Shown: one piece after another, positions 1 to 64,000 of the stretch | How positions within the stretch are numbered: position 1 is the first letter of the stretch | How the letters are laid out: each line of letters begins with the position of its first letter | Assembly: GCF_002285795.1 (NCBI RefSeq) | Contig: NZ_CP022961.1 | Coordinates: forward strand, 806,001-870,000 | Length of the DNA: 64,000 bases | Direction: 5' to 3' | Origin: Plantactinospora sp. KBS50 | GTDB lineage: Bacteria; Actinomycetota; Actinomycetes; Mycobacteriales; Micromonosporaceae | Translations under genes and position numbers: made by a program | Notes under the pieces: model-generated | Told to the model about the DNA's origin: nothing | Seen by the model: only the letters and a program-made list of their open reading frames with translations | Databases searched by the model: none

Positions 1-1165
1 CGCCGCCGAGGTCGACCAACCGGCCGGCCTCGGCCGGATCGTGCGGGACGGCGCCGGGCGGTTGGAACGGATCGTGGAGGAGCGCGACGCCAGCCCGGCG
101 CAGCGGGCGATCCGGGAGATCAACGCCGGCAGCTACGTCTTCGACGCGGCCCGGCTGCGCACGGCGCTCAGCAAGCTCTCCACCGACAACGAGCAGGGCG
201 AGGAGTACCTCACGGACGTCTTCGAGCTGCTCGTGGGCGCGGGCGAACCGGTCGGGGTGCACGTCGCGCGGGACGCCACCGAGACCCGCGGGTGCAACGA
301 CCGGTACGAGCTGGCCGGGCTGCGCCAGGCGCTGCGGGACCGGGTCAACGAGGCGTGGATGCGCTCCGGGGTGACGATCCTGGACCCGGCGACGACCTGG
401 ATCGACGTGACCGTTTCCGTGGGCCGGGACGCCGTGCTGGACCAGAACACCCAGTTGCGCGGCACGACCGAGGTGGCCGAGGGCGCCACCGTGGGTCCGG
501 ACGTGACGCTCGTCGACACGGTGGTCGGCGCCGGCGCCACGGTGCTGCGCAGCCACGTGGTGTCCGCCCGGCTCGGCCCCGGGGCGAGCGTCGGCCCGTA
601 CGCGTACCTGCGACCCGAGGCGAACGTGGGCGAGGGGGCGAAGGTCGGCACGTTCGTCGAGGTGAAGAAGTCCGAGATCGGTCCCGGTGCCAAGGTGCCG
701 CACCTGAGCTACGTGGGCGACGCGACGATCGGAGCGCGGGCGAACATCGGCGCCGCGACGATCTTCGTGAACTACGACGGGGTCGCCAAGCACCACACCA
801 CGGTCGGCGAGGCGGCGTTCATCGGCTGCGACACCAGCCTGATCGCCCCGGTCGAGGTGGGTCCGGGCGCGTACGTGGCGGCCGGCAGCGCCATCGACAA
901 GGACGTACCGGCCGGTGCCCTCGGGGTGACCCGGGCGCCGCAGCGGAACATCGAGGGCTGGGTGACCCGGCGCCGGGCGGGGACCCGGTCGGCGGCGGCG
1001 GCCGAACGTGCCCTCGCCGAGTCGGCCGGGCGTCGGCCGGGGGCCGACGGAGCGCCGGCCGGGCGTGGGCCGGGGGCGGAGGACGGGTCCTCGGGTGAGC
1101 AAGCCCACGAGGACGCCCAGGCGGGTGGACGGCAGGCGGACGCGAGAGATACTCCAACTGAATAG
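1..1165 (+). CDS. glmU: GlmU, bifunctional UDP-GlcNAc pyrophosphorylase / GlcN-1-P acetyltransferase (5' truncated by window)
   Basis: The reading frame is open from base 2, so the start lies before the window and part of the N-terminal uridyltransferase domain is missing. The first visible residues (GLGRIVRDGAGRLERIVEE) are typical of the pyrophosphorylase half. A left-handed beta-helix of hexapeptide repeats follows, with the acetyltransferase motifs LRPEANVGEGAKVGTFVEVK and SYVGDATIG. GlmU makes UDP-N-acetylglucosamine for peptidoglycan. The last 55 or so residues are a low-complexity A/G/R/P/D tail of the kind common in actinomycete GlmU. prs follows 53 bases later on the same strand, the usual glmU-prs order. 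Confidence 0.97.
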   Translation, partial: AAEVDQPAGLGRIVRDGAGRLERIVEERDASPAQRAIREINAGSYVFDAARLRTALSKLSTDNEQGEEYLTDVFELLVGAGEPVGVHVARDATETRGCNDRYELAGLRQALRDRVNEAWMRSGVTILDPATTWIDVTVSVGRDAVLDQNTQLRGTTEVAEGATVGPDVTLVDTVVGAGATVLRSHVVSARLGPGASVGPYAYLRPEANVGEGAKVGTFVEVKKSEIGPGAKVPHLSYVGDATIGARANIGAATIFVNYDGVAKHHTTVGEAAFIGCDTSLIAPVEVGPGAYVAAGSAIDKDVPAGALGVTRAPQRNIEGWVTRRRAGTRSAAAAERALAESAGRRPGADGAPAGRGPGAEDGSSGEQAHEDAQAGGRQADARDTPTE

Positions 1166-1218
1166 CGCGCCTGGTCGCACCGCCAGGAACCCCTTCAGCA
1201 ACGGGAGCGGACGAGCCG

Positions 1219-2199
1219 ATGGGCAGCATCGTCGCCGAAAATCGCAAGAGTCTGATGCTCTTCTCCGGACGCGGTTTTCCGGAGTTGGCGCAAGAGATCG
1301 GTGAGGCCCTCGGTGTGGCACCGACCGCATCCGACTCGTACGAGTTCGCCAATGGCGAGATCTTCGTCCGGTTCAAGGAGTCGGTCCGCGGCTCGGACGC
1401 CTTCGTGGTCCAGTCGGTCACCCACGGGGTCAACAAGTGGGTGATGGAAACCCTCATCATGATCGACGCCCTGAAGCGCGGCTCGGCCAAGCGGATCACC
1501 GTGGTACTGCCGTTCTATCCGTACGCCCGGCAGGACAAGAAGCACCGGGGCCGGGAGCCGATCTCCGCGCGGCTGGTGGCGGACCTGTTGAAGACCGCGG
1601 GCGCGAACCGGATCCTGACGGTGGACCTGCACACGGCGCAGATCCAGGGCTTCTTCGACGGGCCGGTGGACCACCTGTTCGCCATGGACACCCTCGCCGA
1701 GTACGTCGAGCGCAGGTACGCGGGCCGGCCGATGACCGTGGTGGCGCCGGACTCGGGCCGGGTCCGGGTGGCGGAGCGCTGGACGGACCGGCTCGGCGGC
1801 TGCCCGCTGGCCTTCATCCACAAGACCCGGGACCCGTTGAAGCCGAATCAGGTGGTGGCCAACCGGGTGGTCGGTGACGTCGAGGGCCGGGTGTGCCTGA
1901 TCGTCGACGACATGATCGACACCGGTGGAACGATCTGTGGCGCGGCCGACATCCTCCAGGACACCGGCGCGGCGGAGGTGCTGGTGGCCTCCACCCACGC
2001 GCTGCTCTCCGACCCGGCGACCGAGCGGCTGAAGAACAGCCGGATCAGCGAGGTCGTGGTCACCAACACCCTGCCGCTGCCGCCGGAGAAGCGGCTGGAC
2101 AAGATCACCGTGCTGTCCATCGCGCCGCTGCTGGCCCGGGCCATCCGGGAGGTCTTCGACGACGGCTCGGTGACCACGCTCTTCGGCGGTCTGAGCTGA
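1219..2199 (+). CDS. prs: Ribose-phosphate diphosphokinase (PRPP synthetase)
   Basis: Cytosolic enzyme making phosphoribosyl pyrophosphate from ribose 5-phosphate and ATP, for purine, pyrimidine, His and Trp synthesis. At 326 residues it has the normal family length. Visible motifs are the DLHTAQIQGFFDGPVDHL segment near residue 136 and the PRPP-binding loop VDDMIDTGGT near residue 228. The ATG start is preceded by GGGAGCGGACG, a usable ribosome site. It follows glmU and precedes rplY, the conserved actinomycete order, and may be read from the glmU transcript. The identification is firm. Confidence 0.97.
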   Translation: MGSIVAENRKSLMLFSGRGFPELAQEIGEALGVAPTASDSYEFANGEIFVRFKESVRGSDAFVVQSVTHGVNKWVMETLIMIDALKRGSAKRITVVLPFYPYARQDKKHRGREPISARLVADLLKTAGANRILTVDLHTAQIQGFFDGPVDHLFAMDTLAEYVERRYAGRPMTVVAPDSGRVRVAERWTDRLGGCPLAFIHKTRDPLKPNQVVANRVVGDVEGRVCLIVDDMIDTGGTICGAADILQDTGAAEVLVASTHALLSDPATERLKNSRISEVVVTNTLPLPPEKRLDKITVLSIAPLLARAIREVFDDGSVTTLFGGLS

Positions 2200-2434
2200 G
2201 GTCGGATCTCCCGGGTACCCGCCCCGGGTGCGGTTTCCTGCTCGGGTAGACTGGTGCGGTTGCCACGGCGAGGGGGCCCTGCGGGACGCGGATGGACGCG
2301 GGCGCGGAGGCACCGTCATCGACGCGGTGCTCCGGGCAGTGCGTGATGCTTCCGCCCCAGAGCCCCTTGCCGAGCACCGAGACGCCGTTATCGAAGACGA
2401 GACCGCCGCCGCGAACGTATCAGGAGTTTCTGCC

Positions 2435-3115
2435 GTGTCCGAGGTAAAGATCAGCGCCGAGCCCCGTACCGAGTTCGGCAAGGGTGGTGCCCGCCGTACC
2501 CGCCGGGCCGGCCTGGTGCCGGCAGTGCTCTACGGCCATGGCGAAAAGCCCAAGCACATCGCCCTGCCCGCCCTGGAGTTCGCCGCCGCCATCCGGCACG
2601 GCGGCGCGAACCAGCTGCTGAGCATCGAGATCAGCGATGGCACCAGCGCCCTGGCCCTGCCGAAGGCGATCCAGCGGGACCCGGTGCGGGACACCTTCGA
2701 GCACGTCGACCTGCTGCTGGTGCGGCGCGGCGAGAAGGTCACCGTGGAGGTTCCGGTCCAGCTCACCGGGGAGCCGGCCCGGGACACGCTGGTGATGCAC
2801 GAGCACGACACCCTGGCGGTGCTGGCGGACGCGACCCGGCTGCCGGAGTCGCTGCAGGTCTCGATCGACGGCCTGGAGGCCGGCTCCCAGGTCACCGCCG
2901 GCCAGGTCAAGCTCCCCTCGGGTGTCGAGCTGACCGTGGACGGCGACATGGTGGTCGCGGTGATCACCGCGGCGCCGACCGCCGAGCAGTTGGCCACCGA
3001 GGAAGAGCTGGCCGCGGGCGAGGAAGCCGAGGCGGCCGAGGCGGCCGAGGCTGCCGAGGGCGAGGAGCCGACCGGGAGCGAGCCGACCCCGGCCGAGGCG
3101 AACGCCGAAAGCTGA
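2435..3115 (+). CDS. rplY: 50S ribosomal protein L25/Ctc-type (TL5), general stress protein family
   Basis: A 226-residue protein binding 5S rRNA. The N-terminal L25 domain (SEVKISAEPRTEFGKG, then ARRTRRAGLVPAVLYG) is followed by the C-terminal beta domain of the long Ctc/TL5 form, and by an acidic E/A-rich tail from about residue 187. An upstream in-frame GTG at 2228 would add 69 residues, but the N-terminus typical of the family begins at the GTG at 2435, and AGGAG lies 9-13 bases before it. A TAGACT -10-like hexamer at 2247-2252 could give a leader of about 175 bases; no good -35 is visible. pth follows, as in most actinomycetes. Confidence 0.94.
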   Translation: MSEVKISAEPRTEFGKGGARRTRRAGLVPAVLYGHGEKPKHIALPALEFAAAIRHGGANQLLSIEISDGTSALALPKAIQRDPVRDTFEHVDLLLVRRGEKVTVEVPVQLTGEPARDTLVMHEHDTLAVLADATRLPESLQVSIDGLEAGSQVTAGQVKLPSGVELTVDGDMVVAVITAAPTAEQLATEEELAAGEEAEAAEAAEAAEGEEPTGSEPTPAEANAES

Positions 3116-3208
3116 CCGATCGTGCGACAGGCGTCCCCGTCCATTCGGGGGCGCCTGTTGTCGTTTCGGGTGGGGTTGCGTCGTTTCCGTGGGAGTCGAG
3201 GGGCGCAG

Positions 3209-3799
3209 GTGTCCGAGGAAAGCCTTCCGTGGCTGGTGGTCGGCCTGGGGAATCCGGGCCGGGACTACGCCGGTAACCGGCACAACGTCGGCTTCATGGT
3301 CGTGGACCTGCTGGCCGAGCGCATGCGTACCCGGTTCGGCCGGCACCGGCGGGCGGTCGCCGAGGTGGCCGAGGGGCGGCTCGGGATCGGCGGCCCGCGC
3401 CTGGTGCTGATGAAGCCCATGACGTTCATGAACCTGTCGGGTGGGCCGGTGGCGGCACTGGCCCGGTTCTACAAGGTGCCGATCGGGCAGATCGTCGCGG
3501 TGCATGACGAGTTGGACATCCCGTACGGGCAGTTGCGGCTCAAGTGCGGCGGCGGCGAGGGTGGGCACAACGGCCTGCGCTCGATGTCGAAGTCGCTGGG
3601 CACCAAGGACTACCTGCGGGTGCGGTTCGGCATCGGTCGGCCGCCGGGCCGGCAGGATCCGGCCGACTTCGTGTTGACCGACTTCTCGACCGTCGAGCGC
3701 AAGGAACTGGACTTTCTGGTCGACCGGGCGGCCGATGCGGTGGAGTCGGTGCTGGCCCGCGGCCTGGAATGGACGCAGAACGCGTACCACGGGACCTGA
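3209..3799 (+). CDS. pth: Peptidyl-tRNA hydrolase
   Basis: Cleaves peptidyl-tRNA released from stalled ribosomes. The family signature GLGNPG is at residues 12-17, the catalytic His at residue 25 (HNVGFM), and [16 protein letters not shown] and GHNGLRS follow in order. The GTG at 3209 gives 196 residues, the family length, and has a GAGGGG ribosome site 5 bases upstream. The frame is open back to 3122, but that extension is unconserved and lacks a ribosome site. It sits directly after rplY with a 93-base gap. Confidence 0.96.
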
Positions 3800-3958
3800 C
3801 GCGCGGCCTTGCGGCCGGTGCCGACGCAGGTCAGCCGCCCGCGCGGCGCGTCGGCCCGGGCGGCGGGGCCGGTAGTCTGGCCCGAACCGCTCAGGCCGGG
3901 CGAGGGGTTCGCGGCGGCCGACGGGACCGGGTGGGTCCCCTCGCGTGAGGAGGCGATC

Positions 3959-4006
3959 GTGACGCGTACGGTGGCGGGCTTCGCCGGTATCCCGGGTGCG
4001 GGCTGA
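3959..4006 (+). CDS. Possible 15-residue leader peptide in front of cysQ
   Basis: A GTG codon at 3959 opens a 15-codon frame (VTRTVAGFAGIPGAG) ending in a TGA at 4004-4006. The start has an unusually good ribosome site, GAGGAGG at 3946-3952 with 6-base spacing. The stop shares its last base with the cysQ ATG (TGATG), and cysQ itself has no recognisable ribosome site, so translation of cysQ may depend on this peptide. A TAGTCT -10-like hexamer lies at 3873-3878. The peptide has no Cys or Met, so classical sulfur-amino-acid attenuation is not supported. The start context is seen directly; function is inferred. Confidence 0.4.
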   Translation: MTRTVAGFAGIPGAG

Positions 4007-4839
4007 TGGCGGCCCCTCCGGTGATCGACGGCGCCTTCGCCCGATGGCTCGCGGCCCGCGCCGGTCAGGCGCTGCTTGAGGTACGCGCCGAGCTGGGCTT
4101 CGCCGATCCCGGCGCGCTGAAGGCGGCCGGTGACAAGGTGTCCCACGACCTGATCCGCGCCGAGCTGGCCCGTTGGCGGCCGGCCGACGCGGTGCTCTCC
4201 GAGGAGGACGAGGGGTCGCGGCTGGCCTGGGCCGCCGAGGTGGACGCGGCGGCGGTGCCGCGGCTGACCGCGGACCGGGTGTGGATCGTGGATCCGTTGG
4301 ACGGGACCCGGGAGTTCTCGGAGGAGGGCCGCACGGACTGGGCGGTGCACGTGGCGCTCTGGGACCGCCGGCTCGGGGGGCACGGCCTGGCCGCCGGGGC
4401 GGTGGCGTTGCCGGCGCAGCACCGGGTGCTGGGTACGGATTCGCCGCCGGCCTATCCGCCGATGGGGTCCTCGTCGGTGGCGGCAGGTGAGCCCGGCGCG
4501 GGGCTGCGGTTGGCGGCGAGTCGGAGTCGTCCGCCGGTGTTCCTGACGGATGTGGCGGCGCAGGTGGGTGCGCGGTTGGTGCCGATGGGTTCGGCGGGGG
4601 CGAAGATCGCGGCGGTGGTGGGTGGTGAGGTGGATGCGTACGTGCATGCGGGTGGGCAGTACGAGTGGGATTCTGCCGCGCCGGTGGCTGTGGCGACGGC
4701 CACGGGTTTGCATGCTTCCCGGATCGACGGGTCTGCGTTGAAATACAACCAGGCCGACCCGCGCCTGCCTGATCTTGTGGTGTGCCGAAAGGATCTCGCG
4801 CCCCGGCTGCTTGCGGCGTTGCAGCAGCACTGCGGGTAG
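4006..4839 (+). CDS. cysQ: CysQ-type 3'(2'),5'-bisphosphate nucleotidase (inositol monophosphatase family)
   Basis: Member of the Mg-dependent inositol monophosphatase fold, 277 residues. The metal-binding motifs are present: EED near residue 66, DPLDGT at 96-101 and WDSAAP near 222. The family hydrolyses PAP or PAPS; because cysD and cysN follow at once, recycling of 3'-phosphoadenosine phosphates in sulfate assimilation is the likely role. The ATG overlaps the stop of a short upstream frame. From about base 4440 codon choice shifts to G- and T-ending codons (GTG, TTG, GGT), unlike the first half of the gene. A generic inositol phosphatase remains possible. Confidence 0.88.
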   Translation: MAAPPVIDGAFARWLAARAGQALLEVRAELGFADPGALKAAGDKVSHDLIRAELARWRPADAVLSEEDEGSRLAWAAEVDAAAVPRLTADRVWIVDPLDGTREFSEEGRTDWAVHVALWDRRLGGHGLAAGAVALPAQHRVLGTDSPPAYPPMGSSSVAAGEPGAGLRLAASRSRPPVFLTDVAAQVGARLVPMGSAGAKIAAVVGGEVDAYVHAGGQYEWDSAAPVAVATATGLHASRIDGSALKYNQADPRLPDLVVCRKDLAPRLLAALQQHCG

Positions 4840-4928
4840 GTTGTACGCGATCGAGCCTGCTTCACCTACCGGAAAGGTGTGGTTTGCGGCATGGGTGACC
4901 GTAACGGACTTCGGACTGGAGCTGCCGG

Positions 4929-5840
4929 ATGAGCACGACTGCGGCGTATCGGGTCTCGCACCTGGCTGAGTTGGAGGCGGAGAGCATTTTCGTCATCCGT
5001 GAGGTGGTGGCGGAGTTGGAACGTCCGGCGTTGTTGTTTTCCGGTGGTAAAGACTCGATCGTGATGTTGCGGTTGGCGCAGAAGGCGTTCGCGCCGGCTG
5101 GTGTGCCGTTCCCGGTGATGCATGTGGATACGGGGCACAACTTTCCGGAGGTGTTGGCGTTCCGGGACGCGCGGGTGAACCAGTTGCGGTTGCAGTTGCT
5201 GGTGGCCAGTGTGCCGGAGGCGTTGGAGAAGGGTCTGGTACGGGCGCCGGCGGATGGGACGCGGAACCGGATCCAGACGCCGGTGTTGTTGGAGGCGGTG
5301 GAGAAGTACCGGTTCAACGCCCTGTTCGGGGGTGCGCGGCGGGACGAGGAGAAAGCCCGCGCGAAGGAACGGATCTTCAGTTTCCGGGACGAGTTCGGGC
5401 AGTGGGACCCGAAGAACCAGCGGCCGGAGTTGTGGTCGCTGTACAACGGCCGTCACCATGCGGGCGAGTCGATCCGGGTGTTCCCGTTGTCGAACTGGAC
5501 CGAGTTGGACGTGTGGCACTACATCGCCCGGGAACGGTTGACGTTGCCCTCGATCTACTTCGCCCACGAGCGGCAGGTGGTCGAGCGTGACGGCATGTTG
5601 TACGGGGTGAACGAGTTCCTCCCGGCCCGGGACGGGGAGCGGGTGTTCACCGCCCGGGTGCGGTACCGCACCGTGGGCGACGCGTCCTGCACCGCGGCGG
5701 TGGCCTCGGACGCCGACACGGTGGACAAGGTGATCGAGGAAGTCGCCGCGACCCGGATCACCGAACGAGGCGCGACCCGTGGCGACGACCGGGTCAGCGA
5801 GGCCGCGATGGAAGACCGTAAGCGGGAGGGCTACTTCTGA
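4929..5840 (+). CDS. cysD: Sulfate adenylyltransferase subunit 2 (CysD)
   Basis: The catalytic ATP-sulfurylase subunit, which forms adenosine 5'-phosphosulfate from sulfate and ATP together with CysN. The PP-loop SGGKDS is at residues 38-43, followed by HVDTGHNFPE and the conserved middle FGGARRDEEKARAKER; 303 residues is the family length. GGAG lies 8 bases before the ATG. Its stop overlaps the cysN start (ATGA), so the two are translationally coupled. Codons are G/T-ending through most of the gene and turn C-ending near the 3' end. Confidence 0.97.
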   Translation: MSTTAAYRVSHLAELEAESIFVIREVVAELERPALLFSGGKDSIVMLRLAQKAFAPAGVPFPVMHVDTGHNFPEVLAFRDARVNQLRLQLLVASVPEALEKGLVRAPADGTRNRIQTPVLLEAVEKYRFNALFGGARRDEEKARAKERIFSFRDEFGQWDPKNQRPELWSLYNGRHHAGESIRVFPLSNWTELDVWHYIARERLTLPSIYFAHERQVVERDGMLYGVNEFLPARDGERVFTARVRYRTVGDASCTAAVASDADTVDKVIEEVAATRITERGATRGDDRVSEAAMEDRKREGYF

Positions 5841-7150
5841 TGACCGTCCACACCACCACCGGCGGCGGGTTGGAAACCGAGTCGGGGCAGCGGCCGATGG
5901 ACCTGCTGCGGTTCGCCACCGCCGGCAGCGTCGACGACGGCAAGTCCACCCTCATCGGCCGGCTGCTGTACGACACGAAATCCCTGTTCAACGACCAACT
6001 CGCCGCGGTCGAAGCGGTCAGCACCGCCCGCGGCGACGAATACACCAACCTCGCCCTGCTCACCGACGGGCTCCGCGCCGAACGGGAACAAGGCATCACC
6101 ATCGACGTGGCCTACCGCTACTTCGCCACCCCCCGACGCAAATTCATCATCGCCGACACCCCCGGCCACATCCAGTACACCCGCAACATGGTCACCGGCG
6201 CCTCCACCGCCGACCTGGCCCTCATCCTCGTCGACGCCCGCAAAGGCCTGGTCGAACAATCCCGCCGCCACGCCTTCCTCTGCTCCCTGCTCCGCGTCCC
6301 CCACCTCGTCCTGTGCGTCAACAAAATGGACCTCGTCGACTGGTCCCAGGACGTGTTCAACACCATCAACGACGAATTCACCGCCTTCGCCGCGAAACTC
6401 GACGCCCCCGACCTCACCGCCATCCCCATCAGCGCCCTACACGGCGACAACATCGTCACCCGCTCCGAAGCCACCCCCTGGTACGAAGGCCCCGCCCTCC
6501 TCCACCACCTCGAACACGTCCACATCGCCTCCGACCGCAACCTCGTCGACGTCCGCTTCCCCGTCCAATACGTCATCCGCCCCCAATCCACCACCATCAC
6601 CGACTACCGCGGCTACGCCGGACAAGTCGCCTCCGGCATCCTCAAACCCCACGACGAAGTCATGATCCTGCCCTCCGGCTTCACCACCCACATCACCCAC
6701 ATCGACACCGCCGACGGACCCCAAACCCAAGCCCACCCCCCCATGTCCGTCACCATCCGCCTCGCCGACGAACTCGACATCTCCCGCGGCGACATGATCT
6801 GCCGCCCCCACAACACCCCCACCCCCACCCAGGACATCGAAGCCATGCTCTGCTGGATGGACGAAACCCAACCCCTCACCATCGGCGGCAAATACACCAT
6901 CAAACACACCACCCGCACCGCCCGCACCCTCATCCGCACCCTCCACTACCGCCTCGACATCAACACCCTCCACCGCGACGAAACCGCCACCACCCTCACC
7001 CTCAACGACATCGGCCGCGTCCGCCTCCGCACCACCATCCCCCTCCTCGCCGACGAATACCGCCGCAACCGCACCACCGGCGGCTTCATCCTCATCGACG
7101 AAACCACCAACCGCACCATCGCCGCCGGCATGATCGTGGGCGCCAGCTGA
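5840..7150 (+). CDS. cysN: Sulfate adenylyltransferase subunit 1, GTPase (CysN)
   Basis: GTPase partner of CysD, related to elongation factor Tu. The P-loop GSVDDGKS is at residues 29-36, DTPGH at 106-110 and NKMD at 161-164, followed by two EF-Tu-like beta-barrel domains. At 436 residues it ends without a CysC (APS kinase) fusion, so an APS reductase route or a separate kinase is implied. The coding strand is extremely C-rich (31 C and 8 G in 6721-6780), the opposite of cysD. It starts inside the cysD stop codon. Confidence 0.97.
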   Translation: MTVHTTTGGGLETESGQRPMDLLRFATAGSVDDGKSTLIGRLLYDTKSLFNDQLAAVEAVSTARGDEYTNLALLTDGLRAEREQGITIDVAYRYFATPRRKFIIADTPGHIQYTRNMVTGASTADLALILVDARKGLVEQSRRHAFLCSLLRVPHLVLCVNKMDLVDWSQDVFNTINDEFTAFAAKLDAPDLTAIPISALHGDNIVTRSEATPWYEGPALLHHLEHVHIASDRNLVDVRFPVQYVIRPQSTTITDYRGYAGQVASGILKPHDEVMILPSGFTTHITHIDTADGPQTQAHPPMSVTIRLADELDISRGDMICRPHNTPTPTQDIEAMLCWMDETQPLTIGGKYTIKHTTRTARTLIRTLHYRLDINTLHRDETATTLTLNDIGRVRLRTTIPLLADEYRRNRTTGGFILIDETTNRTIAAGMIVGAS

Positions 7151-7176
7151 GCCGCTGAGCGGCCCGCTCGGCGGGC
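7151..7176. terminator. Two adjacent hairpins between convergent cysN and galK
   Basis: Right after the cysN stop, GCCGC-TGA-GCGGC (7151-7163) is followed by GCCCGC-TCG-GCGGGC (7162-7176). Neither has a T-tract, as is usual for high-GC terminators. The convergent position supports a termination role. Confidence 0.45.
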
Positions 7177-7237
7177 GTGGGTGGGTGCGCGTCAGGGCAG
7201 CCGGCGGGCGTGGGTGGGTGCCGCGTCAGGGCAGCCG
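7171..7237. repeat. 33/34-bp tandem duplication spanning the galK stop codon
   Basis: The unit at 7171-7203 is repeated at 7204-7237 with a single inserted C. A third partial unit begins at 7238. The galK stop codon lies in the second copy, so one copy sits in the gap between cysN and galK. Confidence 0.85.
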
Positions 7238-8386
7238 GCGGGCGCCGGGACCGGGCAGCGCGGTGAACGCCCGCGGCCGGGTGAAGCCGCGTTCGGCGAA
7301 GGCGTCCGTCACGGCGACCGCCACCGCGTCGGCGTTGTCGGCCTCGGTCAGGGCCACCACGCAGCCCCCGAAGCCGCCGCCGGTCATCCGGGCGCCGTAC
7401 GCCCCGGCCGCCAGCGCGGCGTCCACGGCGGTGTCGACCTCGGGAACGGTGATCTCGAAGTCGTCGCGCATCGACGCGTGCGAGGCGGTGAGCAGCGGGC
7501 CGATGTCCCGGATCCGCCGGTCGCGCAGCAGCGCCACGGTGTCCAGCACCCGCTGGTTCTCGGTCACCACGTGCCGCGCCCGGCGCCGGGTCACCTCGTC
7601 GGAGAGCCGGTCGAGCGCGCCGGGCAGATCGGCCGGGCCGATGTCGCGCAGCGCGGGCACCCCCAGTTGCCGGGCGGCCTCCTCGCACACCCGACGGCGG
7701 TCGGCGTACTCGCCGTCGACGTGCCGGTGCTCGGCGCGGCTGTCGAGGACGACGATCGCCAGGCCGGCCTCGGCGAGGTCGAACGGGATGTGTTCCACCG
7801 CCAGCGACCGGCAGTCCAGGAACAGCGCATGCCCGGCCCGGCAGCGGATCGAGGCGGACTGGTCCATCACCCCGGTCGGGGCACCGACGTACTCGTTCTC
7901 GGCCCGCTGCGCGAGCCGCGGCCGGTCGTCCACCGGGAGGTCCAGGCCGCCGAGGTCGGCCAGGGCGGTGAGCACGGCCGATTCCAGCGCCGCCGAGGAG
8001 GACAGCCCGGCGCCCAGCGGTACGTCGGAGGCGATGGCCAGTTCGGCGTGCGGCACCCGGTGTCCGGCCTCGCGCAGCGCCCACACCACGCCGGCCACGT
8101 ACGCCCCCCAGCCGGGCACCGCGCCGGGGGCCAGACCGGCGTCGTCGAAGGAGATCCGTTCCCCGTTCGTCTCCGACCAGACCGACCAGTTGGCGCGCCG
8201 GGCCGCGGCGGCCGCGATCACCGTCTGCTGGGGCAGGGCGAACGGCAGGACGTACCCGTCGTTGTAGTCGGTGTGCTCGCCGATCAGGTTGACCCGGCCG
8301 GGCGCCGCCCACCGGCCGGTCGGCTCGACGCCGTACTCGGTCCGGAACCCGGCGACCGCGCGGCGGGCCACCGCCCCGTCGCTCAC
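7226..8386 (-). CDS. galK: Galactokinase
   Basis: GHMP-family kinase phosphorylating galactose in the Leloir pathway, 386 residues. The galactokinase signature around GEHTDYNDG is at residues 36-44, the ATP loop PLGAGLSSSAALES at about 123-136, and the C-terminal GHMP motif TGGGFGGC near 357. The GTG start overlaps the galE stop (GTGA), so it is translated coupled to galE. The stop codon lies within a short tandem duplication. Confidence 0.96.
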   Translation of the reverse strand: MSDGAVARRAVAGFRTEYGVEPTGRWAAPGRVNLIGEHTDYNDGYVLPFALPQQTVIAAAAARRANWSVWSETNGERISFDDAGLAPGAVPGWGAYVAGVVWALREAGHRVPHAELAIASDVPLGAGLSSSAALESAVLTALADLGGLDLPVDDRPRLAQRAENEYVGAPTGVMDQSASIRCRAGHALFLDCRSLAVEHIPFDLAEAGLAIVVLDSRAEHRHVDGEYADRRRVCEEAARQLGVPALRDIGPADLPGALDRLSDEVTRRRARHVVTENQRVLDTVALLRDRRIRDIGPLLTASHASMRDDFEITVPEVDTAVDAALAAGAYGARMTGGGFGGCVVALTEADNADAVAVAVTDAFAERGFTRPRAFTALPGPGARRLP

Positions 8387-9366
8387 GGCCGCTCCAGGAT
8401 CTGCGTGCGGTAGAAGTCCCAGGCGTCGGTCACCATGTCGGTGAGGGTGGGCTTGGCCGGGGTCCAGCCCAGCTCGGTGCGGGCCAGGTCGGCGGAGGCG
8501 ACCAGCGCGGCCGGGTCGCCCTCGCGCCGGGGCGCGGTCTCCACCGGCAGCGGATGGCCGGTGACCTCGCGGACGACGTCCACGACCTGCCGGTTGGTGA
8601 ATCCGCTGCCGTTGCCGAGGTTGAACACCCGGTGTTCGCCCGGGGTGGCGGCATCGAGGGCCAGCAGGTGTGCCCGGGCCAGGTCCTCGACGTGGATGTA
8701 GTCGCGGATGCAGGTGCCGTCCGAGGTCGGGTAGTCGTCGCCGAAGATCTGCAACTTCTCCCGCCGGCCTGCGGCGACCTCCAGCGCGATCGGGATGAGG
8801 TGCGTCTCCGGGTCGTGCCGCTCGCCCAGCGCCACGCCGTCCCGCAGGTACGCGCCGGCGACGTTGAAGTAGCGCAGCGAGACGGCGGCCAGGCCGTGCG
8901 CGGTGGACTCCGAGGTGAGCGCCAGGTCGACGGCGAGTTTGGTCGAGCCGTACGGGTTGGTGGGCGCGGTCACGGCGGTCTCCCGGATCGGCAGCTCGAC
9001 CGGGTTGCCGTAGACGGCGGCGGTGGAGGAGAAGACCATCCGGGGCACCCCGGCGGCGCGTACGGCGTCGAGCAGCGCGAGCGAGCCCACGGTGTTGTTC
9101 GCCCAGTACAGCTCGGGCCGGACCATCGACTCGCCGGCCGCGATCAGGGCGGCGAAGTGCAGCACCCCGTCGAACCCGGCGTCCGGGGTGAGCACCCGGG
9201 CGGCGTCGTGCACCTGCCCGTGCACGAACTCGGCGTCCGGCGCGAGCGCCACGCGGTGCCCGGTACGCAGGTCGTCGAGGACCACGACCTCGTGGCCGGC
9301 GTCCAGCAGCATCCGCGTGACGATGCTGCCGATGTATCCGGCGCCGCCGGTGACCAGCAGTTTCAC
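8383..9366 (-). CDS. galE: UDP-glucose 4-epimerase
   Basis: Interconverts UDP-galactose and UDP-glucose. The extended SDR fold shows the NAD-binding TGGAGYIGS at residues 6-14 and the catalytic Tyr139 and Lys143 in PYGSTK. Starting from the GTG at 9366 gives 327 residues, the family length, with AGGGAGG a few bases upstream; the frame stays open to 9636 but that extension is unconserved. It is the first gene of a galE-galK pair. No galT is visible in the window. Confidence 0.96.
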   Translation of the reverse strand: MKLLVTGGAGYIGSIVTRMLLDAGHEVVVLDDLRTGHRVALAPDAEFVHGQVHDAARVLTPDAGFDGVLHFAALIAAGESMVRPELYWANNTVGSLALLDAVRAAGVPRMVFSSTAAVYGNPVELPIRETAVTAPTNPYGSTKLAVDLALTSESTAHGLAAVSLRYFNVAGAYLRDGVALGERHDPETHLIPIALEVAAGRREKLQIFGDDYPTSDGTCIRDYIHVEDLARAHLLALDAATPGEHRVFNLGNGSGFTNRQVVDVVREVTGHPLPVETAPRREGDPAALVASADLARTELGWTPAKPTLTDMVTDAWDFYRTQILERP

Positions 9367-9522
9367 CCTTTGTCCTCCCTGTCGGCCGCCGGCGTGCGGC
9401 GGCATGCGCCTGCGGGTCAGCCTACGATCGGTGCCGAAGCCGCGGTCGGGCGCCCACTTCTCATGTTCGCACAGAGTCAAACGAAATCGAACGTGACGGG
9501 TTCGGGCCATGCCGGTGCCACC

Positions 9523-9554
9523 GCTGTCCGGCACGGGACAGCGCTGTCTACCAT
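9523..9554 (+). promoter_or_regulatory. Leaderless-type promoter with operator-like inverted repeat, before the CBS-domain gene
   Basis: TACCAT at 9549-9554 ends exactly 7 bases before the A of the ATG at 9561, the spacing expected for a -10 element of a leaderless mRNA, and no ribosome site is present. A perfect inverted repeat, GCTGTCC and GGACAGC (9523-9529 and 9536-9542), lies where a -35 region or operator would be. Confidence 0.45.
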
Positions 9555-9560
9555 CACCGC

Positions 9561-10565
9561 ATGCGGGAGTCCGCCAGTACCGGGCCCCGGCGACGATCGC
9601 CGGGGCGCCCACGACGACAACCCGGCCCGGTCGCACGCGCAGTCGCCCGGGTCGTGGTCCGGATGGCCGACAGCGCCACCCGGCTGGTGACCGATCTGCT
9701 CGGCGCCAGCCCGATCGCCGGACGGGAACGGATCAGCGAGGCCGAGCTGCGGGACCTGGTGACCGCCAACACCCGGCTCGACCCCACCGAACGGCGGATC
9801 ATCGCCGAGGTGCTCGCGGCCGGCGCCAGCCTGGTACGCGAGGTGATGATGCCGCGTACCGAGGTGGTGTTCCTGTCCGCCGGGCTGACCGTCGCCGACG
9901 CCGCCGCGCTGGCCCGGCACGCGACGCACACCCGCTATCCCGTGGTCGACGGCACCCACGACGACGTGATCGGCTTCGTCCACCTGCGCGACCTGCTGCT
10001 GCACCCGCCCGAGGGCGGGTGCACCGTCCGGGAACTGGTCCGCGACGTCAAGCGGCTGCCCGGCAGCAAGCGGGTGCTGGCCGCGCTCAGCGAGATGCGC
10101 CGGGAACGCCGGCACCTCGCGGTCGTCGAGGACGAGTACGGAGGCACGGCCGGCATCGTCACGCTGGAGGACCTCATCGAGGAGCTGATCGGCGAGATCC
10201 ACGACGAGTACGACACCGACCCGGACCCGGTGGCGGCCGGGTTCGCCGTGGAGGTGGACGGCCGGCTCAACCTCGCCGACTTCGCCGAGCGGGCCGGGAT
10301 CGAGCTGCCCGCCGGGCCGTACGAGACGGTCGGCGGCTTCGTGATGGCCGCGCTGGGCCGGCTGCCCGCGGTGGGCGACGAGGTCGAGGTCGTGGTGCCG
10401 CTGGTCGAACCCGGACCGGCCGGCGGGACCGGCCGGTGGGCGCTGCGGGTGCTGGCCCTGGACGGTCGCCGGATCGACCGGCTGGCCATCTCGCCGGCCC
10501 GGCCGGTGGTGCCGGCCAGCCGCGCCGGCGCGGGGGCCTCGTCGCGGACCGGACGACTTTACTGA
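9561..10565 (+). CDS. CBS-domain protein of the CorC/HlyC (hemolysin-C-like) family
   Basis: A 334-residue soluble protein without the N-terminal DUF21 membrane domain of its larger relatives. After a basic N-terminus comes a two-CBS module (about residues 95-215, with VMMPRTEVVFL and VVEDEYGGTAGIVTLEDL), then a CorC/HlyC C-terminal domain (about 230-320). CBS pairs bind adenine nucleotides, and relatives are tied to Mg/Co efflux or to cytosolic regulation. trpS starts 12 bases downstream. The role here cannot be fixed from sequence. Confidence 0.85.
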   Translation: MRESASTGPRRRSPGRPRRQPGPVARAVARVVVRMADSATRLVTDLLGASPIAGRERISEAELRDLVTANTRLDPTERRIIAEVLAAGASLVREVMMPRTEVVFLSAGLTVADAAALARHATHTRYPVVDGTHDDVIGFVHLRDLLLHPPEGGCTVRELVRDVKRLPGSKRVLAALSEMRRERRHLAVVEDEYGGTAGIVTLEDLIEELIGEIHDEYDTDPDPVAAGFAVEVDGRLNLADFAERAGIELPAGPYETVGGFVMAALGRLPAVGDEVEVVVPLVEPGPAGGTGRWALRVLALDGRRIDRLAISPARPVVPASRAGAGASSRTGRLY

Positions 10566-11603
<1,038 letters not shown>

Positions 11604-11679
11604 CGGGCGAGCTGCCGGCTCCGGCGACCGGCGGCGGGACGGCGAACCGGCGCGCCGACCGGTGAGGTGGAGCGGGTGC

Positions 11680-12240
11680 GTGACGGACCAGATGCGGAAC
11701 GGCGAGACCGGGACCACGCAGATCGGGATCGCGATCGACATCCCTGAACCGTGGGGGAAGTTCCTGACCCAGGCTCGGGCCGAGGCCGGCGATCCGCAGG
11801 CCGCGGACGTACCGGCGCACGTCACGCTGCTCGGGCCGACGGAGATCCCGTCGTCCAGCCTGCCGGCGGTCGAGGAACACCTCGCCGCGGTCGCCGCGAA
11901 CCACCTGCCGTTCACCATGCACCTGCGCGGTACCGGCACGTTCCGGCCGATCACCGAGGTGGTCTTCGTCGTGGTGGCCACCGGAATCAGCGAGTGCGAG
12001 CTGCTGGCCGAGGCCATCCGCTCGGCGCCGCACCTGCACCGGGAGACCCGGTTCCCGTACCACCCGCACGTCACGGTGGCCCAGGACATCGCGCCCGAGG
12101 CGATGGACAAGGCGTACCACGACCTCGCCGACTTCTCGGCGCTGTTCGAGGTCGAGCGCTTCACGCTGTTCCTGCACAGCGGCCAGGCGCGGTGGCAGCC
12201 GCGCCGGGACTTCGAGCTGACCGGCCGGAACGCGTACTGA
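11680..12240 (+). CDS. 2'-5' RNA ligase-like 2H phosphoesterase
   Basis: The protein carries the two HxT signatures of the 2H phosphoesterase superfamily: HVT at residues 47-49 (HVTLLG) and HVT at 130-132 (HPHVTVAQ). Members act on 2'-5' or cyclic phosphate linkages in RNA or nucleotides; the substrate here is unknown. I chose the GTG at 11680 because AGGTGGAG lies about 8 bases upstream; a GTG at 11662 or ATG at 11692 are alternatives. It lies between trpS and a YihY-type membrane protein. Confidence 0.8.
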   Translation: MTDQMRNGETGTTQIGIAIDIPEPWGKFLTQARAEAGDPQAADVPAHVTLLGPTEIPSSSLPAVEEHLAAVAANHLPFTMHLRGTGTFRPITEVVFVVVATGISECELLAEAIRSAPHLHRETRFPYHPHVTVAQDIAPEAMDKAYHDLADFSALFEVERFTLFLHSGQARWQPRRDFELTGRNAY

Positions 12241-12273
12241 CGGACCGACCAGACGCGGCCCGGATCGGCGAGG

Positions 12274-13335
12274 ATGAGCGGCGTGGATCTGCTGTCCCGG
12301 ATTGAGACCGGCTTCGACCGGTGGATCGCGGCGTTGAGCCGACGGTCGCGGTGGTTCGACCACCTGTGGCGCGCGCTCATGCGCTACCAGGAGGTACTCG
12401 GCGGGCGGCTGGCGGCGGCCATCGCGTACTACGGGTTCTTCGCGGTCTTCGCCCTGGGACTGCTGGCGTACTCGGCCTTCGGGGTGGTGATCCGCAACAG
12501 CGCCCGGGTGCAGGTGGCGGTGGCCCAGTTCCTCGCCGAGAACCTGCCGTTCGTCGACCTGAACCAGATCCTCAACAGCAGCAGCTCGGCCAGCGTGGCC
12601 GGCGCGATCATCCTGGTCTTCACCGGCGTCGGCTGGGTGGAGGCGATCCGCTCGTCCCAGCGGCTGATCTTCGGACTGCAGCAGCAGCCGGGCAACATCG
12701 TGGTCCGCTGGCTGATCGACCTCGCGGTGCTGCTCGGCATCTTCGTCATGCTGGGCGCCTCGGTGGCCGCCATCGACGCGCTGGAGTCGCTGCTGCGGTG
12801 GTTGCTGCGCAGCACCGGGTCGGTGGGTCTCGGTCTGCTCAGCGGGGTGCTGAGCGTGCTGGTCAACCTGGTGCTGGCCGCGGCGCTGATGGTCGTCGTA
12901 CCCAGGGTCAGGATCAGCCGGCGGCGGCTGCGCCCGGCGATCCTCTTCGTGGCCATCGGCATCACGCTGCTCAACACGGTGGGGCGGTACTGGATCGGGC
13001 GGACCGAGCGGAATCCGGCGTACACGGTGGTGGCCGGCACGGTGGCGCTGCTGCTCTACCTCTACCTGCTCAACCAGCTCCTGCTGTTCGGCGCGGCGAT
13101 CGCGGCCACCAGCGAGCACGGCCGGATCGTCGACCTGTCCGGTGGCCGGCCGCCGGTGGTGGTCGCTCCGCCGCCCACCGGCCCGCCCGGGTCGGAGCCG
13201 CCGGTCGAGAGGCAGACGACTGCGGAGCCGCCGGTCGAGAGGCCGCCGGTCGAGGGGTCGCCGGCTGCGCAGCCGCCGGTCCCGGAGTCCGGCCCCGGCG
13301 AGCCGGACGCGGGCGGCCCGGGAATCCGCCGCTGA
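12274..13335 (+). CDS. YihY/BrkB-family inner membrane protein
   Basis: A 353-residue polytopic protein with about six membrane segments between residues 45 and 285. The family hallmark GGRLAAAIAYYGFFAVF opens the first segment. The last 60 or so residues are a Pro/Glu-rich cytoplasmic tail with PPVE repeats. BrkB/YihY proteins were once thought to be ribonuclease BN; that is no longer accepted and their function is open. It starts 33 bases after the 2H phosphoesterase gene on the same strand. Confidence 0.88.
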   Translation: MSGVDLLSRIETGFDRWIAALSRRSRWFDHLWRALMRYQEVLGGRLAAAIAYYGFFAVFALGLLAYSAFGVVIRNSARVQVAVAQFLAENLPFVDLNQILNSSSSASVAGAIILVFTGVGWVEAIRSSQRLIFGLQQQPGNIVVRWLIDLAVLLGIFVMLGASVAAIDALESLLRWLLRSTGSVGLGLLSGVLSVLVNLVLAAALMVVVPRVRISRRRLRPAILFVAIGITLLNTVGRYWIGRTERNPAYTVVAGTVALLLYLYLLNQLLLFGAAIAATSEHGRIVDLSGGRPPVVVAPPPTGPPGSEPPVERQTTAEPPVERPPVEGSPAAQPPVPESGPGEPDAGGPGIRR

Positions 13336-13399
13336 TCTGTACCACGCGGATAGACCGGCAATACGGGCAAATGTCACCAATGACGGGCGGGGGGCCGAC

Positions 13400-13873
13400 A
13401 TGATGATGCGCGTGGGCGCACTCGTGACGCTGGAGCTGCCGGACGGCTCGCCGATGCTGGCGCAGCCGTGGATCATCACATTCGGCCCGCTGACCGACGC
13501 CGACGAGTGGGAACCGGTGGTCTGCGGCCCGTACGAGCGTCCCCACGCGCTCGCCCTGGCCGAGGCCGTGGTGGCCGACGAACAGCTCATGGCGGTGGTG
13601 GAGCCGCTGGTCACCGCCGTCTCCGTGGACGAGATCCGCGGGGAGATAGCCGCGGCACAGGCCAGCGCGGAGGACGAGGCGGCCGAGCGGGAGGACGCCG
13701 ACCTGTACGGCGACTACGAGAGCGATCTCGACGTGGAGCCGTTGCCCACGGAGGCCGGCCACCGGGAGGCGATCCTGCCGCCCGGCGAGGGCGAGATCCG
13801 GGCCGGCTTCTCCCGGATCGCCGAACTGCTCAACGGCGGCGGGCGCCGGCCGGAGCCGGGCATCCGGACGTGA
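13400..13873 (+). CDS. Conserved hypothetical protein, acidic, about 157 residues
   Basis: Starts at one of three consecutive ATGs (13400-13408) with a GGCGGGGGG run upstream; the frame is open further 5' but that part overlaps the yihY-like gene. The N-terminal 70 residues look folded (VGALVTLELPDGSPMLAQPW, then FGPLTDADEWEPVVCGPYE). A long Ala/Glu-rich helix follows, with an acidic linker and a final GFSRIAELLNGG segment. I do not recognise the family. No membrane segment or signal peptide is visible. It faces the LacI-type gene convergently. Confidence 0.7.
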   Translation: MMMRVGALVTLELPDGSPMLAQPWIITFGPLTDADEWEPVVCGPYERPHALALAEAVVADEQLMAVVEPLVTAVSVDEIRGEIAAAQASAEDEAAEREDADLYGDYESDLDVEPLPTEAGHREAILPPGEGEIRAGFSRIAELLNGGGRRPEPGIRT

Positions 13874-13876
13874 CGA

Positions 13877-13910
13877 GCGCCGGCGCCCCACTGTTGTGGA
13901 GCACCGGCGC
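13877..13910. terminator. Imperfect hairpin between convergent genes
   Basis: GCGCCGGCGC at 13877-13886 can pair with GCACCGGCGC at 13901-13910 (9 of 10 pairs, 14-base loop) just after the stop of the hypothetical gene. There is no T-tract. A further small hairpin, GCCGGG-CCG-CCCGGC, follows near 13939. Confidence 0.35.
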
Positions 13911-14037
13911 CACCATCGCCCCCCACCACAGGGGTCTTCGGCCGGGCCGCCCGGCGGCGCCGTTGCACGCCGGACGATCAGGGCCTACCGGTCTGGTACC
14001 CCACAATCAGGGCGTCGAACCCTGTCCGTTTTCGCGT

Positions 14038-14073
14038 TTCCCGCCGCTTCCGCCGCTTCCGCCGCTTCCGCCG
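14038..14073. repeat. 9-bp tandem repeat (CTTCCGCCG) downstream of the LacI-type gene
   Basis: Three perfect CTTCCGCCG copies at 14047-14073, preceded by one degenerate copy, lie just beyond the regulator's stop codon on its 3' side. Confidence 0.8.
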
Positions 14074-14083
14074 GTCCAGCCGG

Positions 14084-15268
14084 TCAAGGGGTCCGGGTCA
14101 CCGTCAGGCGGGTCTCCGGCTCGCGTACGCCCTGGTCGACCGGGACGGACGGCGGCGCGGCGGGCCGCGGCGCGGTCGAGCCCGACGGCGGGGTGGAGCC
14201 CGACGGCGCGGTGGAGCCCGACGGCGCGGTGGAGCCCGACGGCGCGGTGGAGCTTTGCGGCGCGATCGCGGTCGAGCCCCGGACCACCAACTCGGGCCGG
14301 AACACGTACTCGGTGTGCGGGGCGGCGTGCCCGTTGATCTCGTCGACCAGTGCCCGGACGGCGGCCACGGCCATCGAGATCACCGGCTGCCGGACGGTGG
14401 TCAGCGGCGGATCGGTGAAGGCCATCAGCGGTGAGTCGTCGTAGCCGACCACGGAGACCTCGGCCGGTACGCACAGGCCACGCTGCCGGGCCGCCCGTAC
14501 GGCGCCGAGCGCCATCAGGTCGGACCCGCAGACCAGCCCGGTGACGCCCCGGTCGATCAGCCGGCCGGCCGCGGCCTCGCCGCCCTCCACACCGAACAGC
14601 GACAGCTCGGCCAGGCCGTCCAGCTCCGGATCGGAGAGGCCGATCAGCCGGTGCATCGCGCGCCGGTAGCCGGTGACCCGGCGCTGCACCGGCACGAACC
14701 GGTCCGGGCCGGTGATCAGGCCGATCCGCCGGTGCCCGAGCGCGACCAGATGGGCCACCGCCATCTCCGCGGCCTCCCGGTCGTCACAGGAGACGAACGG
14801 CGCCGGGATGTCCGAGGCGTACCCGTTGATCATCACCACCGGCAGCGGCCGGGCCAGCAGCGCCCGGTAGCGCTCGTGGTCGGCGGCGGTGTCGGCGTGC
14901 AGCCCCGAGACGAAGACGATGCCCGAGACCTGGCGGTCGAGCAGCATCTCCACGTACTCGTCCTCGGTGACCCCGCCCGGGGACTGGGTGCACAGCACCG
15001 GGGTGAAGCCGGACCGGGACAGCGCCGACTCGATGATCTGGGCGAAGGCCGGAAAGATCGGGTTCTCCAGCTCGGGCACCACCAGCCCGACCAGTCCGGC
15101 GCTGCGCTGCCGGAGCCGGGCCGGGCGCTCGTAGCCGAGGACGTCGAGGGCGGTCAGCACGGCCTGCCGGGTTTCCGGCGCCACGCCGGGCCGGTCGTTG
15201 AGCACGCGGGACACCGTCGCCTCGCTCACCCGGGCCTGTTGGGCGATGTCCGACAGTCGCGCGCGCAT
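14084..15268 (-). CDS. LacI/GalR-family transcriptional regulator with repeat-bearing C-terminal tail
   Basis: The N-terminal helix-turn-helix (LSDIAQQARVSEATVSRVLN, residues 5-24) and a periplasmic-binding-like sensor domain (VGLVVPELENPIFPAF onwards) are typical of the family. ATG at 15268 is preceded by AAGGTG. After the usual end near residue 330 there is an extra tail of about 60 residues with five SGSTAP-like repeats, encoded by an 18-bp tandem array. The gene diverges from an ABC transporter operon, which it may control; the shared intergenic region carries inverted repeats. The effector is unknown. Confidence 0.92.
   Translation of the reverse strand: MRARLSDIAQQARVSEATVSRVLNDRPGVAPETRQAVLTALDVLGYERPARLRQRSAGLVGLVVPELENPIFPAFAQIIESALSRSGFTPVLCTQSPGGVTEDEYVEMLLDRQVSGIVFVSGLHADTAADHERYRALLARPLPVVMINGYASDIPAPFVSCDDREAAEMAVAHLVALGHRRIGLITGPDRFVPVQRRVTGYRRAMHRLIGLSDPELDGLAELSLFGVEGGEAAAGRLIDRGVTGLVCGSDLMALGAVRAARQRGLCVPAEVSVVGYDDSPLMAFTDPPLTTVRQPVISMAVAAVRALVDEINGHAAPHTEYVFRPELVVRGSTAIAPQSSTAPSGSTAPSGSTAPSGSTPPSGSTAPRPAAPPSVPVDQGVREPETRLTVTRTP
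14172..14261. repeat. Five 18-bp tandem repeats inside the LacI-type gene
   Basis: Units at 14172, 14190, 14208, 14226 and 14244 are 18 bp each; the fifth is diverged. They encode repeats of SGSTAP at about residues 337-366. Because 18 is a multiple of 3, copy number changes keep the frame. Confidence 0.9.
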
Positions 15269-15282
15269 GGCCGCACCTTACT

Positions 15283-15339
15283 CAAGAGCCGATTCCTGCC
15301 GATAGTCTTGCAATATCCTCGATCTCCGGAAAGCTCTTG
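15283..15339. promoter_or_regulatory. Candidate operator region of the divergent LacI-type gene
   Basis: An inverted pair CAAGAGC (15283-15289) and GCTCTTG (15333-15339) flanks a locally AT-rich stretch containing TCTTGCAATAT. It lies 15-70 bases before the regulator's start, where autoregulation would act. LacI-family sites are typically short palindromes; the assignment is by position only. Confidence 0.35.
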
Positions 15340-15570
15340 CTCACCTACCGGCCGTGGGCGCCGGCGACCCGCGGCCCGGCGGCGAGTGCGGGGAGTGCGG
15401 GGATGCGGGGATTGTCCGGACAAGGATGGCGGGGACCGACACATCCAACGGCCCGATCCGGCACGGCGTCCACCCCGGGCCGGTCGTGACCTTTCCGTTA
15501 CCCGATCGAAGCTGTATGCGACGGCCACCCATTCATCGTTACTTGTGGGTTTCAGCCACATAGCTCGTGC

Positions 15571-15580
15571 GTGACGTCAC
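15571..15580. promoter_or_regulatory. Perfect 10-bp palindrome GTGACGTCAC upstream of the transporter operon
   Basis: GTGACGTCAC lies 50 bases before the solute-binding-protein start. Upstream, TTACTT and TAGCTC with 16-base spacing could be a weak promoter, which would place the palindrome at about the transcription start, an operator-like position. Confidence 0.35.
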
Positions 15581-15629
15581 TTCTAGCGTGAGCCGTCAAC
15601 GAACATCCCCCCGAGTCCCACGGAGAACG

Positions 15630-16829
15630 ATGATGACGGTCCGGACGACGCGGCGGGCATTCGTCACCGCCGGCCTACTGGCCACCGCACTGGCCGCGAC
15701 GGCCTGCGGCAGCCCGCAGGACACCGCCAACGGCGACGACAGCGCCCCGGTCAAGGTCGGTCTGGTCTACTCCCAGTCGGGAGCCCTGGCCACTTACGGA
15801 AAGCAGTACATCGAAGGCTTCAAGGCTGGCCTGTCGTACGCGACGAAGGGCAGCAACAAGGTCGGTGACCGGGCCATCGAGGTCACCGAGGTGGACGACG
15901 CCGGTGACCCGGCCAAGGCGGTCTCCGCGGCCAAGGACCTGATCGGCAAGGGCTACAAGATCCTCGGCGGCTCGACGGCATCCGGCGTCGCGCTCCAGGT
16001 CGCCCCGATCGCGGCGCAGAACAAGGTGCTGTTCGTGTCCGGCCCGGCCGCCACCGACGGGGTCACCGGGATCAACCGGTACACCTTCCGCTCGGGCCGG
16101 CAGTCGTACCAGGACGTACTCACCGCCAAGTCGTTCATCGGGGACGCGACCGGCAAGAAGGTCGTGGTGTTCGGCCAGGACAGCGCGTTCGGCAAGGCCA
16201 ACGAGGCGGCGGTGCAGGCGGTCATCGGCGGCGCCGGCGCCACCGTGAGCAGCGTGCTCGCCCCGGCCAGCGCCACCGACTTCACCCCGTTCGCCACCCA
16301 GCTCAAGGCCGCCAAGCCGGACCTGCTCTTCGTGGCCTGGGCCGGCACCACCGCCCCGGCCATGTGGCAGACCCTGGACCAGCAGGGCGTGCTCAGCTCC
16401 ACCACCGTGGTCACCGGGCTGGACATCCGGGCCTCGTGGCCCACCTTCGGCGCGGCCGGCAGCAAGATCTCGTTCCTGTCCCACTACTTCGACGGTGCGA
16501 CCGACAACGAGGCGGCCAAGGCCGCGAAGGACGCCGTACCCGGCGGCACGCTCGACCTGTTCCACCCGGACGGTTTCGCGGCGGCCCAGATGATCGTGCA
16601 CGCCATCGAGCAGGGCGCCGACGACGTCGACAAGATGATCGCGGGTCTGGAGGGCTGGAGCTTCGACGGGGTCAAGGGCAAGATGACGGTCCGGGCCGAG
16701 GACCACGCGCTGCTTCAGCCGATGTTCCAGGTCAAGCTCTCCGGCTCGGGTACGGACTACACCGCGCAGTTGGTCAAGGCGCTGACCCCGGACGAGTGCG
16801 CGCCGCCGGCAGCGACGATGAAGGGCTGA
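15630..16829 (+). CDS. Branched-chain amino acid-type ABC transporter, substrate-binding lipoprotein
   Basis: A Leu/Ile/Val-binding-type periplasmic-binding domain ([18 protein letters not shown]; later [11 protein letters not shown]) follows a lipoprotein signal: RR at residues 8-9, a hydrophobic run, then AATAC with Cys26 as the likely lipidation site. The twin Arg before a hydrophobic run may allow Tat export. The ATG at 15630 (or 15633) has CGGAG upstream; the frame is open to 15567 but lacks a signal there. It heads five genes: binding protein, two ATPases, two permeases. The ligand cannot be read from sequence; HAAT-family members bind amino acids, amides or other small molecules. Confidence 0.9.
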
Positions 16830-16833
16830 CCGG

Positions 16834-17586
16834 GTGTCCGCTCCGGTGCTCGCGGCCCGCGCCCTGAGCTGGCGGATCGGCGAGGTGGCCATCGTCGACA
16901 GGGTGAACTTCGACCTGGCGGCCGGCGAGTTCCTCGGCATGATCGGGCCGAACGGCGCGGGTAAGACCTCGCTGTTCAACCTGGTCACCGGGGTTCGCCG
17001 GCCCACCGAGGGGCGGATCCTGCTCGGCGGTCGGGACGTGGCGAACCTGCCGCCACACCGCCGCGCCCGGCTGGGGCTGGGCCGTACCTTCCAGTCCTCG
17101 TCGGTCTTCGGCTCCCTTTCGGTACGCGAGAACGTGCGGCTCGCCGTCCAGGCGTACCTGGGTGGGTCCATGCGGTTGTGGCGGCGGGCCGCCGCCGACC
17201 GGGAGGTGGTGGCCGCGGCCGACGCGGCGCTGGACCGGGTCGGGCTGGCACACCGGGGCGGTGCGCTGGCGGGGACGCTCGCGCACGGCGAGAAGCGCAA
17301 GCTGGAGATCGCGTTGCTGCTCGCCGGCGAACCGCGGGTGCTGCTGCTCGACGAGCCGATGGCCGGGGTCAGCGCCGAGGACGTGCCGGAGCTGGTCGAG
17401 GTGATCAGGTCGCTGACCGGCGACGGCCGCTCGGTGCTGATGGTGGAGCACCACATGGACGTGATCCTGCGGCTGGCCGACCGGATCGCGGTCATGCACC
17501 ACGGCGCCCTGCTCGCCTGCGACACCCCGGAGACGGTGATGGCCAACCCCACCGTCCAGGAGGCCTACCTCGGGGAGTCGCTGTGA
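16834..17586 (+). CDS. ABC transporter ATP-binding protein, LivG type
   Basis: A 250-residue cytosolic ATPase. Walker A GPNGAGKT is at residues 38-45 and Walker [11 protein letters not shown] near 168. The signature motif is [11 protein letters not shown], the LivG-type variant of LSGGQ. It starts with GTG four bases after the binding-protein stop and pairs with the LivF-type ATPase downstream to energise the two permeases. Confidence 0.93.
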
Positions 17587-17644
17587 GCGCGGGGAACTGG
17601 CCGGTTCTGCCAGCCCCGCAGTCGCGAACGAAAGGTGCGGACTT

Positions 17645-18397
17645 GTGACGGAGCCCATCCTTGCCGTGGACGACCTGTCGGTGCGGATCTCCGGGCTGCA
17701 CATCCTGCAGGGCGTGTCGTTCACGGTGCCGGCCAGCGGGGTGACCGTGCTGCTCGGCCGCAACGGGGTCGGCAAGACCACCACGCTGCGGGCCGTCCTC
17801 GGCCTCACCCCGCGCAACGCGGAACTGCGCGGCACGGTCCGCTCCGGCGCCCGCAGCCTGCTCGGCCAGCCCACGCACCGGCTGGTCCGGGAGGGATTCG
17901 GGTACGTCCCGGAGGACCGCTGCGTGTTCGCCGGGCTCACCGTCGCGGAGAACCTGCGGCTGGCCGAACCCCGGGACACCGCACCGGCGTACGACCGGGT
18001 CTACGACCTGTTCCCGGAGCTGGACCGGCGCGGGCGGCAGCGGGCCGGTTCGCTCTCCGGCGGGCAGCAGCAGATGCTGGCGATCGGCCGGGTGCTGCTG
18101 CGGGACAACCGGCTGCTGCTGGTGGACGAGCCGACCAAGGGGCTGGCGCCGAAGGTGGTCACCGAGGTGGCCGAGGTGCTGGAGCGGGTCGCCGAGCGGA
18201 TTCCCGTACTGCTGGTGGAGCAGAACCTGGCGGTCGTCCGGCGGTTGGCCACGGACGCCGTGGTGCTCGCGGCCGGCCGGGTGGCCTGGACCGGAAACGC
18301 CCGCGAGTTGCTGCTGGAGACGGCGCTGACCCGCTCGCTGCTGGGCGTGGGTGCGCATCCGGCCCCGCCGGCGACGGAGAGAGTGGAGCTGGCGTGA
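17645..18397 (+). CDS. ABC transporter ATP-binding protein, LivF type
   Basis: Second ATPase of the transporter, 250 residues. Walker A GRNGVGKT is at residues 38-45, the signature LSGGQQQ near 137 and Walker B LLLVDEPTKG near 158, with YVPEDRCVFAGLTV typical of LivF. Start GTG at 17645, with GAAAGGTG upstream. Its stop overlaps the next GTG start (GTGA). Confidence 0.93.
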   Translation: MTEPILAVDDLSVRISGLHILQGVSFTVPASGVTVLLGRNGVGKTTTLRAVLGLTPRNAELRGTVRSGARSLLGQPTHRLVREGFGYVPEDRCVFAGLTVAENLRLAEPRDTAPAYDRVYDLFPELDRRGRQRAGSLSGGQQQMLAIGRVLLRDNRLLLVDEPTKGLAPKVVTEVAEVLERVAERIPVLLVEQNLAVVRRLATDAVVLAAGRVAWTGNARELLLETALTRSLLGVGAHPAPPATERVELA

Positions 18398-19280
18398 GCA
18401 CGATCGTCCTGCTGACGCTGACCGGCCTGGGCCTGTCGGCGCTGTACTTCCTGGTGGCCTCCGGGCTGTCGCTGGTGTTCGGCCTGGCCGACGTGCTGAA
18501 CTTCGCGCACGGCCTGTTCCTGTCGGTCGGCGCGTACGGCACCTGGTGGGCGGCGGGCCACCTGCCCGGCGCCGGCCCGAGCGGCCTGGGCTTCGTCGTG
18601 GCGGTCGCCTTCGGGGTGCTGGCCGGCGCGGCGGTCGGCGCGCTTGTCGAGCTGGTGCTGATCCGGCCGCTGTACGCGCGCCCGATCGAACAGGTGCTGG
18701 TCACGGTCGGCCTCTCGCTGGCCGGGGTGGCGCTGTTGCAGGCCACCTGGGGTGCCGATCCGCGCACGTTCCCGCGGCCGGAGTGGACTCAGCGGGTCAG
18801 CACGGTGCTCGGGGCCAAGGTGCCGAACTCCGGCCTGCTGCTGATCGTGTCCGCCGCGCTGGTGCTGCTGGCGCTGCTGGTCTTCCTGCGCCGCACACGC
18901 TACGGCCTGGTCGTCCGGGCCGGCGTGGAGAACCGGGAGATGGTGACGGCGCTCGGCATCGACGTGCGGCGGGCCTTCACGCTGGTCTTCGCGATCGGCG
19001 GCGCGGCGGCGGCGCTGGCCGGCGCGCTCGGCGGGGTCTACTTCGGCTCGGTGTCGCCCGGCCAGGGCGGCTCGCTGCTGATCTTCGCCTTCATCGTGGT
19101 GGTGATCGGCGGGATGGGCTCGGTGGTCGGTTCGGCGTACGCGGCCGTGGCCGTCGGGCTGCTCCAGCAGTTCGTCAACTACTACGGCACGTCCGGCGCC
19201 GGGGACGTCTGCGTGGTCGCGTTGCTCGCGCTGGTGCTGCTGGTCCGCCCGCAGGGCATCGCCGGAAAGGTGGCCACCGC

Positions 19281-19284
<4 letters not shown>
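18394..19284 (+). CDS. ABC transporter permease, LivH type
   Basis: A 296-residue inner-membrane permease with about eight hydrophobic segments. It has the LivH hallmarks GLADVLNFAHGLFLSVGAY and FIVVVIGGMGSVVGS. The GTG start lies inside the preceding stop codon and its own stop overlaps the next ATG, so translation is coupled on both sides. Together with the LivM-type protein it forms the transmembrane channel. Confidence 0.92.
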
Positions 19285-20516
<1,232 letters not shown>

Positions 20517-20521
20517 GGACG

Positions 20522-20573
20522 GTACGGAAACACCCCCTGCTGCGCGGAGGCGCAGCAGGGGGCGTTTCCGTAC
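20522..20573 (+). terminator. Very strong transcription terminator hairpin after the ABC transporter
   Basis: A stem of 10 + 13 base pairs, interrupted by one A/C mismatch at 20532/20563, closes on a GGAG tetraloop (20546-20549), five bases after the last permease stop. There is no T-tract, as in many actinomycete terminators. Confidence 0.85.
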
Positions 20574-20584
20574 CTGTCGTGACT

Positions 20585-20616
20585 TCTGCCGCGGCCGGCG
20601 CGCCGGCCGCGGCAGA
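20585..20616 (-). terminator. Perfect 32-bp palindrome, likely terminator of the lipoprotein gene
   Basis: Bases 20585-20600 are the exact reverse complement of 20601-20616. The palindrome ends 3 bases from the stop of the minus-strand lipoprotein gene, back to back with the hairpin at 20522. Confidence 0.7.
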
Positions 20617-20619
20617 GGG

Positions 20620-21447
20620 TCAGCCCTGCAGGAACTCGTACAGGTCGGCGGGTGCCTCCTGGGCGGCGCTGCCGGTCGGGGCGGTGAGCTTCGGCGTCGT
20701 CCCGAAGCCGCCGTAGGTGGCGACGTACTGGAACGCCTTCTGCTTGCCCGCCGCCGGGACCTGCATGGTGAAGGCGGTGAGCTTGTCCCCGGTCACCTGG
20801 GCGGTGAACGGGACCTGCGTGGCGGCGGCGCCCAGGGCCTTCATCTGGTCGGCCTCCAGCACCTTGGCCGCCTCCCCGGCGGTCAGGTCGATGATGCCCG
20901 CGTACTTTCCATCGCCCTTGTCCTCGACGGACGTGGCGTTCTCGACCAGCGGACCCACATTGCCCTGATCCGCCCCGTCCAGCTGCGGAACCGCATCGTC
21001 GCCGGTCATCTTGGCCGGATCCAGGTGCATCCACCGGTTCGGAAACTTCGGCAACGCGGCCAGCACCGCGCGGTCACCGCTCAGTTTCACCTTCGCCCAG
21101 GTCTGGTCCCCGACGGTCAGGAACGACATCTTGATGGTGATGCCGCTCTCCTCGCCCGAGGTGCCGATCTGGTACGCCTTCGACTCGGGGTCGATCGAGC
21201 CGGAGATCGCGGTCGTGCCGTCGTTGCTGCTGAACTGGAACGTTCCCTCGGAACCATCCGGTACGGCAGCGAGCAGCTTCTCCTTCGGCGACTGCTCGGG
21301 TGACTCGGCGGCCCCGCCCGGAGCCCCGGAGGCCGGCTGCGCTGTGCTCGCCGGGCCGCAACCGCTCAGTGGTACGGCCATCCCCGCCAACGCCACGGTG
21401 AGCAGTGCGCCCTTTCGCAGCTGGTGGATGACGCTTGGTCGACGCAT
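20620..21447 (-). CDS. Secreted lipoprotein, possibly LppX/LprAFG-like
   Basis: A 275-residue protein with a basic N-terminus, a hydrophobic run and the lipobox PLSGC (Cys30). A Ser/Pro/Ala-rich linker leads to a folded domain with repeated beta-strand patterns (GTFQFSSNDGTTAISGSI, then KYAGIIDLTAGEAAKVLEAD). The layout resembles mycobacterial LppX/LprAFG lipoproteins, whose barrel carries lipids, but I cannot confirm homology by eye. Start ATG at 21447; the frame extends much further upstream only as antisense to recQ. It converges on the transporter operon. Confidence 0.82.
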   Translation of the reverse strand: MRRPSVIHQLRKGALLTVALAGMAVPLSGCGPASTAQPASGAPGGAAESPEQSPKEKLLAAVPDGSEGTFQFSSNDGTTAISGSIDPESKAYQIGTSGEESGITIKMSFLTVGDQTWAKVKLSGDRAVLAALPKFPNRWMHLDPAKMTGDDAVPQLDGADQGNVGPLVENATSVEDKGDGKYAGIIDLTAGEAAKVLEADQMKALGAAATQVPFTAQVTGDKLTAFTMQVPAAGKQKAFQYVATYGGFGTTPKLTAPTGSAAQEAPADLYEFLQG

Positions 21448-21639
21448 CTGTCTACTTTCTTCGCCTGATTCCGCCCAGCAGGGTGCGGAACGCGGGCCGG
21501 TCCTTCGGCGCCGCGCTGCCGTTCCCTGCTGGTTGACGCGGTGATCATGCCAGTAGACCGGCGGTTTCCGCGCCCGGGTTATCCGGCGTCCTACCGGCGC
21601 CGTACCGGCGCTGTCGCCGGCTGCTGGTAGAAAGGCCCG

Positions 21640-23883
21640 ATGAGCACGGAGCGCACGGCGGTACGCGAGCGGGCCGAGGCGGTGCTGCGCCGGCTGGCCG
21701 GGGTGGACGCGCGGTTGCGGGACGACCAGTGGCGGGCCATCGAGGCGCTGGTGGTCGACAAGCGGCGGGTCCTCTGCGTGCAACGCACCGGATGGGGCAA
21801 GTCGGCCGTCTACTTCGTGGCCACCGCGCTGCTCCGCGACGGTGTCGGGGCGGGTGCCGCCGGCCCCGGGGACGCACCGGGCACCGGGGCCGGGGCGACG
21901 GTGATCGTGTCGCCGCTGCTGGCGCTCATGCGCAACCAGGTCGAGGCGGCCGCCCGGGCCGGGATCCGGGCCCGCACGATCAACTCGGCGAATCTCGACG
22001 AGTGGGCCGAGATCACCGCAGAGATCACCGCGGGCAGCGTGGACGTGTTGCTGATCAGCCCGGAACGCCTCAACAACCCGGACTTCCGGGACACCGTGCT
22101 GCCCCGGCTCGCGGCCACCACCGGGTTGCTCGTGGTGGACGAGGCACACTGCGTCTCCGACTGGGGGCACGACTTCCGGCCGGACTACCGCCGGCTGCGC
22201 ACCTTCCTGGCGAACCTGCCGGCCGGCACCCCGGTGCTGGCCACCACCGCCACCGCGAACGCCCGGGTGACCGCGGACGTCGCCGAGCAGCTCAGCGCCG
22301 ATGCCAGCGGCCAGTTGGGTGGGGACGCCCTGGTGCTGCGCGGCCCGCTGGACCGGGAGTCCCTGCGGCTCGCCGTGCTCGATCTGCCGAGCCCGGCGCA
22401 CCGGCTCGGCTGGCTGGCCGACCGCCTGGAGCGGCTGCCCGGCTCGGGGATCATCTACACCCTCACCGTGGCGGCGGCGATGGAGACGGCGGACTTCCTG
22501 GCGGCCCGCGGGTACGCCGTGGCGGCCTACACCGGGCAGGCGGAGGACGCGGACCGGCGCGCGGCCGAACAGGATCTGCTGGACAACAAGCTCAAGGCGT
22601 TGGTGGCCACCAGCGCGCTGGGGATGGGGTTCGACAAGCCGGACCTGGGCTTCGTGGTGCACCTCGGCGCGCCGCCGTCGCCCATCGCGTACTACCAGCA
22701 GGTCGGCCGGGCCGGTCGGGCGGTCCAGCACGCCGAGGTGCTGCTGCTGCCCGGCGCGGAGGACGCGGCGATCTGGCGCTACTTCGCCTCGCTCGCCTTC
22801 CCGCCGGAGGAACAGGTGCGCCGGGTGCTGGACGCGTTGCATCCGGACCGCCCGCTGTCGACGCAGGCGCTGGAGCCGATCGTCGACCTGCGCCGGGCCC
22901 GGCTGGAGCTGATGCTCAAGGTGCTCGACGTGGACGGCGCGGTCCGGCGGGTCCGCGGCGGCTGGGTGGCCACCGGGCAGCCGTGGGTCTACGACGCCGC
23001 CCGGTTGCGCCGGGTCGCCGAGGCCCGCGACGCCGAGCAGCGGGCCATGCGCGAGTACGCGGCGACGCCGGGTTGCCGGATGCGGTTCCTGCGGGACTGC
23101 CTGGACGATTCCACGGCGGCGGACTGCGGCCGGTGTGATCGCTGTGCGGACGCGCGGTTCGATCCGGAGGTGTCCCCGGCGGCGCTCGGCGCGGCGACCG
23201 CGTTCCTTCGCCGGCCGGGTGTGCAGGTGCAGCCGAAGAAGCTCTGGCCCACCGGGCTGGAGGCGGTCGGCGTGCCGTTGAAGGGTCGGATCCCGCCCGC
23301 CGAGCAGTTGCTGCCGGGCCGGGCCGTGGGCCGGCTGTCCGACCTCGGCTGGGGCGGGCGGCTGCGGGCGCTGCTCGGACCGGAGGCGCCGGATGGCGAC
23401 GTACCGGATGATCTGGTCGCCGCGGTGGTCGAGGTGCTGAAGGACTGGGCGCACGGCGACGACCCGTGGCCGCGCCGGCCGGCGGGCGTCGTGGCGGTGG
23501 CGTCCCGGCGCCGGCCGCGGTTGGTGCGTTCGCTGGCCGAGCGGATCGCGGCGGTGGGCAGGCTGCCGTTGCTCGGTGCGGTCGTTCCCACGGACGCCGC
23601 GGCGGAGGCCGGCGGCGTCGAGCCGGTGTCCGAGGCCGTCCCGCCGGGCGCCGCGTCGGGGGCCGGCGGTGCGCGCGGCAACAGCGCCCAGCGGGTACGC
23701 GCGCTGCACGGTGCCCTCGGCGTGCCACCCGAGTTGGCGGCGGCGGTCGCCGGTGCGGACGGCCCGGTGCTGCTGGTGGACGACCTGGTCGACTCCGGCT
23801 GGACGATGGCGATGGCCGGCCGGCTGCTGCGCCGGGCCGGCGCCGCGGACGTGCTGCCGCTCGCCCTGGCCGTCGCCGGCTGA
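21640..23883 (+). CDS. recQ: RecQ-type ATP-dependent DNA helicase with C-terminal phosphoribosyltransferase-like domain
   Basis: 747 residues. The helicase core has motif I QRTGWGKSA (residues 48-56), DEAHC (167-171), TATA and QQVGRAGRA. A Cys-rich zinc segment follows (about 479-505, with DCGRCDRC). The remaining 220 residues are not HRDC: they end in VDDLVDSGWT (713-722), the PRPP-binding loop pattern of phosphoribosyltransferases, after a conserved block of Pro/Gly-rich sequence. RecQ enzymes unwind 3'-tailed DNA in recombination repair. Whether the C-terminal domain binds PRPP is unknown. AGAAAGG precedes the ATG. Confidence 0.9.
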   Translation: MSTERTAVRERAEAVLRRLAGVDARLRDDQWRAIEALVVDKRRVLCVQRTGWGKSAVYFVATALLRDGVGAGAAGPGDAPGTGAGATVIVSPLLALMRNQVEAAARAGIRARTINSANLDEWAEITAEITAGSVDVLLISPERLNNPDFRDTVLPRLAATTGLLVVDEAHCVSDWGHDFRPDYRRLRTFLANLPAGTPVLATTATANARVTADVAEQLSADASGQLGGDALVLRGPLDRESLRLAVLDLPSPAHRLGWLADRLERLPGSGIIYTLTVAAAMETADFLAARGYAVAAYTGQAEDADRRAAEQDLLDNKLKALVATSALGMGFDKPDLGFVVHLGAPPSPIAYYQQVGRAGRAVQHAEVLLLPGAEDAAIWRYFASLAFPPEEQVRRVLDALHPDRPLSTQALEPIVDLRRARLELMLKVLDVDGAVRRVRGGWVATGQPWVYDAARLRRVAEARDAEQRAMREYAATPGCRMRFLRDCLDDSTAADCGRCDRCADARFDPEVSPAALGAATAFLRRPGVQVQPKKLWPTGLEAVGVPLKGRIPPAEQLLPGRAVGRLSDLGWGGRLRALLGPEAPDGDVPDDLVAAVVEVLKDWAHGDDPWPRRPAGVVAVASRRRPRLVRSLAERIAAVGRLPLLGAVVPTDAAAEAGGVEPVSEAVPPGAASGAGGARGNSAQRVRALHGALGVPPELAAAVAGADGPVLLVDDLVDSGWTMAMAGRLLRRAGAADVLPLALAVAG

Positions 23884-23965
23884 TCCCGGCCAACCCGGCG
23901 GCTCGGCCGGCCACCGCCGGGGTTGGCTCCCGCCGTCAGCGACCGGTGACCGGCGGCCGGTGACC

Positions 23966-24007
23966 GGTGGTCGGTGGCCGGTGGTCGGTGGCCGGTGGTC
24001 AGCGGCC
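23966..24007. repeat. 14-bp tandem repeat (GGTGGTCGGTGGCC, three copies)
   Basis: Copies at 23966, 23980 and 23994 (the last diverged), with degenerate GGT-rich sequence from 23941. It lies between the convergent recQ and NlpC/P60 genes, so a terminator role is possible, but no hairpin is evident. Confidence 0.8.
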
Positions 24008-24036
24008 GGGCCGCCTCCGGCCGCCGGTGCTCGCCG

Positions 24037-25011
24037 TCAGCCTGGCCGGCCGTAGCCGTGCACGGGTTGCGAGTCGACCGAGTCGATCCGGATGCGCTCC
24101 CCGGTGCGGGGCGCGTGGATCATCTTGCCGCCGCCGATGTAGATGGCGACGTGATGGATGGACGGGTAGTAGAAGACGAGGTCGCCGGGGCGGAGCGCGG
24201 ATCGGCCGACCCGGGTCACCGCCTGCCACTGGCGGGCCGCGTTGTGCGGCAGCCGTACGCCGGCCGCGGCCCACGCCGCCGAGGTGAGGCCCGAGCAGTC
24301 GTACCCGTCGGGCCCGCTGGCCCCCCACCGGTAGTTCTTGCCGAGCTGGGCGTACGCGAACCGGACGGCCTTCGCCCCGGCGCCGTTGCCGGCCGGTGGC
24401 GCCGGAGCGTCCACCGCGCCGGACTCCGCGGCCGCACCCGCGGCCCGACGCAGCTCGGTGAGCCGGGCGATGTCGCTTTCGATCTGCCGTTTGCGCTGGT
24501 CGAGCTGGTGTTCCTCGGTCCGCTGCGCGGCCGCCAGCGCCTTGGCGTTGCGGCGGGCCAGCGCGAGCCGGTCCCGGGTGTCGGTGAGTTCGTTCAGCGC
24601 GCTGCGCTGGTCCCGACCGAGCCGCTCCAGCGTCATCAGCGACTCGACCAGGTCGCTTGTGGTGCCGTCGAGCACGGCGACCATCGCCACCGTGTCGGTC
24701 CGGCCGGTGCGGTACGCGGTGGACGCGATCAGGGCCACCTGGCCGCGGCGGTCCGCGAGGCGCTGCTCCAGCGACACCAGTTCGGCGTCGAGGGCGGCGA
24801 TCCGGGCGGTGGTGTCGAGGAGTTCCTCGTGCAGGTCGTTGTAGTCCTCGACCACCACCTCCAGCCGTTCGGAGGCGTCGCTGAGCTGTCGTGCGGTCCC
24901 AGCCGGGTCGGGTGCGGCGCGGGCCACCCCGGGCGTCGCGCCGAGCGTGACCATCAGAACGGCGGCCAGTGGGGCTATCCGGTGGGACGACAAAGTTGTC
25001 GGCACGTTCAT
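24037..25011 (-). CDS. Secreted NlpC/P60 peptidoglycan hydrolase with coiled-coil domain
   Basis: A 324-residue protein. The signal peptide ends at about residue 32 (GVARA/AP). A long coiled coil of roughly 160 residues follows, then the NlpC/P60 domain with catalytic Cys239 in YDCSGLTSAAW and the His region HHVAIYIGGGKMIHAP. Such RipA-like enzymes cleave peptide stems between D-Glu and the diamino acid; the coiled coil usually controls activity or partner binding. ATG at 25011 follows directly on a GTG; no clear ribosome site is visible. Confidence 0.92.
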   Translation of the reverse strand: MNVPTTLSSHRIAPLAAVLMVTLGATPGVARAAPDPAGTARQLSDASERLEVVVEDYNDLHEELLDTTARIAALDAELVSLEQRLADRRGQVALIASTAYRTGRTDTVAMVAVLDGTTSDLVESLMTLERLGRDQRSALNELTDTRDRLALARRNAKALAAAQRTEEHQLDQRKRQIESDIARLTELRRAAGAAAESGAVDAPAPPAGNGAGAKAVRFAYAQLGKNYRWGASGPDGYDCSGLTSAAWAAAGVRLPHNAARQWQAVTRVGRSALRPGDLVFYYPSIHHVAIYIGGGKMIHAPRTGERIRIDSVDSQPVHGYGRPG

Positions 25012-25087
25012 CACAACGACTGACGCCGATAGAAGGAGACGGTCTGCCCGCGAGGTCGTCCTCGGCGAGGACGGGGCGCGGGTCGGC

Positions 25088-25501
25088 TCAGCTCGCCCGG
25101 CGGGTCGGCCGACGGGCCAGATAGTGCAACATGTCGCGGATGTCCCGCTTCTCGTCGGCGGCGACCCGGGGGTCGGCCAGCCGGCTCAGGATGATCCTGA
25201 TGTCCTCGTCCACCCGGGCGCCGGCGCCGCGACCCGCCCGGGAGCCGGCGGCGTCGCCGTCGGGCAGGCCGAGGGCCCGGAAGGCGGCGCCCACCGGTAC
25301 GCCGAGGGCGGCGCAGAAGCCGCGGACCTTGGCCAGCTCGGGGTAGTCCTGCCAGTCGCCGGCCAGCCAGCGGAAGACCGTGGAGCGGCCCACCCCGGTG
25401 TGCGTGGCCAGGTCGGTGACCGTCCAGCCGCGGTCGGACCGGGCATCGTCGATCGCCCGGCGGACGAAGCGGGCGAACGCCGCCTGTGGCGTCTCAGGCA
25501 C
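25088..25501 (-). CDS. XRE-type helix-turn-helix regulator
   Basis: The N-terminal half carries a Cro/C1-type helix-turn-helix (RGWTVTDLATHTGVGRSTVF, then RWLAGDW). The C-terminal part is Gly/Arg-rich and ends in a helical EDIRIILSRLADPRVAADEK segment. I chose the GTG at 25501 because GGAGG lies 8 bases upstream; a TTG at 25528 would add nine residues but has no ribosome site. It sits 76 bases upstream of the NlpC/P60 gene on the same strand and could regulate it. The target is not known. Confidence 0.75.
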   Translation of the reverse strand: MPETPQAAFARFVRRAIDDARSDRGWTVTDLATHTGVGRSTVFRWLAGDWQDYPELAKVRGFCAALGVPVGAAFRALGLPDGDAAGSRAGRGAGARVDEDIRIILSRLADPRVAADEKRDIRDMLHYLARRPTRRAS

Positions 25502-25620
25502 CCAAGCCACCTCCGTCGACAGGCTCAACGCTGGATCGAGCCTATCCCGCGGGACGACCGGTGCAACTGACCGATCGACCGGTTAGTCTCGTGGACCGGA
25601 CTCACTATCGTGAATCCGAC

Positions 25621-25658
25621 GGCGGGGCCGACCCCGCCCGACGGGTCCCTCCCCGTCG
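25621..25658. promoter_or_regulatory. Two consecutive perfect hairpins in the 5' region between the HTH gene and the small membrane protein gene
   Basis: GGCGGGG-CCGA-CCCCGCC (25621-25638) is followed at once by CGACGGG and CCCGTCG (25639-25658). The whole 25502-25865 gap holds no gene. A TATGCT -10-like hexamer at 25790-25795 may serve the membrane protein gene. Function of the hairpins is unknown. Confidence 0.35.
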
Positions 25659-25865
25659 GTCCCGCCGAGTCTCGACCGGTGCTCCGGCCTCGGCCTGCGC
25701 AGACGGCGACGTGTACCGGGTGGTGCCCCGACGAACCGAGGGGGTCGGCGGGGCGCCACGGTACACGGGCAGTGAGCGGTCACATCCTCTATGCTCTACA
25801 GCTCACGCGTGCCGACGTGTCCGGCCCGCGAGCGGCGACGGTCCGAGACCAGCAAGAGGAGCGAC

Positions 25866-26264
25866 ATGGCCGAACCATCCTCCCCGCTCCCGCACCAGCC
25901 CGGGGCGATAAGCCTGTTCTTCGTGATCAAGGCCGGGGTCTTCGCCGCGGCGTTCTGGGTCTGGCTGGTCGTGCTGATGGTCCAGGGCGGCGCCGCGTCC
26001 GGGCTGCACCTGTTCGTGGCCTCCGGCGCGATCACCACCACCGGCGTGTCGGTGCTGCTCGGCGTCCGGCTGGCGATCCAGCGCAACGCCGCCGTGCGGC
26101 ACGCCGAACTCAAGCGGCTCCTGGTGGACATCTCCTGGAACGCGTTTGCCGCGGCGGGCAGTGCCGAGGAGGCCGACGCCACGGTCGTACCGTTCCGTGG
26201 CTTCGACACCCCGACGCCCCGGCGGGGGCGCGGCGAGAAGAACGACCTCGAACGCCGCCGGTAG
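25866..26264 (+). CDS. Small membrane protein, two predicted membrane segments
   Basis: 132 residues. Hydrophobic segments at about residues 17-40 and 46-68 (with FWVWLVVLMVQ between charged flanks), then a cytosolic tail with a helical stretch (AAVRHAELKRLLVDISWNAF) and a basic end. The start is clear: AAGAGGAG six bases before the ATG. I do not recognise the family. It diverges from the HTH gene and faces the methyltransferase gene 18 bases away. Confidence 0.78.
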   Translation: MAEPSSPLPHQPGAISLFFVIKAGVFAAAFWVWLVVLMVQGGAASGLHLFVASGAITTTGVSVLLGVRLAIQRNAAVRHAELKRLLVDISWNAFAAAGSAEEADATVVPFRGFDTPTPRRGRGEKNDLERRR

Positions 26265-26282
26265 CCGCCGGCCGGCGGCGGG

Positions 26283-27455
26283 TCAGGCCGCCTCGGCGGG
26301 GGTCCGCGGCTCGGGTGCCGTGCCCAGCAGCCGTTCCAGGGCGGGCGCGACCCGCCACTGCGCCACCAGCGCGCGGTAGTCCGCCACCTGCTCCGGCGTG
26401 CCGGCGGAGCCGGAACGCCGGGCCCGGATCAGCAGGTTGCGCGGGGTGTGCTGGGACTCGACGAACTCGACCACGTCCACCCGGTAGCCGTGCAACCGCA
26501 GCAGCGCGGCCCGGAGCGAGTCGGTGAGCACGTCGGCGAACCGCTCCCGCAGGATGCCGTGCCGGGTGAGCGGGTCGTACGGCTGCGGCGGTTCGGTGCG
26601 GCGCAGCTGGGCCGCGATGTCATGGTGGCAGCAGGGCGCGGCGAGCACCCAGCGGGCGCCCCAGCGCACCGCCCGGGCCAGGGCCTCGTCCGTGGCGGTG
26701 TCGCAGGCGTGCAGCGCGAGCACCAGGTCGGGCGGGTCGGCCACCTCGACGTCCAGGATGCTGCCGGCCACGAAGCGGACCGACTCGGCGCAGTCGAGCT
26801 GCTCGGCCAGTGCCGTGTTGCGCCGGCGCTGATCCTCCCGGACGTCCACCCCGACGAGGTCGACCGCCAGTCCCCGCCCGGTCAGGTAGCGGTACGCGGC
26901 GAAGCTCAGGTACGCGTTGCCGCAGCCGAGGTCCACCACCCGCAGCGGGCCGGTCAGGTCGGCCGGCAGGGTGGCCTCCAGGGCGCGCAGGAAGGCGTCC
27001 ACCTGGCGCCGCTTGGCGGCGCTGCCACCGACGGCGGCGAACAGCGGGTCACCCGGATCGAGCAGGTGTTCCTTCACCCGGTCGTGGCCGGCCACCGGTG
27101 CCGGCACCCGGTCCGCCGCCGCCCGGTGCACCTGGGCCGCGCCCTTCTTGGTGATCCGTACCTGGAGGGTGGCGGTGGCGGTCTCCACGTGCCAGTTGCC
27201 GAACGGCTCGGCCAGCAGCGCGTCGACCGCCGCGTCCGCCTCGGCGCCGGCGACGTTGCGGGTGTGCGGCCGGGCGCCGTCGAAGGTGGCGATCTGCAGG
27301 CGCGGGCCGGCCTTGATGGTCACCGGCCGCAGTTCGGCCCGGACCACCGAGGGGGTACGGCCGCGCTGCCGGCCGGCGGCCACGGCACGGCTGAGGTCCG
27401 GCCCCAGCAGCAGGGACCGGACCTCGGCGAGCGCCTCGTCCAGGGATTCGGGCAT
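26283..27455 (-). CDS. SAM-dependent methyltransferase (methyltransferase domain 32-like)
   Basis: 390 residues. The SAM-binding motif VVDLGCGN is at about 173-180, with VGVDVRED as motif II, LHACDTATDEAL near 248 and a striking CCHHD at 275-279. These resemble the family that includes eukaryotic METTL25-type proteins; the substrate is unknown, RNA being likely. The N-terminal 165 residues form a separate module. The ATG lies 10 bases after the DEAD-box helicase stop on the same strand, so the two probably share a transcript, which supports an RNA-related role. Confidence 0.85.
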   Translation of the reverse strand: MPESLDEALAEVRSLLLGPDLSRAVAAGRQRGRTPSVVRAELRPVTIKAGPRLQIATFDGARPHTRNVAGAEADAAVDALLAEPFGNWHVETATATLQVRITKKGAAQVHRAAADRVPAPVAGHDRVKEHLLDPGDPLFAAVGGSAAKRRQVDAFLRALEATLPADLTGPLRVVDLGCGNAYLSFAAYRYLTGRGLAVDLVGVDVREDQRRRNTALAEQLDCAESVRFVAGSILDVEVADPPDLVLALHACDTATDEALARAVRWGARWVLAAPCCHHDIAAQLRRTEPPQPYDPLTRHGILRERFADVLTDSLRAALLRLHGYRVDVVEFVESQHTPRNLLIRARRSGSAGTPEQVADYRALVAQWRVAPALERLLGTAPEPRTPAEAA

Positions 27456-27465
27456 CGACGCGCGG

Positions 27466-29175
27466 TCAGGCGATCGGCGCGGTGCTGTCCGTGCCGGCGT
27501 CCGTGGTCGCGGCCGCGCCGCGGCCACCCCGGCGGCGGCGCCGCCGGCTGCGGGACCGGACGGCCCCACCCTCGTCCTGGCCGGCGGGCTCACCGGTGCG
27601 GCCCTCCGGAGCGCGGGCGGTTTCGCCGCCGCGCCGCTCGGTGGCGCCGGTCGGTTCGGCGCTCCGGTCCGCGGTTGCGGCCGTGTCGGCGCCGTCGGCA
27701 CCGACCACCCGGCCACCGCGCCGGCGCCGGCGGGTACGCGTCGACGGCGGCGTCTCGGCGTCCGCGATCTCGGTCGGCTGGTCGTCCCGGCCGCGTCCAC
27801 CGCCACGGCGGCGGTCGCGGGACCGGTCCGGCCGGCCGGAGTGCCGGCCGCGCGGACTGCCGCCCAGGTCCTCCTCGACCTCGGCCGAGAGCCCGGCCCG
27901 GGTGCGGGCGGCGCTGGGCAGCGTGCCGGCGACGTCCGTCGGGATGGCCAGGTCCGCGTAGAGGTGCGGGGAGGTGTGGTACGTCTCCGGCGGCTCCGGC
28001 ATGTCCAGGCCGAGGGTCTTGTCGATGATCCGCCAGCGCGGCATGTCGTCCCAGTCCACGAACGTCACCGCGACGCCGGTGGCGCCGGCCCGGCCGGTCC
28101 GGCCGATGCGGTGGGTGTAGGTGTCCTGGTCCTCGGGACAGTCGTAGTTGATCACGTGGGTCACGCCGGTGACGTCGAGACCCCGGGCCGCCACGTCGGT
28201 GGCGACCAGGATGTCGATCTTGCCGGACCGGAACGCCCGGAGCGCCCGCTCCCGGGCGCCCTGCCCGAGGTCGCCGTGCACGGCGGCCACCGCGAAGCCG
28301 CGGAAGTCGAGATCCGCGGCCACCCGGTCGGCGGCCCGCTTGGTACGGGTGAAGATCATGGTGAGCCCGCGCCCCTGCGCCTGGAGGATCCGCGCGACGA
28401 CCTCGATCTTGTTCAGCGAGTGGGTGCGGTAGACCAACTGCTGGGTCTGCGGCGACGGCCCGGTCTCGGCGGTGTGCCCGGCGTGGATGGTCACCGGCCG
28501 GCGCAGGAAGCGCCGGGCCAGCGTGACGATCGGGTCCGGCATGGTGGCCGAGAAGAGCATCGTCTGCCGGTCCTCCGGCAGCATCGACAGGATCTTCTCC
28601 ACGTCGTCGAGGAAGCCGAGGTCGAGCATCCGGTCGGCCTCGTCCAGGACGAGCGCGCGGACCCGGTCCAGCCGCAGGTGCTTCTGCTTGGCCAGGTCCA
28701 GCAGCCGGCCCGGGGTGCCGACCAGGATCTCCACCCCGGCCTTCAGGGTCTCGATCTGCGGCTCGTACGCGACGCCGCCGTAGATCGGCAGCACCCGGAT
28801 GCCCCGGGTCCGGCCGGCGGCCGCGATGTCCTTCGCGACCTGGAGGCCCAGCTCCCGGGTGGGTACGACGACGAGCGCCTGCGGCAGCCCGTCCGAGCCC
28901 TCCGCCGGGGCGAGGAGCCGCTCCAGCAGGGGGATGCCGAAGCCGAGCGTCTTGCCGGTGCCGGTCGGCGCCTGGCCGATGAGGTCGGTGCCGCGCAGGC
29001 CGATCGGGAGCGCGTACTCCTGAATGGCGAAGGCGCGGGTGATGCCGACGGCGGCGAGCGCGTCGACGGTCTCCTGCCGGGCGCCCAGCTCGGCAAAGGT
29101 CGGTGCCTCCGGGGGTACCGGGGCGATGGCGATCGGTTCTGTGCCGGTCGCGATGTTCTGGATGTTCTCGCTCAT
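27466..29175 (-). CDS. DEAD-box ATP-dependent RNA helicase with basic disordered tail
   Basis: 569 residues. The Q motif region is followed by APTGTGKT (69-76), PTRELG, GTPGR, VLDEAD (176-181), SAT and HRIGRTGRAG, the full DEAD-box set. The last 140 or so residues are Arg/Gly-rich and disordered, as in helicases of the RhlE/DeaD/CsdA group used in ribosome assembly and cold adaptation. I chose ATG 29175 (MSENIQNIATG); an in-frame ATG at 29211 has no ribosome site either. The 5' region is long and hairpin-bearing. Confidence 0.95.
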   Translation of the reverse strand: MSENIQNIATGTEPIAIAPVPPEAPTFAELGARQETVDALAAVGITRAFAIQEYALPIGLRGTDLIGQAPTGTGKTLGFGIPLLERLLAPAEGSDGLPQALVVVPTRELGLQVAKDIAAAGRTRGIRVLPIYGGVAYEPQIETLKAGVEILVGTPGRLLDLAKQKHLRLDRVRALVLDEADRMLDLGFLDDVEKILSMLPEDRQTMLFSATMPDPIVTLARRFLRRPVTIHAGHTAETGPSPQTQQLVYRTHSLNKIEVVARILQAQGRGLTMIFTRTKRAADRVAADLDFRGFAVAAVHGDLGQGARERALRAFRSGKIDILVATDVAARGLDVTGVTHVINYDCPEDQDTYTHRIGRTGRAGATGVAVTFVDWDDMPRWRIIDKTLGLDMPEPPETYHTSPHLYADLAIPTDVAGTLPSAARTRAGLSAEVEEDLGGSPRGRHSGRPDRSRDRRRGGGRGRDDQPTEIADAETPPSTRTRRRRRGGRVVGADGADTAATADRSAEPTGATERRGGETARAPEGRTGEPAGQDEGGAVRSRSRRRRRRGGRGAAATTDAGTDSTAPIA

Positions 29176-29487
29176 CTGGTTGTGGGGGTGCCCTCTCGTG
29201 GTGCGCCCCATCAGTCCAAGGGCGCGTTTCGTCGTGTGGCGCGGGCCACACGGTCCGCCTCCTTGACGGGGTCGGACCGGGCCGCACGCGCGTCGTGGAC
29301 CGGGAACTGGAACACCTCGGTGCCCACGACAACTACTGCATCCTACCCGAGACGCAACGATGTTGCCCCGGGACGCCATTCCCGCTGCTCAGATCGGGTC
29401 AGATGGCCGTCGATGAGAAATACGTCCGGTGCTGCGGCTTGCCGGACGGAACGACCGGATGCTGGGCCGGGCGACGGTACCGGCCGG
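29176..29487 (-). promoter_or_regulatory. Gene-free 5' region of the DEAD-box helicase
   Basis: About 310 bases without a convincing gene. It holds an 8-bp hairpin CGTGTGGC-GCGG-GCCACACG (29233-29252) and a palindrome GCAAC-GAT-GTTGC (29355-29367). Cold-inducible RNA helicases often have structured leaders, so leader-mediated control is possible; no promoter could be fixed. Confidence 0.35.
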
Positions 29488-29536
29488 TCATACGTCAGGT
29501 ACCTCAAACGAGACCGTCGAGGTACCTGACGTATGA
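29488..29536 (-). terminator. 18-bp perfect stem-loop downstream of the tetR-DUF3107 pair
   Basis: 29488-29505 pairs perfectly with 29519-29536 over a 13-base loop. It lies 57 bases beyond the DUF3107 stop and upstream of the helicase region, so it probably ends the minus-strand transcript. Its stem sequence closely matches the hairpin at 56920-56966. Confidence 0.7.
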
Positions 29537-29592
29537 CTCACGGTCGGGGTGGCTGGGCGACGGCGAGGCTCGGCGGCCGGCGCCGGCCTGCC

Positions 29593-29817
29593 TCAGCGGA
29601 CGGTGAAACCGACCGCCCGGGGCGACGCCTCGGCGATCTCCACGTACGCCACCTTGCTCACCGGAACGATGAGCCGCCGGCCCTTCTCGTCGGTGAGCGA
29701 CAGGGTGCCGTCGCTGGCGATCGCCTCGGTGACGATCCGCTCGATCTCCGCCGGGGACTGCGCGCTCTCCATGACCAGCTCGCGCGGCGCGTACTGCACG
29801 CCGATCTTGACCTCCAC
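29593..29817 (-). CDS. DUF3107 family protein
   Basis: A 74-residue soluble protein (VEVKIGVQYAPRELVMES, ending AVGFTVR) matching the small DUF3107 family that is conserved across actinomycetes without a known function. The GTG start has a strong ribosome site, GAGGAGGA. It follows the TetR gene by 61 bases on the same strand. It lies in the conserved neighbourhood of the RNA helicase and moeZ. Confidence 0.88.
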   Translation of the reverse strand: MEVKIGVQYAPRELVMESAQSPAEIERIVTEAIASDGTLSLTDEKGRRLIVPVSKVAYVEIAEASPRAVGFTVR

Positions 29818-29878
29818 GGGTCCTCCTCATCCAGGAAAGTACGCTGTGCGAAGGCTATCCGATCAGTGGCCGGACCCG

Positions 29879-30514
29879 TCAGGCCGGCTCGCCGTGCAGC
29901 GGGAAGCTGCCGATGCCGCGCCAGGCCAGGCTGGCCAGCAGCGCCTCGGCCTCGGCCTTCGGCACCCGGCGCCCACTGGCCAACCAGAACTGGGCCGCGG
30001 TCTCCGCGGCGCCGACCAGCCCGGAGGCCAGCAGCTCGGCCCGGGACCGGCTCACCCCGGTGTCGGACATGATGGTGTCGGTGATCGCCGAGATGCAGCC
30101 CTGCTCCACCCGGTCCACCCGTTCCCGCACCGCCGTGTCGTTGCGCAGGTCGGACTCGAAGACCAGGCGGAACGCCTCGCTCTCGTGGTCGACGAAGTCG
30201 AAGTAGGCGCGCATGGCCCCCTTGACCCGCTCCTTGTTGTCCGAGGTGCCCGCCATCGCCTCGCGGACCTTCGCCACGATGGCCTCGCAGTGGGTGTCCA
30301 GCAACGCCAGGTACAGCTCCATCTTGCCCGGGAAGTGCTGGTAGAGGACCGGTTTGCTGACTCCGGCCCGCTCCGCGATATCGTCCATCGCGGCCGCGTG
30401 ATAGCCCTGCGCGACGAACACCTCCTGCGCCGCCGCCAGCAGCTGCTTGCGCCGTGCCGAACGGGGCAGGCGGGTGGGGCGTCCGGCCGTCTGTGCGCCG
30501 CCCGCAGCTGTCAT
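29879..30514 (-). CDS. TetR-family transcriptional regulator
   Basis: 211 residues. The N-terminal DNA-binding domain reads AAMDDIAERAGVSKPVLYQH followed by FPGKMELY, typical of TetR. The C-terminal ligand domain is helical. GGAGG lies before the ATG at 30514. It is divergent from the large disordered-protein gene with a 144-base gap, and is followed by DUF3107. The ligand and targets are unknown; position suggests the divergent gene or itself. Confidence 0.93.
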   Translation of the reverse strand: MTAAGGAQTAGRPTRLPRSARRKQLLAAAQEVFVAQGYHAAAMDDIAERAGVSKPVLYQHFPGKMELYLALLDTHCEAIVAKVREAMAGTSDNKERVKGAMRAYFDFVDHESEAFRLVFESDLRNDTAVRERVDRVEQGCISAITDTIMSDTGVSRSRAELLASGLVGAAETAAQFWLASGRRVPKAEAEALLASLAWRGIGSFPLHGEPA

Positions 30515-30658
30515 GGGGTACCTCCGAACTCACGCACCGGCACCGGTCCGTCGCCGGGTGGCGATGCCTTCGCGCGACTGTTGAAAAGGCGTGCCGCTGT
30601 AACTTATCGCCACTGTCAGCACACGGTAGCCTCAGCGAGGGCGACCAAGGAGCGCACG

Positions 30659-33600
30659 GTGGATGAATCTGGGCAGCCCGGTGCTGCCACGCCGGGAGAC
30701 CGCGGCCCGGAAACGGGGCACGGCGACGAGCCGACGCGGGCCGGAAACGGCTGGGCGCCGGCCGGCGCGGCCTGGGCCGACGCCGGCTGGGACAGCCGCG
30801 GCGGGTATCCGGCCGAGCCCGTCGAGCCGATGCCGCCGGCGGACGAGGACCAGGTGGAGCCCGTCCGTGCGGGGTCCTGGCACACCCCGATCGATCCGGC
30901 GGTCCCGGGCTGGGACGACGCCCCCCGGTTCCGCTGGGCTCCCGAGCCGCCGCCCGACCCGGCCGACATCGAGCGGCCGGTCAACGGCTACGCCGAGGAA
31001 CACCTCGCCGGATCGTTGTCCGGGCTCCGCCCGCCCGTGGCGCCGACGTCCGCCATGCCCATCTCCGCGGCGCCCTCGTCCGCGGCGCCATTTCCCGCGG
31101 CGCCTTCGTCCGCGACGCCTTCGTCCGCGACGCCTTCGTCCGCGGCGCCACCGCCCGCGTACGTCGCCGAGGCGGACGGCCCCGGCCGGAACCTGCTGGC
31201 CTTCCCGACCCAGCGGCCGGCGCCCGAGCAGGGGCGGCCCGTCCCGGCCAGTTCGTTGCCGACCCAGCCCATGCCGCTGCGCCGGCCGACCGGTGAGCTG
31301 CCCGCGCTGACCGATCCCGGCCGGCGTTCCGGCGGCGCGCCCGGCGCCGACCCGGTCGACGCGGCCGGGCCCTGGTCGGGCCGTCCCGGGCGGGAGGCCG
31401 ATCGGGACGAGGCCGGGCCGTCGCGGGTCGAACCACCGCCGGGTTTCCGTCCCCAGCCCGGCTACTCCACCGAGTCCGCCCGGCCCGCCGTGCCCGCGCC
31501 GCGCCCGGCGCGCCGGGAGGAGGCCGCACCGCCGTGGGCCTCGTTGCGGGAACCGGCCGACGGTGCACGCGGCCGGGATCCGTTCGACGACCCGCCGGAT
31601 CTGGACGGCGGGTGGCGGGAGACGTCCGGGGCGGTGCTGCCGATCTCCGGCGCCGGCGCCGGCCGGCCGACCTCCGGGGCCGGCGCGGGTGGACCGGTCT
31701 CCGGCGCGGGTGGACCGGTCAGCGGTGCCGAGCGGTCGACCCCGGACGCCGAGCGACCCACCTCCGGCGCCGGCACGAGCCGGCCGATCTCGGGTGCCGG
31801 TACGAGCCGGCCGATCTCCGGCGCCGGCGGCGCGCGGCCACCGTGGACGGTCGCGCCGCTGGACGAGCCGGACCGGGGACCGGACATCGCCGGTTCGGGC
31901 GAGTTCCCGGCCGGCGGGCGTTCCGCTGGCGGGCGCCGGCCCGGCATCCCCGATCCCGGTGAGCCGTCCGGGGCGGGCATGTCCGGGCGGGCCGGCGACA
32001 GTCCGGTCTGGCCGCCGGTCAGCCCCGCCAGCGGTCGATCGAGCTACCTGGCCCCGGTCCGCTCCGGGGGACGCCGCCGGGCGGCCGAGGAGCCGGATCC
32101 GGCCGTCGGCGTCGAATCGGGCTTCGGTGCCGAGCGCCCGGCCCGGCCGGTCCAGCCGGCCGGTCAGGGCGTCGACCCACCCGACTATCCGGCGCCTCCG
32201 GCGCCGGCCCTGCCGGCGTACCCGCCGTCGCTGCCGCCCTACGGCGCGCAGCGGTACGCCGGACCGCCGCCGTCAACCGACGCCGGCCGCCCGTCCCAGC
32301 CCGGTGAGACGACCGCGTCGGACCCGACCCCGCAGCCGCGGTCGGAGCCCAAGGGTGACACGCTTCCCCAGCGGATCCCCGCCGAACCCGACGTACCCAC
32401 CGTGCCGGAGCCGCCCACCGTGGAGCCCTCTGCCGAGACGCCCGAGCTGGCTCGCATCGCGACGCACCTGCGTCGGGACGAGCCGACGGCGCCGATGGAC
32501 GAACGGCCGGACGGCTTCGACGTACAGGCCATTCTCGCGGCCGTGCGGGACGTGCCCGGGGTTCGCGACGGCGTGTTGCGGACCACCCCGGCCGGGGCGC
32601 ACAGCCTCCGGCTGGAGCTGGCCGACGGCGCGGACCCGGCGGATGTGAGCCGGCAGGTCGCCCGGCTGCTCCAGGAGCGGATGGGCCTGGCCGCGGCACC
32701 GCAGAACCTGTCCGGCGAAGCCGTGGCGGAGGGTTCGGAGCCGCCCGCGGGCTTCCGGCGCGGCCTGGCCGAGGCGGCCGGCGGCACGGCCCGTTCCGCC
32801 GCGGGTGGCCAGGCCCGGCCGACCGGCGCCGGCCCGGCCCGGCCCGCCGCCGGTGGCCAGGCCCGGCCCGCGAGCGGCGGCGTTTCCCGTGTCGCCGCGG
32901 GCGGTCCGGCCCGCTCCGCCACCGGCGGGATGCCGCGTTCGACCACCGGTGGGATGCCCGGCTCCGTCGCCGCCGGCCCATCGCCGAGCCACCGGGCGGG
33001 GGCCGGTTCGAGCGGCGGTGCGATGGGAGACCCGGGGGAGGCCGGCTTCGAAGGAGCCGGCGGCCGGCCCGGGGTCGCCCCGGGTGGCGGCCTGCCGGCC
33101 GGTTCGGTACCCGCGGTGCCGCGCCGGCGCCGGCAGGGCGGGCCGCCGCGAGGTCGTGCCGCGGTGGGCGAACCGTCCGCGCAGGGCACCGACGAGCAGG
33201 CCACCGGCGGCGTGCCGGCGGGTACCTCGTACGCCGCGGGGCAGCAGCTCAGCTCGACGGAACGGGCGCCGTCCCGGCCGCTGAACCCGGACGGGCCGCC
33301 CGGACCTCGGGTGATCATCGACCACGTCCAGGTGAGCACGTTCGGGCTGGAGGCGTCGGTCGAGGTGAGCCTCTCGGCCGCGCGACAGCGCGCCACCGGG
33401 GTCACCACCGGTCCCGCGGTGGACGGCTACGTGCTGCGGCTCTGCGCCGCCTCCGCGGCCTCGGCCATCGGCGAGCTGCTGCGGTCCGCCGACGGCACCC
33501 CGGACCACGGCCGCTGCTTCGTCGAGCACGCCGCGGTGCTGCCGTTCGGTGGTTGCGAGGTGGCGACCGTGGTGGTCTTCCTGGTCTGCGACGGCTGGGT

Positions 33601-33706
33601 CGAGCAGTTGGCCGGGTCGGCCGTGGTGTCCGGTGACCCCCGGCAGGCCATGGTCCGGGCGACGCTGGCCGCCGTGAACCGGCGGCTGGAGGCACTGCTG
33701 GCCTGA
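30659..33706 (+). CDS. Large Pro/Ala/Gly-rich disordered protein with conserved C-terminal domain
   Basis: 1015 residues from the GTG at 30659, which has AAGGAG six bases upstream. Residues 1-600 are low complexity with PSSATPSSA and SGAGTSRPI repeats. A folded segment of about 70 residues (GFDVQAILAAVRDVPGVRDG to about 690) is followed by another repeat region (AAGGQARP, TGGMPRS) and a conserved final domain of about 135 residues: RVIIDHVQVSTFGLEASVEV, AVDGYVLRLCAASAASAIGE, then VFLVCDGWVEQLAGSAVV. No signal peptide or membrane segment is visible. I do not recognise either domain. It diverges from a TetR gene. Confidence 0.82.
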   Translation: MDESGQPGAATPGDRGPETGHGDEPTRAGNGWAPAGAAWADAGWDSRGGYPAEPVEPMPPADEDQVEPVRAGSWHTPIDPAVPGWDDAPRFRWAPEPPPDPADIERPVNGYAEEHLAGSLSGLRPPVAPTSAMPISAAPSSAAPFPAAPSSATPSSATPSSAAPPPAYVAEADGPGRNLLAFPTQRPAPEQGRPVPASSLPTQPMPLRRPTGELPALTDPGRRSGGAPGADPVDAAGPWSGRPGREADRDEAGPSRVEPPPGFRPQPGYSTESARPAVPAPRPARREEAAPPWASLREPADGARGRDPFDDPPDLDGGWRETSGAVLPISGAGAGRPTSGAGAGGPVSGAGGPVSGAERSTPDAERPTSGAGTSRPISGAGTSRPISGAGGARPPWTVAPLDEPDRGPDIAGSGEFPAGGRSAGGRRPGIPDPGEPSGAGMSGRAGDSPVWPPVSPASGRSSYLAPVRSGGRRRAAEEPDPAVGVESGFGAERPARPVQPAGQGVDPPDYPAPPAPALPAYPPSLPPYGAQRYAGPPPSTDAGRPSQPGETTASDPTPQPRSEPKGDTLPQRIPAEPDVPTVPEPPTVEPSAETPELARIATHLRRDEPTAPMDERPDGFDVQAILAAVRDVPGVRDGVLRTTPAGAHSLRLELADGADPADVSRQVARLLQERMGLAAAPQNLSGEAVAEGSEPPAGFRRGLAEAAGGTARSAAGGQARPTGAGPARPAAGGQARPASGGVSRVAAGGPARSATGGMPRSTTGGMPGSVAAGPSPSHRAGAGSSGGAMGDPGEAGFEGAGGRPGVAPGGGLPAGSVPAVPRRRRQGGPPRGRAAVGEPSAQGTDEQATGGVPAGTSYAAGQQLSSTERAPSRPLNPDGPPGPRVIIDHVQVSTFGLEASVEVSLSAARQRATGVTTGPAVDGYVLRLCAASAASAIGELLRSADGTPDHGRCFVEHAAVLPFGGCEVATVVVFLVCDGWVEQLAGSAVVSGDPRQAMVRATLAAVNRRLEALLA
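31061..31150. repeat. Six 15-bp tandem repeats inside the disordered-protein gene
   Basis: Units at 31061, 31076, 31091, 31106, 31121 and 31136 vary around TCGTCCGCGGCGCCT and encode PSSAA/PSSAT repeats. The period keeps the frame. Confidence 0.85.
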
Positions 33707-33785
33707 GCCGGCGGGATCCGGCCCGAGCCGGCGGCGTCCGGCCGGATCCGGTCGGACCGGCCGACGCGGCCGTGCTCCGGGCATC

Positions 33786-34790
33786 ATGGAGAACATGAAA
33801 CGCGCTTCCCTCGGGCCGGACGAGCTGTTCCCGCTGGGCGAGGTGCCGCCGCCCTGGCCGGGCCGGTACGTCGAGGTCGGCGGGCTGGCGACGTACCTGC
33901 GGGAGACCCCGGCAAGCGCGGACGCGGCGCAGCCGGCGCTGTACGTGCACGGCCTCGGCGGTTCCTCGCAGAACTGGACGGACCTGGCCGGCCTGCTCGC
34001 CGCCCGGCTGGACGGGCAGGCGCTCGACCTGCCCGGGTTCGGCCGCAGCCAGCCCGGGCGGAGCTACTCGATCCCGGCGTTCGCCCGGCATGTCGTCCGG
34101 TACCTGGAACAGAGCGGCCGGGGGCCGGTGCACCTGGTCGGCAACTCGCTCGGCGGCGCGATCTGCGTACGGGTGGCCGGGTTGCGGCCGGATCTGGTCC
34201 GGACCCTGACCCTGATCTCGCCGGCCATGCCGTTCCTGGACCCGCGCCGGTCGTTGCAGGGCCGGATGCTGCCGCTGCTGGCGATTCCGGGCGGGGAACG
34301 GCTGACCGCCCGCTATCTCACCCAACTCGCCCCGGAGGAGATGGCGGAGCAGGTCCTGTCGGCCTGCGTGGCGGATCTGAGCCGGATCTGCGAGCAGCGC
34401 CGGCAGGAGGCGGTCGAGGAGATCCGGATCCGGTACACCGAGGACCACTACGCGCACGCCTACCTGCGGACCTTCCGTGGTCTGGTGTCCAGCTTCCTGC
34501 GCGCGTACCTGCCGGGTTCCGGCTCGTTGTGGCGGCTCGCGCGGCTGGTGAGCGCGCCCACGCTTGTCGTCGCCGGCCGGCAGGACCGCCTGGTGGACGT
34601 CCGGGTGGCCCCTCAGGTGGCGCGGGCGATCCCGGACAGCCGGCTGTTGATGCTGGACGGGGTGGGGCACGTGGCGCAGTTGGAGGTCCCGCGCACGGTG
34701 GCCCGGTCGGTGATCGGGTTGCTGGACGAGGCGCGTTCGCCGGCCGGTGTCGCCACGGTTCCCGCCCTGGATGATGGATCGGTTCTTTAG
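33786..34790 (+). CDS. Alpha/beta-fold hydrolase
   Basis: 334 residues. The catalytic triad is readable: Ser121 in GNSLGG, Asp267 in GRQDRLVD and His295 in GVGHVAQLE, with the oxyanion stretch HGLGGSSQNW near the N-terminus. There is no signal peptide, so it is probably cytosolic. The substrate is unknown. Start is ATG 33786 or ATG 33795. It lies 79 bases after the disordered-protein gene and 36 bases before the DUF3152 gene. Confidence 0.9.
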   Translation: MENMKRASLGPDELFPLGEVPPPWPGRYVEVGGLATYLRETPASADAAQPALYVHGLGGSSQNWTDLAGLLAARLDGQALDLPGFGRSQPGRSYSIPAFARHVVRYLEQSGRGPVHLVGNSLGGAICVRVAGLRPDLVRTLTLISPAMPFLDPRRSLQGRMLPLLAIPGGERLTARYLTQLAPEEMAEQVLSACVADLSRICEQRRQEAVEEIRIRYTEDHYAHAYLRTFRGLVSSFLRAYLPGSGSLWRLARLVSAPTLVVAGRQDRLVDVRVAPQVARAIPDSRLLMLDGVGHVAQLEVPRTVARSVIGLLDEARSPAGVATVPALDDGSVL

Positions 34791-34826
34791 CCACAAATCC
34801 GGGCAACTGGTGCAACTCTGGGGTTC

Positions 34827-35708
34827 ATGCGGACCCCGAACAGCCCTCCGGCCGCTGCCGACCGCCGTCGCCGACGGATGTGGCGCCGCCGACGGCGTAC
34901 CGTGCTGCTGCTCCTGGCGCTGGCGGCCGCGCTCGTCGGGGTGGACCGGGCCGTGGCGGCGGTGCTCTCCGGGTCGCCCGCGGGCGACCCGCCGCCAGCG
35001 GCCGCGCCGGAGGGCGCCGACCGGCCCGACGGGGCCGCCGGGATAGCCGTCACCCCGGTGCCCGCCGCCTCCGACCCGGGGCAGCGGCCGGGCGGCCCGG
35101 TGGAGAACGCGCCGGAGGAGGCGGAGCCGCCGGCTCCGCCCACCGGTCCCGGCACCTTCGCGTACGCGCCGACCGGCGGCGAACTGCTCGGCGCCGCCGG
35201 CACGCTGCACACCTTCCACGTGGCGGTGGAACAGCAGGTGGGTCAGCATCCGGAGGACTTCGCCGAGGCGGTGGACGGCATTCTCGGCGACCCGCGGAGC
35301 TGGATCGCGGGTGGGGATGTGCGGTTCCAGCGGGTGCCCGGGGCGGTGCAGGCCGACTTCACCATCTACCTGGCCACCGCCGCGACCTCCGAACTCATGT
35401 GCGCCGAGGGCGGCCTGAGCACCGAGAAGTTCACCTCGTGCCGGCTGCCCGGACGGGTCATCATCAACCTCAGCCGCTGGCTGGGCGCGGTACCCGGGTA
35501 CGGCGCGCCGCTCGCGGTCTACCAGGCGTACGCGGTGAACCATGAGGTCGGTCACGAACTGGGGCTGGGCCACGAGGCGTGCCCCGGTCCGGGCGCCCCC
35601 GCGCCGGTCATGCAGCAGCAGACGTACGGCCTGGTGGGCTGCGTCGCGAACGCCTGGCCGTACCTGGACGGCCGGCGGTACGCGGGCAGCCCGGTTTCCT
35701 GGGGCTGA
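34827..35708 (+). CDS. DUF3152 membrane-anchored metzincin-like protein
   Basis: 293 residues. A very basic N-terminus precedes one membrane segment (about residues 25-45), then a Pro/Ala linker and an extracellular domain carrying HEVGHELGLGH (first His at 239), the metzincin zinc-protease motif with all three His. The domain start (YAPTGGELLGAAGTLHTF) and Cys-bearing LSTEKFTSCRLPGRVIINLS match DUF3152, an actinomycete family usually near moeZ. Proteolytic activity is inferred from the motif only. Confidence 0.88.
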   Translation: MRTPNSPPAAADRRRRRMWRRRRRTVLLLLALAAALVGVDRAVAAVLSGSPAGDPPPAAAPEGADRPDGAAGIAVTPVPAASDPGQRPGGPVENAPEEAEPPAPPTGPGTFAYAPTGGELLGAAGTLHTFHVAVEQQVGQHPEDFAEAVDGILGDPRSWIAGGDVRFQRVPGAVQADFTIYLATAATSELMCAEGGLSTEKFTSCRLPGRVIINLSRWLGAVPGYGAPLAVYQAYAVNHEVGHELGLGHEACPGPGAPAPVMQQQTYGLVGCVANAWPYLDGRRYAGSPVSWG

Positions 35709-35710
35709 GC

Positions 35711-35790
35711 CGGGCGACGGGTGTTCCGGGCGAGGGGTGGGCCGGGCGAGGGGTGGGCCGGGCGACGGGTGTTCCGGGCGAGGGGTGGGC
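35711..35790. repeat. Five 16-bp tandem repeats after the DUF3152 gene
   Basis: Two variants alternate as A-B-B-A-B: CGGGCGACGGGTGTTC (A) and CGGGCGAGGGGTGGGC (B), starting three bases after the stop codon. A sixth, diverged copy begins at 35791. Confidence 0.9.
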
Positions 35791-35932
35791 CGGACGATCC
35801 GGGCCCGCGGTTGCCGCGCCGCGCCGGTGATATTCCCGCTCCCGGAATCCGGGCAGGTGTTCCCGCTCATGGCCGTGCGGTCGCGGCGCGAGCAACAATG
35901 GCGCCGCACACTGTCGTCGATCGGAGCCCATC

Positions 35933-37114
35933 GTGTCGCTGCCACCGCTCGTCGAGCCCGCCGCCGAGCTGACCGTAGACGAGATCCGCCGCTACTCGCG
36001 CCACCTGATCATCCCGGATGTCGGGGTGGAGGGGCAGAAGCGGCTCAAGAACGCCCGGGTGCTCTGTGTCGGCGCCGGTGGGCTCGGCTCGCCGGCCCTG
36101 ATGTACCTCGCCGCCGCCGGAGTCGGCACGCTCGGCATCATCGACTTCGACACCGTGGACGAGTCGAACCTGCAACGCCAGGTCATCCACGGCCAGTCCG
36201 ACGTCGGGCGGCCCAAGGCCGAGTCCGCGGCGGCCACCATCCGGGAGATCAACCCGCTGGTCAACGTGATCATCCACAACACGGCGCTGGACCGCGAGAA
36301 CGTCCGGGAGATCTTCGGCGGGTACGACCTGATCGTCGACGGCACGGACAACTTCGCCACCCGGTACATGGTCAACGACGCGGCGGTGCTGCTGGGCAAG
36401 CCGTACGTCTGGGGCTCGATCTACCGGTTCGACGGCCAGGCGTCGGTGTTCTGGGCCGAGCACGGCCCCTGCTACCGCTGCCTCTACCCGGAGCCGCCGC
36501 CGCCGGGCATGGTGCCCTCGTGCGCCGAGGGCGGCGTGCTCGGCGTGCTCTGCGCGTCGATCGGCTCGATCCAGGTCACCGAGGCGATCAAGCTGCTCAC
36601 CGGCATCGGCGAGCCGCTGGTCGGCGGACTGATGGTGTACGACGCGCTGGAGATGACGTACCGCAAGATCAAGGTCCGGAAGGATCCGCAGTGCGTGCTC
36701 TGCGGGGAGAACCCGACCGTGACCGACCTGCTGGAGGACTACGAGGACTTCTGCGGCGCCGTGTCGACCGAGGCGCAGGAGGCGACGCTCGGCTCGACGA
36801 TCACCGCCCGGGAGCTGAAGGAGTGGCAGGACGCCGGCAAGGACTTCCTGCTGGTGGACGTCCGGGAGCCGGCCGAGTACGAGATCGTGCGCATCCCCGG
36901 CTCGACGCTGATCCCCAAGGGCGACATCCTCTCCGGCGAGGCGCTGTCCCGGCTGCCCCAGGACAGGCAGATCGTGCTGCACTGCAAGTCGGGTGTCCGG
37001 TCGGCCGAGGCGCTCGCCGCGCTCAAGGCCGCCGGCTTCGGCAACGCCGTGCACGTGCAGGGCGGCGTGCTCTCCTGGATCAAGCAGATCGATCCCTCCC
37101 TTCCCGAGTACTGA
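35933..37114 (+). CDS. moeZ: MoeZ, adenylyltransferase/sulfurtransferase for ubiquitin-like sulfur carriers
   Basis: 393 residues. The N-terminal ThiF/MoeB-type E1 domain shows the ATP loop VGAGGLGSPA and the CxxC zinc pairs CYRC and CVLC. The C-terminal rhodanese domain has the active Cys351 in HCKSGVRS. MoeZ adenylates the C-terminus of sulfur-carrier proteins and loads sulfur for molybdopterin, thiamine, cysteine or natural-product pathways. The GTG start has GGAG upstream. A strong hairpin follows the stop. Confidence 0.95.
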   Translation: MSLPPLVEPAAELTVDEIRRYSRHLIIPDVGVEGQKRLKNARVLCVGAGGLGSPALMYLAAAGVGTLGIIDFDTVDESNLQRQVIHGQSDVGRPKAESAAATIREINPLVNVIIHNTALDRENVREIFGGYDLIVDGTDNFATRYMVNDAAVLLGKPYVWGSIYRFDGQASVFWAEHGPCYRCLYPEPPPPGMVPSCAEGGVLGVLCASIGSIQVTEAIKLLTGIGEPLVGGLMVYDALEMTYRKIKVRKDPQCVLCGENPTVTDLLEDYEDFCGAVSTEAQEATLGSTITARELKEWQDAGKDFLLVDVREPAEYEIVRIPGSTLIPKGDILSGEALSRLPQDRQIVLHCKSGVRSAEALAALKAAGFGNAVHVQGGVLSWIKQIDPSLPEY

Positions 37115-37135
37115 GCGGTCCCTGATACCGACGAC

Positions 37136-37172
37136 GGCCCCTTTCCATCGCTTCCGGCATGGGAAGGGGCCC
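37136..37172 (+). terminator. Terminator hairpin after moeZ
   Basis: 37136-37148 pairs with 37159-37171 over 13 bases (one G-T wobble) around a 10-base loop, 21 bases after the moeZ stop. A short CTTGT follows. Confidence 0.75.
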
Positions 37173-37250
37173 TTGTCGACAGTTCTTGATCAGGCCGTTG
37201 GCCAGCCCACCCCCGGCCGAGCTACCGAGGCGGAACGGCCGACCGGCCAG

Positions 37251-37256
37251 TAGCCT
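37251..37256 (+). promoter_or_regulatory. Leaderless-type -10 (TAGCCT) before the cyclase-like gene
   Basis: TAGCCT ends 8 bases before the GTG at 37264 and no ribosome site is present, as expected for a leaderless or near-leaderless transcript. Confidence 0.4.
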
Positions 37257-37263
37257 GTCCGGC

Positions 37264-38085
37264 GTGATTGACATGGAGGCGGCCGTCGGGTTCGTCGTCG
37301 CGCACGGCGACCCCGTGGAACGGGCCCGCCTGCACCGGTTGCGCACCGGTGCCGAGGTACCTCCGGAGATCCTGGAGAACGCGGAGATCGGCCAGACCGC
37401 CGACGGCGGCTGGCCGGCGGTCTGGGCCGGCGAGATCCCCTCGGTCGACGCGACCTGTTTCCGGCTCGGCGAACTGGACGACCTGGGCGCCCTCGGCCGG
37501 CCGGCCGCCCGGCGTGCCCTGGACTGGCTCGCCGTCCGGCAGCAGCCGGACGGCACCTGGGAGGAGAACCCGGCGCTTGCCGACGTGGCCCCGCCGTGGG
37601 CGACGCCGGGCGACCCGGACGCCGCGTACTACCTGACCGCCAACGCCGTCTTCTGGCTCACCGTGGCCGGCCTCGACGCCCGTGCCGCCGGGCCGCTGGA
37701 CCACCGGGTCGGCGGCGTGTACGCCGGGGTGGTGCACGGCGGCGCCCAGGCCATCGCCGACCGGCTGCGCCCGGACGGCACCTGGCCGTCGTACCTGATC
37801 GCCGGCGGGCTGGCCGCGGCCGTGCTCTACCGGCAGCAGATGTTCCAGCCCTGGGCGCGCATCGAGTCGGTGCTGCTGAACCGCCTGCGCGACCTGTCCG
37901 CCGCCGAACTCGCCTGGCTGACCGCCGCGCTGCGCCGGGTGGACGTCCCGATCGACGACCGGTTCATCGTCGCCGCGCGGCGCCGGCTGGCCGACACCCA
38001 GCGCAGCGACGGCGGCTGGGACAACGACGACGGCGACCGCTTCGCCGTACACACCGCCCTGGCGGCGATCCGCGGCTGCCGCTGA
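37264..38085 (+). CDS. Prenyltransferase / squalene-cyclase-like alpha-barrel protein
   Basis: 273 residues built of helical repeats of the terpene cyclase/prenyltransferase type, with QW-like ends: RQQPDGTWEENP, RPDGTWPSYL and QRSDGGWDNDDGDRF. No DxDD acid motif of squalene-hopene cyclases is present and the protein is less than half their length, so it is likely a single-domain relative rather than a functional cyclase. GTG 37264 or ATG 37273 is the start. It lies between moeZ and the antiporter. Confidence 0.75.
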   Translation: MIDMEAAVGFVVAHGDPVERARLHRLRTGAEVPPEILENAEIGQTADGGWPAVWAGEIPSVDATCFRLGELDDLGALGRPAARRALDWLAVRQQPDGTWEENPALADVAPPWATPGDPDAAYYLTANAVFWLTVAGLDARAAGPLDHRVGGVYAGVVHGGAQAIADRLRPDGTWPSYLIAGGLAAAVLYRQQMFQPWARIESVLLNRLRDLSAAELAWLTAALRRVDVPIDDRFIVAARRRLADTQRSDGGWDNDDGDRFAVHTALAAIRGCR

Positions 38086-38190
38086 GGCGGGCGCCGCTGA
38101 GGCGGGAACCGCTGGCCGGCCCGGGTAGGTCCGGCGAAGCTGGCCCGCGGACCGACCGGGATGGTCCATCCTCGAAACCGGGGGTGGGCG

Positions 38191-39756
38191 GTGAAGGGCC
38201 TTGTGCTGGTGGTCGTGCTGGCCACGGCGGTGCTGGTGGGCACCTCGATCGGTGGTCGCTACCGGGTGGCCCCGCCGGTGCTGCTGATCAGCATCGGGGC
38301 GCTGATCGGGCTGACGCCGCCGCTGTCGGACGTGGTGCTCAACCCCGAGGTGGTGCTGCTGCTGTTCCTGCCGGCCATCCTGTACCGGGAATCGCTGTAC
38401 ACGAGCATCCGGGAGATCCGGGCCAACCTGCTGATCATCGCCGGGCTGGCGGTGGCCCTGGTGATCCTGACGACGGTGACCGTGGCGCTGACCGCCCGGG
38501 CGTTCGGAGTCCCACCGGCCACCGCTCAGGTGCTGGGCGCGGTGCTCGCACCCACCGACGCGGCGGCGGTGGCCGGCCTGGCGAAGCGGCTGCCCGGCCG
38601 CTTCCTCACCATCCTGCGCGCGGAGAGCCTGATCAACGACGGTACCGCCCTGACGGTCTTCTCCGTCTCGGTGGCCCTGGTCGTCGGCGGTGCGGAGCCC
38701 GGCGTGCTCGGGTACGCCGGCCGGTTCGCCGGGTCGTTCGCCGGTGGGGTGGCCGCCGGCCTGCTGGTGGCCGGGATCGCGGTGCTGCTGCGGCGGCACC
38801 TGGACGATCCGCTTCCGGAGGGGGCGTTGAGCGTGCTCACGCCGTTCACCGCGTTCCTGGTCGCCGAGTTGATACACGCCAGCGGCGTGCTGGCGGTGGT
38901 GGTCTCCGGCGTGGTGGTGTCGTACGCGAGTCCACGGGTGATCCGCGCCCCGTCCCGGGTGCTGATCCTGGACTTCTGGGAGCTGTCCACCTTTCTGATC
39001 AACGGTGGCCTGTTCGTGCTGCTGGGCCTCCAGATCCCGCGGGTGGTGCGCGGGGTCACCAGCATCTCGCTCGCCCGGGCGCTGATCATGGCGTTCGTGG
39101 TGGCCGGCGTGGTGATCGCGACCCGGTTGGTCTGGGTGCACGTCTCGGCGTACCCGATCGGGTTGATGCGCGGGGCCGCACCCCGGCCGAGCTGGCGGGT
39201 CCGTACCGCGGCCGGCTGGGTGGCCTTCCGCGGCGCGGTGTCGCTGGCCGCGGCGCTCGCGGTGCCGACGACCATGCGCGACGGCGCCCCGGTACACGAT
39301 CGTGATCTGGTCATCTTCGTGACGGCCGTGGTGATCCTGTCGACCATCCTGGTGCAGGGCACCACCCTGCCCGCGGTGACCAGCTGGGCGGGGCTGGGCG
39401 CCGATCCCCGGCGGGCCGAGCAGGTGCGCCGGGCCAGGTTGCGGGCCGCCGAGGTCAGCCTGGCCGCGCTGCCGGAGGTCATCGCCGAGACGGGCGTCTC
39501 GGCGGAGGTGGGTGCGGGGATCCGGCGGGAGTACGAGCACAGCCTGGGCAAGGCCCGCGGTGCCGAGGACGACGACGAGGCGCGCACCCGCGACCAGGAG
39601 GCTCGGCAGTTGCGGCTCGCCGCGCTCGAACGCAAGCGTCGGGAGATCACCCGGATGCGGGACGCGAACGAGATCGACGACGCGGTGCTGCGGGAGATCC
39701 AGGCGGCGTTGGACATCGAGGAGATCCGCCTGCTCGGCCCGCGGAGCGAGGACTGA
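38191..39756 (+). CDS. CPA1-type Na+/H+ antiporter
   Basis: About 521 residues with 12 or so membrane segments up to residue 410, including the ion-site region VLAPTDAAAVAGLAKRL and ESLINDGTALTVF, both hallmark motifs of the NhaP/NHE group. A charged cytosolic tail of about 110 residues ends the protein. The GTG at 38191 places the first membrane segment right at the N-terminus; an ATG at 38161 adds ten residues. It exchanges protons for sodium or potassium for pH and salt homeostasis. Confidence 0.9.
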   Translation: MKGLVLVVVLATAVLVGTSIGGRYRVAPPVLLISIGALIGLTPPLSDVVLNPEVVLLLFLPAILYRESLYTSIREIRANLLIIAGLAVALVILTTVTVALTARAFGVPPATAQVLGAVLAPTDAAAVAGLAKRLPGRFLTILRAESLINDGTALTVFSVSVALVVGGAEPGVLGYAGRFAGSFAGGVAAGLLVAGIAVLLRRHLDDPLPEGALSVLTPFTAFLVAELIHASGVLAVVVSGVVVSYASPRVIRAPSRVLILDFWELSTFLINGGLFVLLGLQIPRVVRGVTSISLARALIMAFVVAGVVIATRLVWVHVSAYPIGLMRGAAPRPSWRVRTAAGWVAFRGAVSLAAALAVPTTMRDGAPVHDRDLVIFVTAVVILSTILVQGTTLPAVTSWAGLGADPRRAEQVRRARLRAAEVSLAALPEVIAETGVSAEVGAGIRREYEHSLGKARGAEDDDEARTRDQEARQLRLAALERKRREITRMRDANEIDDAVLREIQAALDIEEIRLLGPRSED

Positions 39757-39795
39757 GCGCCGGCCGGCGCGGGACCGGGCAATCCCGGCCGGCGC
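39757..39795. terminator. Hairpin between convergent antiporter and proB genes
   Basis: GCGCCGGCCGG (39757-39767) pairs with CCGGCCGGCGC (39785-39795), an 11-bp perfect stem with a 17-base loop, right after the antiporter stop. Confidence 0.6.
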
Positions 39796-39829
39796 AGGAC
39801 GGGGCGCCGGCCACAGCGGAACCGGCCGG

Positions 39830-40939
39830 CTACAGCAGAACCAGGTCGTCGCGGTGCACGACCTCGCGCTCGTAGCCGGGGCCGAGGGTGGCGGCCAGTT
39901 CCGGGGTGGACCGGCCGAGCAGTCCGGGCAGCTCAACCGCGTCGTAGTTCACCAGCCCGCGGGCCACCGGGGCGCCCGAGGAGTCCACCAGGTCGACCGG
40001 ATCCCCGGCGGTGAACGCGCCGTCCACCGCCGTGATGCCGGCCGGCAGCAGCGACTTGCGCCGGCCCACCACCGCCTGCACGGCGCCGGGGTCCAGGTGC
40101 AGCCGGCCGCGCGGCGAGGTGGCGTGGGCCAGCCAGAACAGCCGGGCCGCCGGCCGGCGGCCGGCCGGGTGGAACAGGGTGCCGACGGGCTCGCCGGAGA
40201 GCGCGGCCGCCGCCAGCGGCGCCGCCGTGAGCACGACCGGGATGCCGAAACCGGTCGCGATCCGGGCCGCCTCCACCTTGGTGACCATCCCGCCGGTGCC
40301 CACCCCGGCCCGGCCGGTGCCGCCGATGCGTACCTCGGCCAGGTCCGCCTCGGCGTGCACCTCGGCGATCCGTCGGCTGTCCGGCCAGGCCGGGTCGCCG
40401 GTCCACAACGCGTCCACGTCGGAGAGCAGCACCAGCAGGTCGGCCTGGACGAGCGCCGCCACCAGGGCGGCGAGCCGGTCGTTGTCGCCGAACCGGATCT
40501 CGTCGGTGGCCACCGTGTCGTTCTCGTTGACGATCGGCACCGCGCCGAGATCGAGCAGCTTGCGCAGGGTGCGGTAGGCGTTGCGGTAGTGCGCCCGCCG
40601 GGTCACGTCGTCGACCGTGAGCAGCACCTGACCGACCCGGTGCCCGTACCGGGCGAAGCTGTCCGCGTACCGGCCGATCAGCAGGCCCTGGCCGACGCTG
40701 GCCGCGGCCTGCTGGCTGGCCAGGTCCCGCGGCCGGCGGGCCATGCCCAGCGGCGCCAGGCCGGCGGCGATGGCGCCGGAGGAGACCAGCACGATCTCGG
40801 CACCCCTGGCCCGCGCCCCGGCCAGCGCGGCCGTGAGGTCGTCCACCAGGCCGGCGTCGAGGCCGCCGCCGGTGGCGGTCAGCGAGGACGAGCCCACCTT
40901 GACGACGATCCGGCGGGCGCTGGTCACCAGGTCACGCAC
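39830..40939 (-). CDS. proB: Glutamate 5-kinase
   Basis: First step of proline synthesis. The amino-acid-kinase domain shows VVKVGSSSLT, VSSGAIAAG, NENDTVATDEIRFGDND and GTGGMVTKVEAA. A C-terminal PUA domain (RKSLLPAGITAVDGAFTAGD) completes 369 residues. Start GTG 40939 gives the family length. An upstream ATG at 40987 has a better ribosome site (GGAG, 7 bases) and would add 16 unconserved residues, almost touching the divergent alkyltransferase-like start. proA is not in the window. Confidence 0.95.
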   Translation of the reverse strand: MRDLVTSARRIVVKVGSSSLTATGGGLDAGLVDDLTAALAGARARGAEIVLVSSGAIAAGLAPLGMARRPRDLASQQAAASVGQGLLIGRYADSFARYGHRVGQVLLTVDDVTRRAHYRNAYRTLRKLLDLGAVPIVNENDTVATDEIRFGDNDRLAALVAALVQADLLVLLSDVDALWTGDPAWPDSRRIAEVHAEADLAEVRIGGTGRAGVGTGGMVTKVEAARIATGFGIPVVLTAAPLAAAALSGEPVGTLFHPAGRRPAARLFWLAHATSPRGRLHLDPGAVQAVVGRRKSLLPAGITAVDGAFTAGDPVDLVDSSGAPVARGLVNYDAVELPGLLGRSTPELAATLGPGYEREVVHRDDLVLL

Positions 40940-40990
40940 CGGCCCATTCTGGTACGCCGGGCTCGGCGCGTTCCCGTCGGTTCCCATATC

Positions 40991-41338
40991 GTGCTCCAGG
41001 TGACACCGCAGGAGTACGTCGAGGAGGTGCTCGGCCTGGTCGAGCGCATCCCGCCGGGTCGGGTGATGTCCTACGGCGCGGTCGCCGACGCGCTGGCCGA
41101 GCGGTCCGGTCGGGAGTCCGCCCGGCTGGTCGGCACGATCATGGCCCGGCACGGCGGCGGGGTGCCCTGGCACCGGGTGGTCAACTCGGCCGGACGGCTG
41201 CCGCCGGGGCACGAGGGGCGGGCGCGCCGGCTGCTGCTGGCCGAGGGGACGCCGTTGCGCGGGGACCGGGTCGACATGGCCCGCGCCGGCTGGACGCCTG
41301 GATCTTCGGATGAGCCGACCGGCGAAGAACATGATTAA
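40991..41338 (+). CDS. Alkyltransferase-like protein (ATL), non-catalytic MGMT relative
   Basis: 115 residues, the length of a lone MGMT DNA-binding domain. The active-site PCHR of O6-alkylguanine transferases is replaced by VPWHRVV (Trp60), the mark of alkyltransferase-like proteins, which flag alkylated guanine for nucleotide excision repair instead of transferring the alkyl group. The helix-turn-helix and RVMSYGAVADAL are conserved. GTG 40991 or GTG 41000 is the start. The MFS gene begins 11 bases after its stop. Confidence 0.9.
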   Translation: MLQVTPQEYVEEVLGLVERIPPGRVMSYGAVADALAERSGRESARLVGTIMARHGGGVPWHRVVNSAGRLPPGHEGRARRLLLAEGTPLRGDRVDMARAGWTPGSSDEPTGEEHD

Positions 41339-41341
41339 CAT
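41336..41341 (+). promoter_or_regulatory. Possible -10 (TAACAT) before the MFS gene
   Basis: TAACAT sits in an AT-rich island overlapping the end of the ATL gene and ends 9 bases before the MFS ATG, which has no ribosome site. A nearly leaderless transcript is possible. Confidence 0.3.
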
Positions 41342-41349
41342 TCGGTTTC

Positions 41350-42714
41350 ATGACCGCACCCCTGGTATCCGCGTCGCGTCCGGCGCCCACCCTGCCGCGT
41401 CGGGTGGTCGCCGGGTACGCCGCGGGATCGCTGGTCACCGGGGCCTTCGGTACCGTGCCGGGGCTGTTGCTGCTGCCGTACCTGACTGACTCGCTCGGCA
41501 TCGCCGCCGGGATCGCGGCCGTGCTGGTCCTGCTGCCCAAGGGCTGGGACGTGCTGGTCAACCCGGTCGCCGGACGCATCTCCGACCGCACCCGGTCCCG
41601 CTGGGGCGCCCGCCGCCCGTACCTGCTGGTCGGTGGCCTCACCCTGGCCGTGCTGTTCGCCGCCATGTTCGCCGCGCCCGCCCGGTCCGGGGCCGCGGCC
41701 GGCGGCTACGTCGCAGCCGCCTTCCTCGCCGCGGCCACCGCGTACGCGTTCTTCCAGGTGCCCTACGTGGCGATGCCGGCCGAACTGACCGCCGACTACA
41801 CCGAGCGCACCCGGCTGTTGAGCTGGCGCATCGCCGTGCTCGCGCTGGCCATCCTGGTCTCCGGCGCCCTCGCCCCGCTGGTCGTCACCGCCACCGGCGG
41901 CGGCATCCCCGGACACCGCTGGATGGGCGTCTTCGTGGCGACCCTGATGGTGGTCGGCACCATCGGCACGTTCCTCGGCACCGCCGGCCCGGCCGGCCCG
42001 GTGGAACAGAGCGAACCGAGCCTGCGCGCCCAACTCGCGGTCGCGGCCGGCAACGGGCCGTTCCGCGCGCTGCTGCTCTGCTTCGTGATCCAGGCCGCCG
42101 GTATCGCCACCGTGCTGGCCGGGGTGACGTACTTCGCCGCGCAGGTGCTGAACGACCCGCAGACCGGGCCGACGCTGCTGTTCGCGTGCTTCGTCGGGCC
42201 GGCGCTGCTGGTCATGCCGGCGTGGACCCCGCTGGGCCGGCGGCTGGGCAAGCCGCGCGCCTTCGTCGTCGCGTCGCTGCTGTTCGCCGTGGGGGCGCTC
42301 GGCCTGGTCGCCGCGCCCGCGCTGCCGGCCGTCGCCTGCTATCCGCTGGTCGCGCTGATCGGCGCCGGGTACGCCGGGCAGCAGGTCTTCGCGCTGGCCA
42401 TGCTGCCGGACTGCATCGCGTACGACACCGTGCGCACCGGCCGGCGCCAGGCGGGCGTCTTCACCGGGCTGTGGACCGCGGGCGAAACCCTCGGCCTGGC
42501 CCTCGGACCGGGCATCTTCGGGCTGGTGTTGCAGATCTGCGGGTACGTCCCGTCCCGCACCGGTGCGGCCGTCCAGCCCGACTCGGCCCGGCTGGGCATC
42601 CTGCTCGGCTTCACGGTGCTGCCCGCGCTGCTGGTCGGCGGGGCGCTGGTGCTGATGCGCGGGTACCGCGAACAACTCATCATGATCGACGGGAAAGGGG
42701 AGGACCGAGGGTGA
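41350..42714 (+). CDS. MFS transporter of the GPH (sugar:cation symporter) type
   Basis: 454 residues, about 12 membrane segments. The motif GRISDRTRSRWGARRPYLL after the second segment and FFQVPYVAMPAELT are typical of the glycoside-pentoside-hexuronide symporter group. Its last codons overlap the next start (GTGA), so it is coupled to the PLP lyase-like enzyme. That link suggests the carrier handles a substrate or product of that enzyme; which one is not known. Confidence 0.88.
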   Translation: MTAPLVSASRPAPTLPRRVVAGYAAGSLVTGAFGTVPGLLLLPYLTDSLGIAAGIAAVLVLLPKGWDVLVNPVAGRISDRTRSRWGARRPYLLVGGLTLAVLFAAMFAAPARSGAAAGGYVAAAFLAAATAYAFFQVPYVAMPAELTADYTERTRLLSWRIAVLALAILVSGALAPLVVTATGGGIPGHRWMGVFVATLMVVGTIGTFLGTAGPAGPVEQSEPSLRAQLAVAAGNGPFRALLLCFVIQAAGIATVLAGVTYFAAQVLNDPQTGPTLLFACFVGPALLVMPAWTPLGRRLGKPRAFVVASLLFAVGALGLVAAPALPAVACYPLVALIGAGYAGQQVFALAMLPDCIAYDTVRTGRRQAGVFTGLWTAGETLGLALGPGIFGLVLQICGYVPSRTGAAVQPDSARLGILLGFTVLPALLVGGALVLMRGYREQLIMIDGKGEDRG

Positions 42715-44180
42715 TCGAGGCGTTGCCGAGCCGGGGCGTACCGGCCGAACGGGTGCTCGCGGAACTGGACGAACTGCGCGGCGCCGACCTGCCGACCACC
42801 GGCGGCCGGCTGTTCGCGTACGTCTTCGAGTCCGCGGTACCCGGGCTGGACGAGCTGGCCGCCGCCGCGTACGCGCGCTCGGCGCACGTCAACGGGTTGG
42901 ACCCGACCGCGTTCCCGTCCCTGCTGGCGATGGAGAACGCCCTGGTCGCCGCGGCGGCCCGGGTGCTGGGCGCCGGCCCCGGCACCGCCGCCCCGGACGT
43001 GGTGGGCAGCGTCACCAGCGGCGGCACGGAGTCGATCATCCTGGCCGTCAAGGCCGCCCGGGACGCCCGGCCGGACATCACGGCGCCCCGGCTGGTCGCC
43101 CCGGCCAGCGCGCACGCCGCCTTCGCCAAGGCGGCGCACTACCTCGGGCTGACCCTGGACACCGTGCCGATCTCACCGCGGACCCTGGTGCCGGCGCCCG
43201 AGGACATCGCCCGGGCGATCCGGCCGGAGACCGTGCTGGTGGTCTGCTCGGCGCCGGCGTACGCGCACGGCGTCGTCGACCCGGTGGCGCCGATCGCCGC
43301 CGCGGCGGCCGAGGCCGGCGTGCGGTGCCACGTGGACGCCTGCTTCGGCGGCTGGTCGCTGCCCTGGCTGCGCCGGCTCGGCGTGCCGGTGCCCGAGTTC
43401 GACTTCGCGGTGCCCGGCGTCACGTCGGTCTCGGTGGACCTGCACAAGTACGCGTACTGCCCGAAGGGCGTCTCCGTACTGCTGCACCGGGACGCGCAAC
43501 TGCGCCGGCCGCAGTACTTCGGGTACGCCGACTGGCCCGGATACCCGCTGGTCAACCCGGTGATCTCGTCCACCCGCTCCGGCGGGCCGATCGCCGCCGC
43601 ACTGGCCACGCTGCGGCACCTGGGCGACGCCGGGTACCTCGCGCTGGCCGAGCGCACCCGCTCGGCGGTCCGCGACATCTGCGCCGCCGTCCGCGACGTA
43701 CCCGGGTTGCGGCTGCTGGCCGACCCGGCGGCCACCGTGGTCTGCTTCGTCGCGGACGACCCTGAACTGGACGTCTTCGTGCTCGCCGACGAACTGGCCG
43801 GGCGGGGCTGGCACGTCCAGCCCCAGCACCGGTACGGGGAGATACCGCCCAGCCTGCACCTGAGCGTGACGGCCGGCGCCGCCGCGGGCGCCGCCGACTT
43901 CGGGCCGGCGCTGCGCGACGCGGTCGGCGCCACCCGGGCCGCCGGCCCGGTGCGGCTGCCGGCCGAACTGCTGGCGCTGGCCGGGTCGCTGCGCCCGGAG
44001 GACCTGACCCCGCAGTTGATGGCCGGCCTGGTGGCGGGCCTCGGCCTGGACCCGGCCGGCCCGGGCATCGACACGAACCGGATGGCGCTTGTCAACACGC
44101 TGCTCGGCGCCGCTCCCGCGGCGCTGCGCGAGCGGCTGCTGGTGGAGTTCCTCAGCCTGTTGCAGACCCCGTCCTGGTAG
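42711..44180 (+). CDS. PLP-dependent decarboxylase/lyase, sphingosine-1-phosphate lyase-like
   Basis: 489 residues with a group II decarboxylase fold. The PLP Lys is Lys246 in SVDLHKYAYCPKG; TSGGTESI and HVDACFGG (the Asp contacting PLP nitrogen) are present. These and PAYAHGVVDP resemble sphingosine-1-phosphate lyases, which cleave phosphorylated long-chain bases. Related enzymes decarboxylate amino acids, so the substrate is open. GGGGAGG lies before the GTG start, which overlaps the MFS stop. The last 29 bases overlap the end of the opposite-strand SpoU gene. Confidence 0.85.
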   Translation: MIEALPSRGVPAERVLAELDELRGADLPTTGGRLFAYVFESAVPGLDELAAAAYARSAHVNGLDPTAFPSLLAMENALVAAAARVLGAGPGTAAPDVVGSVTSGGTESIILAVKAARDARPDITAPRLVAPASAHAAFAKAAHYLGLTLDTVPISPRTLVPAPEDIARAIRPETVLVVCSAPAYAHGVVDPVAPIAAAAAEAGVRCHVDACFGGWSLPWLRRLGVPVPEFDFAVPGVTSVSVDLHKYAYCPKGVSVLLHRDAQLRRPQYFGYADWPGYPLVNPVISSTRSGGPIAAALATLRHLGDAGYLALAERTRSAVRDICAAVRDVPGLRLLADPAATVVCFVADDPELDVFVLADELAGRGWHVQPQHRYGEIPPSLHLSVTAGAAAGAADFGPALRDAVGATRAAGPVRLPAELLALAGSLRPEDLTPQLMAGLVAGLGLDPAGPGIDTNRMALVNTLLGAAPAALRERLLVEFLSLLQTPSW

Positions 44181-45030
44181 CCCCGGAGCGCGCCGCCGGC
44201 CCGGCGACCGCGCGCCGGCGCTGCCGGGCGGTCTCGTAGAGCAGGACGGACCCGGCCGTCGCGGCGTTCAGCGAACTCGCCGCGCCGGTCATCGGGATGC
44301 GCACCATCCGGTCGCAGGCGTCCCGCCACGCGGCGCTCAGGCCGCGCGTCTCGTTGCCGATCAGGATCGCCACCGGGCCGGTCAGGTCCTCGTCCGCCAC
44401 GTCGGTGTCGCCGTGCTCGTCCGTGCCGACGATCCGCAGCGGTACGCCCCGCCGGCGCAGCCGGTCGATCCAGTCGAGCACTTCCTGGTGGCCGCCGGCC
44501 CGCACCGTGGGCACGGCGAACAGCGAACCGGTGCTCGCCCGTACGGCCTTCGGGTCGTACGGGTCGGCGGCGTGCCCGGTCACCACCACGCCCGCGGCGC
44601 CGAACGCGTCGGCGGACCGGACCACCGTGCCGATGTTTCCCGGCGCCGTGGGGCGGTCGAAGACCAGCACCAGGGAATCCGGTGCCACGGATATCCGGTC
44701 GAGCCGGTCGGCGGGCGTCCGGACCACGGCCACCAGTTCCGGGGCGGTGTCCGACTTGCCGCCCAACTCGGCCAGCAACTCCCGGTCCATGGCGACCCGG
44801 GTGGCGTCCGGGACCCGGTCGATGACCTCGCGAGCCCAGCCGGACAGCGGCCCGGTCCCGTCGTGCAGCAGCGCCGAGACGGGCCAGCCGTGCTCGACGG
44901 CGAGCGTGATCGGCCGTACGCCCTGGACCAGGAACTCCCCGGCCCGGTGCCGCTTCGTCCGGTTGGCCAGCAGCGCCTGCCACTGCTGGAAGCTGGCGTT
45001 CCTGGTGGTCACCCGGACGGATCTGGGCAC
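44152..45030 (-). CDS. SpoU/TrmH-family RNA 2'-O-methyltransferase
   Basis: 292 residues. The SPOUT motifs are all present: DRPTAPGNIGTVVRSADAFG (motif 1), ILIGNETRGL (motif 2) and RIPMTGAASSLNAATAG (motif 3). An N-terminal substrate-binding domain of about 110 residues precedes them. These enzymes methylate 2'-OH in tRNA or 23S rRNA; which site is not readable. GTG 45030 has AGGAG upstream. Its 3' end overlaps the convergent PLP lyase gene by 29 bases. Confidence 0.92.
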   Translation of the reverse strand: MPRSVRVTTRNASFQQWQALLANRTKRHRAGEFLVQGVRPITLAVEHGWPVSALLHDGTGPLSGWAREVIDRVPDATRVAMDRELLAELGGKSDTAPELVAVVRTPADRLDRISVAPDSLVLVFDRPTAPGNIGTVVRSADAFGAAGVVVTGHAADPYDPKAVRASTGSLFAVPTVRAGGHQEVLDWIDRLRRRGVPLRIVGTDEHGDTDVADEDLTGPVAILIGNETRGLSAAWRDACDRMVRIPMTGAASSLNAATAGSVLLYETARQRRRAVAGPAARSGATRTGSATG

Positions 45031-45136
45031 GTTCCGGGCTCCTCTCCGGTCGCCGTGACTGTCACAGACCCTAATCGGTTGGCCGGCGGGCCCCGCCGTG
45101 GGTGACGATCCCAGCGAACCATGGGCGACTTGGGGC

Positions 45137-45175
45137 GGGCTGGTGGAGATCCGGGGAGGGCTGGTGGAGATCCGG
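45137..45175. repeat. Two 18-bp direct repeats, 21-bp period
   Basis: GGGCTGGTGGAGATCCGG occurs at 45137-45154 and 45158-45175 in the gap between the SpoU gene and the fragment at 45204. Confidence 0.9.
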
Positions 45176-45203
45176 ACGGCCGCCGCGCGCACCGGGTAGT
45201 CGA

Positions 45204-45524
45204 TCAGGCGTACCGGATGCGGAATTCGTATTCGTTGTCCGCGGGGTGCAGATCCGGCCAGGGCTCGTCCTGTTCGTTGTACCGGTCCAGTCGCAGCACC
45301 GACGACGACGGGTCGCCGTCGGTGGACTCCGCCGCGCGGCGGAAACCGAACGTGTACGTCCGCTGTTCGCCGGCGGCGATCCCGGGCAGCAGACAGGTCT
45401 GCGCGGGGTACGGGTCGGCGGGCCGCCCCTGCCAGCAGGCCGACCAGTCGCCACCGTCGGGCGTGCCCAGCCCGCCGGAGAAACGGTCCGGCCGGCGGCG
45501 TACGTTGCGTCGATCGGCGAACAA
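45204..45524 (-). pseudogene. Probable gene fragment (C-terminal domain of a secreted protein?)
   Basis: A 106-codon frame whose last 90 residues look like real protein: [20 protein letters not shown] followed by [20 protein letters not shown] and alternating strand-like segments ending [10 protein letters not shown]. The pattern suits an extracellular beta-sandwich domain. The only start is a TTG at 45524 with no ribosome site, no signal peptide, and it runs into the nuoB promoter region, so it appears to be a 5'-truncated remnant. I do not recognise the family. Confidence 0.45.
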
Positions 45525-45570
45525 CCGCGGTGGGTTAGGGTCGAATCGGGAACAGCGGGAGGGAGTGGCC

Positions 45571-46086
45571 GTGCAGCTGCCGCAGGTGCTCGGCGAGCCG
45601 ATCCGGTTCGTGTTGAACTGGGGGCGGCGCTATTCGCTCTGGGTGTTCAACTTCGGCCTGGCCTGCTGCGCCATCGAGTTCATCGCCACCAGCATGGGCC
45701 GGCACGACTTCATCCGGCTCGGGGTGATCCCGTTCGCGCACGGTCCGCGGCAGGCCGACCTGATGGTGGTGTCCGGAACGGTCACCGACAAGATGGCCCC
45801 GGCCATCAAGCGGCTGTACGACCAGATGCCGGAGCCGAAGTACGTGATCTCCTTCGGCGCCTGCTCGAACTGCGGCGGCCCCTACTGGGACTCGTACTCG
45901 GTCACCAAGGGCGTGGACCAGATCATCCCGGTCGACGTGTACGTCCCCGGCTGCCCGCCCCGGCCGGAGGCGCTGCTGCACGGCATCCTGCGGTTGCAGG
46001 AGAAGATCGCCGGCGAGCGGTCCGGACTCGGCGGCGTATCCCGCCCCGACGCGCTCACCGCTCCGCTGGTCCGGCCGCCCGACTGA
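45571..46086 (+). CDS. nuoB: NADH-quinone oxidoreductase subunit B-type protein
   Basis: 171 residues. All ligands for cluster N2 are visible: Cys32-Cys33 ([10 protein letters not shown]), Cys98 in GACSNCGG, and Cys128 in [10 protein letters not shown]. The GTG at 45571 is 8 bases after GGGAGG; a GTG at 45565 is too close to it. It heads an incomplete complex I locus and is separated from nuoC by an opposite-strand dehydrogenase gene. No nuoA precedes it: the upstream gene is a fragment on the other strand. Confidence 0.93.
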
Positions 46087-46158
46087 CCACGGCCACGGCC
46101 ACGGCCGCGGCCACAGCCGCGACCGCGACGGCGACCACGACCACGACCACGGCCGCGG
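46087..46158. repeat. Imperfect 6-bp tandem repeat (CCACGG/CGACCA)
   Basis: About 12 degenerate 6-bp units fill the gap between the convergent nuoB and dehydrogenase genes, beginning at the nuoB stop. Confidence 0.75.
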
Positions 46159-46162
46159 CGCG

Positions 46163-46179
46163 CCGGCCGGAACGGCCGG
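46163..46179 (-). terminator. Small hairpin at the end of the dehydrogenase gene
   Basis: CCGGCCG-GAA-CGGCCGG (46163-46179) ends at the base next to the minus-strand stop codon. The 7-bp stem has no T-tract. Confidence 0.5.
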
Positions 46180-47226
46180 TCAGCTCGCGAATTCGAGTAC
46201 GACCTTGATCTCCCCACCCGAGGCGGCGAACGCCTCTTCGTACCGGTCGACCGGTACGCGGCGGGTGATCAGCGACGACAGCCATTCCGGGTCGGCCCTC
46301 GCCAGCGCCTCGGCGGCCAGCTGCCAGTGCCGCCGGTTGGCGTTGACCGAGCCGAACACCACGTTGTTCTCCAGCACCAGCGCCCGGTTCAGCGCCCCGG
46401 CGTCGAAGTCGATGCTGCGGCCGCCGCTGGACACGCCGGTCAGGCAGACGATGCCGTTGTTGCCGGCCCGGCACATCGCGTCCAGCACCACCGACGGCGC
46501 GCCGGTGCACTCGATCACGATGTCCGGCTCGAAGTCGAGGTCGGCGACGGTGCCGGCGTGGTAGGACCCGCCGAGCGCCTGCACCAGCGCCGGCTTCGGA
46601 CCCTCGGTGACCAGGTCCAGCACGTGCACGTCCAGGCTGCGCTGCGCGGCCAGCAACGCCGCCAGCAGGCCGATCGGCCCGGCCCCGGTGACCAGCACGG
46701 TCCGCGGGTCCCAGGCCGCCCGCCGGCCGATGCGCTCGATGTGCTCCCACGCCTTGGCCACCACGCTGGCCGGTTCGAGCAGCACGCCGATCCGGGCCAA
46801 CGACGGGTCCAGCCGTACGGCGCAGGACGGCTCGATCCGCCACCGGTCGCGGCCGAAGCCGGGCAGCCCCTTGATGCCGTGTTCGGTGTACCGGTCGTTG
46901 CGGCACATGTCCCACTCGCCGACGGCGCAGTTGGGGCAGGGCAGCGGGTCGGCATGGCGGACGATCCCGGCCACCAGGTCACCCGGGCGCAGGGTCCCGG
47001 TCGGGTCCTCCAGCACCCGTCCCAGCGACTCGTGACCGAGCACGAGTACGTCGCTGCCCGGCTGGGCCTCGCCGTACCTGCCCTCGATGATCTCGTGGTC
47101 GGTGCCGCAGATTCCCAGGGCGAGTGCCTCGACGAGCACCGCGCCCTCCCGGTGTGGAGGTTCGGGGAAGTCGGCGTCCAGCCGTAACGAACCGGCCGTG
47201 CCCGGGACGATGGTGATGGCGCGCAC
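46180..47226 (-). CDS. Zinc-dependent glucose 1-dehydrogenase-like enzyme (MDR family)
   Basis: 348 residues of the medium-chain dehydrogenase family. The zinc-site segment ICGTDHEII with GHESLGRV and the structural-zinc Cys set CPNCAVGEWDMC are present. The nucleotide-binding VTGAGPIGLLAALLA follows. The long C-terminal region and the sequence ITIVPGTAGSLRL at the start resemble archaeal-type glucose dehydrogenases. GTG 47226 has AAAGGTGAG upstream. It lies backwards inside the nuo locus between nuoB and nuoC; a metabolic link is not evident. Confidence 0.85.
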   Translation of the reverse strand: MRAITIVPGTAGSLRLDADFPEPPHREGAVLVEALALGICGTDHEIIEGRYGEAQPGSDVLVLGHESLGRVLEDPTGTLRPGDLVAGIVRHADPLPCPNCAVGEWDMCRNDRYTEHGIKGLPGFGRDRWRIEPSCAVRLDPSLARIGVLLEPASVVAKAWEHIERIGRRAAWDPRTVLVTGAGPIGLLAALLAAQRSLDVHVLDLVTEGPKPALVQALGGSYHAGTVADLDFEPDIVIECTGAPSVVLDAMCRAGNNGIVCLTGVSSGGRSIDFDAGALNRALVLENNVVFGSVNANRRHWQLAAEALARADPEWLSSLITRRVPVDRYEEAFAASGGEIKVVLEFAS

Positions 47227-47304
47227 GGGCTCACCTTTCCCGGGCTGCGGGGTTTCACGCGTCCCGGCGCCACTTCGGTGCGGGTCGGCGTTCCCGACAC
47301 GCCC

Positions 47305-47310
47305 TAGGAT
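47305..47310 (+). promoter_or_regulatory. Leaderless-type -10 (TAGGAT) before nuoC
   Basis: TAGGAT ends exactly 7 bases before the nuoC ATG, so transcription would start at the A of the start codon; there is no ribosome site. The -35 region is weak. This would give nuoC-N a promoter independent of nuoB. Confidence 0.5.
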
Positions 47311-47316
47311 CGGCAC

Positions 47317-48099
47317 ATGACTCCGGAGGAGATCGGCGCCCGGCTGGTGGAACTGCTCGTCGACGGCGCCGGCTCCGCGCCCGAGGGTACGGTCCGCGGC
47401 GGGGTCTCCGGCGGTCAGGCGTACGCGCGGGCCACCGTGGACGTACCGGCGCAGCGCTGGCGGGAGGCGGTGCTTGCCGCCCGGGACGACCCGGAGCTGG
47501 CCTTCGACTTTTTCGACTGGCTGTCGGCGGTGGACGAGCTGACCGACGGCTTCGACGTGGTCGCCCACCTGTGGTCGACCCGGCACCGGCACGGCGCGCT
47601 GGTCCGCGCCCGGGTCCCGCGCGACGCGCCCGAACTGCCGTCGGTGCGGGACATCTATCCGGGTGCCGACTGGCACGAGCGGGAGACGCACGAGATGTTC
47701 GGGATCGGCTTCACCGGCCGGGACGGCCTCGCGCCGTTGCTGCTGCCGCCGGAGTTCGAGGGCCACCCGCTGCGCAAGGAGTTCGTGCTGGCCTCGCGGG
47801 TGGCCAAGCCCTGGCCGGGGGCGAAGGAGCCGGGCGAGTCGGAGTCCGGGGCGGCCCGCCGGCAGCCGATGCGCCCGCCCGGGGTACCGGCTCCGGGGCA
47901 GTGGGGACTCGCGGCGGCCGCGCCCGCCGGTCCGGCCCGACGCCCGGGAACGGCCCGACCGGCGCGACCGGACCGCCCGAGCCGGTCGGCGCGGCCGGAC
48001 GGCTCGGCGAGCCCCGCGCGGCCGGACGGTTCGGCGCGGCCCGGCGCCGCTCCGGCGGAACCGGCGGACGGCCCGCACGACGGTGAGGAGGGCGCCTGA
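47317..48099 (+). CDS. nuoC: NADH-quinone oxidoreductase subunit C-type protein with disordered tail
   Basis: 260 residues. The 30-kDa-subunit signature is clear: FDVVAHLWSTRHRH, SVRDIYPGADWHERETHEMF and EFEGHPLRKEF. The last 95 residues are an added Pro/Arg/Ala-rich tail with RPDGSA repeats. No NuoD module is fused or follows; nuoH begins in the stop codon (ATGA). A peripheral-arm subunit that normally pairs with NuoD. Confidence 0.92.
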   Translation: MTPEEIGARLVELLVDGAGSAPEGTVRGGVSGGQAYARATVDVPAQRWREAVLAARDDPELAFDFFDWLSAVDELTDGFDVVAHLWSTRHRHGALVRARVPRDAPELPSVRDIYPGADWHERETHEMFGIGFTGRDGLAPLLLPPEFEGHPLRKEFVLASRVAKPWPGAKEPGESESGAARRQPMRPPGVPAPGQWGLAAAAPAGPARRPGTARPARPDRPSRSARPDGSASPARPDGSARPGAAPAEPADGPHDGEEGA

Positions 48100-49061
48100 T
48101 GCCGGTCTGGCTGGAGCTGGTCCTGCGGGTCGTGTGCGTGCTGGCGGCATTCCTGACCCTGCCGCTGGTGGTGGGGCAGGCCGAACACAAGGTGATGGCG
48201 CACATGCAGGGCCGGCTCGGCCCGATGTACGCGGGCGCGTTCCACGGCTGGGCGCAGCTCATCGCCGACGGCGTGAAGTTCGTGCAGAAGGAGGACGTGA
48301 CGCCCAGCGGCGCGGACCGGCCGGTGTTCCGGCTGGCGCCGGTGATCGCGCTGCTGCCGTACCTGCTGGCGCTGCTGGTGATCCCGCTCGGCCCGCACGG
48401 CCTGGTCGCGCAGCCGCTGGACGTGGGGCTGTTCTTCGTGCTCGCCGTGGTGGGCATCGGCGTGGTCGCGGTGCTGATGTCGGCCTGGGCGTCGGCCAAC
48501 AAGTACAGCCTGCTCGGCGGCCTGCGCGGGGCGGCCCAACTGCTCGGCTACGAGCTGCCGCTGGTGCTCGCCGCGGCCAGCGTGGCGATGGCCGCCGGCA
48601 CGCTCAGCCTGCCCGGCATCGTCGAGGCGTGGCGGCCCTGGTGGCTGCTGTGGCAGGCGCCCGCGCTGGCGGTCTTCTTCGTGGCCGGGCTCGCGGAGAT
48701 CCGCCGCCCGCCGTTCGACATGCCGATCGCCGACTCCGAGCTGGTCTTCGGCTACCTCACCGAGTACACCGGCCTGCGGTTCGCGTTCTTCCTGCTCGCC
48801 GAGTACGTCGGGATCGTGGTGATCGCGGCGCTCACCACCGTGCTGTTCCTGGGCGGTTGGCGCGGGCCGTTCGGCGACGAGTACCTCGGTTGGCTGTGGA
48901 CGCTGCTCAAGTTGTTCGCGGTGGCGTTCGTGGTGATCTGGTTCCGGGTCTCCTACCCCCGGCTGCGCGAGGATCAGCTCCAGCGGCTGTGCTGGCTGGT
49001 CCTCGTGCCACTGGCGCTGGCCCAGCTCGTGCTCACCGCGGCGGTCCGGCTGATCTGGTGA
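48099..49061 (+). CDS. nuoH: NADH-quinone oxidoreductase subunit H-type membrane protein
   Basis: 320 residues, eight or so membrane segments. NuoH hallmarks: VMAHMQGRLGP, GWAQLIADGVKF, and the loop AGLAEIRRPPFDMPIADSEL that lines the quinone chamber. The usual ERK before the MQ motif reads AEHK here. It starts within the nuoC stop codon. A 286-base gap with a striking hairpin separates it from nuoI. Confidence 0.95.
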   Translation: MPVWLELVLRVVCVLAAFLTLPLVVGQAEHKVMAHMQGRLGPMYAGAFHGWAQLIADGVKFVQKEDVTPSGADRPVFRLAPVIALLPYLLALLVIPLGPHGLVAQPLDVGLFFVLAVVGIGVVAVLMSAWASANKYSLLGGLRGAAQLLGYELPLVLAAASVAMAAGTLSLPGIVEAWRPWWLLWQAPALAVFFVAGLAEIRRPPFDMPIADSELVFGYLTEYTGLRFAFFLLAEYVGIVVIAALTTVLFLGGWRGPFGDEYLGWLWTLLKLFAVAFVVIWFRVSYPRLREDQLQRLCWLVLVPLALAQLVLTAAVRLIW

Positions 49062-49172
49062 TCGTGCCGGCGCCGCGCGGCGCCGGCCTCGGATTCGGAC
49101 GCCGGCCGAGCCGCCGACTCGATCGCGGCATCACGCACGGTGACCCCAATGGTCGCGACAAAACTTTTGACC

Positions 49173-49212
49173 GCCATACCTGAGGGTCATAAAAATGACC
49201 CTCAGGTATGGC
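49173..49212. promoter_or_regulatory. Perfect 18-bp stem with AAAA loop in the nuoH-nuoI gap
   Basis: 49173-49190 is the exact reverse complement of 49195-49212 around a 4-base A loop, within a locally AT-rich 90 bases. On the minus strand it is followed by TTTT. It could be a terminator, a processing or stabilising structure, or a small repeat element. The rest of the 49062-49347 gap has no gene. Confidence 0.6.
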
Positions 49213-49347
49213 CGCGAAAAATGTGACCGATCCCCGCCCGGCGTCCCACATCCCCGCGGCGTGATCCGGGCGATGGGCAGGTCCACCGGCGATGGTCTGG
49301 TGGATCCGGGTGGGGGGTGGTCGCGCGCGCCGCTCGAAGAGGGCAGG

Positions 49348-49917
49348 ATGAACGGCATGGGCGTGCCGGGAGAGGGACTCGCGAAGGGGTTGGCGATCAC
49401 CCTCAGGACGATGACCCGGCGATCGCACACCCAGCAGTACCCGGACGTGCAGCCCGAGCTGCCGCCCCGGTCCCGGGGTGTGATCGCGTTGCTGGAGGAG
49501 AACTGCACGGTCTGCATGCTGTGCGCCCGCGAGTGCCCCGACTGGTGCATCTACATCGACTCGCACAAGGAGGAGGTCGAGGTCCCCGGCGCGGCCCGGC
49601 CCCGGCAGCGCAACGTGCTGGACCGGTTCGACATCGACTTCTCGCTCTGCATGTACTGCGGCATCTGCATCGAGGTCTGCCCGTTCGACGCGCTCCACTG
49701 GTCGCCGGAGTTCGAGTACGCCGAGTACGACATCCGCGATCTGCTGCACGACAGGGAGCACCTGGGCGAGTGGATGGCGACCGTGCCGCCGCCGCCCGCG
49801 CACGACCGCAACGGCGAGCCGGCCAAGGAGGAGACCGCCGCCGCGCGCCGGGCCTCCACCCCGGCCGGGCGGGGTGTACCGCCGCCGGGAGGCGCCGGCG
49901 AAGGCGCGGCCGGATGA
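49348..49917 (+). CDS. nuoI: NADH-quinone oxidoreductase subunit I-type ferredoxin
   Basis: 189 residues with two [4Fe-4S] motifs: Cys53, 56, 59, 63 ([12 protein letters not shown]) and Cys101, 104, 107, 111 ([12 protein letters not shown]). The N-terminus lacks the usual long basic helix but keeps [13 protein letters not shown]. The C-terminal 50 residues are Pro/Ala-rich. ATG 49348 has AGAGGG upstream; the frame is open to 49195 but that part is unconserved. The stop overlaps nuoJ. Confidence 0.95.
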
Positions 49918-50417
49918 CCGGCGTGGATGTGCTGCTGCTGGCCCTCGGCCTGGTGGCGACCGGCGCCGGTGCCCTGGTGGTGAGCAGCCGGCACCTGGTC
50001 CGGGCCGGGCTGCACCTGGTGGTCTGTCTCGGGGCGGTCGCCGGGCTCTACCTGGTGCTCGGCGCGGAACTGGTGGCCTGGGTGCAGATCCTCATCTACG
50101 TGGGCGCGATCGTGGTGCTGTTGCTGTTCGCCGCCATGCTCACCCGGGCACCGATCGGCGCCTCGCCCGAGCACGACCGGCCCGGGTGGGCGGCCGGCCT
50201 GGTCGGCGGCGGGGTCGGGCTCGGCCTGGCCGTGCTGCTTGTCGACGCGTACCGGTGGACCGCCGTCCCGACACCGCCGGCCGGCACCGCGGAGCGGCTG
50301 GGCGCGGAGATCTTCCGCGGCTGGGTGCTGCCGTTCGAGGCGCTGTCCATCCTGCTGCTGGCCGCGCTGGTGGGCGCGATCGTGGTGTCCCGGCCCGAGA
50401 TCGGCGGCCGCCGGTGA
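49914..50417 (+). CDS. nuoJ: NADH-quinone oxidoreductase subunit J-type membrane protein
   Basis: 167 residues, five membrane segments. The conserved [20 protein letters not shown] (TM3) is present, the pi-bulge helix of NuoJ. ATG overlaps the nuoI stop and its own stop overlaps nuoK, so translation is coupled. Confidence 0.94.
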
Positions 50418-50817
50418 GGCCGGTCATCCCGTACGTCACCGCGGCGGCGCTGTTCGGGCTCGGCTCGTACGGCGTGCTGCGCCGGCGCAACGCGGTGCTG
50501 CTGCTGATGGCGGTCGAGCTGATGCTCAACGCGGTCAACCTGATCCTGGTCACCGCCGACGCCACGGTCCGGACCGCGGTGCCGGCCGGCGGCCAGGTCT
50601 TCACGCTGTTCGTGATCGTGCTGGCCGCCGCCGAGGTCGGGGTGGGGCTGGCGATCGTGCTCCAGCTCTACCGGCTGCGCGCGGACGTTGCCCTGGACAC
50701 GGTACGCCTGGACGGTCCGGCGCAGGACGTGGTGCGGCTGCCGCCGGACGACGAAGCGTCCGACCCGGATGCCGCGCCGGCGGGTCCGGACACCGCCGTT
50801 GCGGGGATGGTGCCGCG

Positions 50818-50821
<4 letters not shown>
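50414..50821 (+). CDS. nuoK: NADH-quinone oxidoreductase subunit K-type membrane protein
   Basis: 135 residues. Three membrane segments of the Mrp/NuoK type with the conserved Glu in LLLMAVELMLNAVNLIL and a second in LAAAEVGVGLAI; both Glu are proton-path residues in the family. A 45-residue acidic tail is extra. GTG start and stop each overlap the neighbours. Confidence 0.94.
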
Positions 50822-52724
<1,903 letters not shown>

Positions 52725-52728
<4 letters not shown>

Positions 52729-54293
52729 CCGCCGGGCAGCTCGGCCTGATCGCGGTGCTCGCCCTGCCGGCCGCCGGCGCCGGCGCCGTGTTCGCGGTGC
52801 CGGCCCGCGCCGACGCGGCGGCCCGGATCCTCGGTACGGCGTTCGCGGCCGGCACGTTCGTGCTCACCGTCCTGCTCGGCGTCCACGGCCCGACGGGCTG
52901 GTTCAGCTACAGTGCCGGCCCGCCCGCGGTGCTGCCCTGGCACAACCTCGACCTGCCCTGGGTGCCCGGCCTGGACCTGCGGTTCCACCTGGGCGTGGAC
53001 GGCATCTCCTATCCGCTGGTCGTGCTGACCGGCCTGCTCACCCTGCTGTGCTGCGCGTACACCGTGCGGCACGCGCCGGCCCACCGGCCCGGTCGGGGGC
53101 TGGTGGCGCTGCTGCTGGTCATCGAGACCGGCATCCTGGGCACCTTCCTCGCCCTCGACCTGGTGCTGTTCTTCCTGTTCTTCGAGGTCGTGCTCCTGCC
53201 CATGTACGCGGTCATCGCGGGCTGGGGCGGCGACGCCGCCATGCCGCGCCGCTACGCCGATCACCTGCCCCGGCCCGGCACCGGGCCGCAGCGGGCCGCG
53301 GCCCGCAAGTTCGCCCTGTACACCCTCTTCGGTTCGGTGCTGCTGCTGGTCGGGGTGTTCACCGTGGTGACCGCCGCCGGCACCGCCGACATCGTCGCGC
53401 TCACCGGTGGGACCGGGCTGTCCCGCACCGTCCAACTGGTCGCGTTCACGCTGTTCGCCCTGGCGTTCGCCGTGAAGAGCCCGCTCTGGCCGCTGCACAC
53501 CTGGCTGCCCGACGCGCACACCCAGGCGCCCACGGTCGGCAGCGTCATCCTGGCCGGCGTGCTGCTGAAGATGGGAACGTACGGGCTGATCCGGATCGGC
53601 GTGGGGGTGACCCCGCTGGGCGTGGGCTGGGCCGGACCGGTGCTGGCCGTCCTGGCGGTGGCGGCCATCCTGGTCGGCGCGCTGGTGTGCCTCGCCCAGG
53701 ACGAGCTGAAGCGGCTGATCGCGTACTCCAGCGTGGGACACATGGGCTTCGTGCTGCTGGGCATCGCCACCGGCACGGCCACCGGCATCAGCGCGGCGCT
53801 GGTCGGTAACGTGGCGCACGGCATCATCACCGGCCTGCTGTTCTTCCTGGCGGGCGGGCTGAAGTACCGCGCCCACACGGGCGCGCTGGCCGACCTCGGC
53901 GGGCTCCGGGAGACCTCGCCCCGGCTGGCCGGGCTGTTCGGCTTCGCCGCCGTGGCGTCGCTCGGGCTGCCCGGGCTGGCCGGCTTCTGGGGGGAGGCGT
54001 TCGCGGTGGTCGCGGCGGTCCGTCGCGGCGGCGCACTCTGGCTGACCCTCGCGGTGCTGGCCGCGATCGGTGGCGCGCTGACCGCCGCGTACCTGCTGCG
54101 GCTGCTCCGGCGGGTCAGCCACGGCCCGGCCACGCCGGCGCTCGCCGGACTCGACCCACGGATCGCCGGCGGGGAGTGGCTGGCCTGGTCACCGCTGGTG
54201 CTGCTGGCGCTGGTCGTGGGGTTGGTGCCGGCCCTGGTGCTGGGCATCGCCGACGAGCCGGTGCGGGCCCTGGTGACGGCGGTGTCCCGATGA
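52725..54293 (+). CDS. nuoM: NADH-quinone oxidoreductase subunit M-type proton channel
   Basis: 522 residues, about 14 membrane segments. TM5 Glu in LFFLFFEVVLLPMYAVI, then FAVKSPLWPLHTWLPDAHTQ and QDELKRLIAYSSVGHMG are the NuoM signatures. ATG in the nuoL stop and stop overlapping nuoN. Confidence 0.96.
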
Positions 54294-55861
54294 GCGGCAT
54301 CGACCATCTCGCGCTGCTGCCCGCGTACCTGGCGGCCGGCACCGCGGTGCTGGTGCTGCTGGTGGACCTCGCGCTGGCCCGGTGGCTGGCGACGCTGCTG
54401 ACCGCCGCCGCCGGGACGGTGGCGACGGCCGTGGTGGCGTCGCTGGCCGGTCGCGGCGCCGGCCGGGCTACGTTCTGCCGGGGCGAGGACTGCTCGTACC
54501 TGTTCACCGGCCGCTCGGCGCTGGTGGCGGCGCTGTTCGCGCTGCTCACCCTCGGCGTGCTGGCGCTGTCCGCGCCGCTGCTGCGGTCCGCCGCGGTACC
54601 GGCCGGGGAGTACTGCTTCCTGCTCGCCTGCTCGATGACCGGCGGCGTGGTGCTGGGCTCGGCCGCCGACCTGATCACCCTGGTCGTGGCGCTGGAGACG
54701 CTGACCCTGCCGCTGTACGTGCTGGTGGCCGCCCGCCGGACCAGCCGGGCCGGTGCCGAGGCGGCGGTGACGTTCTTCGTGGTCAGCGTCGTGGCCAGCG
54801 CCGTGACGCTGCTCGGCGCCGCGCTGCTGTACGCCGGCACCGGGCGGCTGCACCTCAACCAGCTCGGCCCGGCGTTGACCGGCGACCTGCCGGCGGCCCG
54901 CGTGCCGCTGGCCTCCGCGGCCGTGGCGCTGGTGGTGCTCGGGCTGGCCTTCAAGGTGGCGGCCGTGCCGTTCCACGCCTGGGCGCCGTCCACCTACGAC
55001 GGCGCGCCGCTGCCGGTGGCCGGCTACCTGTCCACCGCGTCCAAGCTGGGCGGGGTGGTGGCGCTGCTGGCGGTGACCACCAGCGCCGACCCGACCGGCG
55101 GGAGCCTGCCGGCGGTGCTCGGCGCTGCCGGCTCACCGGCCCTGCCGGTGCGTACCACCGGTCCGGTGCTGGCCGTGCTGGCGGTGCTCACGATGACGGT
55201 GGGCAACCTGGTGGCGCTCCGGCAGACCCGGATGGTCCGGCTGCTGGCCTGGTCCTCGGTGGCCCAGGCCGGGTACTTCCTCGCCCCGCTGGGCGCGCTT
55301 GCCGTACACCCCGAGCCGGGTGCGGCCCGCGGGCTGGCCGGTGCCGTCCTCGCGTACGCGGTGTTCTACGTCCTGCTGGAGTTCGCGGCCTTCGCCGCGG
55401 TGGTGGCGCTGCGGCCGGCCGGCGCCGACGGCGGCCCGATCGCCGGCTACCGCGGCGCGGCCCGACGGCATCCGCTGGTCGGGGCCGCCTTCGTGCTCGC
55501 CCTGGTGGGGCTGGCGGGTCTGCCACCGGGATTGGCGGGGTTGTTCGCCAAGGTGGTCGTGGTCCGGTCGCTGCTGGTGGGCGGGGCGGGCTGGCTGGCC
55601 GTGGTGGTGGCGCTGAACGCCGTGGTCGGGCTCGCGTTCTACCTGCGGGTGGCGGCGACCCTGTACGCCCCCGCGGTGTCCGGCGCCCCCGTGGCGTCCG
55701 GGCGGCCGGCGGCCTCCGGGCGGTCGGGGGTGTCTCCGGGGCCGGCGGCGCCTCCGGCGCGGCCGGGCTGGGCCGTCGCGGTGGCGCTGGCGGTGGCCAC
55801 CGGGCTGATCATCGTGCTCGGGTTCGCGCCGCAGCTGGTGCTGGACGTCGCCGGCCGCTGA
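54290..55861 (+). CDS. nuoN: NADH-quinone oxidoreductase subunit N-type proton channel
   Basis: 523 residues, about 14 membrane segments. LVVALETLTLPLYVLVA holds the TM5 Glu and VAAVPFHAWAPSTYDGAPLP the Lys-less NuoN-type loop preceded by LGLAFKVA. A short Ala/Ser/Gly-rich insertion (about residues 463-490) precedes the last segment. Last gene of the nuo run; htpX follows 102 bases later. Confidence 0.95.
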   Translation: MSGIDHLALLPAYLAAGTAVLVLLVDLALARWLATLLTAAAGTVATAVVASLAGRGAGRATFCRGEDCSYLFTGRSALVAALFALLTLGVLALSAPLLRSAAVPAGEYCFLLACSMTGGVVLGSAADLITLVVALETLTLPLYVLVAARRTSRAGAEAAVTFFVVSVVASAVTLLGAALLYAGTGRLHLNQLGPALTGDLPAARVPLASAAVALVVLGLAFKVAAVPFHAWAPSTYDGAPLPVAGYLSTASKLGGVVALLAVTTSADPTGGSLPAVLGAAGSPALPVRTTGPVLAVLAVLTMTVGNLVALRQTRMVRLLAWSSVAQAGYFLAPLGALAVHPEPGAARGLAGAVLAYAVFYVLLEFAAFAAVVALRPAGADGGPIAGYRGAARRHPLVGAAFVLALVGLAGLPPGLAGLFAKVVVVRSLLVGGAGWLAVVVALNAVVGLAFYLRVAATLYAPAVSGAPVASGRPAASGRSGVSPGPAAPPARPGWAVAVALAVATGLIIVLGFAPQLVLDVAGR

Positions 55862-55963
55862 GTATTCAGCCAGTTCTCAGCAATATCCGGATGATGGAGG
55901 GGTACCGGGAGTGTTGTAGCGGTTGGCGGGCCGGAGTTCGGTCCGCGCACCGAAGGAGTGATC

Positions 55964-56845
55964 GTGCACAGCCACCGAAACGGTCTCAAAACGGCCGCTT
56001 TGCTCGGCCTGCTCACCGCCCTGATCCTCGGCGTCGGATACTGGTTCGGCGGTAGCGCCGGCCTGATCATCGCCGTGCTCATTTCGCTGGTCATGAACGG
56101 CGTGACCTACTTCTTCTCCGACAAGCTGGCGCTGCGCTCGATGCGCGCACAGCCCGTCAGCGAGGCGGAGTTCCCCGCGCTGTACCAGATGGTGCGGGAA
56201 CTGGCGACGGCGGCGAACCAGCCGATGCCCCGGCTGTACGTCAGTCCGACGATGCAGCCGAACGCCTTCGCCACCGGCCGCAACCCGGCCAACGCGGCGG
56301 TCTGCGTGACCCAGGGCATCACCAGGATCCTCGACTACCGCGAGCTGCGTGGTGTCATCGGGCACGAGCTGTCGCACGTCTACAACCGGGACATCCTGAT
56401 CTCCAGCGTGGCCGCCGGGCTGGCCGGGATCATCACCGCGCTCGCCCAGCTCATGTGGTTCATCCCGCTGGGCGGCGGGGACGACGAGGACTCGCCGAAC
56501 CCGGCCGTGCTGCTGGCCATGCTGATCCTGGGTCCGATCGCGGCGACCATCATCCAGCTCGCGATCAGCCGGAGCCGGGAGTACCAGGCGGATGCCTCCG
56601 GGGCCGCGCTGACCCGCGACCCGATGGCGCTGGCCAGTGCCCTGCGCAAGATCCACATGGGTACCCAGCAACTGCCGCTGCCGGCCGATCGCCAGCTCAC
56701 CAGCACGGCGCACCTGATGATCGACAACCCGTTCCGGGGTGGCGGCCTCAGCGCGCTGTTCTCCACCCACCCGCCCATGGAGGAGCGGGTGCGGCGGCTG
56801 GAGGCCCTGGCCGGCAACTCGGGTCCGATCCAGTACATGCACTGA
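55964..56845 (+). CDS. htpX: HtpX-type membrane zinc metalloprotease
   Basis: 293 residues, four membrane segments. The zinc motif HELSH starts at His134, the third ligand Glu206 is in REYQADASGA. HtpX degrades damaged membrane proteins with FtsH. The GTG at 55964 is 6 bases after AAGGAG; the GTG at 55958 is part of that site. The end of the gene faces yajQ across two strong hairpins. Confidence 0.95.
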   Translation: MHSHRNGLKTAALLGLLTALILGVGYWFGGSAGLIIAVLISLVMNGVTYFFSDKLALRSMRAQPVSEAEFPALYQMVRELATAANQPMPRLYVSPTMQPNAFATGRNPANAAVCVTQGITRILDYRELRGVIGHELSHVYNRDILISSVAAGLAGIITALAQLMWFIPLGGGDDEDSPNPAVLLAMLILGPIAATIIQLAISRSREYQADASGAALTRDPMALASALRKIHMGTQQLPLPADRQLTSTAHLMIDNPFRGGGLSALFSTHPPMEERVRRLEALAGNSGPIQYMH

Positions 56846-56879
56846 GCGGGTAGCACGCCGTACCCGCCCTGCCAGCCCT

Positions 56880-56916
56880 GAGTCGGGGTGGCGCCGACCG
56901 GGCGCCGCCCCGACTC
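56880..56916. terminator. 16-bp hairpin between convergent htpX and yajQ
   Basis: 56880-56895 pairs with 56901-56916 with one G-T wobble and a 5-base loop. It is followed three bases later by a second, longer hairpin. Confidence 0.7.
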
Positions 56917-56919
56917 GTC

Positions 56920-56966
56920 GGTACGTCGGGTGCCTCACCCGGGCCGGGTGAGGCACCCGACGTACC
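56920..56966. terminator. 21-bp perfect hairpin between convergent htpX and yajQ
   Basis: 56920-56940 is the exact reverse complement of 56946-56966 around a GGGCC loop, 23 bases from the yajQ stop. The stem shares TACGTCRGGTRCCTCA with the hairpin at 29488. Confidence 0.8.
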
Positions 56967-56989
56967 TCTCGTCGCCGGCCGCGCGCGGC

Positions 56990-57484
56990 CTAGCGGTAGT
57001 TGGTGAACTGGAGCGCCACGCCGAAGTCGGCGGACTTGAGCAGCGCGATGACGGCCTGGAGGTCGTCCCGCTTCTTGCCGGTGACCCGGAGCTGGTCGCC
57101 CTGGATCTGGGCCTGCACGCCCTTCGGGCCCTCGTCCCGGATCTTCTTGCTGATCGCCTTGGCCTTGTCGGCGGCGATGCCCTGGAGGACCTTGCAGTCG
57201 ATCCGGTAGACCTTGCCGGACTGCCGGGGCTCCCCGCAGTCCAGCGACTTGAGCGAGATGTTGCGCTTGACGACCTTCTCCTTGAAGACGTCCAACGCCG
57301 CCTTGGTGCGCTCCTCCGTCTCCGCCTGGAGGGTGATCGCCTCCTCCCCGGCCCAGGAGATCTCCGCTCCGGTTCCGCGGAAGTCGAAACGCGAACCAAG
57401 CTCCTTCTCCGCTTGCCGCAGGGCGTTGTCCATCTCCTGCCGGTCGACCTTGCTCACGATGTCGAACGACGGGTTCGCTGCCAT
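56990..57484 (-). CDS. yajQ: YajQ-family cyclic-di-GMP-binding / nucleotide-binding protein
   Basis: 164 residues, the family length. It starts with the hallmark [18 protein letters not shown] and ends in [12 protein letters not shown], with [12 protein letters not shown] and [20 protein letters not shown] between. YajQ proteins have two ferredoxin-like domains; some bind cyclic-di-GMP. ATG 57484 has AGGAG seven bases upstream. It is 1.8 kb from a GGDEF-EAL protein, so a signalling link is conceivable but not shown. Confidence 0.95.
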
Positions 57485-57646
57485 GATCATGCTCCTGAGG
57501 TATGGATGGTTCGGTCCGGTCTCCGGCCACCGGCGCAACCGGCGCCGCGCCCGGGAGCCCGACCCCGGTCTGACCCGGTTTCCGGCCTGCCGGCCGCTGG
57601 TGTCCGATGCCGCCCGAGGTCGGCACATCCTGCCGACGGTACCCGG

Positions 57647-57677
57647 TTGCGCCGGCACCGGGGACAACCGCTATCCT
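57647..57677 (+). promoter_or_regulatory. Candidate promoter of tRNA-Tyr
   Basis: TTGCGC (57647-57652) and TATCCT (57672-57677) with 19-base spacing lie 38 bases before the tRNA. The spacing is slightly long. Confidence 0.45.
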
Positions 57678-57715
57678 TGCTTCCGCTGCCGCGCCGAGGT
57701 GCGGTGGCACGCCCA

Positions 57716-57796
57716 GGCGGGTTGCCCGAGCGGCCAATGGGAGCGGACTGTAAATCCGTCGCGAAAGCTACAGAGGTTCGAATCCTCTACCCGCCA
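57716..57796 (+). tRNA. tRNA-Tyr (anticodon GTA)
   Basis: An 81-base class II tRNA. The acceptor stem GGCGGGT/ACCCGCC closes at 57716-57722 and 57789-57795, with A as discriminator. The anticodon GTA is at 57750-57752. The long variable arm and the T-arm GTTCGAATC are in place. The 3' CCA is not encoded. Confidence 0.97.
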
Positions 57797-57805
57797 CGCC
57801 TGCGC

Positions 57806-57849
57806 AAAGCGGCCCCCGACCAGCACGAAAGCCGGTCGGGGGCCGCTTT
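57806..57849 (+). terminator. Terminator of tRNA-Tyr
   Basis: AAAGCGGCCCCCGACC (57806-57821) pairs perfectly with GGTCGGGGGCCGCTTT (57834-57849); the stem ends in TTT on the 3' side. It begins ten bases after the tRNA. Confidence 0.85.
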
Positions 57850-58459
57850 CGTGGTTTCGCCCGGCTCCGGCGGCCCGGTTGCGTCCCGCCGGCTGTGTCG
57901 CATATGTGTCGCAGAGATCGTCGGGAGGCTGGTGCGACCGGCGGGGTGTCGTCGTTGGTTGCAGTGGGTGACTGACCGGTCAACCCAGCCGGCGGCTCGT
58001 CGACCAGCGCCCGTGCCGCTCGGCTCCGCTCCGCGGCCGCCCACCGCCGGTGCCCGGGCGCCGTCCGGTCGGCGCGTACCGCCGCCCTCCGGCGCGACCG
58101 GCCGGGTCGCCCCGCCGGCCGCATCCGTGCGCTCCGGAACATTCTTTGCAAGGGCTGAGGAAATGGTCGCGGCCGTGCTGCGGTCGGTCCGCCCGGTCCC
58201 CTTTGTGCGAGTGGTGGGTCATCGGCCGTACGGCGTGCCCGGCTCGGGTCCGTCCCGGTTTCCGGGGGATTTTCCGAGGAAATGCATCCCGCTTCGCGAA
58301 GTAATTCCATTGCTTCCGAGAGTCACCTCGGAGGGTCGTGTCGAAACGCGAGGGCGACGGCTAGCTAGACATGCATCAATGCGATTCATCTCGATGTAGC
58401 GGTGGGTCGCCGGGCGGTGCCACCCGGGTGTCCGCCGGGCACGCGACGGGGTCCACCGG
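57850..58459. other. Gene-free stretch between tRNA-Tyr and the orphan gene
   Basis: No frame here has both a credible start and protein-like composition. It contains TGTGTCGCA twice (57894-57913), a perfect TTCGCGAA palindrome near 58292, and from about 58260 a locally lower-GC stretch. I see no integrase and no repeat of the tRNA 3' end that would mark an attachment site. Confidence 0.5.
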
Positions 58460-58837
58460 TCAGCCGTGCCGGGTGGTCGGGTCCTGGCGGAGCCGGTCGA
58501 GAAAGTCGGCGCAGGCGTCGGCTTCGGTGGGAAAAACCCGAAGGGCGGTCTTGCTGCTGGAGGCCGTGTAGTAGACCTCCCAGCCGGCCGGTACGTGATC
58601 GATCACGTAGCAGTGACCGATGCCCTCGCCGCCGTACAGCCGGTAGCAGTCGGGCCGGAAGCCCTCCTGGGGTAGCAGTGTCTCCAAGTCGGCGCGCGTC
58701 CTGGCGTCCCGATCCACCATGCCGGTCATCATGACGGGTGAGCCGTCGCTGCGCTGGGCGGCCACTCCGGCCATTTTTACGACGCCCGATTTTTCCCCAA
58801 AGAAGATCTTGCCCTGATATGCCAGAGGTGAAGGCAT
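58460..58837 (-). CDS. Orphan small protein, immunity-protein-like
   Basis: Up to 125 residues. The conserved-looking part begins near residue 41 (VDRDARTRADLETLLPQEGF) and runs through CYRLYGGEGIGHCYVIDHV, WEVYYTASSSKTALRVF and TEADACADFLDRLRQD. That layout, an Arg/Asp-rich helix, a GG turn, a WxVYY strand and a terminal helix with E-A-C, recalls small immunity proteins found beside polymorphic toxins; I state this from memory of the pattern, not a search. The first 40 residues are encoded by low-GC DNA and may not be translated; ATGs at 58777 or 58723-58735 are alternative starts. Confidence 0.65.
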   Translation of the reverse strand: MPSPLAYQGKIFFGEKSGVVKMAGVAAQRSDGSPVMMTGMVDRDARTRADLETLLPQEGFRPDCYRLYGGEGIGHCYVIDHVPAGWEVYYTASSSKTALRVFPTEADACADFLDRLRQDPTTRHG

Positions 58838-58925
58838 TTGATACTGCTGGCGTTATCTGGGGTTCTTTGTAGGTTACATCTGATCTTACTGGCTACCGCA
58901 ACCGCGACCTAAGGTGAATTTAAAG
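58790..58925. other. Low-GC patch around the 5' end of the orphan gene
   Basis: A run rich in A/T (TTTTCCCC, GATACTG, TTCTTTGTAGG, AATTTAAAGG) in a window otherwise above 70% G+C. It likely holds the promoter of the orphan gene and marks DNA of different origin. No gene is seen in 58838-59093. Confidence 0.6.
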
Positions 58926-59093
58926 GTAATGGGGCCGCCTGGGGGATGTCCTGCCTGCCAAACGGGCGGATCTGTCCGCTGGGACAGTGAACAGGGCCCG
59001 CTCCGGCTTTGCCGCTGCTTTCCACTGTGGCACCATCATGGAACCTCCACCGTTGTATCAACCCCTCGCTCAGCTCGTTGATAGGAGCCATCG

Positions 59094-59237
59094 ATGTGTA
59101 CTCGACGGCTTGGCCGGTTCATCGGCGTCGCCATGACGCTCACGGCAATGGTCGCGTTGGCGGCTTTTGTCGTTGGCAGTCCCCAACTGCTCGGGGTCGA
59201 CTGGACCGCGAGCTTCGGAACCCTGCTGATTCCGTAA
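59094..59237 (+). CDS. 47-residue single-span membrane peptide upstream of the GGDEF-EAL gene
   Basis: ATG at 59094 with an excellent ribosome site (AGGAG at 59083-59087, 6-base spacing) opens a 47-codon frame ending TAA. The peptide starts MCTRRLGRF, has one hydrophobic span at about residues 10-28 (IGVAMTLTAMVALAAFVV), and ends QLLGVDWTASFGTLLIP outside or in the membrane. The basic N-terminus points inward. The cyclic-di-GMP gene begins 57 bases later on the same strand. I do not recognise the peptide; a membrane partner or regulator of that protein is inference. Confidence 0.6.
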   Translation: MCTRRLGRFIGVAMTLTAMVALAAFVVGSPQLLGVDWTASFGTLLIP

Positions 59238-59294
59238 CACCCCCACGACCTTCGTAGCCGGCGCACGCTGACAGCCCCGGCAGGCGGGAGGCTG

Positions 59295-61847
59295 ATGCGA
59301 TCCCGTAAACTGCCGGGGCGAAACTCGGAGCGGGCCTGGCTGATCACGGGACCGCTGGCGGCCTTGGCCGTGCTGTCCTGTGTTCTGCTCGGTGTGCTCG
59401 GCTCCAACCGGTCGGGCTGGTGGAACGACGCCGCGCCGTTCGCACGGATGGTGCTCTTCGTCGCGCTGCTGGCCGCCCTCGTGCTGGCCAGCATCCCGAC
59501 GCTGCAGCTGGTGGTCCGCCGGCAGGGCATGACGGTGTCGATCACCGAGATCCCGATCGTGCTCGCCCTGCACTATCTGCCGCCGCTGCTCGTGGTGCTC
59601 CTGGTCACGTTCGCGACCCTGATGATCCAGGTTCGTCGGCGGATGAGTCGGGTGAAGCTGTGGTTCAACGTCGCCAACTCGGCGGCGGCGATCTCGCTGG
59701 CCAGCCTCGTTCTCGCCCAGTTGCCGGCGGACGCGGGAGTCGGTCCGGTGACCTGGGCGGTCCTGTGCGTCGCACTGGCCGTCTACACCCTGGTGACCGT
59801 GTCGGCCGTGAGCGGCGTGATCGGTCTGCTCCAGGGCTGGCAGGCCGGCCGCGAGGTGCTCGGAACGGCCCGGCTCGTCCTGGTCACGCTGGGTCTCAAC
59901 ACGGCCGTCGGCCTGGTGATCCTGCTCGCCCTGGACGCGACCTGGTGGTCACTGCTGCCGCTCACGGCGCTCGCCGCCGCACTGGCACTGGTCTACCGCT
60001 CGTACGCGACCTCGCTGCGCCAGCACCGGATGCTCGAGGACATGTACGAGCTGACCCGAGCCATGACGGAGAGTGGCCAGGACGGCACGCTGCCGGACGC
60101 GATGCTGGGTCGGGTCCGGGCGCTCATGCAGGCCGAGTACGCGACGCTGTGGCTGCCGGCCCAGGGCCGGCACCCGGAGGTGCTGCTCTCGGCCCGGGTG
60201 GACGACTCCGGGCTGCTGGACGTGGCACCGATCCCGGCGGCCGTGCGTAAACGGGCCATCCAGGAACGCCGCACGCTCGCCATCGGCAGTCGGCTGGAGG
60301 GCGGAGACCGGCTCCGGACGATGCTGCACGGCACCGACGTCAAGGACGCGCTCGTCGTACCGTTGCGGTCCGGCTCGGCCATGATCGGCACGCTCGAGGT
60401 GGTGAACCGGCTCAGCGACGTCGGGCACTTCCGCCCCGGCGACGTACCGGTCTTCGAGACGGTGGCCGCGCACACCGCCGTGGCCCTGGAGAACTCCCGG
60501 CTGGTCGACCGGCTGCGCTTCGACGCGTACCACGACGGGCTGACCAAGCTGCCGAACCGGCGGCGGATGACCGCGGCGCTCGGCGAGGCCGTGCAGATCC
60601 GGGCCCCCGACGAGGTCGTGGCAATCCTGCTTTTCGACGTGGATGACCTGCGCCGGGTCAACGAGACGCTCGGGCACGCGGCCGGCGATCAGGTGCTGGT
60701 CGAGGTCGCCGAGCGGCTGCGCAGATCCGCCCCGTCGTCGTCGCTCATCGGGCGGATCGGCGGCGACGAGTTCGTGGTCCTGCTGCGGCTCGACGACGCC
60801 GACGCCGCGCTCGACCTGGCCGCGCGGCTGCGCGAACAGATCCGCGACAAGATGGTGTTCGGCGAACTGACCCTGGACGTGGACACCGTGGTCGGGGTGG
60901 CGCTGCACCCGGACCACGGCGGCGACGCGCACACGCTGCTCCAACGGGTCGACCTGGCCGCAACGGCGGCCAAGGCGGTACCCGGCGGCATCCAGTTGTT
61001 CAGTCCGATGCTCGAATCCCGCTCGCTGCACCGGCTCAGCCTGGCCACCGACCTGCGCCGCGCCCTGGACCAGGGCGAGTTGGAGGTCTACTTCCAGCCG
61101 AAGGTGACGCTGCACGACCGGCGGCTCGTGGGCGTGGAGTGCCTGGCCCGCTGGGAGCACCCGGCGCACGGCGCGGTGGCGCCGGAGGACTTCGTCGCGG
61201 TGGCCGAACACACCGGCCAACTCGGCCGGCTCACCGAGGTGGTGCTCCGGGAGGGCCTGCGACGCAGTCGTGACTGGCCGGACCAGCAGCAGCCGCTCAA
61301 CATCGCGGTCAACCTGTCGGCCCGGTCGCTGGCCGACCCGCACTTTCCGGCCCTGGTGGACGGCCTGCTGGCCGAGTACGGCGTACCCGCCGAACGGCTC
61401 ACGCTGGAGATCCGCGAGTCGGGCGTGCTGGACGGCACGGACCGGCCGGTGCCGATCCTGCGCCGGTTGCGCGAGATCGGGGTACGGCTCTCCGTCGACG
61501 ACTTCGGCACCGGCTACGCCTCACTGCTGTACCTGCGCCGGCTTCCGGTGCACGAGGTGAAGGTCGACCGGTCCTTCGTGCAGGGCATGGCGACCGACCC
61601 GGTCGACCTGGCCATCGTGAACGCCGTGGTGACGCTGTCCCAGCAGTTCGGCCTGGCCGTGGTCGCGGAGGGCGTGGAGAGCGAACTGACGCTCGAACTG
61701 CTCCAGGACATCGGCTGCCAGATCGCCCAGGGCTTCCTGTTCAGCCGGCCGCTGCCGTACGAGCGGCTGGCCGCCTGGGTGGACGCGCAGTCCGAGCCGG
61801 AACCGCTGACCGCCGCGGACGTCCGGAGGCTGCGGGCGGTGCCCTGA
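59295..61847 (+). CDS. Membrane-anchored GAF-GGDEF-EAL protein (cyclic-di-GMP turnover)
   Basis: 850 residues. About six to seven membrane segments fill residues 15-235, then a GAF-type sensor (about 255-405), a GGDEF domain with intact GGDEF at 489-493, and an EAL domain. In the EAL domain the signature reads ECLARW (Glu615, Cys616), but DDFGTGY (735-741), the Lys in VKVDRSF and the Glu in VAEGVES are kept, so both synthesis and breakdown of cyclic-di-GMP may be possible. GGGAGG precedes the ATG. No terminator is evident before tRNA-Thr. Confidence 0.95.
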   Translation: MRSRKLPGRNSERAWLITGPLAALAVLSCVLLGVLGSNRSGWWNDAAPFARMVLFVALLAALVLASIPTLQLVVRRQGMTVSITEIPIVLALHYLPPLLVVLLVTFATLMIQVRRRMSRVKLWFNVANSAAAISLASLVLAQLPADAGVGPVTWAVLCVALAVYTLVTVSAVSGVIGLLQGWQAGREVLGTARLVLVTLGLNTAVGLVILLALDATWWSLLPLTALAAALALVYRSYATSLRQHRMLEDMYELTRAMTESGQDGTLPDAMLGRVRALMQAEYATLWLPAQGRHPEVLLSARVDDSGLLDVAPIPAAVRKRAIQERRTLAIGSRLEGGDRLRTMLHGTDVKDALVVPLRSGSAMIGTLEVVNRLSDVGHFRPGDVPVFETVAAHTAVALENSRLVDRLRFDAYHDGLTKLPNRRRMTAALGEAVQIRAPDEVVAILLFDVDDLRRVNETLGHAAGDQVLVEVAERLRRSAPSSSLIGRIGGDEFVVLLRLDDADAALDLAARLREQIRDKMVFGELTLDVDTVVGVALHPDHGGDAHTLLQRVDLAATAAKAVPGGIQLFSPMLESRSLHRLSLATDLRRALDQGELEVYFQPKVTLHDRRLVGVECLARWEHPAHGAVAPEDFVAVAEHTGQLGRLTEVVLREGLRRSRDWPDQQQPLNIAVNLSARSLADPHFPALVDGLLAEYGVPAERLTLEIRESGVLDGTDRPVPILRRLREIGVRLSVDDFGTGYASLLYLRRLPVHEVKVDRSFVQGMATDPVDLAIVNAVVTLSQQFGLAVVAEGVESELTLELLQDIGCQIAQGFLFSRPLPYERLAAWVDAQSEPEPLTAADVRRLRAVP

Positions 61848-61945
61848 AACCGCCCTCGGAACGTCCCTGACCGGGGCTGATGCGTCCCTGGTCCGGTGCT
61901 GTCCGGCTTCGGCATCGGGGAGGGTCCGGCGGACCGGGGATCCGA

Positions 61946-61975
61946 TTTCACCTCCCGGGCGGCGCCGTGTACTCT
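61946..61975 (+). promoter_or_regulatory. Candidate promoter of tRNA-Thr/tRNA-Met
   Basis: TTTCAC (61946-61951) and TACTCT (61970-61975) with 18-base spacing, 33 bases before tRNA-Thr. Confidence 0.5.
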
Positions 61976-62008
61976 TACCCCTGCGCGCCTCCCAGGGAGA
62001 TCGCGCAG

Positions 62009-62081
62009 GCCCCCTTAGCTCAGTCGGCAGAGCGTCTCCATGGTAAGGAGAAGGTCTACGGTTCGATTCCGTAAGGGGGCT
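62009..62081 (+). tRNA. tRNA-Thr (anticodon GGT)
   Basis: A 73-base tRNA with acceptor GCCCCCT/AGGGGGC, anticodon loop ATGGTAA (anticodon GGT) and T-arm GTTCGATTC. Discriminator T; no encoded CCA. tRNA-Met follows 26 bases later and probably shares its transcript. Confidence 0.97.
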
Positions 62082-62107
62082 CAGAGGGTTCAGCTGGACC
62101 CGTTCAC

Positions 62108-62180
62108 GGCGGTGTAGCTCAGTTGGCAGAGCAAGCGGCTCATAATCGCTGTGTCGCCGGTTCAAGTCCGGCCACCGCTA
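62108..62180 (+). tRNA. tRNA-Met, elongator (anticodon CAT)
   Basis: A 73-base tRNA with acceptor GGCGGTG/CACCGCT (first pair G-T wobble), anticodon loop CTCATAA and T-arm GTTCAAGTC. The anticodon stem AGCGG/TCGCT lacks the three G-C pairs of initiator tRNA, so elongator Met is preferred over initiator. Confidence 0.93.
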
Positions 62181-62268
62181 CTCTCGGGCGCCGGGCCGAT
62201 CCCGGCGAACACACCGTTCGGACCCTGGTCCGTTCGGCCCGATGCGAGGGGCGCCACAGGCGCCCACT

Positions 62269-62298
62269 TTGCGTGTCTGCGTGGCAAGCGTCTACGCT
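62269..62298 (+). promoter_or_regulatory. Candidate promoter of rpmG
   Basis: TTGCGT (62269-62274) and TACGCT (62293-62298) with 18-base spacing, 42 bases before the rpmG start. Confidence 0.5.
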
Positions 62299-62340
62299 GA
62301 TATGCCGAGTTCAGACCGTTAGCGAGGAAGGCGCCCCGCC

Positions 62341-62508
62341 GTGGCCAAGGCGACCGACATCCGTCCAAAGATCACTTTGGCGTGCGTGGAGTGCAAGGAG
62401 CGCAACTACATCACGCGCAAGAACCGCCGGAACGACCCGGACCGCATCGAGCTGAAGAAGTTCTGCCCCCGGGATGGCAAGCACACCCTGCACCGCGAGA
62501 CCCGCTGA
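62341..62508 (+). CDS. rpmG: 50S ribosomal protein L33
   Basis: 55 residues: [20 protein letters not shown], then the conserved basic [14 protein letters not shown] and HTLHRETR. The first zinc pair Cys15/Cys18 and Cys42 are present, but the usual fourth Cys (CPxC) is Asp45 (CPRD). GTG start at 62341 with GAGGAAGG about 10 bases upstream. It is too short to stand out by length alone, but the match to actinomycete L33 is strong. hadA-hadB follow. Confidence 0.95.
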
Positions 62509-62603
62509 CGTTGCCGTTCGGCCTCCGGGCCGATCCGCGGCTTCGGACCGCCGCTTCGGCGTCGACCACCATGGTCGTCCGCCGGAGCGGCGTTTCCGCG
62601 TCT

Positions 62604-62627
62604 CCCACCCACCCACCCACCCACCCA
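62604..62627. repeat. Six CCCA tetranucleotide repeats
   Basis: Perfect (CCCA)6 in the rpmG-hadA gap. Such microsatellites are prone to slippage; here it lies outside any gene. Confidence 0.9.
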
Positions 62628-62705
62628 CGCGGGCGCGCGGGCGCGGAACCCCCACAGCTCACCCCACGCCCAGCCCGGCGCAACCGCGCCCCCGAACCGG
62701 GCGTG

Positions 62706-62711
62706 TAGGTT
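62706..62711 (+). promoter_or_regulatory. Leaderless-type -10 (TAGGTT) before hadA
   Basis: TAGGTT ends 8 bases before the hadA ATG and no ribosome site is present, pointing to a leaderless transcript for hadA-hadB. Confidence 0.4.
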
Positions 62712-62718
62712 CGCGGGC

Positions 62719-63165
62719 ATGCCCTTGGACCCTTCCTACGTCGGGCGGAGTTACCCGCCCACCGCGCCCTACCAGGTGGGACGCGAGAAGATCCGCGAGT
62801 TCGCCACGGCGATCGGCGCCACCGACGAGGCCCATCACGATGTCGACGCCGCGCGGGCGCTCGGCCACGCCGATCTGGTCGCGCCGCCGACGTTTCCGAT
62901 CGTGATCTCGATGGCATCCGGGAACCAGGTCTTCACGGATCCCGAACTCGGCCTCGACTACAGCCGGGTGGTCCACGGCGACCAGCGGTTCGTCTACGCC
63001 CGGCCGATCGTCGCCGGCGACGAGCTGGTCTGCGTGAGCGGGATCGAGGAGATCACCAGCCGCGGCGGGCACGACTTCCTGACCACCCGCTCCGAGCTGT
63101 CCACGGTCTCCGGGGAGCCGGTGGTCAGCGTCTGGTCCAAGATGGTCGTACGGGGGGAGGGCTGA
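62719..63165 (+). CDS. hadA: MaoC-like dehydratase, HadA-type subunit
   Basis: 148 residues of the FAS1-type dehydratase region / hot-dog fold (GRSYPPTAPYQVGREKIREF, then VAPPTFPIVIS and VVHGDQRFVYARPIVAGDEL). It lacks the catalytic Asp-His pair, as expected for the non-catalytic partner of HadB. The pair dehydrates 3-hydroxyacyl-ACP (mycolic acid synthesis in mycobacteria; a different fatty acid role here). hadB begins 1 base after the stop. Confidence 0.9.
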   Translation: MPLDPSYVGRSYPPTAPYQVGREKIREFATAIGATDEAHHDVDAARALGHADLVAPPTFPIVISMASGNQVFTDPELGLDYSRVVHGDQRFVYARPIVAGDELVCVSGIEEITSRGGHDFLTTRSELSTVSGEPVVSVWSKMVVRGEG

Positions 63166-63166
63166 G

Positions 63167-63574
63167 ATGGAGCTGCCGACCAGGACGTTCCGGATCACCC
63201 GGGCGGATCTTGTCCGGTACGCGGGCGCGTCGGGTGATTTCAACCCGATCCACTGGAGCGACCGAGTGGCCACCAGGGTGGGTCTGCCGGGGGTCATCGC
63301 CCACGGCATGTTCACGATGGCGCTGGTCGGGCGCGCGGTGACCGGTTGGGCGGGCTCGCCGGACGCGGTGCTGGACTACAACGTCCGGTTCACCCGCCCG
63401 GTCGTGGTGCCGGACGACGACGAGGGCACCGAGATCGAGGTGAACGCCACCGTGCGCGAGGTGACCGGGGACGGCCGTACGGTGCTGGACCTGACCGCGA
63501 CCTGCCGGGGCGAGAAGGTGCTGGCCCAGGCTCGGGCGACGGTCCGCACCCCGGACCGGGGAGCCGAGGACTAG
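63167..63574 (+). CDS. hadB: MaoC-like dehydratase, HadB-type catalytic subunit
   Basis: 135 residues, hot-dog fold. The hydratase motif SGDFNPIHW carries Asp24 and His29, followed by GLPGVIAHGMFTMAL. It forms the active heterodimer with HadA. No hadC follows: the next gene is tRNA-Trp, then secE. Confidence 0.92.
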   Translation: MELPTRTFRITRADLVRYAGASGDFNPIHWSDRVATRVGLPGVIAHGMFTMALVGRAVTGWAGSPDAVLDYNVRFTRPVVVPDDDEGTEIEVNATVREVTGDGRTVLDLTATCRGEKVLAQARATVRTPDRGAED

Positions 63575-63669
63575 AGAGCCGAGTCGATCATCACGGGGGA
63601 CCGGACCGCCCTCGGACCTGCCGGCGGAGCGGGCACGGGGACACGATGCGGATCCGGGGGCGGTACCGG

Positions 63670-63699
63670 TTGGGAAAGTCGCGGCGCTACCCGTACACT
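63670..63699 (+). promoter_or_regulatory. Candidate promoter of tRNA-Trp (and secE)
   Basis: TTGGGA (63670-63675) and TACACT (63694-63699) with 18-base spacing, 67 bases before the tRNA. Confidence 0.5.
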
Positions 63700-63766
63700 G
63701 GTCCGCCGTGGGGCCGTGCGACCCCCGCTCAGGCATGCGCGTCCGGGCGGGATGGACGACCCGCAG

Positions 63767-63839
<73 letters not shown>

Positions 63840-63959
63840 CGCCTTGGGCCTGACCGTGCCATCGGGGGTCGGAGTTCCGCCGGCCATCGTCGGGACGGCG
63901 GTTCATAAGCAGTGTGCGTCACCGACGTACCAACCCATCACCCCGCGACGGAGGGCGAA

Positions 63960-64000
63960 ATGGCCGACAGCAATCGGCGTGGCGAGGACGCTGCGGACGA
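63960..64000 (+). CDS. secE: Start of SecE, preprotein translocase subunit (3' cut by window)
   Basis: ATG at 63960 with GGAGGG six bases upstream opens a frame running off the window (MADSNRRGEDAAD). The charged, polar N-terminus suits an actinomycete SecE, and tRNA-Trp-secE-nusG is the conserved order. Only 13 residues are visible, so the call rests mainly on context. Confidence 0.6.
   Translation, partial: MADSNRRGEDAAD

Follow-up and report, generated by a model that had tools for sequence, protein, structure and literature searches.

Directly in front of a gene for a cyclic-di-GMP enzyme in Plantactinospora sp. KBS50 lies an open reading frame of only 47 codons, which raises the question of whether so short a frame is a gene and, if so, what its product does for its neighbor. 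We analyzed a stretch of 64,000 nucleotides (the window) in which the small ORF, MCTRRLGRFIGVAMTLTAMVALAAFVVGSPQLLGVDWTASFGTLLIP, occupies 59094..59237 of the plus strand, from the ATG at 59094 to a TAA stop codon ending at 59237. The ribosome binding site AGGAG (59083..59087, plus strand) is separated from the start codon by a 6 nt spacer. The encoded peptide has a basic N-terminus (CTRRLGR), a single hydrophobic stretch resembling a signal peptide or membrane span (residues 10-27; 59121..59174, plus strand) and a Trp motif, G34-V35-D36-W37-T38 (59193..59207, plus strand). After a gap of 57 nt follows the ATG (59295) of the gene for an 850-amino-acid membrane GAF-GGDEF-EAL protein (59295..61847, plus strand), the proposed receptor and c-di-GMP enzyme, which matches PF01590, PF00990, and PF00563 above their Pfam cut-offs. 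The ribosome site, basic start, single hydrophobic stretch, and stop codon 57 bases before the enzyme gene had all been described in an earlier sequence-only reading of this DNA and are confirmed from the sequence. Pfam assigned no family to the window peptide (P0001), NCBIfam returned only SecF models at no more than 15.7 bits against cut-offs of at least 420, and PADLOC gave no match. The window genome has no further copy of the 47-codon peptide at a meaningful E-value.

The peptide/enzyme pair is preceded by a divergent ORF of 125 amino acids (58460-58837, minus strand) and, further 5′, by a minus-strand gene (56990-57667) whose product is presumably YajQ-like and a plus-strand gene (55958-56845) that we take to encode an HtpX-type protease. 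The window also contains tRNA-Tyr at 57716, tRNA-Thr and tRNA-Met at 62009-62181, and tRNA-Trp at 63767. Approximately 50 to 65 nt 5′ of the small ORF is a promoter-like sequence, TTTGCC-N17-CACCAT (59008-59036, plus strand), overlapping the block TGTGGCACCATCATGGAA (59026-59043, plus strand), which is conserved across family loci. The best match to TGTGGCACSATCRTGGAA reached at least 14 of 18 positions in 93 of 119 loci and all 18 in 54, and the best match in shuffled sequence was 13. Conservation of the TTTGCC half is weak, and a sigma-70 scan of the window reported no promoter at 59008-59043; the block may nevertheless represent −35 and −10 elements. Its position about 50 to 65 bases 5′ in most family loci fits a transcript that begins with the small ORF.

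To find orthologs in the bacterial family to which the window belongs, the peptide alone proved a weak query: it gave hits at E≤0.05 in 43 of 354 family genomes, counting the window genome, many of them inside long unrelated frames. It recovered few orthologs in a related genus, and all those that could be oriented lay 5′ of the same enzyme gene. The receptor gene was therefore used as the anchor, and its N-terminal membrane domain was matched in 351 of the 354 genomes. From these 351 genomes we took a nonrandom sample of 120 orthologous loci, one per genome, made up of the best-scoring matches and genus representatives. A small ORF with a ribosome site was present 5′ of the GAF-GGDEF-EAL gene in 119 of the 120, 116 being identified by rule and three, which have no hydrophobic segment, by hand (L110, L112, and L117); L121 was the sole locus where none was found. 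Ribosome sites of the ACAGGAG type recurred in these orthologs. A small ORF was likewise found in 80 of 80 named loci from Micromonospora, Salinispora, Plantactinospora, Phytohabitans, Actinoplanes, and others, a set that was filtered for a Trp and overlaps in species with the 120. A strict rule, which required a GGAG ribosome site, a basic N-terminus, a hydrophobic segment, and a stop codon near the gene, was passed by 111 of the 120 loci, 109 of them also having an acidic-Trp motif. It was passed by 13 of 2400 upstream sequences generated by first-order Markov resampling (two with the acidic-Trp motif), by 0 of 120 reverse strands, and by 0 of 116 in-gene positions. The pooled dN/dS of the small ORF over 18 close pairs was 0.40, a ratio biased downward by the preselection of pairs at more than 70% amino acid identity.

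The 47-codon frame is a real gene. Loss of the frame among relatives, which the sequence-only reading named as the outcome that would count against it, is not what the family loci show, and the partnership with the next gene that it proposed is strongly supported by the conserved gene order. Because the peptide and enzyme frames agree in the window, stop-codon read-through fusing the two products was considered and rejected, the frames agreeing in 35 of 119 loci, approximately the chance level. At one locus, G028:C53:343518-344223, the match to the receptor membrane domain is split into two adjoining parts, suggestive of a frameshift or an assembly error.

The family peptides share a layout of hydrophobic segment, linker of widely varying length, and Trp-centered motif. 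A basic N-terminus and hydrophobic segment occur in 116 of 119 peptides, L110, L112, and L117 being the exceptions, and an acidic residue stands one to four positions before a Trp in 115. The Trp column is invariant in both peptide alignments, A3 with 32 rows and A4 with 39 rows, and a Trp is among the last two residues in 71 of the 119 peptides. Over 117 scored peptides, the usual residues are Asp, Gly, or Glu at W-3; Phe, Val, Ile, or Tyr at W-2; Glu, Asp, Val, or Ile at W-1; and Gly, Thr, or Asn at W+1. At least 18 of the 119 peptides contain two or more identical motif copies, for example three of DHEWH in L106 and four AGDIVWQ-like units in L134. Such copies are alike within one genome and unlike across genomes. 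Among 28 hand-chosen close pairs, the signal region was 81% identical, the motif 74%, and the linker 56%, and three of the pairs differ in copy number, leaving the last Trp unaligned. The most widely kept part of the peptide is the short motif around the Trp rather than the membrane span.

How short the gene can be becomes apparent at the second enzyme of the same type in the window genome (G000:C1:6634564; GGDEF and EAL by Pfam), which has orthologs in 84 of the 121 family genomes searched. Upstream of this paralog, outside the window, is an ORF of only seven codons, MRGSSWE (G000:C1:6634474-6634497), with the ribosome site GAAGGAG. All 30 paralog loci inspected (L367-L396), the best-scoring of the 84 matched genomes and including some close relatives that share one peptide, have an ORF that is precisely seven codons long and whose sixth codon encodes Trp, in the pattern MRxx(D/E)Wx; Arg is at codon 2 in 29 and Asp or Glu at codon 5 in 27. 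Several codons of these ORFs vary synonymously. None of the 30 reverse strands and 2 of 6000 resampled sequences have an ORF of this position and length, and a looser ribosome-site rule was passed by 27 of the 30 loci and by 68 of 1200 resampled regions. Seven-codon ORFs with a Trp imply that the motif alone, without span or linker, can be an entire gene. The earlier description of a membrane peptide thus holds for the window, where the span is present, but does not extend to the paralog and to other lineages, where the span is absent and the Trp motif persists.

Genomes sampled at three ranks were searched with a profile of the membrane domain (alignment A1), which matched 141 of 200 for the order, 46 of 246 for the class, and 30 of 149 for the phylum; the samples partly overlap. 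Of the 68 outside loci, three were dropped because their upstream sequence was too short. The 65 usable loci are best-scoring matches, include the paralog of the window genome, and in some genomes number more than one; a Trp-terminal or Trp-repeat ORF occurs in 42 of them and a tandem Trp repeat in 34, compared with 156 and 8, respectively, of 1300 Markov-resampled controls. No Trp ORF was found in the other 23 by this rule, which is blind to Trp-less repeats. The carriers of the motif are diverse. Some are tiny leaderless ORFs built from tandem units 5′ of the sensor gene, as in L240 (MNERGAKWARGAKWARGAKWARGAKWARGAKWA) and L217 (MSARTLDGGSWTFADGGSWTFADGGSWTFTDGGSWT), five copies of RGAKWA being an example of such an array in Actinomycetota outside the family, and a form with a signal peptide carries three copies of GASWN in L204. 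Long partners in other lineages are proteins with Trp-repeat tails of up to 22 GAGWR copies. In a phylum sample inspected by eye, without a shuffle control, 19 of 28 loci had a Trp-repeat or Trp-rich ORF, 18 of these ORFs being at least 337 residues long.

Subtilase-type ORFs with C-terminal tandem Trp pentapeptides lie 5′ of the sensor gene in distant Actinomycetota (L193, L195, L202, L207-L209, and L330-L357). Peptidase_S8 (PF00082) is present in both larger carriers that were scanned, L207 and L193. Among eight fetched loci, a signal peptide of the subtilase carrier was recognized by eye in three (L358, L359, and L365); for the remaining five, the start was ambiguous or no subtilase was found. 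Arrays with Leu in place of Trp occupy the same place before the receptor in two loci, consisting of a signal peptide and 18 copies of GASLT (L188) or seven copies of GGSLN (L237). The L188 carrier matches the pentapeptide repeat family PF00805.

The output domains of the receptors were read to determine which part of the enzyme the partner accompanies. A motif scan of the 80 named receptors found GGDEF-like letters in 76 and EAL-like letters in 78, having missed three receptors that Pfam recognizes. The output was initially unreadable, the sequence being too short, in 40 of the 68 outside loci, before ten were extended to full length. All ten full-length receptors from lineages with leaderless or short peptides are GGDEF-EAL proteins by Pfam, as are all nine further outside receptors scanned; these 19 lie outside or beside the family. 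Ten receptors of the phylum sample are without GGDEF-like letters: nine are histidine kinases (HisKA and HATPase_c), and the tenth has PAS domains in its readable part. Pfam thus read the output of 30 nonfamily receptors, i.e., the 19 GGDEF-EAL proteins, the paralog (L367), the nine kinases, and the one PAS protein. A Trp-repeat or Trp-rich ORF lies directly 5′ of seven of the nine kinases (L344, L346, L347, L349, L353, L355, and L357), and none was found directly 5′ of L333 and L350. Since the partner also occurs with kinases that bear this sensor, it accompanies the sensor domain rather than c-di-GMP chemistry. The sequence-only reading had named a c-di-GMP protein as the partner; the pairing with the GGDEF-EAL gene is borne out, but the link is to the sensor domain, which histidine kinases also carry. 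That the partner follows the sensor whatever the output is as expected of a ligand.

What kind of sensor this is was addressed with two AlphaFold models. The first fused the peptide, the spacer, and the membrane domain, reading stop codons as Gly, with an alignment of 32 rows; the second was the corresponding L079 fusion, with 39 rows, most of them shared with the first. The membrane domain of the first model was confident and the linker poorly resolved; a helix at residues 6-24 of the small peptide overlaps the region of the hydrophobic segment. The PDB sequence search with the sensor gave no match, and the best Foldseek E-value for the sensor model was only 3e-3. VIA-align of the first model gave Z values of 10.8-13.7 for the first 21 rows, all of them ECF S components or NikM/CbiM, with the next row at 7.2, and the match to the S-component fold was repeated with the L079 model. 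The sensor is accordingly predicted to have the six-helix ECF S-component fold (receptor residues 46-216; 59430..59942, plus strand).

In NikM/CbiM, the N-terminus of the protein itself plugs the substrate pocket. Residue 1 of NikM/CbiM aligns with motif position W-2 in both fusion models (model residue 35, and 64 in L079). Model confidence is uneven but goes up at this place: residues 34-39 of the first model are flanked by stretches with pLDDT below 50, and in the L079 model values under 50 extend over residues 22-61 and end at residue 62, immediately before D63-F-D-W66. The ten-residue blocks holding the motif have mean pLDDT values of 51 and 61. Because the fusion constructs force proximity and the alignments overlap, the placement of the motif in a NikM/CbiM-like pocket is a lead rather than a demonstration of binding.

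Taken with the pairing and the motif, the models favor a reading in which the product of the small ORF, a peptide with a Trp motif, is probably the cognate ligand of the S-component-like sensor encoded by the following gene and would have a regulatory role. The Trp motif would bind in the sensor pocket, and the bound motif would switch the attached output, i.e., synthesis or breakdown of c-di-GMP in the window and a histidine kinase in other lineages. In the window the motif is part of a short precursor that begins with an export or membrane segment, and it would be released from this precursor; in other lineages motifs of this type are carried in tandem arrays, at the ends of subtilase-type proteins, or as nothing more than a heptapeptide.

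The main rival to this ligand-receptor reading is a cis-acting leader peptide, in which the ORF would have a cis effect alone, the nascent chain or the ribosome near the stop codon tuning translation of the downstream gene. The location of the ORF directly 5′ of the enzyme gene would fit such control, as would a Trp at the last or next-to-last residue in 71 of 119 family peptides, and the fixed length of the heptapeptide ORFs by the paralog speaks somewhat for it. It is difficult to reconcile, however, with up to 22 identical motif copies on a subtilase, with the Trp-less GASLT and GGSLN arrays, and with motif residues that differ across genomes. Attenuation or an Rfam element also seems unlikely: seven of eight leader RNAs fold no better than shuffled sequences, the exception being L055 (z −3.07), and the leader region has no Rfam match. 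We regard control by a leader peptide as unlikely.

Somewhat more doubtful is that the peptide is a permanent membrane part of the enzyme, an anchored subunit whose span does the work. The basic N-terminus and hydrophobic segment of 116 of 119 family peptides would suit a subunit, as would the signal region being the most conserved part in the 28 chosen close pairs (81%, versus 74% for the motif and 56% for the linker). The span-less, motif-only forms in L110, L112, and L117, in other families, and at the paralog argue against it, as does the highly variable linker length.

For a ligand, the side of the membrane on which the pocket opens matters. When the loops are delimited by the model, positive charges fall on the N-terminus, L1, L3, L5, and C-terminus in each of the three groups examined. 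Since the catalytic part must be cytosolic, these charges suggest that pocket loops L1, L3, and L5 face the cytosol, which would make the fold inverted with respect to the transporters. A cytosolic pocket suits the leaderless peptides and heptapeptides. It would conflict with the signal-peptide and subtilase forms, which should be exported, unless these return to the cytosol or are caught on their way out, or unless the inferred topology is wrong. Phr peptides are re-imported. A cytosol-facing pocket that captures the Trp tail of unexported precursors, so reporting secretion capacity, would agree with the predicted loop orientation and with the export signals on many carriers, but is improbable given leaderless and seven-residue forms that leave nothing to export.

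Over 80 loci, motif distance correlated with sensor distance given catalytic-domain distance (partial r 0.45, permutation p 0.0005), a covariation that is not specific to the sensor, as GAF distances gave 0.36 and the first 20 residues of the peptide 0.39. In lineages whose motif is basic ([RK]W, 15 sequences), sensor columns 73, 94, and 132 are acidic; of a hand-picked set bearing other motifs, 81% also have the acidic residue at column 132, but the one at column 94 is not shared. A candidate partner of the W-1 residue is R115 in loop L3 (59637..59639, plus strand). Lys or Arg at 115 stands opposite 56 of 61 peptides with an acidic W-1 versus 14 of 56 others (Fisher p 4e-14 for a column chosen post hoc), and in the named set 41 of 41 acidic peptides go with R115. 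Tree-corrected independent pairs gave no significant association between R115 and W-1, the pairs being too few, although the opposite direction almost never occurs. Lys or Arg at 128 showed no association with an acidic W-1 (p 0.85). W-2 covaries with columns 195 and 141 (z 6.0 and 4.7, without tree correction).

Several known systems resemble parts of this arrangement. RRNPP systems (Phr/Rap and SHP/Rgg) likewise have precursors of approximately 40 to 70 residues in which an export segment at the N-terminus is followed by a linker of variable length and a short linear motif at or close to the C-terminus, encoded adjacent to the gene of the presumed receptor. Their receptors are cytosolic and of the TPR type, whereas here the sensor is a membrane protein with a predicted S-component-like fold and a GGDEF-EAL or kinase output, and the motif is also found in leaderless heptapeptide genes and on the tails of subtilases. 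AgrD-AgrC similarly places a small peptide gene beside a polytopic membrane sensor, which in some lineages here is also a histidine kinase, but both the sensor fold and the carriers differ.

On the receptor side, the predicted fold and the modeled place of the motif at the N-terminal plug recall ECF S components and NikM/CbiM (PDB 4m58, 4m5b, and 5x3x), from which the present sensors differ in being fused to signaling domains and, as the loop charges suggest, in being inverted. The distant sensor homologs L346 and L347 match MASE9 (PF20972) at 25.8 and 26.6 bits, above the cut-off of 24.3, whereas the sensor of the window matches no Pfam family; kinship is therefore likely, but the domain of the window is not a recognized member. 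The subtilases (PF00082) with Trp pentapeptide tails lie 5′ of the same type of sensor and carry the same kind of motif, although the window peptide has no protease domain and a single motif copy. Pentapeptide repeat proteins (PF00805) differ in that the repeat periods here range from five to nine residues, and the window peptide and three tested family peptides do not match that family.

A literature search, mainly outside subscription journals and without MASE9 by name, found no publication on the peptide-sensor pairing, and the words "peptide" and "small protein" are absent from the matched passages of a paper on Streptomyces GGDEF/EAL proteins (PMC6205966). The Trp micropeptides apparently constitute a large, undescribed class of very short bacterial proteins, some of only seven amino acids. 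Conserved seven-codon genes that can be recovered through gene order have a bearing on genome annotation.

To our knowledge, the ligands sensed by actinomycete GGDEF-EAL proteins are mostly unknown. The pairing described here offers a candidate ligand encoded next door, of synthesizable size, with a predicted binding place and swappable natural variants, and it extends to histidine kinases. If the ligand reading is true, this would be peptide-to-membrane-sensor signaling, a known kind, with a new class of peptide, three unusual carriers including seven-codon genes, a new type of sensor, and two outputs. Possibly, Trp-motif peptide signals act phylum-wide on both c-di-GMP enzymes and histidine kinases through a receptor that is related to MASE9 and has an inverted S-component-like fold, with subtilase tails, exported precursors, and micro-ORFs as carriers, and the drift of the motif with the receptor may then provide for species-specific signaling in actinomycetes.
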